Shown here: positions 1-64,000 of the stretch, piece by piece
Numbering within the stretch: the stretch's first letter is position 1
How the letters are laid out: each line of letters starts with the position of its first letter
From: Cordylochernes scorpioides
Taxonomy: Eukaryota > Arthropoda > Arachnida > Pseudoscorpiones > Chernetidae
DNA: 64,000 bases
Assembly: GCA_030710605.1 (NCBI GenBank)
Contig: CP092869.1
Span: 13,957,295 to 14,021,294, forward strand
Direction: 5' to 3'
The notes under the pieces: generated by a model
Told to the model about the DNA's origin: nothing
Databases searched by the model: none
What the model saw: only the letters and a program-made list of their open reading frames with translations
Program-made: the position numbers and the translations under genes

Positions 1-387
1 CAAAATAGATGATTTTTGAGCCCCAATGGCCGCGTAAAGCGGAATATATACAAACCACTATGACCAGGCTGGGGAGGCTAGGAACAGGATCTTCGTTAGG
101 GAAGAGGCAAGTTAGGCTGGACATAAGACGAAGGGGTCTTCATAATGGCTTATGTATCATATATAAATACGAATATTTTTATTTATTTTATCCTTTTGTT
201 TAAAGTAGCAAAATATAAACATCAAAATATGATACTCTGTTAATAAAATAATAAATACTTCGTTACAATATTTTCATTTATTGAAGTATCATTGAATGAA
301 AATATTAAAAAATGAATCATTGAGGTTCTCTCATTGAGGTATTTTTAATTAAAATTGCAATATCATAAATATATGATAAAGTTATAA

Positions 388-549
388 TGTTTTTCTTGCT
401 TCCCTCTTTCTCTATCTTTTTTTTTTTCCTTTTCTTCTGTATATATCGTTATTTCCTTTGTCTCACTGCTTTGTTCTTATGCATACCTCTGGTGAATCCT
501 ATATAGGGTCAGTGACCCTGAATAAAGGCTTTTTGTTGTTGTTGTTGTT
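388..549 (+). mobile_element. LINE 3' tail, strongly 5'-truncated
   Basis: A pyrimidine-rich stretch is followed by a tail ending in AATAAAGGC, a T-run and (GTT)n. The direct repeat GATAAAGTTATA flanks it at about 375-386 and 550-561, as expected of target-primed reverse transcription. The same tail ends the antisense LINE at 18693-20060, so both belong to one family. Confidence 0.82.
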
Positions 550-710
550 GATAAAGTTATAAAAATGTCCTACATAATTGCTTATAACTCTCACCTTCTC
601 TTCTTGATCTGTTTTGTTGATAGTTCAAATTTCTATTGAAATTCTATATCATCGTTATATATTCCCCCCTCTGTATATGGGAAGAAGACATCTAAGGCTT
701 GTTATATAAA

Positions 711-1380
711 CTTGCTGTTTAGATCGTTTCCATTACGTTATCAAATCTGTTAAAGAATTTATTGGCATATAGTCTTTCTTTTGTTCAAGTCTTTGCCTTT
801 ATAGAAACTTGCCCCTAATTTGAATGGAATATATTGAAACAATTAAAGAAAAACTGTTGAAAACTCAAGAAGCATCTAAAATCGCTATAATAAGTGCTTA
901 TAACATTTCAGCATTCTCCCTCCAGATATTTCAACATGGTCATCAATTGCTGTGTGACCTAATAATTCATTAGAAACTGGTTCAGAACACCGTGTACCAT
1001 TCTCTTGTTTGACTTTTGTAGCGACTTTTCAGCTCGGCAAGACCCTTGCGATTTATAAAGAAGACACAAAGTTTGTTCAATTTACATAACATCTTTGATG
1101 ACATTTTGTAGAATGTTGTCAATGTCTATGCGCAATTGAATTTCATTTACATATTGGCATTATAGATGATTTTTGTGTCTCAATCAAGCTTTATAAACTT
1201 CTAGACACGTTTAGATGCTTCTTAAGTTTCCAAAACAGTTTTTCTTCAATTATTTCAATATGTTCCATTCAAATTGGGGTAAGTTTCTATAAAGGTAAAG
1301 ACTTGAACAAAAAGAAGACTATGCCAATAATTTTTTTACAGATTTGATAACGTAATAATGTACACGATCTAAACGACAAG
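711..1380. repeat. Large foldback repeat (copy A)
   Basis: The left arm (about 711-885) and right arm (about 1205-1380) are inverted complements, including the stretch around TTCAAGTCTTTGCCTTTATA. The unpaired centre holds short inner repeats. No ORF was recognised. It looks like a non-autonomous foldback element. Confidence 0.75.
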
Positions 1381-1699
1381 TTTTCACTCAGATAGACTTG
1401 AAGCCAATAGATCAGAATGGATAATGTTGCATTACAAAGATTTAGACTATGGAAAAACTGCCAAAAGGCCATTGTGTCTGTCAGCTAAGGCCGTCCAGGC
1501 CCAACCTGATCAGCCCACTCCATCGACCTTCAAGGCCGTTCATGGTAAATTTAGCCTCCCATAGGAATGTATGTCCACGTGTGGCCTTTGATCGATAAGG
1601 GGGTTTCCCTATAGGACTTTCACCCTAGCTGTCAACATTCGGTGGAATAGAATCGGGGAGAAAGAGATTTTCAGGGGTTTTGTTCATCACACGATACCT

Positions 1700-2300
1700 T
1701 AGTTGTTGTTGTCGTGTCCAACGAAGAGCCTCAGATATCTCCGTACATCTCTATCACAGCAGCAGCAATGTCCTCTATCTTGGGTGTGTAAAGCTGCTGT
1801 TCTGGGTCCATGTCAATTTTCTGTTGTTGTTGTGTCCAATGAAGAATCTCAGATGTCTCCATACATCTCTATCACAGCAATCGCAATGTCCTCTATCTTG
1901 GGTGTGTAAAGCTGCTGCTCTGGGTCCATGCCAATTTTCTGTTGTTGTCGTGTCCAATGAAGTGGCTCAGATGTCTCCATACATCTCTATCGCAGCAGTC
2001 GCAATGTCCTCTATCTTGGATGTGTAAAGCTGCTGTTCTAGGTCCATGTCAATTTTCTGTTGTTGTCGTGTCCAACGAAGAGCCTCAGATATCTCCGTAC
2101 ATCTCTATCACAGCAGGTGCAATATCCTCTATCTTGGATGTGTAAAGCTGCTGTTCTAGGTCCATGTCAATTTTATGTTGTTGTTGTGTCCAATGAAGAG
2201 CCTCAGATGTCTCCATACATCTCTATCACAGCAGTCGCAATGTCCTCTATCTTAGGTGTATAAAACTGCTGCTCTGGGTCCATGTCAATTTTCTGCAAGG
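1700..2300 (-). repeat. 118-bp tandem array from a LINE 3' end, about 5 units (copy A)
   Basis: Five units of about 118 bp each start with TGTTGTTGTCGTGTCC on the plus strand (about 1703, 1822, 1940, 2058 and 2176). On the minus strand a unit encodes the last residues of a LINE ORF (words DMDPEQQ, YTPKIEDI and MYGDI) followed by its 3' end. The array joins the single upstream coding part at about 2290. Long open frames on both strands here are by-products of repetition. Confidence 0.88.
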
Positions 2301-2406
2301 CTGCGACCATTGCTGGGCATGAGAATATGTGAGTAGGTGTTAATTCCACACCAGGACAGTAGTTGCATGTCCTGTAAGTTCTTGTGCTATCTGGATGTAT
2401 TGTCAT
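2203..2406 (-). pseudogene. C-terminal fragment of a LINE ORF with Cys/His knuckle (copy A)
   Basis: The fragment reads through a CxxC...H...C arrangement (CNYC, then ELTPTHIFSC) and ends in the part that is multiplied in the adjacent array. Non-LTR retrotransposon polyproteins commonly end in such a knuckle after the reverse transcriptase. The reverse transcriptase and endonuclease parts are absent, so this is a 5'-truncated insertion. A related but distinct fragment lies at 11640-12000. The clade cannot be assigned from this length. Confidence 0.7.
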
Positions 2407-2724
2407 TCCTTTATAGTGTTTTGTTCTGAGTCTTGTTATAGAATTCCAATGAAGAGCAAAACCGATACCTTAGTTACAAAGTATAACAGACATCACCAAA
2501 GAAATTTGTTCAACTTTGAATATGAACGTTATGTACTGAGAATTCTTGCTGAATTGAAGTATTCCACCGAATTAAGACAAAGATAATATCCCTATTCACA
2601 ATAGAAGAAGGAGAAACACAAGTCAGGGAGAAAAGCTTCTGTTATAAGAGGATGATGGTACAAGCTTTCTGACAAGACGTTTTTCTATGGGTACAGAATG
2701 ACACGAGTGACAATGATATATATA

Positions 2725-2903
2725 CAGTTAAACCTGTCTATAGCGCCCCCTCTAAATAGCGCCTCCCTCTCTATAGCGCCCTATTTTGAATACATAGTAC
2801 GATGGCACATTTACATTAAAAGTGACCTGTCTATAGCACCCCCTCTCTATAGCACCTTATTTTGGTGAGTCCCAAGAGGGGGCGCTATAGACAGGTTTAA
2901 CTG
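2725..2903. mobile_element. Pogo-like MITE (copy A, shared)
   Basis: A 179-bp element with terminal inverted repeats starting CAGTTAAACCTGTCTATAGC, flanked by TA on both sides. An inner repeat of the CTATAGC motif pairs across the centre. TIRs of this form with TA duplication are typical of pogo/Tigger-type elements. The same insertion is present in copy B at 20351. Confidence 0.88.
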
Positions 2904-3299
2904 TATTCCGCATTTGTAAATTAATGTGATTAGCCTTTCTTTCAGATTTTGATCTTCAGATTCATAAATAACTATTTTATCTTATCGATAAATTTTGTCT
3001 AATTAATTACTTTATAATATTATCTAAGAGAATTGTCTTATTCCCAGATACTAATGGACCCTATAAAAGAAAACGATGTCTATTTTGTCATTAATCTATT
3101 CGATGTAACACACATTTCTTCTGTAATACGGGATATGACGTAATTACTAAAATATGGATACCAATATAGGATAAAAGGCTCTTAAATACCTCACCGTCAT
3201 CAGGCATCCATTGAAGATTCTGAAGTTGCAACTATCAAAATCTTTGTAAATATCGATTACACAAGACTACAAAAAAAAAAAAAAAAAACTACCAGCTCT

Positions 3300-3435
3300 T
3301 CACTAACCACAAACACAAAAGCCTTTAAAATTACAAAATATTTTCTCATAATGAGTTTCTTTTCATTACAAAACACTAGCTTTCAAGTGATAATCGCTCT
3401 TCAACGGGCTTAATAAACATCGACTATATCTTAGA

Positions 3436-3466
<31 letters not shown>

Positions 3467-3725
3467 GGCCCCTGCGCAAAATCGTGAAGCGTTCCATATA
3501 TCTTTGAAGAAATATTTACAAAAACATACGCGCGTAGCGTGGATATTTACAACTGAAAAATTAAAATTGTATTTAAAATGTTTAAATTGCGTATGTTTTT
3601 GTAAATATTTTTTGTATGATATAGTCGATGTTTTATTAAGCCCGTTGAAGAGAGATTATCACTTGAAAACTAGCGTTTTGTAATAAAAAGATACTCATTG
3701 TAAGAAAATATTTTATAATTTTAAA
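3300..3725. repeat. Foldback repeat carrying a U6 insert (copy A)
   Basis: The arms at about 3320-3432 and 3600-3725 are inverted complements. The right arm contains GTTGAAG, then a short hairpin region, then TTGAAAACTAG and AATAAAAAGA, the same architecture as the hairpin motifs at 35236 and 56731. The centre is AT-rich with CGCGCG near 3530. The U6 fragment at 3433-3498 interrupts the left half. Confidence 0.8.
3433..3498 (+). pseudogene. U6 snRNA pseudogene (truncated)
   Basis: U6 spliceosomal RNA pairs with the 5' splice site through its ACAGAGA box and forms the catalytic internal stem-loop. Here the central U6 sequence is recognisable, including GATACAGAGAAGATTAGC and CCCCTGCGCAA, then CGTGAAGCGTTCC. 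The 5' stem-loop is missing. About 13 bases (the GGATGACACGC part) are deleted between two CGCAA words. TATCTT flanks it at 3427-3432 and 3499-3504, and copy B has an uninterrupted site near 21645. There is no upstream promoter or T-run terminator, so it is a retro-inserted relic. Confidence 0.88.
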
Positions 3726-3871
3726 ACGTTTTTCGCAAATTTTATCATGAACAAAAGCCATTATTAAGACATAGTCTTATGCATGAAGTCCGTAGATGAA
3801 AATAATAAGGTAAAAGCTAATGACATTTAATGATAATAAAGATATTTTTAATTATAAGAACGGGCCATCTG

Positions 3872-3892
3872 TGTGTGTGTGTGTGTGTGTAT
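3872..3892. repeat. (GT)n microsatellite
   Basis: A run of GT dinucleotides in copy A is nearly absent at the matching place in copy B (about 22015). Confidence 0.9.
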
Positions 3893-3949
3893 AATAAATG
3901 GAAGAATTATAAACCACGAATGTATCTCTTTTCTTAAACACAAAACAAA

Positions 3950-4060
3950 CTCTTCTACATTCCTTACTGCGATGAAAAAATATATTAGGAAGGCTTGGCT
4001 TATCAGTGGTGAACCCTCCCAGCGTTTTCTTCAATTTAATCTACCAGACCTCTTCTCTTA
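3950..4060. repeat. CTTACTGCGATG/GGTGAACCCTCCC module (copy A)
   Basis: The module contains CCTTACTGCGATG, a GGCTTGGCTTATCAGTGGTG core and GAACCCTCCCAGCG. Versions recur at 22093-22190, 23350-23515, 44795-44890, 53155-53210, 55380-55720 and 56020-56100. It looks like one dispersed short family. Confidence 0.6.
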
Positions 4061-4456
4061 GAGCTCTAATACTGTATTGGATCATTCTGCTTTTATATGT
4101 TGCACTGAAGGATGAAATCTTAGAAATGATATACAAGAAAACTATGGAGATAAGCTTATAGGACAGTAGAATTACATATAAATATTTGCATCGAGCAATG
4201 TTCTTCCGCAATAAGTACAAGACCAGTTAGGTATCATTTGTGTTTTTGTATAGAGGAAAACTTAATTAAGACAAGTCCATAATTAGATTGGTATCTGAGT
4301 AAATCCAAGCAGGAGCTCTTCACCAACCTTCAACTTGTGTTGTAATCACGCTAATGAGCGTGTAATTAATTAATAACTACTTAAAATGTTGCGAAATATC
4401 TACTCAGTGTTGTTCCGTGCCAACGTCTCAAGAGTTGTCCATACACATAACAAATA

Positions 4457-4629
4457 CAGTTAAACCTGTCTATAGTGCCCCCTCTTGGAACTCACCAAAA
4501 TAGGGTGCTATAGAGAGGGGGTGACAGGTCACTTTTAATGTAAATCTCGCATCATACTACGTATTTAAAATCGGGCGCTATAGAGAGGGAGGTGCTATTT
4601 AGAGGGGGCGCTATAGACAGGTTTAACTG
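4457..4629. mobile_element. Pogo-like MITE, copy A only
   Basis: It has the same TIRs as the element at 2725, with TA at both ends. The matching place in copy B (about 22588) reads straight through ACAAATACTAAGG, so the insertion is absent there. Confidence 0.87.
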
Positions 4630-4670
4630 TAATAAGTTAGACATATGAAGCCTCCAGGGATGGGTTTCTT

Positions 4671-5626
4671 TTTCAATTTATTCACTCCTAACGAGGACAA
4701 AAGATTTTTGTCGAAACGTCGAAATAATAAAAAGATTTACTGATAGACTCTTAGTTATGGTGTATTTAGGTAATTTTTTTTTTTACCAGTTGCAAATAAG
4801 ACACGCTATATCCGATCTGGATAATTGCGCGTGAAACTATTTACAATAATTCATATTGTAATAGAGTAGGTAACAGAATTATCAAAATGAAAATAAAGAA
4901 TTAAGAAAAAAAGCATTAAATAAACATATACATTAAACAAATAAGCAACAACATAAGCAGATAGAAGAAATCGCAAGGTAGTTATTTACAGTATGTTAAG
5001 CAATGATGGAAGTTGATTTAATGAAGTTATCTGTACTAATTAGTATCGTGGAGAGAGAAAGTTGATCAAGTTGAGCTATTTACAATGAGTTATGTTCTAA
5101 AGTAACTTATCAATTATTTACATTGATGTAAATCAAGTTGCATAGTAGTGTAGTTCCTCAAGCTGCGTGAAGCTGTCTTGTAAACTATGGACATAACCTT
5201 TAAGACAGTAGAATTTCTGTACGAATATTCTGTATAGATTCTAATTCCCCATTAGTTCAAGTACATTATTATAAAATAAATAAAGGTTCCAGGGTTAAGT
5301 TTTTCTTGTTCAACTTTTTATTTTCAAGCTTTCAGACTTGTCAATCCTTCAACAGGAGTTTCACGATAATAAATTGATGATATATACTATTTTTATATAC
5401 AAATTATTATTTACATATTTTAAATATCAATGATATTGAAATGGGGAGAAAATATAGATTACATTCTTTGTGTGTTATAAACAAGTACATTATCCAATTA
5501 AATTTTGTGTAATTATGTAAATATACTGGAGGTAGATAAAGGTTGAGAAAACACTACTGTCTACCATTGTCTACAAAGTAATAAACTCTGTCTACATACG
5601 GTTCTATATGAATGAAAGATAGACAG
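4671..5626. other. Copy A-specific stretch without a gene
   Basis: Copy B passes directly from GGTTTCT to AGACAGACGATG, so these 955 bases are an insertion in A or a deletion in B. The start holds a hairpin word, GACAAAAGATTTTTGTC, followed by GAAACGTCG and ATAATAAAAAGATTTACTG, also seen at 29450 and 35765. The rest is AT-rich with no supported ORF. Confidence 0.7.
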
Positions 5627-5801
5627 ACGATGAAAGGAAATGTCAAATAAGTCCTAACCTTGACGGCCCAGACAACCTGTTTTAAAACGACAATTTGCAT
5701 AGTCGTTGATACTTGTGTAGTTTCCTGTTTTAATTTTATTAATACTTATTTATAACTGAAGGAATAGTACACAACCACTTTTAAACATTGTTGTAAATAT
5801 A

Positions 5802-5978
5802 CAGCTAAACCTGTCTATAGCACCCCCTCTAAATAGCGCCTCCCTTTCTATAGCGCCCGATTTTAAATACGTAGTACGATGCCATTTACATTAAAAGTGA
5901 CCTATCTATAGCACCCCCTCTCTATAGCACCCTATTTTGGTGAGTTCCAAGAGGGGGCGCTATAGACAGGTTTAACTG
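5802..5978. mobile_element. Pogo-like MITE, copy A only (second)
   Basis: TIRs and TA flanks are as in the family, with one base change (CAGCTAAACC) at the left tip. Copy B at about 22815 reads TTGTAATTATATATTCTC with no element. Confidence 0.87.
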
Positions 5979-6120
5979 TATATTCTCTTTTTTTTTTTAA
6001 CAAAAATAAATTTCGGTTATATAATCGCCTAGAGCAAATTCATACAGTTATTTCCTACAGTTATTCTGTTGACTGCTACATCACTCTAAAGTACAGATCC
6101 TAATTAAATATAAATATTAA

Positions 6121-6190
6121 GCCGAAATAGCTCAGTTGGGAGAGCGTTATAGACTGAAAATATAAATCTGTTTTCAATTCAACCAAACCA
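6121..6190 (+). pseudogene. tRNA-Phe-like relic 1
   Basis: The 5' half matches animal tRNA-Phe: GCCGAAATAGCTCAGTTGGG (acceptor strand plus A box), then AGAGCGTTA and CTGAA around the GAA anticodon. The 3' half has decayed: the T-arm reads TTTTCAATTCAAC instead of GGTTCAAATCC and the 3' acceptor strand is not complementary. It is not expected to make a functional tRNA. It lies in a repeated unit of about 165-255 bp with GATCCTAATTAAATATAAAT upstream. Confidence 0.75.
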
Positions 6191-6376
6191 TTCTTAAATC
6201 TATCGGAATAAATATCAACTATTCTCGTTGATTTTTAATGGCGCAAGCCATCAGCAACTTTCAGTTGCACGATAAGGAGATGCCTTTTTTTTAATTTATG
6301 CCCCTTATCCCAGTACAATATCACATTTGTACTATTTTTTCACTAAAGTATATATTGTAATTAAATATAAATCTAA

Positions 6377-6447
6377 GCCGAAATAGCTCCGTTTGGAAGC
6401 TTTAGAGACTGAAAATATATAAATCTGTTTTCAATTTAACAAAACCC
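6377..6447 (+). pseudogene. tRNA-Phe-like relic 2
   Basis: It has the same head (GCCGAAATAGCTC) but a mutated D-arm (CGTTTGGAAGC) and a two-base insertion before CTGAA. The tail is decayed as in the other copies. Confidence 0.65.
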
Positions 6448-6539
6448 TTCTTAATTCGACGTAAGCCGAGGACTTTCTACAGTCATTCTGTTGAATGCTA
6501 CAACACTAAAGTACAGATCCTAATTAAATATAAATCTAA

Positions 6540-6606
6540 ACCGAAATAGCTCAGTTGGGAGAGCGTTAGACAGAAATATATAAATCTGTTTTCAATTCAA
6601 CGAAAC
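6540..6606 (+). pseudogene. tRNA-Phe-like relic 3
   Basis: The head CCGAAATAGCTCAGTTGGG and AGAGCGTTAGAC are kept. The anticodon region is altered to CAGAAATA. It sits 163 bp after relic 2, so the copies form a tandem series. Confidence 0.68.
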
Positions 6607-6701
6607 CATTCAATTCGACATAAAGCCGAGGTCTTCCTGCAATCATTCTGTTGAATGATGCAACACACTAAAGTACAGATCCTAATCAAAAATAAATATA
6701 A

Positions 6702-6772
6702 GCCGAAATAGCTCAGTTGAGAAAGCTTTAGACTGAAAATATATAAATCTGTTTTCAATTCAACAAAACTAT
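6702..6772 (+). pseudogene. tRNA-Phe-like relic 4
   Basis: GCCGAAATAGCTCAGTTGAG is followed by AAAGCTTTAGACTGAAAA. The spacing to relic 3 is about 162 bp. It has the same degenerate T-arm. Confidence 0.68.
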
Positions 6773-6870
6773 TCTTAAATGATTCGACGTAAAGCCCAGA
6801 ATTTCCTACAGTTATTCTGTTGAATGCTCTGCAACACTAAACTACAGATCCTAATTAAATATAAATCTAA

Positions 6871-6937
6871 GTCGAAATAGCTCAGTTGGGAGAGCTTTAG
6901 ACAGATAATATAAATCTGTTTTCAATTCAACCAAATT
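6871..6937 (+). pseudogene. tRNA-Phe-like relic 5
   Basis: GTCGAAATAGCTCAGTTGGG and AGAGCTTTAGAC are present. The tail runs directly into the conserved short ORF block at 6950-7160, an arrangement also seen in copy B at 24321. Confidence 0.68.
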
Positions 6938-6954
6938 CTTCTTGATTGATTCTA

Positions 6955-7159
6955 CATAGGCCGAGGAGAGTCCATCCAAGATTCCGCTGGCAAGAAATCC
7001 GTCCTGGGTGTCTGGGTTCCTCAATGGGGAGATCCCACTAAGTATAACAGCTGGCGGACTGCCAGGTCCGAGGTAAACAACCGGAGTCCCTTGTTGTTGT
7101 GCTCCCGAGGACAACAGGACTTCTTTCTTTCTAAGTACGTGGGTCCAAAATGTCTTCAT
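6955..7159 (-). CDS. Unrecognised conserved short ORF or exon (copy A)
   Basis: About 66 codons on the minus strand are locally GC-richer than their surroundings, starting MKTFWTHVLRKKE and containing GTPVVYLGPGSPPAV and NPDTQDGFLASG. The frame is kept in copy B with only two amino-acid changes (V/I and L/W). Beyond codon 66 it runs into tRNA-like repeat sequence, so the real end is probably a splice site or a truncation. I do not recognise the family. It could be an exon of a host gene or part of a transposon. No start or splice signal is convincing. Confidence 0.35.
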
Positions 7160-7317
7160 TAGAACAGAACATGGTTTATCAAGAACTTTGTTGGTGGTTT
7201 GCCAAAACTTTGTCAGGTTTAAAAGAAGATGACCTTTATTAATTAAGATAAAAAAATATTTAATTACATGTCAACTTTCTTTTATTATGTAGAATGCTGA
7301 AACTATTTGATAGTTAC

Positions 7318-7800
7318 AGGAGACACTGTTCTCGTATAAAATATACATAGTGAAATAGGATTAGGTACAATTTGGATTATAGATTAGAAACAGTGTGACG
7401 TTTTGGTAACAACGTATTCAGTACTTTTGTCTGATGATGGTAACAACATTGTTACAGGAGACACTGTTCACTTATAATATATACATAGTGAAATAGGATT
7501 AGGTACAATTTGGATTATAGATTAGAAACAGTGTGACGTTTTGGTAACAACGTATTCAGTACTTTTGTCTGATGATGGTAACAGGAGACACTGACGTTGT
7601 TACAGGAGACACTGTTCACTTATAATATATACATAGTGAAATAGGTTTAGGTACAATTTGGATTATAGATTAGAAACAAGTGTGACGTTTTGGTAACAAT
7701 GTATTCAGTACTTTTGTCTGATGATGGTAACAACATTGTTACAAGAGACACTGTTCACTTATAAAATATACATTGTGAAATAGGATTAGGTACAATTTAA
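7318..7800. repeat. 134-bp tandem array, about 3-4 units (copy A)
   Basis: Units contain GTGTGACGTTTTGGTAACAA at about 7393, 7531 and 7680, and GGAGACACTGTTC. One unit has an extra piece (GGAGACACTGACGTTGTTAC). No gene is present. Confidence 0.88.
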
Positions 7801-8240
7801 ATTATATTATCATGGCCTGTACCACGTGTGTACTATGGATATGCAAAATATATATATATCCTTCCTCCAAAGTTGCCTTTGTCTTTCAATTTCAAACCAA
7901 ATAAAACATTCCCCATCTCAATTACACACGCCATTTCACTCTCTATAAAAATACTGTTGATAAATATTCAATAATATGATGTAATAAACCTCCAAAATGT
8001 TTTCATCTCCCCCTGAAATATATTTTTAGCTAAATCCCCGTTCTATTAGCCAACTTTTGTTACCAACGCTGTTTAGGTCATCTACTTCTCTTGTTCTATT
8101 GTTTCTACATCCCGACGTGATGGAATCTTTACCAATGATGGCATGTTTAGAATGGAAAAAGAGATTTAGAATTCCACATACATACCAGTTTAGATTAGAT
8201 TTGAAATAGTTTGGTATATATACCTTTTTTTTTTAAAGTA
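7800..8240. other. Shared AT-rich stretch with SINE 3' remnant
   Basis: The first 50 bases hold the end of a SINE (ATCATGGCCTGTACCACGTG) that is complete in copy B at 27363. The rest is unique-looking sequence shared with 27680-28085. No ORF or RNA was supported. Confidence 0.55.
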
Positions 8241-8249
8241 TAGCTATAT

Positions 8250-8600
8250 ATGTCTTCTTCTTTCTTATCTCCACTCAATCATATTAGGGTATCAAGTTGT
8301 GACCCTTGATGGTGTCTGTTGGACAACCATAATGACTGGGTGAAGTAGAATACGTCTACCTTTGTCATTAAGACTGGGAGCACTACTCAGTGGCAGGACG
8401 ACTTAGCTCCAAAAGAAATGGCCGCCTCTGACATGAGGAACAGACACCATGTGCAGCCGCTCCTAACATGGAGTACAAACGCTGCTCATTCTGTATCCCT
8501 GGATTAGGAGCCCCTACAGGGTACTATCAGCATGACCAGCTGAGCCCAAATTTTTTAGTGAGCTTGTTACTGCTCCCTCTCCTCCTTTTTCATCCGGGCT
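8250..8600. repeat. Dispersed block with CTTCTTTCTTATCTCCACTC (copy A)
   Basis: About 350 bp is shared with 28085-28440 and 62080-62425, and its first part with 52855-52945. It has a GC-richer body (GACTGGGAGCACTACTCAGT) and ends TTTTTCATCCGGGCT. Copies occur in different contexts, so it is a dispersed element, perhaps an internal LINE part. No frame stays open. Confidence 0.7.
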
Positions 8601-9420
8601 GCAGGTATCCTGAAACATCTAAATAAAAGAATAAAGAAAGGTTGAAGAGAATAAATCATTAAAATTCAATTCAAAAATGAAGTTAAACTTAGCCATTTTC
8701 CCTCCAAGATATCCTTTCAGAATGTCTAGAGACTACTTAGGCCTTGTAAATCCCCTTAAAGAAGATACTCAACTTAGCTCACGAGCAGACAAAAATCTAA
8801 GCATTTTTAAAAGATCAATCTAAAATAGAAAAACCGAGCAACGTTTTTCAAGATTTGTGTTTACGGAAAGGCTAAGAAAGTTCCTAAATAATGTCTTGAG
8901 AATGAATAGTGTTAAAAATAATGCTTAATGCTAAACCTAAACATTTTTATTTGTTCTGCTCGAAACTGTAAAAAGCAGACTACTAGATGGTCACATCTCT
9001 ATATTTTGAAAACAAAAGGTACAACAAAAAAAATTAAAGGGGGGGGGGGGTGTCCAAGATAGATTATATAAGAGTATAGATTGTATAAACGTAACGAATA
9101 TTATTAATGATAGTGATGTCAATAGAAATGGCTGCAAGGTTTTTTCACAGAAGACCTTGTTATTAATTAAAATTGGGACATAATGTCTTCTCCCAGGTTG
9201 ACAGAGGATGGCTCCATTGAACGTCGTAGCCTCTTTATCCCAATATGGAGATGGTTAAGTAACCGTTGCTACTGGATGAAATTTCTGCAGCAAAATCATT
9301 TGGAAACGTCTTGCGGAGCCAGTAGAATGTTGTTCCACTCACAGAGGTTATAGCAGAGAGTCATACTAATGATCCTGAAGAAAATTACATTGAATATTCG
9401 GCGTTATATCTGCACAATCT
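8600..9420. other. Shared stretch without a gene
   Basis: It is shared with 28440-29300. Around 8790-8930 are diverged relatives of the 115-bp unit (AACGTTTTTCAAGATTTGTG). At 9042-9051 is a G-run, longer in copy B. No supported gene. Confidence 0.5.
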
Positions 9421-9601
9421 ATAAGGTTGTCCCAAAAGTTCGTGGTTTTCTTATTAATTTGCGAATAATATTATTACGGGCAATACATAATAATAATAAT
9501 ACAATTACTTTAAACATAATACAAATACATTATACATAACGGCGAATAATATTGGGATTTCAATTTTTTGCAAGTGTTTACGAACTTTTGGAACCACCTT
9601 G
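9421..9601. mobile_element. Mariner-type MITE (copy A)
   Basis: Its tips are AAGGTTGTCCCAAAAGTTCG and, inverted, CGAACTTTTGGAACCACCTT. Inside are AT-rich words (GCGAATAATATTATTACGG). Relatives are at 29306, 34670 and 46253. Short TIRs with this sequence and TA-like flanks fit the Tc1/mariner group. Confidence 0.8.
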
Positions 9602-9899
9602 TATAGATATATGAACAATTTAAAGAGATATAAGATTGGGGAAAAGTATTGAGTCATATTTGAAAAACAATTTCTAATTATTTAAAAATGGCAGAAAGTT
9701 GATGAAAATGACCTATTTTATTTTGAAGTTTTTATGCTACCTTAATCTTCAAAGTAAAATACATCATGTTATTTTACCAGAAATTTTAGTTTTTTTCAGC
9801 TCAAAAATATTGAAAAAAAAAACTTTTTTTATTAAAGGTGACTCAAAACCTTCCAAAAACATTGTATTTATTTGCCGAAGAGCAGTACTCGTAAAAAAG

Positions 9900-10103
9900 T
9901 CTTAAGAATAAGACCTGAGAAAGAATGCTCAATACATAAAGTATTTTAGAAGATAAGTCTTTAAGTACCGAAAAACGATCAACGTTTTTCAAGATTTCTG
10001 TTCACATAAAGGCTAAGAACATTATTGAAAAAAGTCTTAAGAATATTCAGACCTGAGAGAATGCTCAATACATAAAGTATTTTAGAAGAACCGAAAAACT
10101 ATC
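9900..10103. repeat. 115-bp tandem array cut by the assembly gap (copy A)
   Basis: Units contain GAATGCTCAATACATAAAGT, TTTTAGAAGA and CCGAAAAACGATC. The sequence stops in mid-unit at the N run. Confidence 0.8.
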
Positions 10104-10203
10104 NNNNNNNNNNNNNNNNNNNNNNNNNNNNNNNNNNNNNNNNNNNNNNNNNNNNNNNNNNNNNNNNNNNNNNNNNNNNNNNNNNNNNNNNNNNNNNNNN
10201 NNN
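10104..10203. other. Assembly gap of 100 N
   Basis: Exactly 100 N, a common placeholder for a gap of unknown size. It separates a tandem array from a 5S rRNA fragment. Confidence 0.99.
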
Positions 10204-10281
10204 CGAAGTTAAGCAATGTCGGGCCCGGTCAGTACTTGGGAGGGTGACTACCTAGAAACACCGGGTGTAGCTGTAGGCCTT
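10204..10281 (+). pseudogene. 5S rRNA relic, 3' part (5'-truncated by gap)
   Basis: 5S rRNA is part of the large ribosomal subunit and is transcribed by RNA polymerase III from internal boxes. The sequence matches the 3' two-thirds of animal 5S: CGAAGTTAAGCAATGTCGGG (A-box region), GTCAGTACTTGGGAGGGTGA (C-box region), then ACACCGGGTG and GCTGTAGGC. Several changes and the lack of a T-run after the end argue for a pseudogene or a 5S-derived SINE. The 5' part is hidden by the gap. Confidence 0.8.
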
Positions 10282-10334
10282 TAGGCCCTTTCTTCGGAAC
10301 CTAAGGCTGGGAACCCTGACCCCATAGCTTAGAC

Positions 10335-10533
10335 CAGGGATCGGCAAACTTTTGAGTTGAAAGGTCAAAAATTACAATTTACAAATTTTAAAAGTTTTTA
10401 AAGAGCCATAAAAAATTTTCTTGCCAACAATAAATAGTACTCACATAAATAATATTTACGTATGGAACTATATAAAGAGCTTCACATTCAAAGAGCCGCA
10501 TGGGGCTCGCAAGCCGCAGTTTGCCGACCTCTG
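10335..10533. mobile_element. hAT-type MITE
   Basis: Its tips are CAGGGATCGGCAAACTTTTG and, inverted, GTTTGCCGACCTCTG. It has imperfect 8-bp target duplications GCTTAGAC and GCCTAGAT. The inside includes AAAGAGCC and GGGCTCGCAAGCCGCAG, typical of non-autonomous hAT families. A second copy is at 60077. Confidence 0.88.
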
Positions 10534-10539
10534 GCCTAG

Positions 10540-11490
10540 ATTGCTTGACTATTTGATAAATCCAATTTAGCATTGACAAGCATGTTCTAGTGAAGGCTCT
10601 TCTGGAATCTCTTGTTTTATAAGATGCCTTCAATAAAGATTATTTATTTAAGTAACCCAGCTTCCTGGGACATACAGAAGTTATACCACATGTATGTAGG
10701 CTGAAAGTTGACCGTCAACTATCCAGAGATAAGAAGATAAGTGAGCTACAAACATTGATAAGTACCGATATACCTAAAATTAGATAGTTAGCCATCAGGA
10801 ATAAATACTTTCTCTGGGAAAGTTGAAGGAGGAAAACCTCTGCTATATCCTTGTATGTCTTCGTGTTATATCTAAAGCTAGATTTCTTTGTAGAACACGA
10901 AATGCGTGGTGTCGCTGAAGACCCGCTGGTGATTCTCTACCAAACTCTACAGCGGTGGTAGAGACGCCATGTTCTTTGCATCATGCATTTTCAAAACATT
11001 CCTTTGTCATTCGATACAAACAAACAAAAAGTTCGTTCGCTTGTTTTCTTAAATGTCCAATACGTTGAAATATTCTAGGGACCTAAATTATCAGTCATAA
11101 AAAATTCCACACATCAATATATAAAAAATGTTTGTAAATTCTTAAAAACAGCGATTGCTATTGAATTCTGTCTTTTTATAGTGAAATTGAGGCTTTGTTC
11201 AACGTGGAATTTCAAGTTTGTTGAGTTTCTTGGCTTTACACTAATTAGAAGTAAAAAAATGGGAAATAGTATACTGGGATAAGGTGAATAAATTAAGAAA
11301 AAGGTATATCCTTATATCGTTCAATTGAACCATCATCAACTTTCAATTTCACGGAGATGCATGGAGTTTGGCCTGAACGACCTTGCTATCTATTTAGAAG
11401 GAATTCCCCAACACTACTGTCGCCAAGGCTGTGGTATTCAGCCAATCAGCGAGGGCAGTCTTATCTAACCCCGGATAAACACCCAGATTT
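10540..11490. other. Stretch without a supported gene
   Basis: Mixed composition with a few short open frames. No repeat family or domain was recognised. Confidence 0.4.
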
Positions 11491-11870
11491 GTTTTGGGGG
11501 CCTTCTAGGAATTCTCCTCATATGGCTGAGTTCTTTTGTTTGGATTTCTCTTCGCTTGCGACACACGAGTGGTGGTGGTGCCTTGTCCATGGAGCAGATC
11601 GGTCCGTGCACCCTGATCACAATACCGGCTAACTGAGGTGGTGGTGGTGTCTTCTCCATGGGGCAGATCAGATCGGTCCATGCACCTTGATCACAATACT
11701 GGCCAACTGAGGTGGTGGTGGTGTCTTGTCCATGGAGCAGATCAGATCGGTCCGTGTACCCTGATCACAATATCAGCCAACTAAGGTGCCTTGTCCGTAT
11801 GGATGTCTTCTTCATGGAGCAGATTGTTCCATGCACCCTGATCACGATACCAGCCAACTTAGGTGCCAAG
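11490..11870 (-). repeat. About 72-bp tandem array at the end of a LINE ORF
   Basis: About four to five units contain GGTGGTGGTGTCTTGTCCAT, GGAGCAGATC and CCTGATCACAAT. On the minus strand a unit encodes LAGIVIRVHGPICSMDK, the continuation of the LINE fragment at 11800-12000. The array is again the 3' end of a LINE ORF multiplied in tandem. Confidence 0.75.
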
Positions 11871-12000
11871 TCTGTATGGATGTCCTCTTCTGGATTGATG
11901 TCTGCTATATAGAGGGCTGTAAGAATGGCCGGGTATATATGGTCCGGAGTGAGTTGGGTGTTGTGACAGTTATTGCAGTTCCTGTATGAGTTAAATGGGA
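11800..12000 (-). pseudogene. C-terminal LINE ORF fragment, second family
   Basis: The minus strand reads SYRNCNNCHNTQLTPDHIYP, then ALYIADINPEEDIHTDLAPK and LAGIVIRV. This lines up with the fragment at 2203-2406 (TYRTCNYC, ELTPTHIFSC, DMDPEQQ, TPKIEDIATAVI). The last Cys of the knuckle is lost here (IYPA for FSCPA). It is a related LINE with no reverse transcriptase left. Confidence 0.65.
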
Positions 12001-12059
12001 CATTGAAAGCTGCTTATCTCTCCTGACTGGATCAACCAAGGGAAGGTTGAAGGAAGTGA

Positions 12060-12515
12060 TATGAGGAAGAAGAAGAAGATGATTTATGCATCTTTCTGGC
12101 AAGTTATCCTAAAATTTTGATGTTTACATGTTAAAATGTCTGAGACTGAATTCATTCCTATCTTTTCTTCCTTAACCCGTAGGTTGATGAACAGTAGTTC
12201 TGTCACTTGAAGATTCTTTTCCAGGACTGACAGATCTTGTATATCTTCATTGGAAAACAGAAAGATTGTAGATATTATAATAAAATGGCACAATAAAGAT
12301 GCTGTAATCATGATGTTCATGGCAATTCAAAGAATTGGAAATTGCATAGACTGTAATGAAATAACTACAGAAAAACGAGAGTGGCATCAAATTTATAAGC
12401 TTAATTGTCTTAATTATGTTTTCCTTTATATATAAGTTTCATACTATTAGCTTTTTTTACTATTCTCTCTTTTTTTTTTGCAGACTCCATGGTAAATCTA
12501 TGTTATAAGACTATG
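12060..12515. other. Stretch without a supported gene
   Basis: Short overlapping open frames on both strands only, with a T-rich run near 12470. No element recognised. Confidence 0.4.
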
Positions 12516-12693
12516 CAGTTAAACCTGTCTATAGCGCCCCCGCTTGGGACTCACCAAAATAGGATGCTATAGAGAGGGGGTGCTATAGATAGGTCACTTT
12601 TAATGTAAATCGCATCCTACTACGTATTTAAAATCGTACGCTATAGAGAGGAAGGCGCTATTCAGAGGGGGCGCTATAGACAAGTTTAACTAT
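12516..12693. mobile_element. Pogo-like MITE (diverged)
   Basis: CAGTTAAACCTGTCTATAGC forms the left tip and the right tip is its imperfect inverse (CAAGTTTAACTATG). The TA flank is degraded. This is the oldest-looking copy of the five. Confidence 0.82.
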
Positions 12694-12793
12694 GTCGTAA
12701 AATATAGTTTCATTTGTGTGTGTGTGTGTAAGTGATATCAAATTGAACAAACCTCATTCCTTTTATTTACAATATTTGATATGGATATCCCTT

Positions 12794-13217
12794 CTCGATT
12801 GCTTGTTTTTAAGTTTATAACAAACCCTTTCTTGCTTCTTATTTGAATCATTGTAAATAACATTGCTGATTATAATTTAACTGCTTAGACCTCCCCCTGA
12901 TTTTTTCCCCTCTCTTCCCACAAATATCTATTTTATATATTTAGTATTGTAGCCCCTCCAATCTATACCTTTTTACACCAGCCCTGTACATAGATGGTAT
13001 CTCACCGCTATTTAAAAAAATCCTTTCTTCCTTTTTTTTTTAAGCTTCTTACGGCAATACTTATTTTTTTTTCAGGTGCTTTTTCATCACTTTTTGTTTT
13101 TAGACGTCATACAATATTATATATTTTAACTGTTACTGTTATTCCTCTATATACCCTCTTCTACTTGGAGAATCTGTATAAGATCAAAAGGTCTTAATAA
13201 AGCTTTTTGTTGATGAT
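12794..13217 (+). mobile_element. LINE 3' untranslated tail, 5'-truncated
   Basis: This pyrimidine-rich 424-bp piece ends GGTCTTAATAAAGCTTTTTG and then TTGATGAT. It is bracketed by GATATGGATATCCCTT (12778-12793) and GATATGGACATCTCTT (13218-13233), a 16-bp duplication with two changes. The tail resembles the AATAAAGGC tails at 388 and 18693. Confidence 0.8.
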
Positions 13218-13233
13218 GATATGGACATCTCTT

Positions 13234-13910
13234 AAAGCCATTAGTAGATTCCTTAAAAGTAAATTGTCCATCCGTATGTTGAAAGATACGTATTTTACTC
13301 AGAATTGCGTATCGCTAACACCATCTACCAACATCTACTTTAAGGAAATTGCCACACAAAGAACATTCACTACATAAAACAAGCCTACAAAGCTAACAAA
13401 CAACATGCTGAACGCCGACGTTTTTGTCTATTTACGGCTAGCCATTTTTTTTCTTCCAAAAAAGAGCATTCCAAGGAAGGGAAGGAGGAGTTCCAAATAT
13501 AAATAACTTTCACCCATTCATCACAGATCGACTTGGGCGACTTTCCCATTCGCCATCTTGGACAAACAGGAACTGCACCTGGAAGGACTTGTTGACATGC
13601 TGTAATGTGACTCCTTCGGCTTATTTACTGTCGCTCAACTTGTCAGGTAACTGAAACATTATTTACATACTTAGTCTAAATATGCAAATACAAGTACCGT
13701 TTCAAATTAGTAAAGCCCCCCCTTTTTATTATTTATTTCTTCTCTATTTACAGGTGTTACATTCGAGCACAGCTCACCATGTCCTGGCTATTTACACATG
13801 GCGAGTTGGTGGAGTAGAGGTGGCCCCTCCAGACCTTGCAGCTATTGGATGAAAGCGAAAATAGAGGTAACCCGGGGGCTCCTGGAGCATAAATCACCAA
13901 CTACCCGGGC
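13234..13910. other. Stretch without a supported gene
   Basis: No stable frame or known repeat recognised. Composition becomes GC-richer from about 13790, just before the LINE remnant. Confidence 0.4.
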
Positions 13911-13918
13911 TGTACAGT

Positions 13919-14545
13919 CTAGAACAGAAGTCTAGTCATGGGGGAGAGGGGGGGGGGGGGGGGGGGGGGCAGATTGCTGAGGTGAACCAGGTAGTTCCAG
14001 GGAGTCAGGAAGTAGGGGCAGGGCTGAAGTCTTGTACTTCCAAGCAGAAGGGCTGTCTGTAGCCTGTGTAGTACAAAAGCTGGACAGGAGAAGAGGAGGT
14101 GATCCACAGTCTGTGACTCTTCCCGGCAGTGAGGACATGTTGGATCTAGATCTCTATGCCAGAGCGCTAGATCTGCCAAAACGTGGCCGTGACCGGTAAG
14201 GATGGTAGTGGTGACCATTCCAAGGTGTATTTTGGACAGGAATGTCCTAAGGCGGATTGGGGAGGTCGCAAATCTTTTTAGTTTTCTGTTGGGTGTAGAC
14301 TAAGGTCCAAGCTTCCATAGCAGATGAGTGGGCACGGCTGCGGGCAAGACTTTGGGGAAGGATGGAGTAGGATTGTTCCAGGTTAGAGATTGCGGCAGTC
14401 TTTGCTGCCTGGTCAGCCAGTTCATTGCCTGAAACTCCACTGTGGCCCTTTACCCAACAGAGACTGACCCGAGGTGCTTGGTCTAGCGCTAGAATTATCT
14501 CCGTAATTAGAGCCGTTTGGGCCCATTGGATGATGAGCTCCTAAC
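13919..14545 (-). pseudogene. LINE RNase H and C-terminal knuckle relic
   Basis: The minus strand first gives an RNase H segment, VSLCWVKGHSGVSGNELADQ, the conserved end of RNase HI with the GHSG...GNE.AD signature, followed by AAKTAA. After a frameshift near 14270 it continues IRLRTFLSKIHLGMVTTTIL, LTGHGHVLADLALWHRD and CPHCREESQTVDHLLFSCPA, a CxxC...H...C knuckle. This order (RNase H, then knuckle) fits RNase H-bearing non-LTR clades such as I, R1 or LOA. The reverse transcriptase is missing. The end runs into a G-homopolymer. Confidence 0.85.
13940..13969. repeat. Poly-G run
   Basis: About 20 consecutive G bases preceded by GGGGGAGAG. It encodes the run of prolines in the minus-strand frame and is a likely sequencing or polymerase slippage site. 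Confidence 0.9.
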
Positions 14546-14595
14546 TAAGCGTTAGGTCGTCGGAATCGAGGGTTGATATCTCCTTTATAAAAAAA

Positions 14596-14663
14596 TGACT
14601 AGTACAGAATCGAACCTTTTCCTTTGCGAGTTAGAGCGACTCATTAAACTACACTCCAAGTCA
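14596..14663 (-). pseudogene. tRNA-like sequence
   Basis: On the minus strand TGACTTG at the start and CTAGTCA at the end can pair in six of seven positions as an acceptor stem. GTGTAGTTTAATGAG is A-box-like and AAGGTTCGATTCTG is a good B box. The anticodon arm does not pair well, so no amino acid is assigned. It may be a tRNA pseudogene or a SINE head. Confidence 0.5.
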
Positions 14664-15134
14664 ACTCCTCGTTCTTTTTGATTGAAGAATTTTAGGATAA
14701 GACGAAAAGGAAATATCTTTATTTACGGGGCTGCTAACCAAAATAAAATGATTTTTGAGCCCCAATGGCCTCGTAAAGCGGAATATATACAAACCACTAT
14801 GACCAGGGTGGGGAGGCTAGGGACAGGATCTCCGTCAGGGAAGAGGCAAGTTAGGCCGGACATAAGACGAAAAGGTCTTCATAAAGGCTTATGTATTATA
14901 TGTAACCACGAATATTTTTATTTATTTTATCCTTTTGTTTAACGAAGTTTACAGAGTAGCAAAATATAAACATCAAAATATGATACTCTGTTAATAAAAT
15001 AATAAATACTTTGTTACAATATTTTCATTTATTGAAGTATCATTGAATGAAAATATAAAAAAAGGAATAATTGAGGATCATTGAGGTATTTTTAATTAAA
15101 ATTGCAATATCATAAATATATGATAAAGTTATAA

Positions 15135-15292
15135 TGTTTTTATTGCTTCCCTCTTTCTCTATCTTTTTTTTTTCCTTTTCTTCTGTATATATCGTTATTT
15201 CCTTTGTCTCACTGCTTTGTTCTTATGCATACCTCTGGTGAATCCTGTATAGGGTCAGTGACCCTGAATAAAGGCTTTTTGTTGTAGTTGTT
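15135..15292 (+). mobile_element. LINE 3' tail, copy B counterpart
   Basis: This is the copy B version of the insertion at 388-549, with the same GATAAAGTTATA target duplication on both sides. It was therefore present before the two segments separated. Confidence 0.82.
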
Positions 15293-15453
15293 GATAAAGT
15301 TATAAAAATGTCCTACATAATTGCTTATAACTCTCACCTTCTCTTCTTGATCTGTTTTGTTGATAGTTCAAATTTCTATTGAAATTCTATATCATCGTTA
15401 TATATTCCCCCTCTGTATATGGGAAGAAGACATCTAAGGCTTGTTATATAAAC

Positions 15454-16250
15454 TTGCTGTTTAGATCGTTTCCATTACGTTATCAAATCTGTTAAAGAAT
15501 TTATTGGCATATATAGTCTTCCTTTTGTTCAAGTCTTTGCCTTTATAGAAACTTGCCCCCAATTTGAATGGAATATATTGAAACAATTAAAGAAAATCTG
15601 TGTTGAAAACTCAAGAAGCATCTAAAATCGCTATAATAAGTGCTTATAACATTTCAGCATTCTTTCCCTCCAGATATTTCAACATGGTCATCAATTGCTG
15701 TGTGACCTAATAATTCATTAGAAACTGGTTCAGAACACCGTGTACCACTGTTTGACTTTTGTAGCGACTTCAGCTCGGAAAGACCCTTGCAATTTATACA
15801 GAAGACACAAAGTTTGTTTAATTTACATAACATGTTTAATGACATTTTGTCGATATCTATGATCAAGAACACCATGTACCCACTCTTTTGTAGCGACTTT
15901 TCAGCTCGGCAAACCCTTGCGATTTATACAGAAGAGACAAAGTTTGTTTAATTTACATAACATGTTTGTTGAAATTTTGTAGAATGTTGTCAATGTCTAT
16001 GCGCAATTGAATTTCATTTACATATTGGCATTATAGATGATTTTTGTGTCTCAATCAAGCTTTATAAACTTCTAGACACGTTTAGATGCTTCTTGAGTTT
16101 TCAACACAGTTTTTCTTCAATTATTTCAATATGTTCCATTCAAATTGGGGGTAAGTTTCTATAAAGGCAAAGACTTGAACAAAAAGAAGACTTTGAGAAT
16201 AAATCTTTAATAGATTTGATAACGTAATGGAAACGATCTAAACAGCAAGT
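15454..16250. repeat. Large foldback repeat (copy B)
   Basis: This is the counterpart of 711-1380. Its centre is longer: a segment of about 110 bp with the words AGCTCGG and CTTTTGTAGCGACTT is present twice in a row (about 15755-15975), a local tandem duplication not seen in copy A. Confidence 0.75.
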
Positions 16251-16569
16251 TTTCACTCAGATAGACTTGATGAAGCCAATGGATCAGAATGGATAATGTT
16301 GCATTACAAGGATTTAGACTATGGAAAAACTACCAAAAGGCCATTGTGTCTGTCAGCAAAGGCCGTCCAGGCCCAACCTGATCAGCCCACTCCATCGACC
16401 TTCAAGGCCGTTCATGGTAAATTTAGCCTCCCATAGGAATGTATGTCCACGTGTGGCCTTTGATCGATAAGGGGGTTTCCCTATAGGACCTTCACCCTAT
16501 CTGTCAACACTCGGTGGAATAGAACAGATCGGGGAGAAGATTTTCAGAGATTTTGTTCATTACACGATA

Positions 16570-18110
16570 CCTTAGTTGTTGTTGTCGTGTCCAACAAAGA
16601 GCCTCAGATGTCTCCGTACATCTCTATCACAGCAGTTGCAATATCCTCTATCTTGGGTGTGTAAAGCTGCTGTTCTGGGTCCATGTCAATTTTCTGTTGT
16701 TGTCGTGTCCAATGAAGAGCCTCAGATATCTACATACATCTCTATCACAGCAGTCGCAATGTCCTCTATCTTGGGTGTGTAAAGCTGCTGTTCTGGGTCC
16801 ATGTCAATTTTCTGTTGTTGTCGTGTCCAATGAAGAGCCTCAGATGTCTCCATACATCTCTATCACAGCAGTTGCAATGTCCTCTATCTTGGGTGTGTAA
16901 AGCTGCTGCTCTGGGTCCATGTCAATTTTCTGTTGTTGTCGTGTCCAATGAAGAGCCTCAGATGTCTCCATACATCTCTATCACAGCAGTCACAATGGCC
17001 ACTATCTTGGGTGTGTAAAGCTGCTGCTCTGGGTCCATGTCAATTTTCTGTTGTTGTCGTGTCCAATGAAGAGCCTCAGATGTCTCCATGCATCTCTATC
17101 ACAGCAGCAGCAATGTCCGCTATCTTGGGTGTGTAAAGCTGCCGTTCTGGGTCCATGTCAATTTTCTGTTGTTGTCGTGTCCAATGAAGAGCTTCAGATG
17201 TCTCCATACATCTCCATCACAGCAATAGCAATATCCTCTATCTTGGGTGTGTAAAGCTGCTGCTCTGGGTCCATGCCAATTTTATGTTGTTGTCGTGTTC
17301 AAAGAAGAGCCTCAGATGTCTCCATACATCTCCATCACAGCAATAGCAATATCCTCTATCTTGGGTGTGTAAAGCTGCTGTTCTGGGTCCATGTCGATTT
17401 TCTGTTGTTGTCATGTCCAACGAAGAGCCTCAGATATCTCCATGCATCTCTATCACAGCAGTTGCAATGGCCTCTATCTTGGGTGTGTAAAGCTGCTGCT
17501 CTGGGTCCATGCCAATTTTATGTTGTTGTCGTGTCCAATGAAGAGCCTCAGATGTTTCCATACATCTCCATCACAGCAATAGCAATATCCTCTATCTTGG
17601 GTGTGTAAAGCTGCTGCTCTGGGTCCATGTCAATTTTCTGTTGTTGTTGTGTCCAATGAAGAGCCTCAGATGTCTCCATACATCTCTATCACAGCAGTTG
17701 CAATGTCCTCTATCTTGGGTGTGTAAAGCTGCTGCTCTGGGTCCATGTCAATTTTCTGTTGTTGTCGTGTCCAATGAAGAGCCTCAGATGTCTCCATACA
17801 TCTCTATCACAGCAGTTGCAATGTCCTCTATCTTGGGTGTGTAAAGCTGCTGCTCTGGGTCCATGTCAATTTTCTGTTGTTGTCGTGTCCAATGAAGTGC
17901 CTCAGATGTCTCCATACATCTCTATCACAACAGTCACAATGTCCTCTATCTTGGGTGTGTAAAGCTGCTGTTCTGGGTCCATGTCAATTTTCTGTTGTTG
18001 TCGTGTCCAATGAAGAGCCTCAGATGTCTCCATACATCTCTATCACAGCAGTAGCAATGTCCACCATCTGTGTAAAACTGCTGCTCTGGGTCCATGTCAA
18101 TTTTCTGCAA
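16570..18110 (-). repeat. 118-bp tandem array from a LINE 3' end, about 13 units (copy B)
   Basis: Thirteen unit starts at about 118-bp spacing run from about 16575 to 17993, followed by a partial unit. The family is the one at 1700-2300, where only about five units occur. Neighbouring units share point variants (for example AATAGCAATATCC in several), which points to local amplification within the array. Confidence 0.9.
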
Positions 18111-18218
18111 GGCTGCGGCCATTGTTAGACATGAGAATATGTGGGTAGGTGTTAGTTCCACACCAGGACAATTGTTACATGTCCTATAGGTTCTTGTGCT
18201 ATCTGGATGTATTGTCAT
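17946..18218 (-). pseudogene. C-terminal fragment of a LINE ORF with Cys/His knuckle (copy B)
   Basis: This is the counterpart of 2203-2406. It has the same knuckle (CNNC, then PTHIFSC) and the same continuation into the array. It carries changes relative to copy A, including a small deletion near 18060 that alters the residues before the repeated part. It is a truncated relic. Confidence 0.7.
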
Positions 18219-18692
18219 TCCTTTATAGTGTTTTGTTCCGAGTCTTGTTATAGAATTCCAATGAAGAGCAAAACCGATAGCTTAGTCACAAAGTACACTG
18301 GTCCGCAAAATTAAAGGAACAACATATTTTTTTTCATTTATCTCAAATTTTATTGAACATTTATCAATGAAATTTTATACACAAATTTATTATTCCACTA
18401 TTGATTAAAATACCCGAAATCCAAGAATTCTAACACATATTTTATGCAAATTAGCCGGTCAAGCAATGATCTTCTTGCAGTCAGTGCATAAATATCTTGG
18501 ATATTGTTGTTAATATGGGGTGTGATCGCCTTTAACTGATAGACAGGCTCTACATCGGTGACCCATACTAAGAATTAGAGAGTTACGTGTTAGAATTCTT
18601 TGATTTCGGGTATTCTAATCAATAATGGAATAATAAATTTGTGTATAAAATTTCATTGATAAATGTTCAATAATATTTGAGATAAATGAAAA

Positions 18693-20060
18693 CAACAACA
18701 ACAACAACAAAAAGCCTTTATTTAGGGTCACTGACCCTATACAGGATTCACCAGAGGTATGCATAAGAACAAAGCAGTGAGACAACGGAAATAGCGATAT
18801 ATACAGAGTAAAAAGAGAAAGAAAAAAAAAAAAAAACAAGAAAAGGAAAAAAAAAAATAATAAGAAGAAGAAGAAAGAGGGAAGCAAGAAATCAACACAA
18901 AAAGAGTAGCAGTAAGAAAGTGAGGAGTGAGTATCACTTGGCCTTCTTCTGAGATATGGACTTGTGGAAACCATAAAACGCCGTAGCAATATACTTATTC
19001 TGGGTCATATTGTCAATTATTGATGGAAGTGAAGCACAGAGTTGCCCAGTTTTGAGCATAAGGGTTCTTCTTTCTTCTTTCAGAGCAGAGCAATCAAAAA
19101 TATAGTGAGTGATTTCATTTTGTAGTTTTGAATTACAGAAGGTACAAGTCGGGTCCTCACCGCAGAGCATCTTGGTGTGGTTTTCTCTAAAAAAACTTGA
19201 AAGTATTCTAACTTGTGCGAGTAGTCTTACAACCGGGAAAGGAAAATCCCCTAAAAGGTATCCCTCCGTCATGAAAGATATGTGAATGTCTTTGTAGTGA
19301 GAGTATAGCTTAGATTTATCCATTCTTGTAAGGTCGTTTTGTATAGATTGGTCTGCCGCTGTTTTTAAGAGCCCTGTAATCGCGCTCCTCAGCATTTCAG
19401 GGTCATCACAGGAAACAAGTGCAGGGGATCCATTATCGTTAAGCAGATTAGTGAGCTTTTTAATGAAACCGATGGGTGTGCCCGAAGCATTAGAGAGTTC
19501 CCGTGTTCTATTAAAACATATACGTGGCAATCTGTCACTGCTCATATTCAACACCCGCAGCCAATACTTCAGGGTTAATTTTAAGGCTGTTACACTCAAT
19601 GAGATACGACCGGTTTCTAATCTGATTAGGTAACCTGGAGTGTATCTGGGCAGATTCAGGAACCTACGGATAAATATGTCTTGTATATTGTCCAGTAAGT
19701 CTTTATGCTCTGTTGCCCATAATGGAGCGGCATACATCAGGACAGCTCTCACTATTGTATCAAAGAGTTTGATTGATAAATTTATTGACTTTGCTTTTGA
19801 TTTTATTAATATTGGGTGTGTGGCGTTAATTGCTGTAAGTGCTTTTCCTTTAAAGTAATTTGCCGGGTGAGTAGTTGTTATTGTTGGTGTCAGAGGGAAT
19901 CCCAAGTATGTATATCTTGAAGTTATTGCTATGGGTTTATCATTCCAGAACCATCTATCCTTATTTGAGGGTTTACCTCCATTACGGAACACCATAATCT
20001 TTGACTTGGACTCATTTAGTGTCATTAAGTTCTCATCGAGATATTCTTTCAGTATTTTGA
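18693..20060 (-). mobile_element. 5'-truncated LINE inside the mariner-type MITE
   Basis: The insertion is bounded by GAGATAAATGAAAA at 18679-18692 and 20061-20074. On the minus strand it runs from the end of the reverse transcriptase to a tail AATAAAGGCTTTTTG and (TTG)n. The tail is that of the family at 388-549. Confidence 0.92.
18934..20058 (-). pseudogene. LINE polyprotein C-terminal part (RT thumb to knuckle)
   Basis: About 370 codons stay open to the natural stop at 18934. They begin within the reverse transcriptase after the catalytic YxDD region: NESKSKIMVFRNGGKPSN, then YTYLGFPLTPT, the usual RT/thumb boundary of non-LTR elements. An alpha-rich region follows, then a knuckle CTFCNSKLQNEITHYIFDC near the C-terminus. 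No endonuclease or catalytic RT motif remains, so it cannot act alone. The absence of stops suggests a young insertion. The first Met in the frame is not a biological start, because the insertion itself is truncated. Confidence 0.88.
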
Positions 20061-20234
20061 GAGATAAATGAAAAATAAAAGTTGTTCCTTTAATTTTGCG
20101 GACCAGTGTATAATAGACATCACCAAAAAAATGTGTTCAACTTTGAATATGAACGTTATGTACTGAGAATTCTTGTTGAATTGAAGTATTCCACCGATTT
20201 AAGACAATAATAATCTCTCTATTCACCATAGAAT

Positions 20235-20890
20235 AACAAACACAAGTAAGGGAGAAGAGATTCTGTTATAAGAGGATGATTGTACAAGTTTTCTGGTAAG
20301 ATGTCCTTCTACGGGTACAGAATGACACGACTGGCAATGGTTTATATATACAGTTAAACCTGTCTATAGCGCCCCCTCTAAATAGCGCCTCCCTCTCTAT
20401 AGCGCCCGTATTTTGAATACATAGTACGATGCCATTTACATTAAAAGTGATCTGTCTATAGCACCCTCTCTCTATAGTACCCTATTTTGGTGAGTCTCAA
20501 GAGGGGGCGCTATAGACAGGTTTAACTGTATTCCGCATTTGTAAATTAATGTGATTAGCTTTTCTTTCAGATTTTGATCTTTAGACTCATAAATAAAATA
20601 TTTTATCGGTAAGTTTTATTTGTCTAATTAATTACTTTACAATCTAAGAGAATTGCCTTATTCACAGATACTAATGAACCCTATAAAAGAAAACGATGTC
20701 TATTTTTTCATTAATCTATTCGATGTAACACACATTTCTTCTGTAATACGGGATATGACGTAATTACTAAAATATGGATACCAATATAGGATAGGAGATT
20801 CTTAAATACTTCACCGTCATCAGACATCCATTGAAGAATGAAGTTGCAACTATCAAAATCTCTCTGTAAATCGATTACACGGGTCTACAA
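20235..20890. other. Shared stretch without a gene beyond the MITE
   Basis: Apart from the pogo-like MITE it is AT-rich and matches about 2600-3270. No gene is supported. Confidence 0.5.
20351..20528. mobile_element. Pogo-like MITE (copy B, shared)
   Basis: This is the copy B counterpart of the element at 2725, at the same site with TA on both sides. It therefore predates the split of the two segments. Confidence 0.88.
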
Positions 20891-21214
20891 AAAAAAAAAT
20901 TTTTTTTTTTTTTGCCGGAGAAAACCTGATGTTGATTCTAATGTAACTTTTCATGCTGAATTCAAAAATGAAATCAGAAGTTTTCCCATCACCCATAGTT
21001 CTTTAACCATTTTTTTTCTATAAATTGGTATATACAGTAATAATGCAGAAAATGTTACGTAAGCATTTTTTAAGTAAACATCATAACATTATTACAAAAT
21101 TATTATTTTCTCTCAAATTCTAATGTCTTTTCAAGAAATTGATTATCCAAATGTTAAGCATTAGAAAGATCTTCAGAACTACCTGTAAAGAAGGATTAGT
21201 TAAGATTACTACCA

Positions 21215-21490
21215 TCTCTGGGAGTCGGTGGAAGACCGTTGGTTTTCGACCGCTACGACCTGGGGTCGAATCCCGCATTGGGCACTTTTTCCTAAAAAAA
21301 AAAAAAAATGCTCCAATGGCCTCCGAATCTTGCTAAAGTCCAACCCCAACAGTGAGTGCAAGTAACCAAACGGGGTACTAGCACATTTGTAAATGCAAAT
21401 GTCGAACTGATTTTCACATGTGGTACACTTACAGTAAAAGCAGTCACCAAATTCTACTCACCAGATTATCATGACCTGTACCACGGGATA
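21215..21490 (+). mobile_element. tRNA-derived SINE, family 1
   Basis: The head GGAGTCGGTGGAAGACCGTT and box B-like GGGTCGAATCCCGC are followed by an A-run and a body with GTGCAAGTAACCAAACGGGG, ending ATCATGACCTGTACCACG. It lies in the part of copy B that is absent from copy A. RNA polymerase III-type boxes at the head define a tRNA-derived SINE. Confidence 0.78.
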
Positions 21491-21499
21491 AAAAAAAAA

Positions 21500-21880
21500 A
21501 AACTACCAGCTCTTCACTAACCACAAACACAAAAGCCTTTAAAATTACAAAATATTTCCTCACAATGAGTTTCTTTTTATTACAAAACGCTAGCTTTCAA
21601 GTGATAATCGCTCTTCAACGGGCTTAAAAAAAAAACATCGACTATATCTTACAAGAAATATTTACAAAAACATACGCGCGTAGCATGGATATTTACAACT
21701 GAAAAATTAAAATTGTATTTAAAAATTTTAAATTGCGTAAGTTTTTGTAAATATTTCTTGTAAGATATAGTCAATATTTTATTAAGCCCGTTGAAGAGCG
21801 ATTATCACTTGAAAGCTAGCGTTTTGTAATAAAAAGATACTCATTGTGAGAAAATATTTTGTAATTTTAAAACGTTTTTC
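21500..21880. repeat. Foldback repeat, empty for U6 (copy B)
   Basis: This is the counterpart of 3300-3725, with arms meeting around 21690-21730. The site TATCTTACAAGAAATA is continuous here. The right arm again shows GTTGAAG, CACTTGAAAGCTAGC and AATAAAAAGA. Confidence 0.8.
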
Positions 21881-22089
21881 ACAATTTTATCATGAACAAA
21901 AGCCATTATTAAGACATAGTCTTATGCATGAATTCTGTAGATGAAAATAATAAGGTAAAAGTTATTCACATTTAATGGTAATAAATACATTTTTAATTAT
22001 AAGAACGGGCCATCTGTGTATATAATAAATGGAAGAATTATAAACCACGAATGTATCTCTTTTCTTAAACACAAAACAAACTCTTCTAC

Positions 22090-22190
22090 TGTCCTTACTG
22101 CGATGAAAAAATATATTAGGAAGGCTTGGCTTATCAGTGGTGAACCCTCCCAGCGGTTTCGCCAATTTAATCCACCAGACCGCTTCTCTT
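22090..22190. repeat. CTTACTGCGATG/GGTGAACCCTCCC module (copy B)
   Basis: This is the counterpart of 3950-4060, with the fuller ending CAGCGGTTTCGCCAATTTAA. Confidence 0.6.
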
Positions 22191-22882
22191 AGAGCTCTAA
22201 TACTGTATTGGATCATTCTGCTTTTATATGCTGCACTGAAGGATGAAATCTTAGAAATGATATTCAAGAAAACTATGGACATATGCTTATAGGACAGTAT
22301 AATTACATATAAATATTTGCATCGAGCAATACTCTTCCGCAATAAGTACAAGGCCAGTTAGGTATCATTTGTATTTTTGTATATAGGAAAACTTAATTAA
22401 GACAAGTCCATAATTAGATTGGTATCTGGATAAATCCAATGAGGAGCTCTTCACCAACCTTCAACTTGTGTTGTAATCACGCTAATGAGCGTGTAATTAA
22501 TTAATAACATCTTAAAATGTTGCGAAATATCTACTCAGTCTTGTTCCGCGCCAACGTCTCAAGAGTTGTCTATATACATAACAAATACTAAGGTAGAAAT
22601 ATCAAGTCTCCATGGATAGGTTTCTAGACAGACGATGCAAGGAAATGTCAAATAAGTCCCAACCTTGACGGCCCCAGACAACCTGTTTTAAAACGACAAT
22701 TTGCATAGTCGTTGATACTTGTGTAGTTTCTCGTTTTAATTTTATTAATACTTATAACTGGTGTTTATAAATATTTATAAATGATGGAACACAACCACTT
22801 TTAAAATTGTTGTAATTATATATTCTCTTTTTTTTTTAACAAAAATAAAATTGGGTTATATAATCACCTAGAGAAATTTCAT

Positions 22883-23101
22883 AAAAGCGCGAAATCATAA
22901 GTCGAAAAAGGTCTCTTTCAAAGTTTTTTCTTGTTTTACCGAGCATTACTGCCCTTCCACAGGAGAAAAATAGAAAACGTATAATTCATCTTCTTATACG
23001 TTTTCTATGTTTCTCCTGTGGAAGGAGTAATTCTTGAAAGCTCGGTAAAACAATAAAAGACTTTGAAGAGACCTTTTTCACCTTATGATTTCGCGCTTTT
23101 A
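22883..23101. mobile_element. Foldback element, about 218 bp (copy B only)
   Basis: The ends AAGCGCGAAATCATAAG and CTTATGATTTCGCGCTT pair, and complementarity runs inward to ATAGAAAACGTATAA. The right arm has CCTGTGGAAGGAGTAATTCT then TGAAAGCTCGG and AATAAAAGA, the hairpin motif discussed in the findings. Confidence 0.82.
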
Positions 23102-23349
23102 CAAAAAAAATAAATAAATAACACATTGGACCTTGTGTCCAGACTATAATGAGGAATATAGTATCTCTTTGATAAGTTTATTTTTCTAATTCCAATTTCT
23201 TTACACACACAACTTTATTCGGTAAAATAAAAATGTTTTATTATTATTATTTTATCCTTTCGATATTTTGTGAACATGTTCTTTCGTTCAAATAGCTATC
23301 AAATATTTTTTAAAAGCACGTTTTTTTTTTAACTTTTGCAAAATAAACA

Positions 23350-23515
23350 TATACTACTATTCTTACTGTAATGGGAAAATATTAAGAGAGCATAGCTCAT
23401 TATTGATAAACTCTACCAACAGTTCGCCAATTTGAAATAGTGGAAGTTTCACCACTGATGTATCACGCCCTCCCAATTTGCATTGGAATCATTGCTCTAA
23501 GGACAGTAGAAACTT
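23350..23515. repeat. CTTACTG/GGACAGTAG inverted module
   Basis: CTACTATTCTTACTGTAATG on the left and CTAAGGACAGTAG on the right are imperfect inverse ends. Inside are AACTCTACCAACAGTTCGCC and CACGCCCTCCCAATTTGC. It is a relative of the module at 3950 and 44795. Confidence 0.55.
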
Positions 23516-23702
23516 GTTTATTTTCAAAAAGAAGCAAACTCGCTAAAAAAGTATAATTTTGATTACAAATGGCGCGATTATGTTATCAAGTAACTAATGA
23601 AATACATACGAAATCCTGAAGATGATTCGACGTAAGTCGAGGATTTTCTACAGCCATTCTATCGAATGCTGCAACACTAAAGTATAGATCCTAATTGAAT
23701 AT

Positions 23703-24150
23703 AAATACAGCTACATCAACTAATAATTTCTTAATTATCGACGTTTTAGTGACTCGCGTGCATCAGTGATGCAACAACAAAGTTTGATATGCAACACAAA
23801 AAGGCATAAGGATCCCCGTGGTGCGAGTTTTGACCTTCTACTAATATGAAAGAGGTAATGAAAGCATTAGATTCAGGAAAGAGCGGAGAAACTGTTGGCA
23901 AAAGAGATGAATACAAATAAAGACGATTTTCAGCATTTGGTTGTTTGCTTGTTTCGCTCTATCTTTTTTTATAGCACAATAAACCAGCTTGTATAAGGCA
24001 TTTATACTGGTAAATTAGCCCAGATAGCTCTCTTAGGTGAAGTAAAAGTGCCAAGTGAACATTACTGGGGAGCACAAACGCAGAAAGCAACAGCGAGTCA
24101 CTAAAACATCGAGAATTGAATAAATTATTTGTTGATGTAGGTAGATTTTT
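23703..24150. mobile_element. Foldback element, about 445 bp (copy B only)
   Basis: The left arm with CTACATCAACTAATAATTTC and TTTTAGTGACTCGC is complementary to the right arm with GCGAGTCACTAAAACATCG and TTGTTGATGTAG. It splits the tRNA-Phe-like repeat series in copy B. It contains no transposase. Confidence 0.72.
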
Positions 24151-24320
24151 TCCAGATCGCTTTACAACCGGCAAATGATCTTCACACACACAAAAATAAA
24201 TATAAATGTGTTTCAATTCAATCAAATCATTCTTAAATGATTTGACGTAACCCGAGGTCTTCCTGCAGTTATTTTGTTGAATTCTGCAACACTAAAGAAC
24301 GTAATTAAATATAAATCTTA

Positions 24321-24392
24321 AAACGAAATAGCTCAGTTGGGAGAGCTTTAGAGACTGAAAATATATAAATCTGTTTTCAATTCAACGAAAAT
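24321..24392 (+). pseudogene. tRNA-Phe-like relic (copy B)
   Basis: It reads ACGAAATAGCTCAGTTGGG, then AGAGCTTTAGAGACTGAAAA. It is the only clear tRNA-like head left in copy B. A unit remnant without the head lies at 23630-23700, and a foldback insertion separates them. Confidence 0.65.
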
Positions 24393-24408
24393 CTTCTTGA
24401 TTGATTCT

Positions 24409-24614
24409 ACATAGGCCGAGGATAGTCCATCCCAGATTCCGCTGGCAAGAAATCCGTCCTGGGTGTCTGGGTTCCTCAATGGGGAGATCCCACTAAGTAT
24501 AACAGCTGGCGGACTGCCAGGTCCGAGGTAAACAACCGGAGTCCCTTGTTGTTGTGCTCCCGAGGACAACAGGATTTCTTTCTTTCTAAGTACGTGGGTC
24601 CAAAATGTCTTCAT
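24409..24614 (-). CDS. Unrecognised conserved short ORF or exon (copy B)
   Basis: This is the counterpart of 6955-7159 with an open frame, reading GIWDG where copy A reads GILDG. The preservation may reflect only recent divergence of the two copies, since non-coding neighbours are also very similar. Confidence 0.35.
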
Positions 24615-24769
24615 TAGAACAGAACATCAAGAACTTTGTTGGTGGTTTGCCAAAACTTTGTCAGGTTTAAAAGAAGATGACCTTTATTAATTAAAGTTAA
24701 AAAAGATTTAATTACATCTCAACTTTCTTTTATTATGTAGAATGCTGAAACTCTTTGATAGTTACTGGA

Positions 24770-25590
24770 CACACTGTTCTCATATAAAATATACATTGTG
24801 AAGGATTAAGAACAATTTGGATTATAGGTAAAAATATCTAGTGTGACGTTTTGGTAACAACGTATTCAGTACTTTTGTCTGATGATGGTAACAACGTTGT
24901 TACAGGAGACATTGTTCACTTATAAACTATAGTGAAATAGGTTTAGGTACAATTTGGATTATAGATTAGAAACAGTGTGACGTTTTGGTAACAACGTATT
25001 CAGTACTTTTGTCTGATGATGGTAACAACGTTGTTACAGGAGACATTGTTCACTTATAAACTATAGTGAAATAGGTTTAGGTACCATTTGGATTATAGAT
25101 TAGAAACAGTGTGACGTTTTGGTAACAACGTATTCAGTACTTTTGTCTGATGATGGTAACAACGTTGTTACAGGAGACATTGTTCACTTATAAACTATAG
25201 TGAAATAGGTTTAGGTACAATTTGGATTATAGATTAGAAACAGTGTGACGTTTTGGTAACAACGTATTCAGTACTTTTGTCTGATGATGGTAACAACATT
25301 GTTACAGGAGACACTGTTCACTTATAAACTATAGTGAAATAGGTTTAGGTACAATTTGGATTATAGATTAGAAACAGTGTGACGTTTTGGTAACAACGTA
25401 TTCAGTACTTTTGTCTGATGATGGTAACAACGTTGTTACAGGAGACATTGTTCACTTATAATATATACATAGTGAAATAGGATTAGGTACAATTTGGATT
25501 ATAGATTAGAAACAGTGTGACGTTTTGTTAACAATGTATTCAGTACTTTTGTCTGATGATGGTAACAACGTTGTTACAGGAGAGACTGTA
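24770..25590. repeat. 134-bp tandem array, about 6 units (copy B)
   Basis: GTGTGACGTTTTG occurs at about 24841, 24975, 25109, 25243, 25377 and 25515. The 134-bp spacing is very regular, and the middle units are almost identical. This is about twice the unit number of copy A. Confidence 0.9.
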
Positions 25591-25599
25591 TATATAAAG

Positions 25600-26160
25600 A
25601 AATACGATTTAATTATAATATTTCATAGGAATACAAAAAAATCATATATAAGAGTAAATATATTGTAACATAGTATTTATTAATTTTATTATTTTTTATT
25701 ATTTATATTTATATTTTCAAACGCGGCCTGATACAACCTGATGTATCACTATAAACCCTTGGATATTCAAAATTAGAACAGCCTCATAATAAATATAAAT
25801 AATAAAATTAATAAATACTATGTTACAATATATATTTATAATTGAAATGTTATGGTGTCGGGGCTACAGGAAAAATTCTGAATGATTATAAAATACGAAT
25901 TATATCGAGGTAAAAGTTAAAAAGAGGTATTACTGTATATTTGAAAATTTGCTAAATTTCAAATTGGAAAACAACATATATTTCTCCCTTGTATACCATT
26001 CGCGAACTCGACACACAAACAATAAAAAAAGTAATAAAGTAAAAGGCCAACCATTATCATGTATATAGTAATTAACATGTGCCTAAAACTGTACAACCAT
26101 TTCCAATGAAGAGTAAAGATTGGGGAAGTTCCTGTGAAAATATCCAAATTCAGATATATC
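25600..26160. other. AT-rich copy B-specific stretch
   Basis: Two inverse words (TAATAAATATAAATAATAAA and TTATTATTTATATTTATA) around 25670-25825 make an AT-rich foldback about 160 bp across. No gene is supported. Confidence 0.45.
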
Positions 26161-26168
26161 GTTCATCT

Positions 26169-26720
26169 TCAGCTGGGGATATACAGTGTACAGAAGAGAA
26201 TATGAGTTGAGTTTCTTTCCGGGTTAATTGGCCGTTTAGAGCATGGTCTTCTAACCTCCATGGCAGACTTCCAGTGGCAAGGGACCCTAAGATCTGGCAG
26301 CAAAGATGTCTCACAGGGGTGGAGGAAACGTAGAGATGGCAGGGGAACAGCGCCTGGGTGCAGTGAAGAAGCAGGAGTCTTGTCAGGGGATGAAATCCAG
26401 TAGAAGAGGACAGTGAAAGTGGATGCAGGAGGTCCAGGAAGCCTAGAACTTGAGGGCATATTAGAATATGGTCTTACGGGCTACTAACCAAAGTGGATGA
26501 TTTCTCTCTAAAAATTCTGAGTTCAACTGACCCGGTACTCCAGAGATATGGAGGAGTTGGGTCTGTACTCATGTTAGAGTCGGCAGCAAAGGCTTCCATG
26601 TTAGGAACAGTCTCAAATTACAGGCATAGTCAGACTTTACCAAAGTGTACCTGGATCATGGTGCCATTATCAACGAAAGCTGCACCCCTATACCCCATTC
26701 CATGAGATCATGAACTCATG
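26169..26720 (-). pseudogene. Possible LINE-derived coding relic
   Basis: The stretch is GC-richer than its neighbours, with open frames on the minus strand. One frame at about 26590-26710 reads GAAFVDNGTMIQVHFGKV, which faintly resembles the start of a LINE RNase H domain. The frame at 26169-26459 is proline-rich and unrecognised. No catalytic motif is certain, so this is tentative. Confidence 0.25.
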
Positions 26721-26969
26721 GAATTCGTGTGGTCTTTTCACAAGGGGATAAGAAACAACAACAACATTTTCAAGCCTAAAAATGAATGTAGAAAGCAGAC
26801 AAACCACAATGTACTATATCAAAGTACCAAGGTGCTGCACGCAGCCAAGGTTGTTAAAAAAAAGGTTAGATTCCCCAGGCAAGGGAAGATGAAAAGAAAG
26901 ACAAATATTGATTAGATAAGAAAATCAGATAAAGCTGGAATAATTCAACAAATTCTGGGAAAAGATATA

Positions 26970-27200
26970 TTTTCTTTTTGGCCTCAGTGGTACAGCTTAC
27001 TCCAAGCTGACGAGCTGCAACAGCGTGAAACGCATTCGTGGATGACTTTTCTTGATTTATCAAGAAATTGAGTTGGCCAAATATCAGGGAACAGGATAAA
27101 TCAATGTTTAGTTGATTTCTGTTCCACTAGATGGTGCTCTGCCATCTAAAAGGCACATGTGCTCCTGGTTAGGATATGCCTTTTTTATTTTTTATTGTTT
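26970..27200 (+). mobile_element. SINE family 2, 3' part
   Basis: GTGGTACAGCTTACTCCAAGC, AACGCATTCGTGGATG, CTTGATTTATCAAGAAATTG and CACTAGATGGTGCTCTGCC occur in order, ending GGATATGCCTTTTTTATTTT. The head is missing. It matches 30775-31130, where a tRNA-like head is present. Confidence 0.75.
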
Positions 27201-27291
27201 TCTTTTGTAAAATGCAGTGTACAGTTCCCAACAACTGCGGTGGAAAAAAGCTCTTCAGCTATCAGTCGTATTATATCTTTCCTTATTTTCA

Positions 27292-27362
27292 CATGTGTTC
27301 TAGACATGTGGTGCACTTACAGTAAAAGCAGTCGCCTACTTCTACCCACCATGATTATCATG
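27292..27362 (+). mobile_element. SINE family 1, 3' fragment
   Basis: GACATGTGGTGCACTTACAG to CATGATTATCATGG is the last 70 bp of the family, immediately followed by a complete copy in the same orientation. Confidence 0.75.
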
Positions 27363-27665
27363 GGGGGGGTCGGTGGAAGGCTGGTTAAACCGTTTGGTTT
27401 TCGACCACTACGACCCTGGTTCGATTCCCGCACTGGACACTTTTTTTCTGTTAAAAAAAAAAAAGCTCCAATGGACCCCCGATTCTTGCAAAAATCCAAC
27501 CCCACCAGCGAGTGCAAGTAACCAAACGGGGCTCTGGCACATTTGTAAGTGCAAAGTTGAACTGCTTTCACATGTGTAGACATGTGGTGCACTTACAGTA
27601 AAAAAGCAGTCGCTAACTACCCACCATGATTATCATGGCCTGTACCACGTGTACTAGGGATAAGC
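27363..27665 (+). mobile_element. SINE family 1, near-complete copy
   Basis: It starts with a G-run and GGTCGGTGGAAGGCTGG, then CCTGGTTCGATTCCCGCAC (a clear B box). An A-run, the body ACCAAACGGGGCTCTGG and the end ATCATGGCCTGTACCACGTG follow, with a short A-rich tail. It encodes no protein. Confidence 0.85.
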
Positions 27666-28084
27666 AAAAAAAATAAATATATATATATATATATTCTTCC
27701 TCCAAAGTTATCTTTGTCCTTCAATTTCAAACCAAATAAAACATTCCCCAACTCAATTACACACGCCATTTTACTCTCTATAAAAATACTGTTGATAAAT
27801 ATTCAATAATATGATGTAATAAACCTCCAAAATGTTTTCATCTCCCCCTGAAATATATTTTTAGCTAAATCCCCGTTCTATTAGCCAACTCTTGTTACCA
27901 ACGCTGTTTAGGTCATCTACTTCTCTTGTTCTATTGTTTCTACATCCCGACGTGATGGAATATTTACCAATGACGGCATGTTTAGAATGGGAAAAGATTT
28001 AGAATTCCACATACATACCAGTTTAGATTAGAATTGAAATAGTTCGGTATATATACACCTTTTTTTTTAAGTATAGCTCTATAT

Positions 28085-28440
28085 GTCTTCTTCTTCTTTC
28101 TTATCTCCACTCAATCATATTAGGGTATCAAGTTGTGACCCTTGATGGTGTCTGTTTGATAACCATCATGACTGGGTGAAGTAGAAGGCATCTGCATTTG
28201 TCATTAAGACTGGGAGCACTACTCAGTGGCAGGACGACTTAGCTCCAAAAGAAATGGCCGCCTCTGACATGATGAACAGACGCCATGTGCAGCCGCTCCT
28301 AACATGGAGTACAAACGCTGCTCATTCTGTATCCCTGGATTAGGAGTCCTTACAGGGTACTATCAGCATGACCAGCTGAGCCCAAATTTTTTAGTGAGCT
28401 TGTTACTGCTCCCTCTCCTCCTTTTTCATCCGGGCTGCAG
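28085..28440. repeat. Dispersed block with CTTCTTTCTTATCTCCACTC (copy B)
   Basis: This is the copy B counterpart of 8250-8600, at the same relative place. Confidence 0.7.
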
Positions 28441-29305
28441 GTATCCTGAAACATCTAAATAAAAGAATAAAGAAAGATTGAAGAGAATAAATCATTTAAA
28501 TTCAATTCAAAAATGAAGTTAAACTTAGCCATTTTCCCTCCAAGATATCCTTTCAGAATGTATAGAGACTACTTAAGCCTTGTAAATCCCCTTAAAGAAG
28601 ATGCTCAACTTAGTTCACGAACATACAAAAATCTAAGCATTTTTAAAAGATCAATCTAAAATAGAAAAAACCGAGCAACGTTTTTCAAGATTTGTGTTTA
28701 CGGAAAGGCTAAGAAAGTTCCTAAAGAATGTCTTGAGAATGAATAGTGTTAAAAGAATGCTTAATGCTAAACCTAAACATTTTTATTTGTTCTGCTCAAA
28801 ACTGTAAACAGTAGACTACTAGATGGTCACATCTCTATATTTCGAAAGCAAAAGGTACAACAAAATGTAAATGAACGTTTCTTAAAGGTATCATTTTCCC
28901 TAAAAGAAAAAAAAAATTAAAGGGGGGGGGGGGGGGGTCCAAGATAGATTGTATAAGAGTATAGATTGTATAAACGTAACGAACATTATTAATGATAGTG
29001 ATGTCAATAGAAATGGCTGCAAGGTTTTTTCACAGAAGACCTTGTTATTAATTAAAATTGGGACATAATGTCTTCTCCCAGTTTGACAGAGGATGGCTCC
29101 ATTGAACGTCGTAGCCTCTTTATCCCAATATGGAGAATGGTTAGGTAACCGTTGCTACTGGATGAAATTTCTGCAGCAATATCATTTGGAAACGTCTTGC
29201 CGAGCCAGTAGAATGTTGTTCCACTCACAGAGGTTGTCGTTCTACTAAAGATCCTGAAGAAAATCACAGCCAAATGAATATAAGACGTTATAGCTACACA
29301 ATCTA

Positions 29306-29568
29306 TAAGGTTATCCCAAAAGTTTGTGTTTTTCTTATTACTTGGCGAATAATATATTATTACGGAGAGAGAATACATAATACAATTACTTTATACATAA
29401 TAGAATAATTTTTAACCTTTTGCCAAATGTTTTAATTTTTTTTCGCTTCCAGATGAGGACAAAATATTTTTGTCGAAACGTTGAGATAATAAAAAGATTT
29501 ACTGGCCTAAGTATCTTTAATGGTATTTCAATTTTTTCAAGTTTTTACGAACTTTTGGGACAACCTTG
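29306..29568. mobile_element. Mariner-type MITE with an inner insert (copy B)
   Basis: This is the counterpart of 9421-9601. It has about 95 extra bases at 29420-29515 containing GATGAGGACAAAATATTTTT, GTCGAAACGTTG and AATAAAAAGATTTACTGG, a hairpin motif also at 4690 and 35755. The motif therefore moved into this MITE after the two segments split, or was lost from copy A. Confidence 0.75.
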
Positions 29569-29619
29569 TATAAATATATGAACAATTTAAAGAGATATAA
29601 GATTGGGGAAAAGTATTGA

Positions 29620-30420
29620 GTCATTTTAGGCTAAGAGCATTAAAAAAAGAAACGTCTTAAGAATATTCAGACTTGAGAAAAAATGCTCAATACATAAAGT
29701 ATTTTAGAAGATAAGTCTTTAAGTACCGAAAAAACGATTAACGTTTTTCAAGATTTCTGTTTGCATAAAGGCTAAGAACATTTGAAAAAAAAAAAACATC
29801 TTAAGAATCTTCAGACCTGAGGGAATGCTCAATACATAAAGTATTTTAGAAGAACCGAAAAACGATCAATCTCTTTCAAGATTTCTGTTTACTTAAAAGC
29901 TAAGAGCATTCGGAAAAAAATGCCTTAAGAATGTTTAGACCTGAGAGAATGCTCAATACATTAAGTATTTTAGAAGAACCGAAAAACGATCAACCTCTTT
30001 CAAGATTTCTGTTACTTAAAAGCTAAGAGATTCGGAAAAAAATGCCTTAAGAATGTTTAGACCTGAGAGAATGCTCAATACATTAAGTATTTTAGAAGAA
30101 CCGAAAAACGATCAATCTCTTTCAAGACTTCTGTTTACTTAAAAGCTAAGAGCATTCGGAAAAAATGTCTTAAGAATGTTTAGACCTGAGAGAATGCTCA
30201 ATACATTAAGTATTTTTGAAGATCAGTCTAGAGTACCGTCAAACGATCAACGTTTTTCAAGATTTCTCTTTACGGAAAGGCTAAGAGTATTCGGAAAAAA
30301 AAGTCTTGAGAGAATGTTCAATATTTTAGAAAAGATCAGTGTAATGTGTACAGTGAGTAGAGCGATGTATTCCAAGTTTTCTGTTTACGGAAGGTCTGAA
30401 GATGCAGCCACCAGCCATTA
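29620..30420. repeat. 115-bp tandem array, about 7 units (copy B)
   Basis: Units contain GAGAATGCTCAATACATTAA, TATTTTAGAAGAACCGAAAA and CTCTTTCAAGATTTCTGTTT. The last units diverge (GGAAAGGCTAAGAGTATTCG). Copy A is cut by the N gap in this same array. Confidence 0.88.
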
Positions 30421-30774
30421 GCCGACGTCCGATAAAGCGGCTATAAATACTGCTATACCTGGGCTAAATGTGGCACCACATTATGACATGGGGAGTGGCG
30501 TCCTGATTGGTGGTGGAATATTTCACTTCCTCATGTGCTGGACCAGCATCTTTTTTAACATCTTCACTTTTTAGATGTAAATTTTGCTGGAAGGAATTTT
30601 AATCCATAAAAAGAAAGGACACGTCTCCTTCCAAGTTTTTATAAAGCAATTATTCTCATAATTTCCATTTATATTTCAGCTATAGAATTGGCTTAGTCAC
30701 TTTGCCAGCTAAACAACTCTTTAGCAAATTATAAAGATTTCACCAATCACTAGTATATCTCATGAAAAGAAGGA
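30421..30774. other. Stretch without a supported gene
   Basis: No known repeat or ORF of note. It lies just beyond the part that copy A covers. Confidence 0.4.
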
Positions 30775-31110
30775 AGAGTCAGTGGACGAGTGGGTAACAC
30801 CCTCGATTCCCGACAGCCATGAACCAGGATTGAATCCCGTATTGGACACTTTATTTCAATATGTGAATAACCTTCTCAAGAAGCCTCTATGACCAAAAAT
30901 ATTTTTGCTTGCAGTGGTACAGCCTGCTTCACGCTAACGAGCACCACCAGCGCTAAACGCATTCGTGGATGGCTTCTCTTGATGTATCAAGAAAATGGGT
31001 AGGCCAAATATCAGGGAACAGGTTAAATCAATGTTTAGTTGATTTCTGTTCCACTAGATGGCGCTCTGCCATCTAAAAAGCTCATGTGTTCCTGGTCAGG
31101 ATATGTCTTC
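30775..31110 (+). mobile_element. SINE family 2, with tRNA-like head
   Basis: The head AGTCAGTGGACGAGTGGGTA and AGGATTGAATCCCG (B box) is followed by TATTGGACACTTTATTTC, the ACCAAAAATATTTTT region, GGTACAGCCTGCTTCACGC and the common 3' part with CACTAGATGGCGCTCTGCC. It has the best-preserved head of the four copies. Confidence 0.8.
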
Positions 31111-31134
31111 TTTATTTTTAATATTATTCAATGT

Positions 31135-31200
31135 TGTAAATATCATAAACTAGGATGCTCTTTTTGAGCGGCACCTAGTAAAGTGATTTTGGAACAAGAA
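31135..31200 (+). mobile_element. Short LINE-like 3' tail
   Basis: CATAAACTAGGATGCTCTTT, GAGCGGCACC and TAGTAAAGTGATTTTGGAAC are shared with 42828-42900, where the tail reads AATAAAGTGATTTTGG. It looks like a terminal piece of a retroelement with its polyadenylation signal. Confidence 0.5.
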
Positions 31201-31204
31201 TGAT

Positions 31205-31385
31205 GGTCCACACTGTACTGATGATCTTGCACTTGTCCGAAACCATGATCTCCAGGTGACATTCTGAATTCGCCAAAGTTTGTGTCGTGGCTTTGTCACC
31301 GAAGCTAGCATGCAGAGACAATCAATATATGACAGTTTTTGCGTCTATTTTGACGGGAACGATGTCCTTTCTTTTGCCACCGCGG
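31205..31385 (-). repeat. Dispersed block also present at 62530-62700
   Basis: Read on the minus strand it matches the later block: CGTCAAAATAGACGC, GTGACAAAGCCACGACA, ACTTTGGCGAATTCAG, GTCACCTGGAGATCATGGTT and TCGGAC. No frame is supported. Confidence 0.6.
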
Positions 31386-31650
31386 TCAAAATAATTGGAC
31401 AACAAGCATAATAGATTTAGCTATATGTACAAAAATAAAATATATATTCTCATTAATTTTTTTTCATTTAAAAAATTACATAAAATTTCTCTTTTTACAG
31501 AATTGAAGGTTTTTCTTCCATAAATATACAATGTAAAACTCTCTCTCTTTCTTTCTATAAAATTACTCAGATCTTAAAGTTGCGTTAATATCAGCATATA
31601 ACTCTTAAGTAAGATATTGAGTAGTTTCGTCATGTTTTGGGTCTAGAGAA
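31386..31650. other. AT-rich spacer before the satellite
   Basis: AT-rich with CTCTCTCTTTCTTTC and no gene. It leads directly into the 38-bp array. Confidence 0.5.
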
Positions 31651-33395
31651 TACAAAGAGGATTATTGGCATGGCCCTAAGCCCAAGAAACATTCAAAGAA
31701 CATTACCATGGCCCTAAGCCCAAGAAACACACAAAGAACATTAGCATGGCCCTAAGCCCAAGAAACATGCAAAGAAGATTAGCTTGGCTCTAAGCCCAAG
31801 AAACACACAAAGAACATTACCATGGCCCTAAGCCCAAGAAACACACAAAGAACATTAGCATGGCCCTAAGCCCAAGAAACATTCAAAGAACATTAGCATG
31901 GCCCTAAGCCCAAGAAACATGCAAAGAAGATTAGCTTGGCTCTAAGCCCAAGAAACACACAAAGAACATTACCATGGCCCTAAGCCCAAGAAACACACAA
32001 AAAACATTACCATGGCCCTAAGCCCAATAAACACACAAAGAACATTACCATGGCCCTAAGCCCAAGAAACATTCAAAGAACATTAGCAAGGCCCTAAGCC
32101 CAAGAAACATGCAAAGAAGATTAGCTTGGCTCTAAGCCCAAGAAACACACAAAGAACATTACCATGGCCCTAAGCCCAAGAAACACACAAAGAACATTAG
32201 CATGGTCCTAAGCCCAAGAAACACACAGAGAACATTAGCATGGCCCTAAGCCCAAGAAACACACAAAGAACATTAGCATGGCCCTAAGCCCAAGAAACAC
32301 ACAAAGAACATTAGCATGACTCTAAGCCCAAGAAACACACAAAGAACATTAGCATGGCCCTAAGCCCAAGAAACACACAAAGAACATTAGCATGGCCCTA
32401 AGCCCAATAAACACACAAAGAACATTAGCATGGCCCAAAGCCCAAGAAACACACAAAGAACATTAGCATTGCCCTAAGCCCAAGAAACACACAAAGAACA
32501 TTAGCATGGCCCTAAGCCCAATAAACACACAAAGAACATTAGCATGGCCCTAAGCCCAATAAACACACAGAGAACATTAGCATGGCCCAAAGCCCAAGAA
32601 ACACACAAAGAACATTAGCATGGCCCTAAGCCCAATAAACACACAAAGAACATTAGCATGGCCCTAAGCCCAAGAAACACACAAAGAACATTAGCATGGC
32701 CCTAAGCCCAATAAACATTCAAAGAACATCAGCATGGCCCTAAGCCCAATAAACATTCAAAGAACATTAGCATGGTCCTAAGCCCAATAAACATTCAAAG
32801 AACATTAGCATGGCCCTAAACCCAAGAAACACACAAAGAACATTAGCAAGGCCCTAAAGCCCAAGAAACATGCAAAGCACATTAGCATGGCCCTAAGCAC
32901 AAGAACATTAGCATGGTCCTAAGCCTAAGAAACATGCAAAGAACATTAGCAGGGCCCTAGGCCCAAGAAACATGCAAAGAAAATTAGCATGGCCCTAAGC
33001 CCAAGAAACACACAAAGAACATTAGAATGGCACTAAGACCAATAAACACACAAAGAACATTAGCATGGCCCTAAGCCCAAGAAACATGCAAAGAACATTA
33101 GAATGGCACTAAGACCAATAAACACACAAAGAACATTAGCATGGCCCTAAGCCCAAGAAACATGTAAAGCACATTAGCATGGCCCTAAGCACAAGAACAT
33201 TAGCATGGTCCTAAGCCTAAGAAACATGCAAAGAACATTAGCAGGGCCCTAGGCCCAAGAAACATGCAAAGAAAATTAGCATGGCCCTAAGCCCAAGAAA
33301 CACACAAAGAACATTAGAATGGCACTAAGACCAATAAACACACAAAGAACATTAGCATGGCCCTAAGCCCAAGAAACATGTAAAGAACATAAACA
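31651..33395 (+). repeat. 38-bp satellite related to the U6 snRNA core, about 45 units
   Basis: The unit is CATTAGCATGGCCCTAAGCC followed by CAAGAAACACACAAAGAA. Units at about 32224 and 32564 read ACAGAGAACATTAGCATGG then CCC, which matches the U6 ACAGAGA box and following bases at all but one position. AAGATTAGC, exactly as in U6, occurs in other units. The remainder (AAGCCCAAGAAACACAC) can be aligned to the U6 stretch from TGCGCAAGG to GACACGC with small gaps, giving a unit of 38 against about 41 in U6. The first unit has AATACAAAGAGGATTATTGG. Variants cluster, as expected of local amplification. It makes no protein. Confidence 0.9.
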
Positions 33396-33399
33396 TGGC

Positions 33400-33739
33400 C
33401 TTCCATCCGAAGAATGTCCAGACTTGTGAATCAGAGTATTTTCCAAAGAATATCGTCAAGGTTGAATCAATAATAAGATCAGTAGTCTGGCTGCAAGTCA
33501 TCAAGACGTGCCCTGGCATTTTTTAAAGTACGGCCCACTTACATATTACAGCATTGTCCCATTTTGAAATGGTTCTGGACCCGTTTGGCTCTCGCCGAGG
33601 TGTATACTGACCCAGCTTGGAAATACCTTTTAGATAACTTATGTCTATTGATTCTAAACCACCTTGTGTTTAAAGTATGCGCATTATTAATGTAAATCTG
33701 TTTACAATTCCGAGATATCTACATTTTGTAATATGCTGT
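33400..33739. other. Stretch without a supported gene
   Basis: Unique-looking sequence after the satellite. No ORF of note. Confidence 0.4.
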
Positions 33740-33834
33740 TGTTGTTGTCGTGTACAATGAAAAAGCCTCAGATGTCCCTGTGCATCTCTATCACATCAGT
33801 CGCAATGCCCATTATCTTGGGTGTGTAAAGCTGC
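33740..33834 (-). mobile_element. 95-bp LINE 3' tail of the 118-bp-array family
   Basis: It matches one unit of the arrays at 1700 and 16570 from TGTTGTTGTCGTG to GTGTGTAAAGCTGC. The exact duplication TGTAATATGCTGT brackets it at 33727-33739 and 33835-33847. This single copy shows where the LINE 3' terminus lies within the 118-bp unit. Confidence 0.9.
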
Positions 33835-34105
33835 TGTAATATGCTGTGGAAACTATATATAACGAAAGTGAAGAAAGTAAAAGTATTTTATTTTGCCCTA
33901 GAAGGAATTTTCGATTGAAAGAATCAGTCATAAATAGAGTTCCCACTCAGTATTTTCCTTAAAACACCTTTTTTTTTCATTCACTTAATGAGAATATAAC
34001 ACAACAACGACAAAAGCCTTTTATTAAAACATTTCGGCTTTCATGGAGTCCAAGAAAGTGAATAACAAACAATGGTAGACAGTATCAATAATAAAGGTAC
34101 AATTA

Positions 34106-34561
34106 CCAGGTCTATTAGTATGAAACGCGAAAATTTTCAGTGAATTCAAAAGTTCACCAATTCCATACAACAAAAGATTTTTGGGGAGGTTTTCCAAGTG
34201 GTTCATTATCAAGTTTGAAATCGCCACTTTGGAATTTTTTAAACCACCTGTAACACTGCGATTTGCTCAGAGCGTGGTCGCCATAAACTTCCTCGAGCAT
34301 TCGGTGGGCTTCAGTGGCACTTTCTTCCAGTTGAAGGCGAACAACAAAACTCCCCGCAAATGGGCACTTTTTGGCTCGGAAATCGCCATTTTCCACAAGC
34401 TCCAGAAATTTTCCACGATTTAAATTTTTCTAAAACTGCACGCGTGCTGATGCCACGTGAGTCAAAAAACAAAACGCCTTCAACTGCGCCAACGTCGGCT
34501 CAAATAAAGATGCACAGCGCTCTCTGGCGGCCATTTTCGCGTTTCATACTAATAGACCTGG
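34106..34561. mobile_element. Internally deleted mariner element, 456 bp
   Basis: The tips CCAGGTCTATTAGTATGAAA and their inverse TTTCATACTAATAGACCTGG are flanked by TA (34104-34105 and 34562-34563). Complementarity extends to ACGCGAAAA. The inside encodes only the transposase N-terminus on the minus strand, so the element depends on another transposase. Confidence 0.9.
34160..34440 (-). pseudogene. Mariner transposase N-terminal HTH fragment
   Basis: Mariner transposases bind their TIRs with an N-terminal helix-turn-helix and cut with a DDD catalytic domain. The minus strand reads FAGSFVVRLQLEESATEAHR, MLEEVYGDHALSKSQCYRWF and KKFQSGDFKLDNEP, the first helix-turn-helix region with the typical YRWFKKF.SGDF word. 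The rest, including all catalytic residues, is deleted. The frame ends at a stop shortly after KPPQKSF. It lies between the TIRs of the 456-bp element, which supports the assignment. Confidence 0.88.
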
Positions 34562-34669
34562 TATACACAGTCTTAGTGGAGAGGTATAACAACCACTGCG
34601 TGTGTAGCAGATTACCTATACAAATTGAAGTTTGTTTTTAAAAGGAACAAATTAACTATTAGTTTAATA

Positions 34670-34746
34670 CAAGGTTATCCCAAAAGTTCGTAAACATATT
34701 ATGATTTATATTTTGCAATTATTTACGAACTTTCAGGGCAACCTTG
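34670..34746. mobile_element. Mariner-type mini-MITE, 77 bp
   Basis: CAAGGTTATCCCAAAAGTTC and the inverse CTTTCAGGGCAACCTTG lie between TA dinucleotides (34668 and 34747). It is the smallest member of the family at 9421 and 46253. Confidence 0.85.
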
Positions 34747-34860
34747 TAATTCTGAAACTTGGCCCACCTGCTGATTGGCCATCCTTGATATAGAACATCA
34801 AAGATTAAATCATTCCTTTATAAGAATTCTGTTATAATTTTATCATGGGTACCAATATTA

Positions 34861-35424
34861 CCAAAGTTGCTCCAAAAGTTCGTAAACACTTGCAAAATAT
34901 ATCATATAGTAGATCATAATTCTAAAAAAAAAATCCATGTAGAAATGGGTCGTATAAAACCCGAAAGCTTGTAAACCCGTTAATAGTCTAAGAAAGAAAC
35001 ATATCCTTGGATATTTATATTTGATTAATATAATTGATACGGAGGATTATAATTCTGATAATCATAATATGTGTTAGTAAATTAAATTTAATTGCCATCT
35101 ATCGTTTAAATTTTACACATATAAATTTACTGGCAATGCGCTTCTTTTAAATATCATCAAATATTATCTGTAGATATTCCTACAGATCCCCTACCATTTG
35201 TACCATAGTCCTTATAATTCGCGCTTCATTTCTCGCCTGTTGAAGGGTTTTTACCCGAAAGCTTGCATCTATGCATAAATAAAAGAAACTCGTCTTCCTT
35301 CACCATGTTTTTTTCGTTTAATTATCTGTAGAGATAATATTTGATGATATTTAAAAGAAGCGCATTGCCAGTAAATTTATATGTGTAAAACATAATATGT
35401 GTATGAACTTTTAGGACAAACCTT
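34861..35424. mobile_element. Composite of mariner-type tips and an inner foldback
   Basis: The outer tips CCAAAGTTGCTCCAAAAGTT and AACTTTTAGGACAAACCTTA are diverged family ends. Inside, arms at about 35100-35176 and 35325-35396 are complementary (words TTTACTGGCAATGCGCTTCT and AGAAGCGCATTGCCAGTAAA). Two hairpin motifs ending CCGAAAGCTTG lie at 34946 and 35236. No ORF is supported. Confidence 0.65.
35236..35265 (+). ncRNA. Hammerhead-like hairpin motif
   Basis: CCTGTTGAAG, the hairpin GGGT-TTTT-ACCC, then GAAAGCTTG. It is followed 20 bp later by AATAAAAGAAAC. The order (CTGNNGA, hairpin, GAAA) is that of a hammerhead core, but CTGTTGA is not the canonical CTGATGA and a cleavage site was not located. 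Relatives are at 56731, 57560, 34946 and 23015. Confidence 0.35.
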
Positions 35425-35754
35425 ATTTTTTGTTGGTTAATTTGTTTAGTACTTGTCAATCACTCGAGATGATACGATACACTGTACTTATAGGTACAGC
35501 CAGCTAGATGTACAGGGCTGTTAGATATTGTGTAAGGAATTCAATCTCAACCCAGGTGTCTCCATCAGTCCGTCTGATTGCAAGTTGAAGGACACCCAGC
35601 TGCTGCTCGACAGCTAAGGTCATCTTGGTTGTTGACAAATATACGGAAGTCTGACAACGTCATTTCTATTAAGTGCTATGTTCCCCCCTCAATTTTGACT
35701 TTCGACTTTATAATAATATCTGTGAGATGAAAGTCTTGAACATAAATATTTGTT

Positions 35755-35835
35755 CGCTTCTGACAAATACAAAAGATTTTTGTCGAAACGTCGAGACAAT
35801 ATAAAGATTTACTGGCCGAAGTATCTTTTATTTGA
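35755..35835 (+). repeat. GAAACGTCG hairpin module
   Basis: CTTCTGACAAATACAAAAGA and TTTTTGTCGAAACGTCG are followed by GATTTACTGGCCGAAGTATC. It is shared with 4687-4750 and 29440-29515. The word ACAAAAGATTTTTGT forms a perfect short hairpin in front of GAAACG. Confidence 0.6.
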
Positions 35836-35980
35836 AGAAATAAATATTAGCTTTGTTTGCCTTAAGGGGATATCTTATATAAGACAATGTTATATATTAT
35901 TTTATATGCATTTTAAGAGGAATCTATGTTAATAATCAGTTGAATTTGATCAAAACCTCGTTTGACACTTAGTTATATAT

Positions 35981-36227
35981 TTAAAAATGCCTATTTTGGA
36001 TCATAAAGTTTTATTTCCAATATTTCGTATGGCAACTCGCCAAACTTCTTCGGGGAACAAGATTGTTTTGAGATGCTCGCGTATCAATTCACGAATATGT
36101 ACAACTGCTATATCGTGAATTGATACGCGAGCTTCTCAAAACAATCTTGTTCCCCGAAGAAGTTTGGCGAGTTGCCATACGAAATATCAGAAATAAAACT
36201 TTATGATCCAAAATAGGCATTTTAAAA
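35981..36227. repeat. Near-perfect palindrome, arms about 115-120 bp
   Basis: From AAAATGCCTATTTTGGATC to its inverse GATCCAAAATAGGCATTTT, complementarity is almost unbroken around a loop of about 14 bases (36098-36111). The right arm has CCCCGAAGAAGTTTGGCGAG, TTGCCATACGAAATATC and AATAAAACTTTATG, an architecture like the hairpin motifs. No ORF is present. Confidence 0.92.
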
Positions 36228-36417
36228 TAATATAATATATGGATGGCTCTATTTTCAAACAAATAGTTATATATAGGAGAAGAAAAACAAGTCGATGAAA
36301 AGAGCTTCTTTCATACGAGGATGATCCAAGGAAGTTCGACCATATTATAGAGCATAGTATTAAATTTATAGATACAATATGTGTTATTAAAAATAAGAAA
36401 GACATATTCTGACCAGA

Positions 36418-36665
36418 AGCACATGTGCTTTACAGATGGCAGAGCGCCATCTAGTGGAACAGAAATCAACTAAACATTGATTTAGCCTGTTACCCTTGAT
36501 ATTTGACCAACCCAATTTCTTGATAAATCAAGAAAAGCTATCCACGAATGTTTTTCGCGCTGTTGGCGCTCGTCAGCGTGGAGTAAGCTATACCACTGCG
36601 ACCAAAAATATTTTTGGTCCCAGAGGCTTCTTGAGAAACCAAGAAATGGGTATTTAAGGCCAAAC
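36418..36665 (-). mobile_element. SINE family 2 (minus strand)
   Basis: Read on the minus strand it has ACCAAAAATATTTTTGGTCG, GTGGTATAGCTTACTCCACG, TTGATTTATCAAGAAATTGG and CACTAGATGGCGCTCTGCC. The tRNA-like head is missing or too diverged to see. Confidence 0.78.
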
Positions 36666-37088
36666 TTAATATGTGTTATGAATAATAATTTATAAAATAT
36701 TGAATAAACAATCGCAATCTTTATGTTTGTTAGTTGAGAAAGCCAACCCCATTAGAAACTGCATGTTCAATTCTGTTCGCCTGAAGTAAATCCAGACTTT
36801 TATATAAAATTTTCATAATTAGCGTTTGTTAAAATTCTAATTAGTTTCCAAACAGCACCTATAATATCGTTAAACAATGGGTCGTGCAACAATGGTGGTA
36901 TTTGTTGCCTATTTTCCCATTTATTGCCGGATTCGATCGTGACAGGACTTTCACCCCTCTGACCTTCTGCTCCACTTCCACGAAGGATTGATAGGAGAGA
37001 GAGAACCAAATTATTTATAAATTTGACCCCTCGCACTTTTATCTGGCTTGTTTTGAGGCCAATCCGGCTGTGAGCGATGCCACGCTTG
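36666..37088. other. Stretch without a recognised gene
   Basis: A 78-codon frame on the minus strand (36800-37036) contains no recognisable domain. Nothing else is supported. Confidence 0.4.
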
Positions 37089-39850
37089 GATTTGGGTGCT
37101 TTGGAATATTTATTGTGTAGTTTGAAATTTTAGATTATGCTGTTTGGAAATTTGGATTGTGGCGTGTGAAATTTTGATTGTTTAGCTTGGAAATTTGGAT
37201 TGGTGATTTGGAAATTTGGATTGGTGGTTTGAAGGACCGAAATTTGAATTGTGTAGCTTGGAAATTTGGATTGAGTGGCTTAATAATTTAGATTGGGTAG
37301 TTAAAGGGCCTGGAAAATTGAATTGTGTAGCTTGGAAATTTGGATTGGTGATTTGGAAATTTGAATTGGGTGGTTTGAAGGGCCTGTAAATTTGAATTGT
37401 GTAGCTTGGAAATTTGAATTGGGTGGTTTGAAGGGCCTGTAAATTTGAATTGTGTAGCTGGGAAATTGGAATTGGGTGGTTTGAAGGACCTGGAAAATTG
37501 AATTGTGTAGCTTGGAAATTTGAATTGGGTGGTTTGAAGGACCTGTAAATTTGAATTGTGTAGCTTGGAAATTTAAATTGGGTGGTTTGAAGGACCTGGA
37601 AAATTGAATTGTGTCGCTTGGAAATTTGAATTGGGTGGTTTGAAGGACCTGTAAATTTGAATTGTGTAGCTTGGAAATTTGGATTGGGTGGTTTGAAGGA
37701 CCTGGAAAATTGAATTGTGTCGCTTGGAAATTTGGATTGGGTGGTTTGAAGGGCCTGTAAATTTGAATTGTGTAGCTTGGAAATTTGGATTGGGTGGTTT
37801 GAAGGGCCTGTAAATTTGAATTGTGTAGCTTGGAAATTTGGATTGGGTGGTTTGAAGGATCTGGAAAATTGAATTGTGTAGCTTGGAAATTTGGATTGTG
37901 TAGCTTGGAAATTTGGATTGGGTGGTTTGAAGGATCTGGAAATTTGAATTGTGTAGCTTGGAAATTTGGATTGGTGATTTGGAAATTTGGATTGGGTGGC
38001 TTGAAGGATCTGGAAATTGAATTGTGTAGCTTGGAAATTTGGATTGGTGATTTGGAAATTTGGATTGGGTGGTTTGAAGGACCGAAATTTGAATTGTGTA
38101 GCTTGGAAATTTGGATTGGGTGGCTTAATAATTTAGATTGGGTAGTTAAAGGGCCTGGAAAATTGAATTGTGTAGCTTGGAAATTTGGATTGGTGATTTG
38201 GAAATTTGAATTGGGTGGTTTGAAGGGCCTGTAAATTTGAATTGTGTAGCTTGGAAATTTGAATTGGGTGGTTTGAAGGGCCTGTAAATTTGAATTGTGT
38301 AGCTTGGAAATTTGAATTGGGTGGTTTGAAGGACCTGGAAAATTGAATTGTGTAGCTTGGAAATTTGAATTGGGTGGTTTGAAGGACCTGTAAATTTGAA
38401 TTGTGTAGCTTGGAAATTTAAATTGGGTGGTTTGAAGGGCCTGGAAAATTGAATTGTGTCGCTTGGAAATTTGAATTGGGTGGTTTGAAGGACCTGTAAA
38501 TTTGAATTGTGTAGCTTGGAAATTTGGATTGGGTGGTTTGAAGGGCCTGTAAATTTGAATTGTGTAGCTTGGAAATTTGGATTGGGTGGTTTGAAGGATC
38601 TGGAAAATTGAATTGTGTAGCTTGGAAATTTGGATTGTGTAGCTTGGAAATTTGGATTGGGTGGTTTGAAGGATCTGGAAAATTGAATTGTGTAGCTTGG
38701 AAATTTGGATTGGTGATTTGGAAATTTGGATTGGGTGGCTTGAAGGATCTGGAAAATTGAATTGTGTAGCTTGGAAATTTGGATTGGTGATTTGGAAATT
38801 TGGATTGGGTGGTTTGAAGGACCGAAATTTGAATTGTGTAGCTTGGAAATTTGGATTGGGTGGCTTAATAATTTAGATTGGGTAGTTAAAGGGCCTGGAA
38901 AATTAAAATGTGTAGCTCCGAAATTTGGATTGGTGATTTGGAAATTTGAATTGGGTGGTTTGAAGGGCCTGTAAATTTGAATTGTGTAGCTTGGAAATTT
39001 GAATTGGGTGGTTTGAAGGGCCTGTAAATTTGAATTGTGTAGCTTGGAAATTTGAATTGGGTGGTTTGAAGGACCTGGAAAATTGAATTGTGTAGCTTGG
39101 AAATTTGAATTGGGTGGTTTGAAGGACCTGTAAATTTGAATTGTGTAGCTTGGAAATTTAAATTGGGTGGTTTGAAGGGCCTGGAAAATTGAATTGTGTC
39201 GCTTGGAAATTTGAATTGGGTGGTTTGAAGGACCTGTAAATTTGAATTGTGTAGCTTGGAAATTTGGATTGGGTGGTTTGAAGGGCCTGTAAATTTGAAT
39301 TGTGTAGCTTGGAAATTTGGATTGGGTGGTTTGAAGGATCTGGAAAATTGAATTGTGTAGCTTGGAAATTTGGATTGTGTAGCTTGGAAATTTGGATTGG
39401 GTGGTTTGAAGGATCTGGAAAATTGAATTGTGTAGCTTGGAAATTTGGATTGGTGATTTGGAAATTTGGATTGGGTGGCTTGAAGGATCTGGAAAATTGA
39501 ATTGTGTAGCTTGGAAATTTGAATTGTGTAGCTTGGAAATTTGGATTGGGTGGCTTGAAGGATCTGGAAAATTGAATTGTGTAGCTTGGAAATTTGAATT
39601 GTGTAGCTTGGAAATTTGGATTGGGTGGTTTGAAGGATCTGGAAATTTGGATTGGGTGGCTTGGGAATTTGGATTGGGTAGCTTGGAAATTTGAATTGGG
39701 TGGTTTGAAGGGCCTGGAAATTTGAATTGTGTAGCTTGGAAATTTGGATTGTGTAGCTTGGAAATTTGGATTGGGTGGCTTGGCAATTTGGGTTGGAGAT
39801 TTGAAAATTTTTGGATTATGTGGATTGGAAATTTTGAATTGTGTGATTAG
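37089..39850. repeat. 22/31-bp satellite with higher-order repeats
   Basis: Two related monomers, about 22 bp (GTGTAGCTTGGAAATTTGGA) and about 31 bp (GGGTGGTTTGAAGGACCTG...), alternate as a 53-bp dimer with variants. A marker word AATAATTTAGATTGGG recurs at 37282, 38127 and 38867, giving larger units of about 845 and 740 bp that are almost identical inside. Stop codons are rare on the minus strand, which creates a 546-codon frame from 39786 to 38146. Its periodic composition (QISKLHN, NFQATQF) is a by-product. Confidence 0.93.
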
Positions 39851-40440
39851 AAAACTCAGTTAGACCTATTGTACACTGGTGCGCAATTTTAAGGTTTTGA
39901 TAGAAATGTAAAATTTTATAATTAAAAATATACTTTTTATAAATGCTTACAAAGAATTAAAAATAGAGAATAAATGGATCACAAAATGTTATGTAAATGA
40001 AGAGACATCTTCTGATCGTGCAACTGAAGATAGATAGCAGTAGGGTATCATTCAGTTCCATGATCAGAATGTGCTCTTCTATTATTATTTTAAATATTCG
40101 GCTCTTTTATCACTAATGGCCAAAGTCAACCAAATATTTTATTTTGTAGAAACAGGTTTTTAAATGTTCTTTTTTTTTCTGAAAATCGACATCACTCTAG
40201 GAGTCCAGGCTACATCAAGAAATAGATAAAAATCGACACAAAGAGCTTATGAGATAAAAATCGTTTATTGTATGATCATGCAGTGATTAATATTGCCACA
40301 TAGCCAAGTGGCAATCATACTCAAGATGATTCCAAACACTTGAGACAAACGCTTCCTGTGGAACATGAGCCTTTGTTCCATGTCGCCATAAATCTGGCCG
40401 TCCATTGTGTCCTCTGGCTTCATATCTCACGTAAGTTATT
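39851..40440. other. Stretch before the 65-bp array
   Basis: AT-rich, then GC-richer from about 40270. A 75-codon minus-strand frame (40287-40514) starts inside the first array unit and has no recognised domain. Confidence 0.4.
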
Positions 40441-42440
40441 GACTTCTTCCTAGCTTCTTGTACTGTTGATCCATCTACATTCAATCTACAGCTGTAGCCT
40501 TTCACAACGGCCATGGACTCCTCGTCTCTTGTACTGTAGAACCATCTACAATCAATCTACAGCTGTAGCCTTTCACAACGGCCACAACGTCTCTTGTACT
40601 GTAGAACCATCTACAATCAATCTACAGCTGTAGCCTTTCACAACGGCCACAACGTCTCTTGTACTGTAGAACCATCTACAATCAATCTACAGCTGTAGCC
40701 TTTCACAACGGCCACAACGTCTCTTGTACTGTAGATCCATCTACATTCAATCTACAGCTGTAGCCTTTCACAACGGCCATGGACTCCTCGTCTCTTGTAC
40801 TGTAGAACCATCTACAATCAATCTACAGCTGTAGCCTTTCACAACGGCCACAACGTCTCTTGTACTGTAGAACCATCTACAATCAATCTACAGCTGTAGC
40901 CTTTCACAACGGCCACAACGTCTCTTGTACTGTAGATCCATCTACATTCAATCTACAGCTGTAGCCTTTCACAACGGCCATGGACTCCTCGTCTCTTGTA
41001 CTGTAGAACCATCTACAATCAATCTACAGCTGCAGCCTTTAACAACGGCCACAACGTCTCTTGTACTGTAGAACCATCTACAATCAATCTACAGCTGTAG
41101 CCTTTCACAACGGCCACAACGTCTCTTGTACTGTAGAACCATCTACAATCAATCTACAGCTGTAGCCTTTCACAACGGCCATGGACTCCTCGTCTCTTGT
41201 ACTGTAGAACCATCTACAATCAATCTACAGCTGTAGCCTTTCACAACGGCCACAACGTCTCTTGTACTGTAGAACCATCTACAATCAATCTACAGCTGTA
41301 GCCTTTCACAACGGCCACAACGTCTCTTGTACTGTAGAACCATCTACAATCAATCTACAGCTGTAGCCTTTCACAACGGCCACAACGTCTCTTGTACTGT
41401 AGAACCATCTACAATCAATCTACAGCTGTAGCCTTTCACAACGGCCACAACGTCTCTTGTACTGTAGAACCATCTACAATCAATCTACAGCTGTAGCCTT
41501 TCACAACGGCCACAACGTCTCTTGTACTGTAGAACCATCTACAATCAATCTACAGCTGTAGCCTTTCACAACGGCCACAACGTCTCTTGTACTGTAGAAC
41601 CATCTACAATCAATCTACAGCTGTAGCCTTTCACAACGGCCACAACGTCTCTTGTACTGTAGAACCATCTACAATCAATCTACAGCTGTAGCCTTTCACA
41701 ACGGCCACAACGTCTCTTGTACTGTAGAACCATCTACAATCAATCTACAGCTGTAGCCTTTCACAACGGCCACAACGTCTCTTGTACTGTAGAACCATCT
41801 ACAATCAATCTACAGCTGTAGCCTTTCACAACGGCCACAACGTCTCTTGTACTGTAGAACCATCTACAATCAATCTACAGCTGTAGCCTTTCACAACGGC
41901 CACAACGTCTCTTGTACTGTAGAACCATCTACAATCAATCTACAGCTGTAGCCTTTCACAACGGCCACAAGGTCTCTTGTACTGTAGAACCATCTACAAT
42001 CAATCTACAGCTGTAGCCTTTCACAACGGCCACAAGGTCTCTTGTACTGTAGAACCATCTACAATCAATCTACAGCTGTAGCCTTTCACAACGGCCACAA
42101 GGTCTCTTGTACTGTAGAACCATCTACAATCAATCTACAGTGTAGCCTTTCACAACGGCCACAACGTCTCTTGTACTGTAGAACCGTCTACAATCAATCT
42201 ACAGCTGTAGCCTTTCACAACGGCCACAACGTCTCTTGTACTGTAGAACCATCTACAATCAATCTACAGCTGTAGCCTTTCACAACGGCCACAACGTCTC
42301 TTGTACTGTAGAACCATCTACAATCAATCTACAGCTGTAGCCTTTCACAACGGCCACAACGTCTCTTGTACTGTAGAACCATCTACAATCAATCTACAGC
42401 TGTAGCCTTTCACAACGGCCACAACGTCTCTTGTACTGTA
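40441..42440. repeat. 65-bp satellite, about 30 units
   Basis: The unit contains GTCTCTTGTACTGTAGAACC, ATCTACAATCAATCTACAG and CTGTAGCCTTTCACAACGGC. Exact 65-bp spacing is seen from about 41200 to 42440. The first third is mixed with a longer variant carrying CATGGACTCCTC, arranged in groups. CTACAGCTGTAG in each unit is a perfect 12-bp palindrome. The many short frames are by-products. Confidence 0.95.
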
Positions 42441-42827
42441 GATCTGACGACCCATCTACATTTTTTTATAATGAGCCCATATGATTATAATTTTAATTCG
42501 TAGATGTATAATGATTTTTTTTTTTAATTTTACTTCAAAGAGTTTTTTGACTTACGACTCAACAAATCATATATTAGGAAACTTTAATCTTACATATAGA
42601 TTAGATACATTCTCTGACTTAAACGTTTACGAAATCTTGGAGAATGGATTCTTTGTTACATATCTTGGTACGTGTTGCCTAGATATTTAGAAAAAATAGT
42701 GAATTTATGAATTTTTAGGTCACTTTTCAATCTAACCTCTCCACTATTATATTTTTAATATATATATATATATATACGTTACTTTTATTCTAATTTAGAA
42801 AGATACATGTGAATAAACCTTCACATA
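42441..42827. other. AT-rich stretch without a recognised gene
   Basis: A 69-codon plus-strand frame (42481-42690) has no recognisable domain. A (TA)n tract is at about 42759-42775. Confidence 0.4.
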
Positions 42828-42900
42828 TTATTCATTGTTGCAATTATCATAAACTAGGTTGCTCTTTTTGAGCGGTACCTAATAAAGTGATTTTGGAACT
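42828..42900 (+). mobile_element. Short LINE-like 3' tail
   Basis: CATAAACTAGGTTGCTCTTT, GAGCGGTACC and TAATAAAGTGATTTTGGAAC are the same tail as 31135-31200. Confidence 0.5.
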
Positions 42901-43400
42901 TGGAAACTTTAGAAAGAAAAATACTTCCCAAATTTCTAATGGTTACTTTCACTTTTTGATCTAAAAACTTATAAAGATTTGATGAATAGAGTTGTTAATA
43001 GAGAATTTGATATAGTTAGAAGTGAGTTAGTAATGGCTAGGGTCTTGGTAGAGAGAAAGAGAATGGTAAAATCAGAAGAAATGGCCATATTTGGAGACCT
43101 TACGTCACGACTTCAAATCGCGATCCTTTACAGGGGCGGTGTTGGGAAACAGCAGGAGCTCGTGGCGAAACCCTGATGGCACCATTTGGCCGGCCCACTG
43201 TGGTAGACTCTTCTTGTCTGTACCATTTACAATTTTCCTCTGTTTCATTGACCAATGGGAGCTTTGTATGCATCACCATTTATACAGTTCAACAGAAATT
43301 TGAAGAATATTGTTTAAAAAAAATAAGATGTACTCCTTTTTGGTCCATATATAAACACTTATAGTAAAATAAGTTAAAATTCTTTGGTGTCGCCGATCGA
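42901..43400. other. Stretch without a recognised gene
   Basis: Short frames overlap at 42979-43364 in three phases, with no domain recognised. GGTCTTGGTAGAGAG and GGCCGGCCCACTG are GC-richer islands. Confidence 0.35.
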
Positions 43401-44010
43401 CTGTTATTTTGAGGAAGACAGAGGCAATTTTGTTCACACTTAGTTATCTCGTGTGGGGTCACTGTGTATTAAATATCTTTCAGAGTTATTCTCTGAATCC
43501 CGATATATTTGGTAAAAGGTAAAACTACCTAAAGTTTTGTCCATGAGTATTTACAAATCTATAAGACAGAGGCATTTTTGTTCACACTTGGTTATCTCGT
43601 GTGTCTTCAAATAAAGGTCACTGTGTATCAAATATCTTTCAGAGTTATTATCTAAATCCCGATATATATGCTAAAATGTACAACTTCCTTAAGTATTGTT
43701 CCTATGAGTATATACAAATCTATAAGACAGAGTCAATTTTGTTCACACTTGGTTATCTCGTGTGTCTTCAAATAAAGGTCACTGTGTATCAAATATCTTT
43801 CAGAGTTATTGCCTAAATCCCGATATACATGCTAAAAGTTACAACTTAAGTTTTGTCCCCGTGAGTGCATACAAATCTATAAGACATAGGCAATTTTGTT
43901 CATACTAGGTTAAATCATGTGTCTTCAATAAAGGTCAATGTAATATCTTTCAGAGTTATTGTCTGAATCCCGATATACACTGCAAAAGGTACTACTTCCT
44001 TAAGTTTTGT
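43400..44010. repeat. About 145-165-bp tandem repeat, four units
   Basis: Units carry CAATTTTGTTCACACTTGGT, TATCTCGTGTGTCTTCA, AATAAAGGTCACTGTG and TTTCAGAGTTATTGTCTGAA, beginning near 43420, 43563, 43725 and 43885. A single unit lies at 61125-61290. Confidence 0.85.
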
Positions 44011-44790
44011 CCATGAGTGGATATCTACACCGAAAGAAATGTAGACGAAGAGATCCCGAGTATTTGTTGTAAGAACATCCCTAGAGAGAAACGTAGCTCT
44101 ACCAGACATTTACTATGAATTTACAGCCTATAATCCCCGTTCCTATGGGTGTTAGCCTCATTGAACCGCTGTTGTGGAGAGGACTTCCAGATATTTTTGA
44201 CCCTGTTCTGGGAATAAACACGGAGCAACGTTCTGCTCGACCTGACCTTAGCAAAGGCCTTGCGAAATTCCTTGGTGTAATTTGGGCAACCACTCAGTAT
44301 ATCACTGTCCATATCTATGGTTTTGTGGAACAAATTACAAAGCTACTTATGGAAATGTGCACATAAATAACGAGATGTTTCTATTGGATCGTTTTTGAAG
44401 ACAACTCTCAGATTTATAAAATTAATTTATTAAACTTTAAATCATTTTTAGATATAGAGAGAGTTAATTATCTCGTATTTAAGGCAACAAAAGATTCATC
44501 TAATTTACATACATCGTTCTAACCAGATTCAACTTGTGCAAAACAGACGACAAAGCAAAAAATAAACAAATTAATAATAGAGGGTAAGTTCCTATTTTTT
44601 ACAAGCTTTCACACTCAAAGAATAATCATTTTCTTGCTTCAGTTTTATTGTCAAACTATCGTTATGAAATGTTTCTATGAGCATATTTGTATGCGCACTT
44701 CAACTTTTGTTATAATCACTATAATTACTCCATATGGAATTTTAATCTATATCACAGCACGATTTTTAAATTATTTTACAAAATAAATAA
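44011..44790. other. Stretch with overlapping frames, no recognised gene
   Basis: At 44099-44366 three frames are open on opposite strands (for example a plus-strand frame with GLPDIFDPVLGINTEQ). None has a recognised domain, and coincidence is likely in this GC-richer patch. Confidence 0.35.
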
Positions 44791-44794
44791 CTTC

Positions 44795-44890
44795 CTACTA
44801 TCCTTACTGCGATGTAAAACATTGGGAGAGCCTGGCTCATCACTGGTGAACCCTTCTAATATTATTTCATCGCAATAAGGACAGTAGGGA
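44795..44890. mobile_element. Short MITE with CTACTRTCCTTACTGCGATG ends
   Basis: CTACTATCCTTACTGCGATG and ATCGCAATAAGGACAGTAG are inverse ends about 92 bp apart. The core GGGAGAGCCTGGCTCATCAC and TGGTGAACCC is that of the modules at 3950 and 22090. Confidence 0.72.
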
Positions 44891-44959
44891 AAATGCGTTA
44901 AACAGTTTCATTCTTATTTATAGCGCGGAAGTTCCTTAGGTTTTTATTGGATTTGCATA

Positions 44960-45600
44960 AACGAAATTTACTACAAATATTACCTTTACATATCCCATCG
45001 TTACATATCCTTTACCTTTACATATCCCATCGTTACATATCCTTTACATACCCATTGTTACATATCCTTTACTTATCCCATTGTTACATTTCCTTTACCT
45101 ATCCCATCGTTACATATCCTTTACATTTACATATCCCATCGTTATATATCCTTTACATATCCCATCGTTACATATCCTTTACATTTCCCATCGTTACATA
45201 TCCTTTACCTTTACATATCTCAAGTTACATATCCTTTAACTTTACATATCCCATCGTTACATATCCTTTACTTATCCCATCTTTACATATCCTTTACCTT
45301 TACATATCCCATCGTTACATATCCTTTACCTTTACATATCCCATCGTTACATATCCTTTACATATCCCATCGTTACATATCCTTTACCTTTACATATCCC
45401 ATCGTTACATATCCTTTACCTTTACATATCCCATCGTTACATATCCTTTACATATTCCATCGTTACATATCCTTTACCTATCCCATCGTTACATATCCTT
45501 TACATATTCCATCGTTACATATCCTTTACCATTACATATCCCATCGTTACATATCCTTTACATATTCCATCGTTACATATCCTTTACCTATCCCATCGTA
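44960..45600. repeat. ACATATCCCATCGTT array
   Basis: ACATATCC, CATCGTTACATATCCTTTAC and variants repeat at a short irregular period of about 18-36 bp. A 364-codon plus-strand frame (44947-46041) crosses it and is mostly repeat-encoded (YISFTYPIVTYPL words). Confidence 0.9.
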
Positions 45601-46250
45601 GCTAGAAGTTACCAAAACTTGACGGTCGAGGTTCTGTCAGCCAAAGAAAGTCCAATGTCACCGGTCCCACCTAGATGTCCAGTTATGGAAAGGGCCAAGG
45701 TCTGTTGTTGCTGCTGTGGATTTGTTCAGAGGGTAGCAACCTCCACACGTCACGTGTCAGAAAGTTCTGGAATATTCCTCTCTTACCATTTATACTTGTT
45801 TCCTTTTTCTCCCATGTTTTCTCTAAATACAACGTCTGAACAGCTGCATTCTTATCTCTCAATAATTTTTTTTAGCTTTTCTACCAAGAATCATAATGGT
45901 TTTAAAACGGATGCAAACTGCACGTCTGTGTTGGAAATAATGTTTATTCGCATATATAAAACACGCATTATGCATTCTAGAGCTCTTCTCTCTCTCTCTG
46001 AGATCTCTATAACTTCTTTAGGTTTATATATTTTCAATTAAAAACTAAAGTAGTTAATCAATGCCTTTATTCAGACCTTTAATCTTCTATACAGATTCTC
46101 CTGAAAAACACAGAAAAGGATTTGATAAAAAAAGGAGAAAGAAAGAAAGAAATTCGTTTTTACAAAATTATTAATTAAAGTAGCATTATGTGATTGCAAT
46201 AATATTTTTAATGATACAATATCTTGCTTTCTTTTTTTCAATACATCATA
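45601..46250. other. Stretch after the array, possible coding piece
   Basis: The frame running out of the array contains VMERAKVCCCCCGFVQRVAT, with five cysteines in a row, in a GC-richer 150-bp patch. I do not recognise it. It could be a lost exon or chance. Confidence 0.25.
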
Positions 46251-46252
46251 TA

Positions 46253-46480
46253 AGCTTGTCCCAAAAGTTCGTGTTTTTCTTAAAACGTTATTTTTCTTAT
46301 TACTTGGCGAATAATATTATTACGGTGAATACATATTTTAATACATAATAATATTATTACGGCGAATACATAATAATACAATTACTTTATACATAATACA
46401 AAGACATTATACATAACGGCGAATAATATTGGTATTTCAAATTTATTTGCAAGTGTTTACAAACTTTTGGGACAACTTTG
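46253..46480. mobile_element. Mariner-type MITE
   Basis: AAGCTTGTCCCAAAAGTTCG and the inverse AAACTTTTGGGACAACTTTG are the tips. The inside repeats GGCGAATAATATTATTACGG. It belongs to the family at 9421. Confidence 0.8.
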
Positions 46481-46859
46481 TAAAATTCTGAAAAAAAAAA
46501 AAATCTGTTTTTACCTCAATGAAGTTAAAGTGGAAGGGTATTTGGCAATTTGGCCTGGCTGTGGTTAATAGTAAAGGAAGTTGTGAAATGTAATTTGTTG
46601 GTAAAATATGGGAAGGAAGTTGGGGTGAGTGTTACACAAGCCAGGATATAGTTGCCGGAGGTACTGGCCATTTTGAGCTGGTTTCCAGGCCGGTTCAGTC
46701 TTGGATTTACCTCAAGGTACGCTTCGTTGTACAATATAATAGTCAAATATGAAAGAATACTCCAAGAAGTTGGAGTATTGCACATATTCGACAGTGTACC
46801 GACAATCGAGAAAGGGTCTCCAACTTCTGGGATCTACCCCCTACGAGACGTTATGCAAT

Positions 46860-47160
46860 ATAGTTAGTTCGGTAATATATGATCAGGAATATGAAAAGTT
46901 ACATAAACCTGGCTATTCAAATGGCAATGGTTCTCAAGGGATGATCATCTGTTCAAATAGCACGACCTAGATCTTTCCAGAAGGATGTTGCATTGTGTAC
47001 TGTGCAGTTCGATAAAACATGAGCAGGAAGATGAAAAGTTACATAAAATTGGCTATTAAAAAGGCAATGGTCATCAAGGGATGATTCTCGATCCAAACAG
47101 TACGGCCTGGGTCCTTCCAAAAGGACATTGTGCATTGCAGTTGGTTCGGTAAACTAGTTT
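46860..47160. repeat. About 120-bp tandem repeat, two to three units
   Basis: GTTACATAAAACTGGCTATT-like words, AATGGTCATCAAGGGATGAT and CCTTCCAAAAGGACATTG recur near 46900, 47035 and 47145 with changes. Confidence 0.6.
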
Positions 47161-47690
47161 CAACATTTTGGGAACTTCCATAAGTCAGGCTGATTGAAAT
47201 GTACTGAGCATTAAGGGATGATTCCCAGTCCAGCCATCGTCGGCCTAAATCTTCCTTCCCAAATGGTCATCGTTCTTCAGGAAGACCTAGGTACAAAAGA
47301 AGAAGAAGAAAAAAAAAAAAAGGCTAACGGCCCTATCTGACTAATTGATAGATCGCTGCTATTGTTCCCACAAATGATTTGAGAAGTCGGTTTGGGACTT
47401 CCCAAGAATAGCAGTCGACGCCCTCCTGGAGAACTCTTCCTTTTTTACACAGTAGCCTCTGGCAGGATCTTCGTTCTGCAATGGCTGCATTGTTGTTTAC
47501 CCTGTATATCATTGTTGGTAGATAATGAGATGGTTCTTTGCTTTGCTCCTGCGGATTTCCTTAAGAGTTGAGAATAACAACACCTTTAAAATATATTTAC
47601 ACATACATTTTTAACATCTAAATATGACATAGAATAGAACATGGTAAAGAGAAATGAGTTTGAATAATGAAAACTCCATTTAGGAGATAT
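47161..47690. other. Stretch without a supported gene
   Basis: An A-rich GAAGAAGAAG tract near 47300. No known domain. Confidence 0.4.
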
Positions 47691-48270
47691 ATACAGGGTG
47701 ATCCAAAAGTCCCGCACAACTTTAAAAATTAATAACTCGGCGAATATTTGCGCTAGAGCAATGCGGTAAACACCATTGTGTTCAGGATGCAATGGGATTT
47801 TTTATGGCAAATAATGAAAAATTCGAAATTGATTTTAGTTACAACTTTATTCGCTAGATGGCGCCCTACCAGAATCAGCGATTCAGCGGCCAAATTGTTT
47901 GATAAATTGAAAAATATAACTGAACGACACGTATTTTTACTTTTTGAATACCAGGAAAGAACCCTAATAATATCAAATGATAAATTAATAAAACACCATT
48001 TCGCCAAAAGTTAGAAGAAATGGTTAACGATTTTTAAATACAATCTGAGATATGTAAAATAGGTATATGCAAATTAAAACATGTAGCAAAAAAAAAAAAA
48101 AACTGATATTTTAGATGCGGTTTGCTGGAATCCTCTCAGCTATTTATATTTCGAAAATAATAATTTTCTATTTTTTAAAATTCAACTCTCTCTCAGTATC
48201 GATTATATTTATTTTAATTCATTTGAAAAATATTTTTCTATCTCTGATGATTTATTTTACTCTGGAATGC

Positions 48271-48310
48271 CGTTGTTGTTTTTGTCGTGTCCAATAAAGA
48301 GCCTTAGATT
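48271..48310 (-). mobile_element. Very short LINE 3' tail
   Basis: GTTGTTTTTGTCGTGTCCAA and TAAAGAGCCTTAGA match the end of the 118-bp-array LINE family. No clear target duplication was found. Confidence 0.5.
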
Positions 48311-48414
48311 CTTTTCGTTTGGCCAACAAAAAATGTCCAATTTATATACACATATATTTTTACATAATGAGGCTTTAAATAATACAAATAATATTCATCT
48401 ATTTAGATAAACAA

Positions 48415-50320
48415 CAGTTAATATATAGCGAGAAGAGTAGAGGACTAAGCACAGATCCCTGAGGTACACCAGCCCATGTTCTTCGGTCCTTGGAAAATGT
48501 TCCATTGACCCGAACCTTTATCCTTCTTCCCCTTAAGAAGTCTGCAATCCAGATTAAGGTTTTTCCTCTTACTCCGATGTTGTGCAGCCTTTCAAATAAT
48601 TTCTACACTCGAGCAAAAGCTGAGGTCATATCCAGGAATACGGCCGTTGTCTTCTCTGGCGGTTTTTCCTAGAATTCTATTATTGATTGACAGAAGTAGA
48701 ACAGTTTATCAGTTGTACAGTGTCTGAATCTTTAGGCAGTTTGGTAGAAGTTTATTTTATTATTGTTAGTGAGCCAGACTATGAGCCTAGAGTGGATAAT
48801 TCACTCTGTTATTTTACAAAGTATGCTGGTAAGAGCAATTGGCCGATAGTTCTTGCATTCCTTAGCATCTTTGTTTGGTTTCAGTATTGGCACTATAATT
48901 GATATCTTCCAATTCTTTGGTAGTTTACCAGTTTGCCATGAAATGTTCAGTATTCGTAGGAGTTGATTTTTAGCTTCGTCTCCAAAGTGTTTAATCATTT
49001 GACCAAAGATTAGAGCATCTCCAGGTGACATCTTGGATTTAACTTTCCTATTGATGAATTTAGCTCATTCAGTGTGAAGTCTCTCGAGTAAATATCTTGT
49101 TGATAGTAATTTCTTGCTTGTTTAACTAACTTGTTTATATTATTTTTTAGAGTCTTGCCTTCATTCGTATAGCTGAGTCTGGAAGTGCTTGAAAGATATT
49201 CAGCAATTATGTCAGCCATCTGTTTGTTAGTTCTCGCTGTTCATATCGGTTAGAGTATTGGAGGATTAGTGTTCGTTTTGATTGTTTTATAACACTAATT
49301 ATATTCCAGTGATGGCTTTCCTTTTTTGGATCCATTTTTTTTCGCAGAATTCTGCCCATTTTTCTTGTTTGAATATCCAAATTTCTTGTTCTATTTTGTG
49401 ACTAATTTAATGAGTTCCTTTATGATTTCTTCTGTTTTATTTGTTTAAGGAAGTTCATTTTTATTGTCTCTCTCTGCAATCATTGCCTCGATATTGTGGT
49501 CCTTCCAGTAAAGTATTCACAGGTCTTTACGTGTACCTCTAGGTATCGATACTTTTGCAGCTTTGGATATGTTCAAAGAGAATTTTTCCAATTTTTTGTC
49601 AATCGTTCTGTGATTTAATTCTTCGTTGCACAGTTCTTCAAGCTTTTCTGTAAATATTTTTCCAGTGTTCTTTTATTCTGTTGGAAATTCTCAATTTTGA
49701 ATTTTAGGGTTGTTAAAATTGGTCTGTGGTCACTGATTGCACTTTTCAGAATTTTCTATTGTGTTGTGGGTGCGATGTTGTAATTTATCGCTGTGATGTC
49801 TATTGCGGATTCTGTGCCTGTGGACTTAGATAGATAGGTGTTATTTTCGTTATTTAACGGTGTAAGGTCGAGGTCGGTTAGCATGTCCTCAACCTGCTGA
49901 CCTTTGTTATCCTGGACAGGTGATCCCCAAGTTGGTCTTTCGGCGTTAAAATCACCAAGTATGATTGCGATATCCGAAGACGCTTCACTTAATGTCTCTT
50001 TCAGGCCTGTATTGATGCTAGTATTATCGTGGTGATAAACATTTATGATTGGAATTGTTTTATCTGTAAGATAGATTTCTATTGCCTGAGCTTCTGTCGT
50101 GCTTTCTCTAGGCTTACTCTGATTATAGATGATTTCCTTAAATTTGACTTCTAGAGTTTTAATCAAAACGGCAAGTCCTCCTCCGAATTTTCCCGGTCTG
50201 TCCATTCGTAGTGTTGTTTAATCTTTGATATTGAATCTCAGATTCTGATTCAATTTTGTCTCCTGAGGACAATTAATATGTACATTGTTGTCACAGAGAA
50301 GACAAGTCAGCTCTTTATTT
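48415..50320 (-). pseudogene. LINE endonuclease plus reverse transcriptase relic
   Basis: Non-LTR elements nick DNA with an APE-type endonuclease and copy their RNA at the nick. On the minus strand the order is endonuclease (about 50270-49700) then RT. Endonuclease words are CPQETKL, RMDRPGKFGGGLAVLIK, IILGDFNAERPTWGSP, ESAIDIT and finally SDHRPIL. RT words are LPKNWKISIIVPILKPNKDA with NYRPIALTSIL, AVFLDMTSAFARV (motif A, catalytic Asp kept) and WAGVPQGSVLSPLLFAIY (motif B). The YADD box and all downstream parts are missing at 48415. There is an in-frame stop near 50219 and several frameshifts (near 49740, 49030 and 48610). It belongs to the Jockey/R1-like type of LINE. It lies antisense inside the large transposon. 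Confidence 0.9.
49756..50205 (-). pseudogene. APE-type endonuclease open segment of the LINE
   Basis: This is the longest open part of the relic, 149 codons from MDRPGKFGGG to NIAPTTQ. It includes the GDFNA...W metal-site region. The N-terminal QETK glutamate lies upstream beyond a stop, and the SDH motif lies downstream in another phase, so the domain is broken at both ends. Confidence 0.88.
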
Positions 50321-50349
50321 TCCTCTGGGTACCATTTATATTGAGTTGT

Positions 50350-50590
50350 AGTAGATTGAATTGTGTCCTCGTAGTAGATTTCTCATCATGAGCTCGAGCT
50401 GCAGCTCCTTACGCGGCGGTTACCCCGGACGCGGTAGCATTACTGGAGATATCAGTTTTGCTCTTCATTTGAAAATGGGTGCCGTTGCAACGTTAGTCAT
50501 CTTGGAAACGAACCAGAATTTGGTCAAATATTCTAAGGGTCCAGGGAGGACCGCAAGGAGGTGTGGTCGAACTTCTCCCCTTCCCCCTGG
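50350..50590. repeat. Dispersed block also at 58660-58800
   Basis: ATCAGTTTTGCTCTTCATTT, GAAAATGGGTGCCGTTGC, CCAGAATTTGGTCAAATATT and CTAAGGGTCCAGGG are shared with the later block. It contains GC-rich words (CGGCGGTTACCCCGGACGC). Its function is unknown. It sits between the LINE and the transposase. Confidence 0.6.
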
Positions 50591-51700
50591 AATGCCGTCA
50601 CTACAGGATAAAGCACTCTTGGTGAATTTTTTTAATTGTGATTCAAAATCTGCCACTGAAGCTTTACGAGCGTTTCGTTCCTTTAAAGATATTCGAAGCG
50701 GTAAAGGACCAATGAGTTTCTACTCTCTAAAGCGATTGATTAAAAGTTTTTAGGAAACTGGATCTCTGTAAGCAAAACCTCGGAGTGGAAGACCATCGAC
50801 ATGCAAGTCAGTGGCTGTTACGGTTTTGCAGAATGCTGAAGCTATTGAAACGTTATCCACGTATGGAGAAGTAAGTGCTAGACAAGTTTCTCGACAAACG
50901 GGGATTTCGTGTGGAACAGTTTGGAGAGAACACACATTTAGAATTTTTCTATAAAAATATCCTATCAAAATTCAAAGTTTTCACGAGTTGAAAGTCAGCG
51001 ATTTTGAGAAGCGTCAAGAATTCGCTGCATGGGTTTTCCGGCAAATTGATATTGATGGAAACTGGCTGTCAAATGTTCTAAGAACAGATGATGCTCACTT
51101 TTATCTAAAGGGAGAATTTAAAATTCAAAACTGCCTCATTTTGGCAACAGAAAACCTTAGGAATTTTACAGAAATACCACTTCATCAGCACAGAGTTACA
51201 GTTTTGTGTGGGTTCACTTCTTCTTTTATTATTGGGACATTTTTCTTTGAAAAAATCAATGGAAGAACTTTTAAAACCGTTTTTGTAACTGGTGAACGTT
51301 ATGTTCAACTTTTAAGAGAAAATTTTATTCTCATATTGCAGGACAGACAAGCACTAAGCGAAATAACATTCATGCAAGATGGAGAACCCCCTCATATCTC
51401 CCGCGGTGCCAAACAATTGCTGAAGGATACGTTCGGTGGAATTCGTTGATAAGTCGCCACTTTATATACCAGTGGCCTCCAATATCACCACACTTGACGC
51501 CTTACAATTTCGGTTATGGGGGTGCATTAAGTCGCGTTTTTATCGATGCCGGCCTACCACATTGGCCATGTTGAAGGCTTCTATCAGATGGCACGTTTTA
51601 TAAATTTCAACTATTTAATTGTGACCATTCTGTCATCTATCGTCTGCAGGCGGTGTTTGAGAATGAAGGGCGCTACATTGAGCAAGGATTGTGACCTAAT
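50590..51700 (+). pseudogene. Tc1/mariner-type transposase relic
   Basis: The transposase of this superfamily binds TIRs by helix-turn-helix and cuts with three acidic residues. The plus strand reads LVNFFNCDSKSATEALRAFR (first helix-turn-helix), LKRLIKSF followed by an EETGSL linker, PRSGRPST, and VSARQVSRQTGISCGTVWR (second helix-turn-helix). The catalytic part follows: LRTDDAHFYLKGEF (first Asp, about 51085), VTVLCGF and FMQDGEPPHISRGAKQLL (second Asp, about 51376). After a frameshift near 51445 comes WPPISPHLTPYNF, where the usual third acidic residue (SPDL) is His. Stops near 50768 and 50955 break the frame. It is the expected enzyme for the surrounding 420-bp TIRs and is dead. Confidence 0.88.
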
Positions 51701-52379
51701 ACAAAAGAGAAGGCAGTTACCTCATGTGTTATATTTTGCAGCTCTTTGTTTTGGGTTATGGGAATAATAAATGCTGTCCTCACATCTTAACTCTTTTTTT
51801 TTTTTCTGTGAACAGTAATTTTTTTGTTCGTCATTTGCCTACATCTTATGTCGTGCAGGCCAAAGTGTTATAACTTCTCGAATAACACTGGTATACACAA
51901 TTTTACCCCTTATGTTTAGTTTATCGCTTTTCGCTCATTAGAAGAAATAGCATAAGGAATAATCTCTGTATCCCCCCCAACTTTAGATATTTTGCGCAAA
52001 ATACAATACAAAATGATTTTACTACCACGTTTTTCAACGCAAAAGGTCGATTTAAAAATGATTTTTTTTGAGGGGATACATTTTCAAAATTATGTACAGT
52101 ATAATAAACAATGATAACATTTGACAAACCCATAGGCTATTTGGAATAAAGTACGACAAATATATTTTGTCACTCCCCTCTATATTTCATTTTTGGATCA
52201 TGACAAATATCCAGTTAAATAGTCAAGTGTCGACAATTAGTCAAGAAACTATACATTTCTTATAGCAAGAAATCCTATTAGTAGTGCCATAATAATTTTT
52301 GGTACTATATTAACATTTCAAAAATCGTGTATTGATATCAGTAGTTATTTTCAAACATTCAATTTATTTCACAACACTC
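51701..52379. other. Transposon interior without a gene
   Basis: AT-rich sequence between the transposase relic and the right TIR. A 70-codon minus-strand frame (51921-52133) has no recognised domain. Confidence 0.5.
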
Positions 52380-52854
52380 CATCTAAAATATAAATATTTT
52401 TTGCTACATGTTTTAATTTGCATATACCTATTTTACATATCTCAGATTGTATTTAAAAATCGTCAACCAATTCTTCTAATTTTTGGCGAAATGGTGTTTT
52501 ATTAATTTATCATTTGATATTATTAAGGTTCTTTCCTGGTATTCAAAAAGGAAAAATACGTGTCGTTCAGTTATATATTTCAATTTATCAAACAATTTGG
52601 CCGCTGAATCTCTGATTCTGGTAGAGCGCCATCTAGCGAATAAAGTTGTAACTAAAATCAATTTCGAATTTTTCATTATTTGCCATAAAAAATCCCATTG
52701 CATCCTGAACACAATGATGTTTACCGCATTGCTCTAGCGCAAATATTCGCGGAGTTATTAATTTTTGAAGTTGTGCGGGACTTTTGGATCACCCTGTATG
52801 TAAAAAATGTGATGCTCTAATTTTGGCATCTTGATTCTCAATATTAGGATATCC

Positions 52855-52945
52855 TTTTCTTCTTCTTTCTTATCTCCACGCAATCATATTAGGGTATCAA
52901 GCTTGTAAAGCTTGAGACTTTTGATGGTGTCTGCCGGGAAAGAGT
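52855..52945. repeat. Dispersed block fragment
   Basis: CTTCTTCTTTCTTATCTCCA, CGCAATCATATTAGGGTATC and AAGCTTGTAAAGC form the start of the block at 8250 and 62080. Confidence 0.65.
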
Positions 52946-53396
52946 ATAGCTCATCAATAGATGAGTCAATACAGTCAATGATGTGTTTTGGGGTTGCTGA
53001 TTGAGAATTGCACTTAGTACATAGTGGGAAAACCTTGCAATCATAATATCCTAAATTCCGATATTGGAAATGTAAACTACTTATAATGCGTCTGTTTCTT
53101 TAAAAATGAAACAAATTTCTACGCTGCACTTAATGTATTGATAAAAATGATGTGAGGGCTTGGCTAATCAGTGATACACCCTCTCAGCGGTTTCACTATT
53201 CCTATATGGCGGTGCATTATAGCCGTTGAAAAATCAAATTTGATTAAGATGACTAATGCCCTTCTACAATATGGAGAATGATCTTGATGGTATCAGTAAG
53301 GTATTGGTGATAGAGCTCCAGCTTTGACTTCATTGTCAGGTATTAACCAATCACCGCAAATCATGATATGTTGCTGCCCTATAGGCCGAAGTACGG

Positions 53397-53600
53397 TGTC
53401 ATGAGCTCAGAGCCGCTACGGTAGCCGTGAACAGGGAACTCTGAAATGTGGCGGACTAACGGGGTAATGTCATCACCCCTTTCCATGGAAGGATAAGACA
53501 CCACGCGAGCTGTATAAAGGTATCCAGGGGTAGTCTAGCAAGAGGAACTTATGTAACCCAGGATGTGAATAAATCCACACACACTTCCAGAATACATGAT
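53397..53600 (+). mobile_element. Possible solo LTR
   Basis: It begins TGTCATGAGCTCAGAGCCGC and has a TATA-like TGTATAAAGGTATCC near 53511 and a polyadenylation-like GTGAATAAATCC near 53568. The order fits U3-R-U5 of a retrovirus-like LTR. No primer site, partner LTR or target duplication was found, so this is tentative. Confidence 0.3.
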
Positions 53601-53739
53601 TGGGGGGAATGTCTTGGTCAGTCAACGTTGAGGAATGTTCCATTAGATCGACGCTCCGTCCGTGACGATGGGGATTTGCACCTCCTAGCGGGCGCCCTTT
53701 TTGTCTGCCGCCCCGGACATTCTACCCCTCGGGGAATGC

Positions 53740-54165
53740 ATGAGTGAAATATGCTCCACCTCTGCCATGGGTTGGCCTGGTATTGCACTACTTCTTTATT
53801 TAGTAGATTATTCCATACTCCTCTCTGATGTTTGTTCCACCACGAGTAGTATTGCATTGCTTCTTTCTTATCAGCTTATACCGGTTTTTCTGAAGCTTGC
53901 TTCAAAAGGTTAGCCTGATATTACATTACTGTCTTATACTATTATACAAGGCTTTTTAAAAAGTGTTCTCTCCACCTCTATCATAGGTTGGCCTGGGATT
54001 GCACTACCTACTCAGTAGATTATTCCAAACTCCTCTGAGGCTTGCTCCACCTCTATCATAGGTTGGCCTGGTATTGCACTACCTACTCGGTAGATTATTC
54101 CAAACTCCTCTGAGGCTTGCTCCACCTCCAGAATAGGTTGGCCTGGTATTGCACTACCTACTTAC
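53740..54165. repeat. About 74-bp tandem repeat
   Basis: CTCCACCTCTATCATAGGTT, GGCCTGGTATTGCACTACCT and CTCCTCTGAGGCTTG recur at about 53970, 54045 and 54120, with an older copy at 53745. Confidence 0.8.
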
Positions 54166-54627
54166 AATGCAGATTTTACACCAGGTTTTTCTCAAAATCC
54201 CCCTTCAACATCTTTTATCGTTTATCTAGATGACAAATATGGAGTAAATCACATACAAAATCTCAACTTTTTAATCCATATATGTTGTTAAGTCTCTAAT
54301 ATTCATTATTTTAGTTGTTTACACATGTGTATAAGAGAATAGAGACCATATAATCAAAAGATCCATCAATAAGATGCTTTTTGACTTTTTTCATGGTAGT
54401 TTCACAGATTTATCACAATTTGGCTTACGTTGTTTAGATCAAATTTTCCCTATAAACATGAGATATATCCCAATGTAGAAATATAACAGGATACCTCTCT
54501 GTCGTTAACTATATACATTATAAATTCGAAGATTGAAAAAAAGATTTCTAATGATTGTAACAGAACGAAATTGGAATTCCTGGAATAAATAGAATTGTAT
54601 TACAGAAATTAATGAACAATTGATGGA
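54166..54627. other. Stretch without a supported gene
   Basis: AT-rich with no recognised repeat. Confidence 0.4.
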
Positions 54628-54925
54628 GGTCGGTAAAAGGATGGATCTAAACCATTGGTTTGCGACCGCTACGACCCCGGATCGAATCCCGCATTGATCA
54701 CTTTTTTCCGGTTAAAAAAAAAATGCTCCAATGGCCACCGATTCTTGCAAAAGTCCAATCCCACCAGCGAGTGCAAGTAAACAAACGGGGATTCTGGCAT
54801 ATTTGTAAGTGCAAAAAGTCGAACTGTTTTTCACGTGTGTAGACATGTGGTGTACTTACAGTAAAGGCAGTCACCTACTTCTATCCACCATGATTATAAT
54901 GGCCTGTACCACGTGTATTAGGAAT
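54628..54925 (+). mobile_element. SINE family 1
   Basis: GGTCGGTAAAAGGATGG, CCGGATCGAATCCCGC (B box), an A-run, AGTGCAAGTAAACAAACGGG and the end GGCCTGTACCACGTG. It is more diverged than the copy at 27363. Confidence 0.8.
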
Positions 54926-55370
54926 AAGCAAAAAGAATAATTAAAAAGCATTTTTAATTATTGTAATTAATATCTTTAATGTATAGTACATTTTACACTA
55001 ATAGGTATGTGGAGATTAACGTGAAGGGGGATCAGAGAGTGACAACATATCTAATATTGGATGGTTTCAACAGCCTCTTACGCTGCCAAGATAAACTATG
55101 ATAAAAACAAACACAAGTTATGAAAACATCCCACAGAAAAACACACTTAGCTCTTGTTTTGCAGCTAAGATTTTCAAGGTTATTTAGCAATAACTCTTCA
55201 AAGCGCCTTTAGTTAAGACATTTCAGTCTTCTTCCAACAACATCAGCTCTTTTTACCTATCATAGAGACTTATGGACAATTTTCTTGAATGGTAGTCTCA
55301 AGACAGGACTTGTATTCTAACCCTACCAAGATTATGATGCATTAGCGCGCCACCTGTTTTGAAAATTTGA
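54926..55370. other. Stretch without a supported gene
   Basis: No recognised repeat or domain. The end (GATGCATTAGCGCGCCACCT) resembles 63362-63385. Confidence 0.4.
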
Positions 55371-55374
55371 AACT

Positions 55375-55725
55375 AGGCAGTAGAAATTGTTTTATTTTTA
55401 AAAAGAAGAGCTAGGCCCTCCCATTAATTTTTCCATTGCAGTAAGGGCACTAGAAATTATTTTATTTTTAAAAAGAAGAGCCAGGCCCTCCCATTAATTT
55501 TTCCTTTGCAGTAAGGACAGTAGAAATTGTTTTATTTTTAAAAAGAAGAGCCAGGCCCTCCCATTAATTTTTCCATTGCAGTAAGGGCACTAGAAATTGT
55601 TTTATTTTTAAAAAGAAGAGCCAGGCCCTCCCATTAATTTTTCCATTGCAGTAAGGACAGTAGAAATTGTTTAATTTTTAAAAAGAAGAGCCAGGCCCTC
55701 CCATTGCAGTGTTTTATTTTTAAAA
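55375..55725. repeat. About 70-bp tandem repeat, five units
   Basis: TAGAAATTGTTTTATTTTTA, AAAAGAAGAGCCAGGCCCTC and CCATTAATTTTTCCATTGCA then GTAAGG(G/A)CA. The words relate it to the CTTACTG/GGACAGTAG module. Confidence 0.9.
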
Positions 55726-55869
55726 AGAATCATACGCGTCTATAATAGTCTCAAATTTTCCTACCATGATTGTAAATTTGATCTATAAATTTCCATGACC
55801 TTGTATAATTATACAATGGGATAATAATAAAAAGAATCTCAAAGGATATACAAAAATTATATGCAAATA

Positions 55870-56590
55870 AAGATAACTATATTTATATGCACACATATGA
55901 TATAGAATTTCAATTGCCATCTATCGATAAAATGTGTAACAAATAAATTTACCTTCCATAGTAAACACAGGGTATATCCCAATCCAATACAATAGTAGAG
56001 CGGTCTAGAGATTAATTTGGCGAAACCGCTGAGAGGGTTCACTATTGATAACCCAAGCCCTCTCATTCAATAACTTCTATCATTGCAGTAAGGTCTGTAG
56101 AGATAATATTTAATGATATTATTGAAAATAAACACATTGCCATTCATTCAATAACTTATATCATTGCAGTAAGGTCTGTAGAGATAATATTTGATGGTAT
56201 TATTGAAAAAAAAAAACACATTGCCACTCATTCAATAACTTATATCATTGCAGTAAGGTCTGTAGAGATAATATTTGATGATATTATTGAAAAGAAACAC
56301 ATTGCCACTCATTCAATAACTTATATCATTGCAGTGAGGTCTGTAGAGATAATATTTGATGATATTATTGAAAAGAAACACATTGCCACTCATTCAACAA
56401 CTTATATCATTGCAGTAAGGTCTGTAGAGATAATATTTGATGATATTATTGAAAAGAAACACATTGCCACTCATTCAATAACTTATATGATTGCAGTAAG
56501 GTCTGTAGAGATAATATTTGATGATATTATTGAAAAGAAACATATTGCCAGTATATTTATTTGTTTAACAAACATATGATATGAATACAC
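55870..56590. repeat. 80-bp tandem array inside a foldback
   Basis: Six units carry GGTCTGTAGAGATAATATTT, GATGATATTATTGAAAAG and AACACATTGCCACTCATTC. Flanking arms near 55890-55960 (ATTGCCATCTATCGATAAAA, TTTACC) and 56540-56580 are weakly inverse. The unit contains the arm sequence of the foldback at 35325. Confidence 0.82.
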
Positions 56591-57340
56591 AAAGCCCTAT
56601 AGGTTAATTATATTGTCGCGGAGATAAATAAAGCAAGGGCAAATTTGGGGATAATTAATTTATTATAAAGGTGGGTATTTACCTTTTATTAGAACTTGAA
56701 ACTCTTCCGGTGTGCAACTTAACGTCAAACCTGTAGAAGGGCGTTTGCCCGAAAGCTCGTAACGTTTCCAAATAAAAGATCCTTATCTTCCATTTAATGA
56801 TACGTTTATTCTTAATTTACCTTTTAGTTCTCCAATAAAATTATATACAAGAGGTATTTATAGGGAGAACAACTTATCCCCAGGGAAAAATAATAATAAT
56901 GAGAGTGGTCAGCCACCGTCCCGTTTTCTTTATTTGCCGATAAGATTCCGAGAACCCCTCACACCTGTGGTCCCCCCCGGAGTCCAGTGATGATTGACAG
57001 GTGTCCCATGGAGCTTCTTGTGACCGGAGTTGCAGAGCTACTTGACAATATTTTCAGTAAAAGATATCTAGAATATCACGAATTTGGTAAAACTTGTCAC
57101 ACAAATGTAGGCCCTATATCTATAGTGGATTGTACAGCATGGCTACGATAGATGAGTTAGCTAATCAGTAGTAATTCGATAGAAGCACGGCTAGACTACA
57201 AGACACATAATGCTTAGCCTTCCTAACTCTATGATACTCATTGCAGAATTTGTTTCACTCGTAAAACTACACATACTACAATCTGAAAAAAACAATAGAA
57301 AAAAATAGGTTAGGTGTTGATATAAAAAATTTAAAAAAAG
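56591..57340. other. Stretch with one hairpin motif, no gene
   Basis: Apart from the motif at 56731 there is a GC-richer patch at 56900-57050 (CCGTCCCGTTTTC, TCCCCCCCGG-like). No ORF is supported. Confidence 0.4.
56731..56760 (+). ncRNA. Hammerhead-like hairpin motif
   Basis: CTGTAGAAG, the hairpin GGGC-GTTT-GCCC, then GAAAGCTCG, followed by AATAAAAGATCC. Compared with 35236 the last stem pair has changed from T-A to C-G on both sides, a compensatory change. Confidence 0.35.
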
Positions 57341-57344
57341 GCAT

Positions 57345-57515
57345 ATCCTGACCGTGGATGGCTTTTCTTGATTTATCAAGAAATTAGGTTGGTCAAATAT
57401 CAGTTAACAGGCTAAATAAATGTTTAGTTGATTTCTGTTCCACTAGATGGCGCTCTGCCATCTGAAAAGCACATGTGCTCTTGGTCAGGATATGCCTTTT
57501 TAATTTTTTATACTA
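57345..57515 (+). mobile_element. SINE family 2, 3' part
   Basis: GTGGATGGCTTTTCTTGATT, TATCAAGAAATTAGGTTGG, CACTAGATGGCGCTCTGCC and GGTCAGGATATGCC. Confidence 0.78.
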
Positions 57516-57559
57516 CAATCTTACATAGAACTACATACTTAAGGTATTTGCATATTAGC

Positions 57560-57592
57560 CTGTGGAAGGACGTTATTATCCGAAAGCTCGCA
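57560..57592 (+). ncRNA. Hammerhead-like hairpin motif
   Basis: CCTGTGGAAG, then GGA-CGTTATTA-TCC, then GAAAGCTCG. The stem is kept with a different pair (A-T), the third stem version in the window. Confidence 0.33.
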
Positions 57593-57649
57593 GCTTTTTA
57601 AACAAAGAAACCCGCCGCGTTTACCTTTGGTCTCTTCTAGCAATGATAT

Positions 57650-58300
57650 CCTGATATTTATTCGATTGTAGTTCCAGACTACGTAGAAACATCACAGACA
57701 TTAGCTGATCTAACTCTATTACACCCATTATTATAGCAAGCTTTGTTATAAATGAATTCATCAGTAAAACTTCTAGAACACTTCCAGACAACGTAGAAAC
57801 ATCACTTAGCTGATCTAACTCTATTACACCCATTGTTACAGCAAGCTTTGTTATAAATGAATTCATCAGTAAAACTTCTAGAACACTTCCAGACTACGTA
57901 CAAACATCACAGACATCAGCTGACCTAACTCTATTACACCCATTGTTACAGCAAGCTTTGTTATAAATGAATCCATCAGTAAAACTTCTAGAACACTTCG
58001 AGACTGCATAGAAACATCACTTAGCTGACCTAACTCTATTAAACCCAAGTGATGTTTCCATGCAGTCTGGAAGTGTTCTAGAAGTTTTACTGATGAATTC
58101 ATTCATAACAAAGCTTGCTGTAACAATGGGTGTAATAGAGTTAGGTCAGCTAAGGGATGTTTCTACGTAGTCTGGAAGTGTTCTAGAAGTTTTACTGATG
58201 AATTCATAACAAAGCTTATAACAAAATTCCGCTGTAACAATGGGTGTAATAGAATTAGAAGTTCATCAGTAAAACTTCTAGAACTACACACTTCCATACT
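57650..58300. repeat. About 120-bp units, direct then inverted
   Basis: Three direct units (57670-58020) with TAACTCTATTACACCCATTG, TTACAGCAAGCTTTGTTATA and AAAACTTCTAGAACACTTCC are followed by two inverted ones (58045-58260), making a foldback. Minus-strand frames in this region are repeat-encoded. Confidence 0.85.
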
Positions 58301-58659
58301 GTGTAGAAACATTACTGATCTAAATATAGTCTCATGTCGTAGTTTAGATTCTCTAAAGGAGTTTGCTAATCAACAGAAGTTCTAGAAAAGCATGGCTAGA
58401 CTATATGGAAGAGTTGCTGTGGTTTATTTGTAGCCAGCATTGTGCCTCTCCATGTCAACGTTCCCGGAAGACATCGTCTATATTTGGACGCTCTGTCGTC
58501 TTACGTCGCTCTTTCTTAATTGCTAGATATTAGGAATTCTTACCTCTCGTGAAGACATTGTTGATTGGTCTGGATCTTTTCTCTAATTCTTATTATTGAT
58601 TTCTCATTTCGAGACATTAGGTAATACTATCATGGAGATTTTAACACGTATAGTGATAG

Positions 58660-58800
58660 GGTTGTTAATAAAGACAACGATATCGGTTTTGCTCTTCATT
58701 GGAAAATGGGTGCCGTTGCCACGTCAGTCACCTTGGACCAGAATTTGGTCAAATATTCCAAGGGCCCAGGGGGGATTGGTATGGTCGGACTTCGCCGTAT
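58660..58800. repeat. Dispersed block also at 50440-50580
   Basis: GATATCGGTTTTGCTCTTCA, GAAAATGGGTGCCGTTGCC, CCAGAATTTGGTCAAATATT and CCAAGGGCCCAGGG. Confidence 0.6.
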
Positions 58801-58969
58801 GTAAGACTAAAGGTCTTTTTTATTATTATGGTAGGTATTTAGTGAGTGTTTTTACTGTAAGTGTACCTCATATTTATATAGAATACATACCTCATAAGAA
58901 AGCAGTTCGACTTTTGCACTTATAAATGTGTCACGTCTCTCCGCGTTTGTTTACTTACATTCTAAGTAG

Positions 58970-60310
58970 CTTTTCCCAAATTCTGGGAAACAGTATAGAC
59001 AATAGACGTAACACAGATGATGGATCCAACTTGAAGACATTGACAATTAAATTAATTTTATTGATATCTTGTCAATACATGTAAAAGTGCACTGTCTGCA
59101 CTATATTAGAAGCTATATATAAAACTTGAAGAAATGTCGATGTTAATATCAATTTTCTGTAGATAACAGTTATGTTTACTTCTGTATCTGGGAGAATCCT
59201 GTATGGGATGTGTGTCTCTAATAAAAGATTTTAGCTGTTGCTGTATTCGGAGTTGTCAAAACATCACAGTCAATAGGGGCAACACAGATGATGGATCCAA
59301 AACTTGAAGAAATGTTGATTTTAATCTCCACTTTCTATAGATAACTGTTATGTTTACTTCTGTATCTGGGAGAATCCTGTATGGGACGTGTGTCTCTAAT
59401 AAAGGATTTTAGCTGTTGTATTCGGAGTTGTCAAAACAGCACAGACAATAGGTGCAACACAGATGATGGATCCAAAACTTGAAGAAAAGTCGATTTTAAT
59501 CTCCACTTTCTGTAGATAACTGTTATGTTTACTTCTGTATCTGGGAGAATCCTGTATGGGACGTGTGTCTCTAATAAAGGATTTTAGCTGTTGCTGTTGT
59601 ATTCTGAGTTGTCAAAACAGCACAGACAATAGGTGTAACACAGATGATGGATCCAAAACTTGAAGAAAGGTCAATTATAATCTCAACTTTCTGTAGATAA
59701 CTGTTATGTTTACTTCTGTATCTGTGAGAATCCTGTATGGGACGTGTGTCTCTAATAAAGGATTTTTTCTGTTGTTGTATTCTGAGTTGTCAAAACATCA
59801 CAGACAATAGGCGTAATACAGATGATAGATCCAAAACTTGAAGAAAGGTCTATATTAATCTACACTTTCTGTAGATAACTGTTATGTTTACTTCTGTATC
59901 TGGGAGAATCCTGTATGGGATGTGTGTCTCTAATAAAAGATTTTAGCTGTTGTATTCGGAGTTGTCAAAACAGCACAGACAATAAGCGTAACACAGATGA
60001 TGGATCCAAAACTTGAAGAAATGTCGATTTTAATCTCAACTTTCTTTAGATAACTTCTATGTTTACCCATCTAGGACAGGGGTCGGTAATCTTTTGAGTA
60101 CGAAGATTCAAAAATTACAACTAGAAAAATATCAGAGTTCTTAAAGAGACACAGCATTTTTTTCTTGCCAACAATAGTACTCACATAAATAATATTTACA
60201 TATGGAACTATATAAAGAGCTTCACATCCAAAGAGTCGCATGTAGCTCACGAGCCGCATTTTGCCGACTCCTGATGTAGGATAATCCAGTATGGGACGAA
60301 TAAAGGATTG
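58970..60310 (+). repeat. About 178-bp tandem repeat, six units
   Basis: TTATGTTTACTTCTGTATCT recurs at about 59170, 59349, 59527, 59706 and 59884. A sixth unit is split by the hAT MITE at 60077. Each unit ends GAATCCTGTATGGGACGTGT then TCTCTAATAAAGGATTTTAG and (CTGTTG)n, which resembles the LINE tails at 388 and 15135 (GAATCCTGTATAGGGTCAGT, AATAAAGGC). Confidence 0.88.
60077..60273. mobile_element. hAT-type MITE inside the 178-bp array
   Basis: CAGGGGTCGGTAATCTTTTG and the inverse TTTGCCGACTCCTG are the tips, with 8-bp duplications ATCTAGGA and ATGTAGGA. It is a sister of 10335-10533 and interrupts the last array unit. Confidence 0.88.
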
Positions 60311-61124
60311 TTGTTGATGGTTACTTACTGATGAGGTTGGACTTTTGGTATTGATTTATAGATGACTTCTGGGGATATTCCAGTAGCTTAAAAACGATGA
60401 GCTGCCAGCCCATACCCATGGAAGGTCATTCTTGGACTTAAACAACACTTACGTAAGTCTCTGCTCTATTCTTAGCCTTTTCCCACCCACGTAATCCCGA
60501 GATTTTCCAGTAACTTTTTCCACTCATTTACTCTCTGCTATCTTTTTTTGTGACTTGCCAAGCTTTCGTATTATTTTACGTTATGTATTTTAAGGTTTCC
60601 TCCCCTTTCTTTTTTTCATTTTTGTAATTGCTTCTTGCTATTTCCATCAGAAATGTATTTTTTTCCATGAATTTGTTTTGTATTTCTAAAAATAAACTTG
60701 TAATTTAAACTATATTGGTCTTATTTTGGATGGTATTCTAGCTAAGGGCTAACCACAGAATGTTTTGAAACTTTAGCTAGAGGAAGGAAGTCTTTTTAAA
60801 AATGATTTTGGAGTCTCTTTTTCTGTTCTTTTGCTTGCTATTAATATTTCCCTTGAATGTTTCAGCATGTATCTTCTGCTTTATTCTATTTTGATATTAA
60901 AAGAAGATATAAGGGAATTCTCAAATATTCTCAATCAACTTAGGGATATCCGTCGCTGACTTTTTCTTGTATAAATATATAAAATAAATAGCTATTTCTA
61001 TACATATACCTTATACTCCATTGAATAGAAGGGAAATATAGTTTTTAAGAAAGAAATTCTTTGTAATACACTCATGAACAAACCTTAAGTGGGAATTCTT
61101 TGATGTCGCTTATCGATTGTTTTT
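60311..61124. other. Stretch without a supported gene
   Basis: T-rich and AT-rich with no known domain. Confidence 0.45.
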
Positions 61125-61290
61125 ATAAAGGAGACATAGGAATTTTGTTCACACTTGGTTATCTCGTGTGTCTTATTCAATAAAGGTCACTGTAATATCT
61201 TTCAGAGTTATTGTCTGAATCCAGATATACATGGTAAAATGTAAAATTTCCTTAAGTTTTGTCTATGAATATATTTATTAACATTTGAAG
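61125..61290. repeat. Single unit of the 43.4-kb repeat
   Basis: GGAATTTTGTTCACACTTGG, TTATCTCGTGTGTCTTATTC and AATAAAGGTCACTG match the units at 43400-44010. Confidence 0.8.
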
Positions 61291-61294
61291 ATGT

Positions 61295-61590
61295 ATCGAA
61301 AATGAAGAACCGTGTAACTGCAATTACCCGGGTATCTGATAAACTTGGATTACACAGAAGCACTGAGAGATGTGTAGTTTCCTCCCAAATTTAGAGTAAG
61401 TCAGGATGGCCTACACCACCCAAGTTGGCCAAATACCCGTGAAATGAAGAACCGTCTCACTGTAATGTACCTGATAGACTTGGATTGCACAGAAGCACTG
61501 AGATATAAAAAAGTGTAGTTTCCTCCCAAATGTAGAGTAAGTCAGGACGGCCTACACCACCCAGGTTGGCCAAAAACCCGTCCATCCTCG
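61295..61590. repeat. About 140-bp tandem repeat, two units
   Basis: AATGAAGAACCGTG, GATTACACAGAAGCACTGAG, TAGTTTCCTCCCAAAT and GGCCTACACCACCCA occur twice in a row. Confidence 0.85.
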
Positions 61591-61699
61591 CATCCAGACA
61601 AAAGAGGCGACAGTAATGGTACCGTACCCCACAATTAACACGCTGCCGATGGCACAAAAACCTTCATTTTCCCCTGGGAACATGATACTTCTTTCTACC

Positions 61700-62060
61700 C
61701 TTGTTGGCGGCTCCAGTAGATACTGAAGTGGTTGATCTCATGTTGACTCGGATACTGTGCAACGATATCTGTTTACAATTTCTTCAATCTTTTGTTTTTG
61801 AATCGTGCTCGCATCACTGCTAAAGTTCGTACTTTGTACCCTGGTAGATACTAAATTGGTAGGTGACATGTTGACTCGGATACTGTACGACGATATCTAC
61901 GTACAATATATTCAGTCTTTTGTTTTTGAATCGTGCTCGCGTCACAGCTAAAGTTCGTACTTTGTACCCTGGTAGATACTGAATTGGTAGGTGACATGTT
62001 GTCTCGAATACTGTGCGACAATATCTGTTTACAATTTCTTCAGTATTTTTTTTCTTAAAT
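61700..62060. repeat. About 126-bp tandem repeat, three units
   Basis: AAGTTCGTACTTTGTACCCT, GGTAGATACTGAATTGGTAG and TTTGTTTTTGAATCGTGCTC recur three times. A fourth partial unit follows the dispersed block at about 62455-62495. Confidence 0.82.
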
Positions 62061-62079
62061 GGCACTCGATTAGTTTCTT

Positions 62080-62425
62080 CTTCTTCTTCTTTCTTATCTC
62101 CACTCAATCATATTAGGGTATCAAGCTTGTAAAGTTGACAACCATCATGATTGGGTGAAGTAAAATGCGTCTGCCTTTGTCGTTAAGACTGGGAGCACTA
62201 CTCAGTGGCAGGCCACTGACTTAACTCCAAAAGAAATGGCCGTCTCTGACATGAGGAACAGACACCATGTGCAGCCGCTCCTAACATGGAGTAGAAAGGC
62301 TGCTCATCCTGTATCCCTGGATTAGGAGCCCTTACAGGGTACTATCAGCATGGCCAGCTGACCCCAGGTTTTTTAGTGAGCTTGTTACTGCTCCCCCTCC
62401 TCCTTTTTCATCCGGGCTTGGGACC
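62080..62425. repeat. Dispersed block with CTTCTTTCTTATCTCCACTC
   Basis: This is the third long copy of the block at 8250. It is inserted within the 126-bp repeat, since repeat words occur on both sides. It ends TCCGGGCTTGGGACCGGC. Confidence 0.72.
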
Positions 62426-62529
62426 GGCAAAGGCGGAGTTTACTCGATTAGTAGTTCGCATCACTGCTAAAGTTCGTACTTTATACCTGGTAGTCCAGGG
62501 TTCTCTCACATATACTTTAATATCTATAA

Positions 62530-62700
62530 AGGTCACCTCTCCCATCAAAATAGACGCTGAAACTAAGCGTCATCTATTGACCGTCGACGAAAACTAGCGA
62601 ACTCGGTTCAATGACAAAGCCACAACATTAACTTTGGCAAATAGAGAAACGTTAACCTGGAGACCATGATTTCGGACTATTGTCCCTTGTCAGTCCAGGG
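62530..62700 (+). repeat. Dispersed block, inverse of 31205-31385
   Basis: CATCAAAATAGACGCTG, GACAAAGCCACAACATTAAC, TTGGCAAATAGAG, ACCTGGAGACCATGATTTCG and GAC. No frame is supported. Confidence 0.6.
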
Positions 62701-63435
62701 TGGGCTTTGATTCCATGAAATACACACGGAATCAAATGAAATCTTCAGTATTTTACAAAGAGGTGTGTTAGCACGTTTTCTTTGAACTTCTTCTAGAAAG
62801 AACGAGCTGACTCACTTCGATTCAATTCGATTTATTTCAAACAACAAAAAAGAATTACACTAAGATGTAATGCGATTTAGTTGTATTCATAACATAAAAG
62901 AAAAAAGAGCTTATATTAACATAAAAAAAAAGACAGAAGAAGAAGAAAAAAACAATAAAAAGAATGATGATAAGTAACAATAAAATTCTATGAATATGAA
63001 TTATAATTAATTAATAAAATACAATAATAATAATAATAATAATAATAAAACCTAACAAGGCGTTTAGATGGTAAAGTTGCGAGGTCAATTCTATGGCAAA
63101 AATATAGATGGAAAGTTTTGTCTGTAAAAATAAAGGTTATCTCTCTCCTGTCAAAATAGAACTCCCTATCTCAACTTGAATATTTGTACAATCCGCTGGA
63201 TTCATTCCTTCTGTCCTTCCTACCTGAATGATACCCGATTTATAATACTTAGCATACATTCCTGCTATAATCAAATTTTGTACCTTGTGTATGTAAACTT
63301 TTTACTATTATATCTACATATTAAATAAAATATCCGACATTTAATGAAGATATTCAATAATACGATACACTAGCGTGCCATCTGGTATGAAAATTAGAAA
63401 CTATTTTAGACCTGTATAAGATTATTTTTGAAATT
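62701..63435. other. A-rich stretch without a supported gene
   Basis: It contains an (AAT)n tract at about 63022-63047 and A-rich runs. The end has ACACTAGCGTGCCATCTGG, similar to 55335. Confidence 0.5.
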
Positions 63436-63439
63436 AAAC

Positions 63440-63660
63440 AATTTCTATTGAGAGAGTTCTAGGAGAGACAGTGGGTTATAATTTCTTAATCCTGATTTGT
63501 GTTGGTTTATACGATCTTTAAGTGGTTTGCTGGTTTCACCTATATAATTGGCTTGTAAAATTGTTACAAAGAATTTTGTAAATTACGTTGATTTTGTTTT
63601 CAATTTTGTTAATTTGCTTAGTGTCTGGATGGCGTAGGGTCTTTTTAAAATGTAAAGATG
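63440..63660 (-). pseudogene. Penelope-like element GIY-YIG endonuclease relic
   Basis: Penelope-like retroelements join a reverse transcriptase to a C-terminal GIY-YIG endonuclease. The minus strand reads NYIGETSKPLKDRINQHKSG then LRNYNPL, the second half of the YIG motif (YIGET) and the R...H helix that carries the catalytic Arg. Just upstream in another phase is FKKTLRHPDTKQI with VIYKILCNNF, which fits the segment before the domain after one frameshift. The reverse transcriptase is outside or lost. Stops follow soon after NPL. Confidence 0.75.
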
Positions 63661-63735
63661 ATTGATAGGTAGTTATGATGTTAGGACTCTAGCGATGCGT
63701 TCAGAGCCATAGCTGTATGGGAGGGAGCAGTAAAG

Positions 63736-63990
63736 CTATTTTTGATTGATCAGGGGCGTATTGCATAGCTGTACATAGAGTCTATCTCCTGGAGTGTGCG
63801 GGGATCGACGTCCCACTTGGTGGGACACCGGCGGCCAATCGGGCGCTAATTGATACGCCGCCGTTCCGCGCGACTGACCGCTGCAGAGATCCGGTGGCAT
63901 TGTGTCGGCTGGCACTGATGGAAGGACCATGTTTGTCTGCGTCTCGGGATTTCTCCTCAGGTGGGTGATTTCTTCTGTAGGATGGGTAGG
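63736..63990 (-). other. GC-rich patch with an unrecognised frame
   Basis: It is strikingly GC-rich against the rest of the window (GGCGGCCAATCGGGCGC, GCCGCCGTTCCGCGCGAC). A 64-codon minus-strand frame (VLPSVPADTMPPDLCS...) has no recognised domain. It continues toward the window edge and may be part of an unidentified retroelement. Confidence 0.3.
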
Positions 63991-64000
63991 TCCTCGTTTT

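Follow-up and report, generated by a model that had tools for sequence, protein, structure and literature searches.

A 64-kb stretch of the Cordylochernes scorpioides genome (the window) contains a 38-bp tandem repeat that raises the question of whether a satellite can be born from a fragment of U6, the snRNA central to the spliceosome. To our knowledge, the parent of most satellites is obscure. A first-pass annotation of the window had read this repeat as a satellite born from the U6 core, a reading supported both by shuffle and decoy tests and by plain U6 arrays elsewhere in the genome. Most probably, the array is a small, old satellite descended from a retroposed piece of U6 that spanned nucleotides (nt) about 38 to 87, which include the ACAGAGA box and the segment that follows it.

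The repeat itself is real. Tandem Repeats Finder places it at positions 31664-33400 of the window, with a period of 38 bp, 46.3 head-to-tail copies and 87% matches, and alignment to U6 puts its U6-like sense on the forward strand. Being made of head-to-tail copies of one unit, it qualifies as a satellite or minisatellite. The bounds first given, 31651-33395, hold only approximately, as the start lies 13 bases early, inside a degenerate left-edge unit, and the end falls 5 bases short. No open reading frame of at least 120 aa overlapping the array was found. The array is part of a duplicated block (30356-34085, forward strand) whose second copy (L028:3428-5797) lies farther along the contig, about 88 kb downstream. 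This copy carries a shorter array of 10.2 units of the 38-bp repeat (L028:4732-5119), and the flanks of the two arrays are 91% (left) and 94% (right) identical. When the genome was searched at the DNA level with the 38-bp array, matches were obtained at the window and at L028 alone, as two first-look candidates; the two are termed the C7 arrays below. The window also contains a 65-bp satellite (40456-42442; 30.2 copies, 96% regular).

The window array was cut into 46 units. The annotation had described a U6 word with one mismatch over 22 bases; this form, ACAGAGAACATTAGCATGGCCC, is present, but in just two of the 46 units (32225-32246 and 32567-32588, forward strand; 21 of 22 bases as in U6), and the commonest form of the word has two mismatches to U6. 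With up to three mismatches allowed, the 22-base U6 word is found 28 times in the window, 27 times in the array and once in a U6 relic; the same search in 100 dinucleotide shuffles of the window yields a mean and a largest count of 0. Set out as 57 rows, a few of which are out of register next to short units, the units of the two C7 arrays have a consensus that agrees with U6 at 21 of 25 core columns. At three of the four deviating columns some rows show the U6 base (19 rows with T, 2 with G and 4 with G, respectively).

The U6 relic, which the annotation had reported at 3433, is confirmed by Rfam at 3412-3503 on the forward strand (RF00026, 66.9 bits against a gathering score of 44). It sits in a foldback element (3317-3732) whose 101-nt arms, 3317-3417 and 3632-3732, are 89% complementary. 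By reading, it is a 5ʹ-truncated and internally deleted U6 copy; it is a copy separate from the array and at most a candidate parent.

Arrays retaining more of U6, for which the annotation had suggested a search, do exist in this genome, and some are framed by the ends of U6 copies. Unmistakable U6 satellites with units of 28, 53 and 66 bp are present on nine contigs examined. Pairs of the exact core ATTAGCATGGCCC separated by 12-42 bases (periods of 25-55) occur at 45 places, with observed periods of 25 to 54; ten of these places lie in the window array and the other 35 are spread over eight further contigs. Pairs separated by 43-73 bases (periods of 56-86) number 6,733, the places listed being the first ones, all on contig C1. 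The reversed-pattern controls gave 0 in both ranges. Additionally, the U6-U6 junction word TTAGCATGGCCCCTGTGATAC has 8,751 exact occurrences genome-wide (reversed control, 0) and is exact in 111 of 250 units from 18 fetched stretches. If the same share applied throughout, the genome would contain about 20,000 units (1.3 Mb); the estimate is rough, since exact cores had guided the choice of most of the 18 stretches. A 13-base U2 word, possibly different from the species' own U2, gave 0 matches in the same tandem pattern.

These satellites differ in the part of U6 that they repeat. The 28-bp unit, present at two places 53 kb apart on C14, is identical to U6 nt 44-72 at 28 of 29 positions; the left flanks of the two arrays are alike (89% over 125 bases) and the right flanks are not. 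The 53-bp array on C22 is 97% regular, with 48 of 54 positions identical to U6. The 66-bp arrays, located on C1, C3, C4, C12, C15, C20 and C23, cover U6 nt about 1-70 with 54 of 58 positions identical, and are intermixed with periods of 37 to 60 bp and with longer compound periods. Full-length U6 also occurs in tandem within CT-rich simple repeats, as 2.9 copies of 119 bp on C1 (L060:3045-3390) and 1.8 copies of 111 bp on C12 (L061:3512-3714). Lying 2 kb from the former is a different 38-bp satellite (L060:5444-6274; 21.8 copies), whose sequence is unlike that of the window. Among 16 sources with other arrays, Rfam places 52 matches to U6 and one to U4 above threshold, all in 13 of the sources; the remaining three, the 28-bp sources L063, L064 and L073, have no U6 match above threshold.

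The edges of these arrays suggest how they arose. Among the 20 stretches scored, L063 and L073 represent the two ends of a single array, and L085 and L087 resemble each other at their edges. Of 13 visible left edges, one of them masked with N, seven show a U6 5ʹ end beyond the internal unit (p < 0.005), and of 17 visible right edges seven show a U6 3ʹ part (p of 0.001 or less). Both ends frame the array at L059, L077, L082 and L086. The 5ʹ end was not found at the left edges of L064, L069, L072 (masked), L073, L074 and L083, nor the 3ʹ part at the right edges of L063, L064, L067, L072, L074, L078, L080, L084, L085 and L087. At L077, 58.8 units lie between U6 sequence at both edges. At L059, a U6 copy with its 5ʹ and 3ʹ ends in place contains seven 66-bp units, and a U4 snRNA fragment (L059:5095-5169, reverse strand; 47.5 bits, threshold 46) is fused directly upstream, making a U4::U6 fusion. 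L082 is a U6 dimer flanked by two copies of CACGTTAGAGATAAT, a 15-bp target-site duplication that shrinks to 11 bp if its first four bases are assigned to U6. The units of this dimer are nearly canonical U6 (TGCGATAC junction, ACATATACTAAAA). The junction between them, CCCCTGCG followed by ATACTTGTTCGG, can be read as U6 up to nt about 70 running into a U6 5ʹ end that is slightly shortened, so that the apparent filler of the 66-bp unit is probably U6 as well. Together, the framed arrays and the dimer with its duplication point to U6 being retroposed, becoming head-to-tail and expanding.

Private changes, ACAACTACTACAATAGG, are common to units on C1, C3, C4, C12, C15, C20, C22 and C23, and the junction TGTGATAC recurs in arrays on C1, C3, C4, C12, C15 and C20. 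Because the ACAACTACTACAATAGG changes are spread over many chromosomes, the changed 66-bp type, at least, looks like one dispersed family, and the 53-bp array looks like an offshoot of it. These arrays could have been retroposed as finished tandem RNA, transcribed from a U6 with internal repeats, rather than formed by many local expansions. The shared changes and junction would fit such mobility, as would the U6 ends that frame some arrays and the target-site duplication of the dimer. However, the dimer has nearly canonical units and so does not demonstrate that the changed type moves as an array. Moreover, the shared word at L086 is weak (9 bp, five of them U6 bases, and it stops 6 bases before reaching the 5ʹ end), no target-site duplication was found at L083 or at L059 (where the test took the start of U6 and not that of U4), and L077 has just an 8-bp word away from the edges. 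Retroposition of finished arrays is accordingly doubtful. A broader proposal, advanced tentatively, is that C. scorpioides may host a mobile U6 family, retroposed as RNA and consisting of variable tandem U6 nt about 1-70 between U6 ends, with thousands of units on many chromosomes, and that the 28- and 38-bp arrays would be separate births from other U6 pieces.

The window array stands outside the 66-bp family. The junction of that family, CCCCTGTGATAC, is absent from all 46 window units, and the two units cover different parts of U6 (nt about 1-70 in the family, nt about 37-87 in the 38-bp unit). The 38-bp array might still be second-hand, derived through a change of period from an existing 28-bp or 66-bp U6 satellite. 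In favor of this, the core is preceded by CACA and followed by CCCT in both the 28-bp and the 38-bp units; the corresponding words of U6 are ATACA and CCCCT. Against it, the 38-bp consensus scores higher with plain U6 (23) than with the 28-bp (20), 66-bp (19.5) or 53-bp (17) unit, and the C7, C14, C3 and C22 arrays have flanks unrelated to one another, in addition to the missing 66-bp junction. A second-hand origin thus appears unlikely.

The left edge of the array shares further bases with U6. The degenerate unit ATACAAAGAGGATTATTGGCATGG (31650-31673, forward strand), seen in sequence and alignment, agrees with U6 at the T of ATAC and the G of GATT, where the array consensus differs, and also has other changes and a short insertion absent from U6. 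ATAC and GATT, as in U6, are present in the left-edge units of both C7 arrays. At the right edge (33396-33406, forward strand), the array passes into TTCCAT, a weak six-base resemblance to the U6 end GTTCCAT. The U6 tail reads GATGACACGC. Right-flank tests for the U6 end at the C7 arrays were not significant, and among four flank tests on the window array and its second copy, one gave p 0.017, uncorrected, and the others 0.13-0.62. On these figures the C7 flanks show no clear sign of U6 ends, and the idea of such ends was dropped. On balance, the window array would more probably than not be a birth of its own, and an older one.

Whether the window array is U6-derived at all depends on how far its likeness to U6 exceeds chance. 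The reference was the genome's own U6, read from copies on C20, where a TATA-like upstream sequence is common to five of the six listed. The 38-bp consensus, taken three times over and aligned to this U6, scores 23, with 39 identical of 52 columns spanning U6 nt about 37-87. Three nulls of 20,000 shuffles each (the unit by base, the unit by dinucleotide and U6 by dinucleotide) gave a best score of 18 and never reached 23 (fitted p 1e-7 to 6e-7), so the unit fits the species' own U6 far better than shuffles do. To account for the choice of the best place anywhere in the 64 kb, decoys made of shuffled U6 were additionally scored against the full window; 0 of 3,000 reached the array's best score of 25 (fitted p 1.8e-4). 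The annotation had named a consensus no better than shuffled controls as grounds for refutation, and these results bring no refutation, with the reservation that the best whole-window decoy scored 23.5 and that the consensus score of 23 was reached by three of the 3,000. Elsewhere in the window, with array and relic excluded, the top score in 1,623 segments of 114 bases was 19, from a 118-bp satellite on the other strand.

That 118-bp satellite (1704-2295 and 16577-18107; minus-strand scores of 19 and 18.5) was itself tried as a U6 satellite and rejected; decoys give 19 with p of about 0.03, and its score against U6 is probably due to chance. Its unit has a short open frame, read by eye, and a piece of the unit also occurs in the right flank of the 38-bp array (33738-33837).

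The likeness of the window array is unevenly distributed along its unit. The annotation had extended the alignment over the rest of the unit, through GACACGC. Taken alone, this stretch is only weakly backed, as 1041 and 639 of 50,000 shuffles do equally well, and outside the core of about 25 bases the likeness has p 0.01-0.02. The claim that the whole 38-bp unit is demonstrably U6 was therefore dropped, and its strong part is the core of about 25 columns alone. The best Rfam U6 (RF00026) match on the window array has 18.2 bits (E 0.21), under the gathering score of 44; the near-perfect 28-bp arrays likewise fall under this threshold. Because the array is weak past the core and below the Rfam threshold, its U6 origin is a strong inference and not a direct demonstration, yet it is highly probable.

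The same weaknesses are what an ordinary minisatellite with a U6-like word, arising by chance in a genome that separately owns real U6 satellites, would be expected to have, and the decoy scores of up to 23.5 over the window and the 19 of the 118-bp satellite are in keeping with such an accident. It is nevertheless very improbable, given that none of the 60,000 shuffles over three nulls attains the consensus score, that U6 bases persist among the units at three of the four mismatched core columns and that the genome has been shown to produce U6 arrays. It is scarcely credible that selection has kept the arrays, for example as a source of U6-like RNA binding U2, U4 or Lsm proteins, since they vary freely in sequence and period and the catalytic core held by their units is what the searches selected for. 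The window array is taken to be neutral repeat DNA, with no reason to assign it a function, and is very probably one among the many tandem arrays to which U6 has given rise in this genome.

Descent of the window array from retroposed U6 can be laid out as a path of four steps. First, a LINE-type reverse transcriptase would presumably copy U6 RNA, whole or truncated, into the genome. Next, during insertion or later, a segment would turn head-to-tail, through slippage or through template jumps from one U6 RNA to another; the similar U6 words GATACAGAG and GACACGC lie 37 bases apart, near the 38-bp period, and might suit such a slip. Slippage and unequal exchange would then expand and homogenise the array, and local duplication would have given rise to its second copy 88 kb away. 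Several pieces of this path are observed, namely, the U6 tandem arrays, the arrays within U6 copies, one dimer with a target-site duplication and the local duplication; we infer the order of the second and third steps and that the 38-bp array followed the path. The window also contains a LINE-type frame on the reverse strand (18934-20025; 363 aa) that matches a C. scorpioides protein at 96% identity across 73% of its length and is possibly a relative of the copying enzyme.

Here the parent of a satellite is known to the base, and what appear to be successive stages, from single copy through dimer with target-site duplication and framed array to decayed array, coexist in one genome. With a known parent, many stages and several periods from one short RNA, the birth of a satellite becomes traceable step by step. 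The catalytic core of the spliceosome can become repeat DNA, and if the 28- and 38-bp births are truly separate, a core spliceosomal RNA is a recurrent satellite seed. As a practical consequence, caution is needed before a U6 match in a genome of this kind is counted as a gene.

No U6-derived satellite was found in the listed titles and abstract openings of the open-access literature searched, a result that does not prove absence. A 2009 paper (Gene 448:139) reportedly, by its title, deals with an ancient repeat derived from U6 in primates. In the available part of PMC4476161, that paper is cited for U/L1 or U/pseudogene chimeras. U6 retrocopies and chimeras have already been described, as have satellites proposed to derive from, or homologous to, rDNA spacers. 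In mammals, U6 retropseudogenes and U6 chimeras are made by LINE-1, with U6 RNA inserted, target-site duplications and template-switch fusions to other RNAs, as described in the parts available of two reports (PMC4476161, PMC13174262). The present genome is alike in these respects, with the U4::U6 fusion at L059 and the U6 dimer with its duplication as counterparts. Unlike the mammalian case, U6 pieces here form tandem arrays of up to about 59 units; neither "tandem" nor "satellite" occurs in the main text of PMC4476161, and PMC13174262 uses "tandem" a single time, of SVA, and "satellite" never. In the portion consulted of a study of grasshopper repeats, U snRNA genes are among the tandem families, not as satellite parents (PMC7754599). 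Other parallels, to judge from the available sections of the reports, are the fish satellite As51, proposed to come from a 45S rDNA spacer (PMC13170303), and an rDNA-derived satellite of tomato with homology to the rDNA spacer (PMC2679016). As in C. scorpioides, these satellites are traced to a multigene RNA locus. However, their source is (or, in tomato, is homologous to) the spacers of rDNA that is already tandem, whereas the C. scorpioides satellites would have been seeded by the RNA-coding core of U6, by way of dispersed copies.
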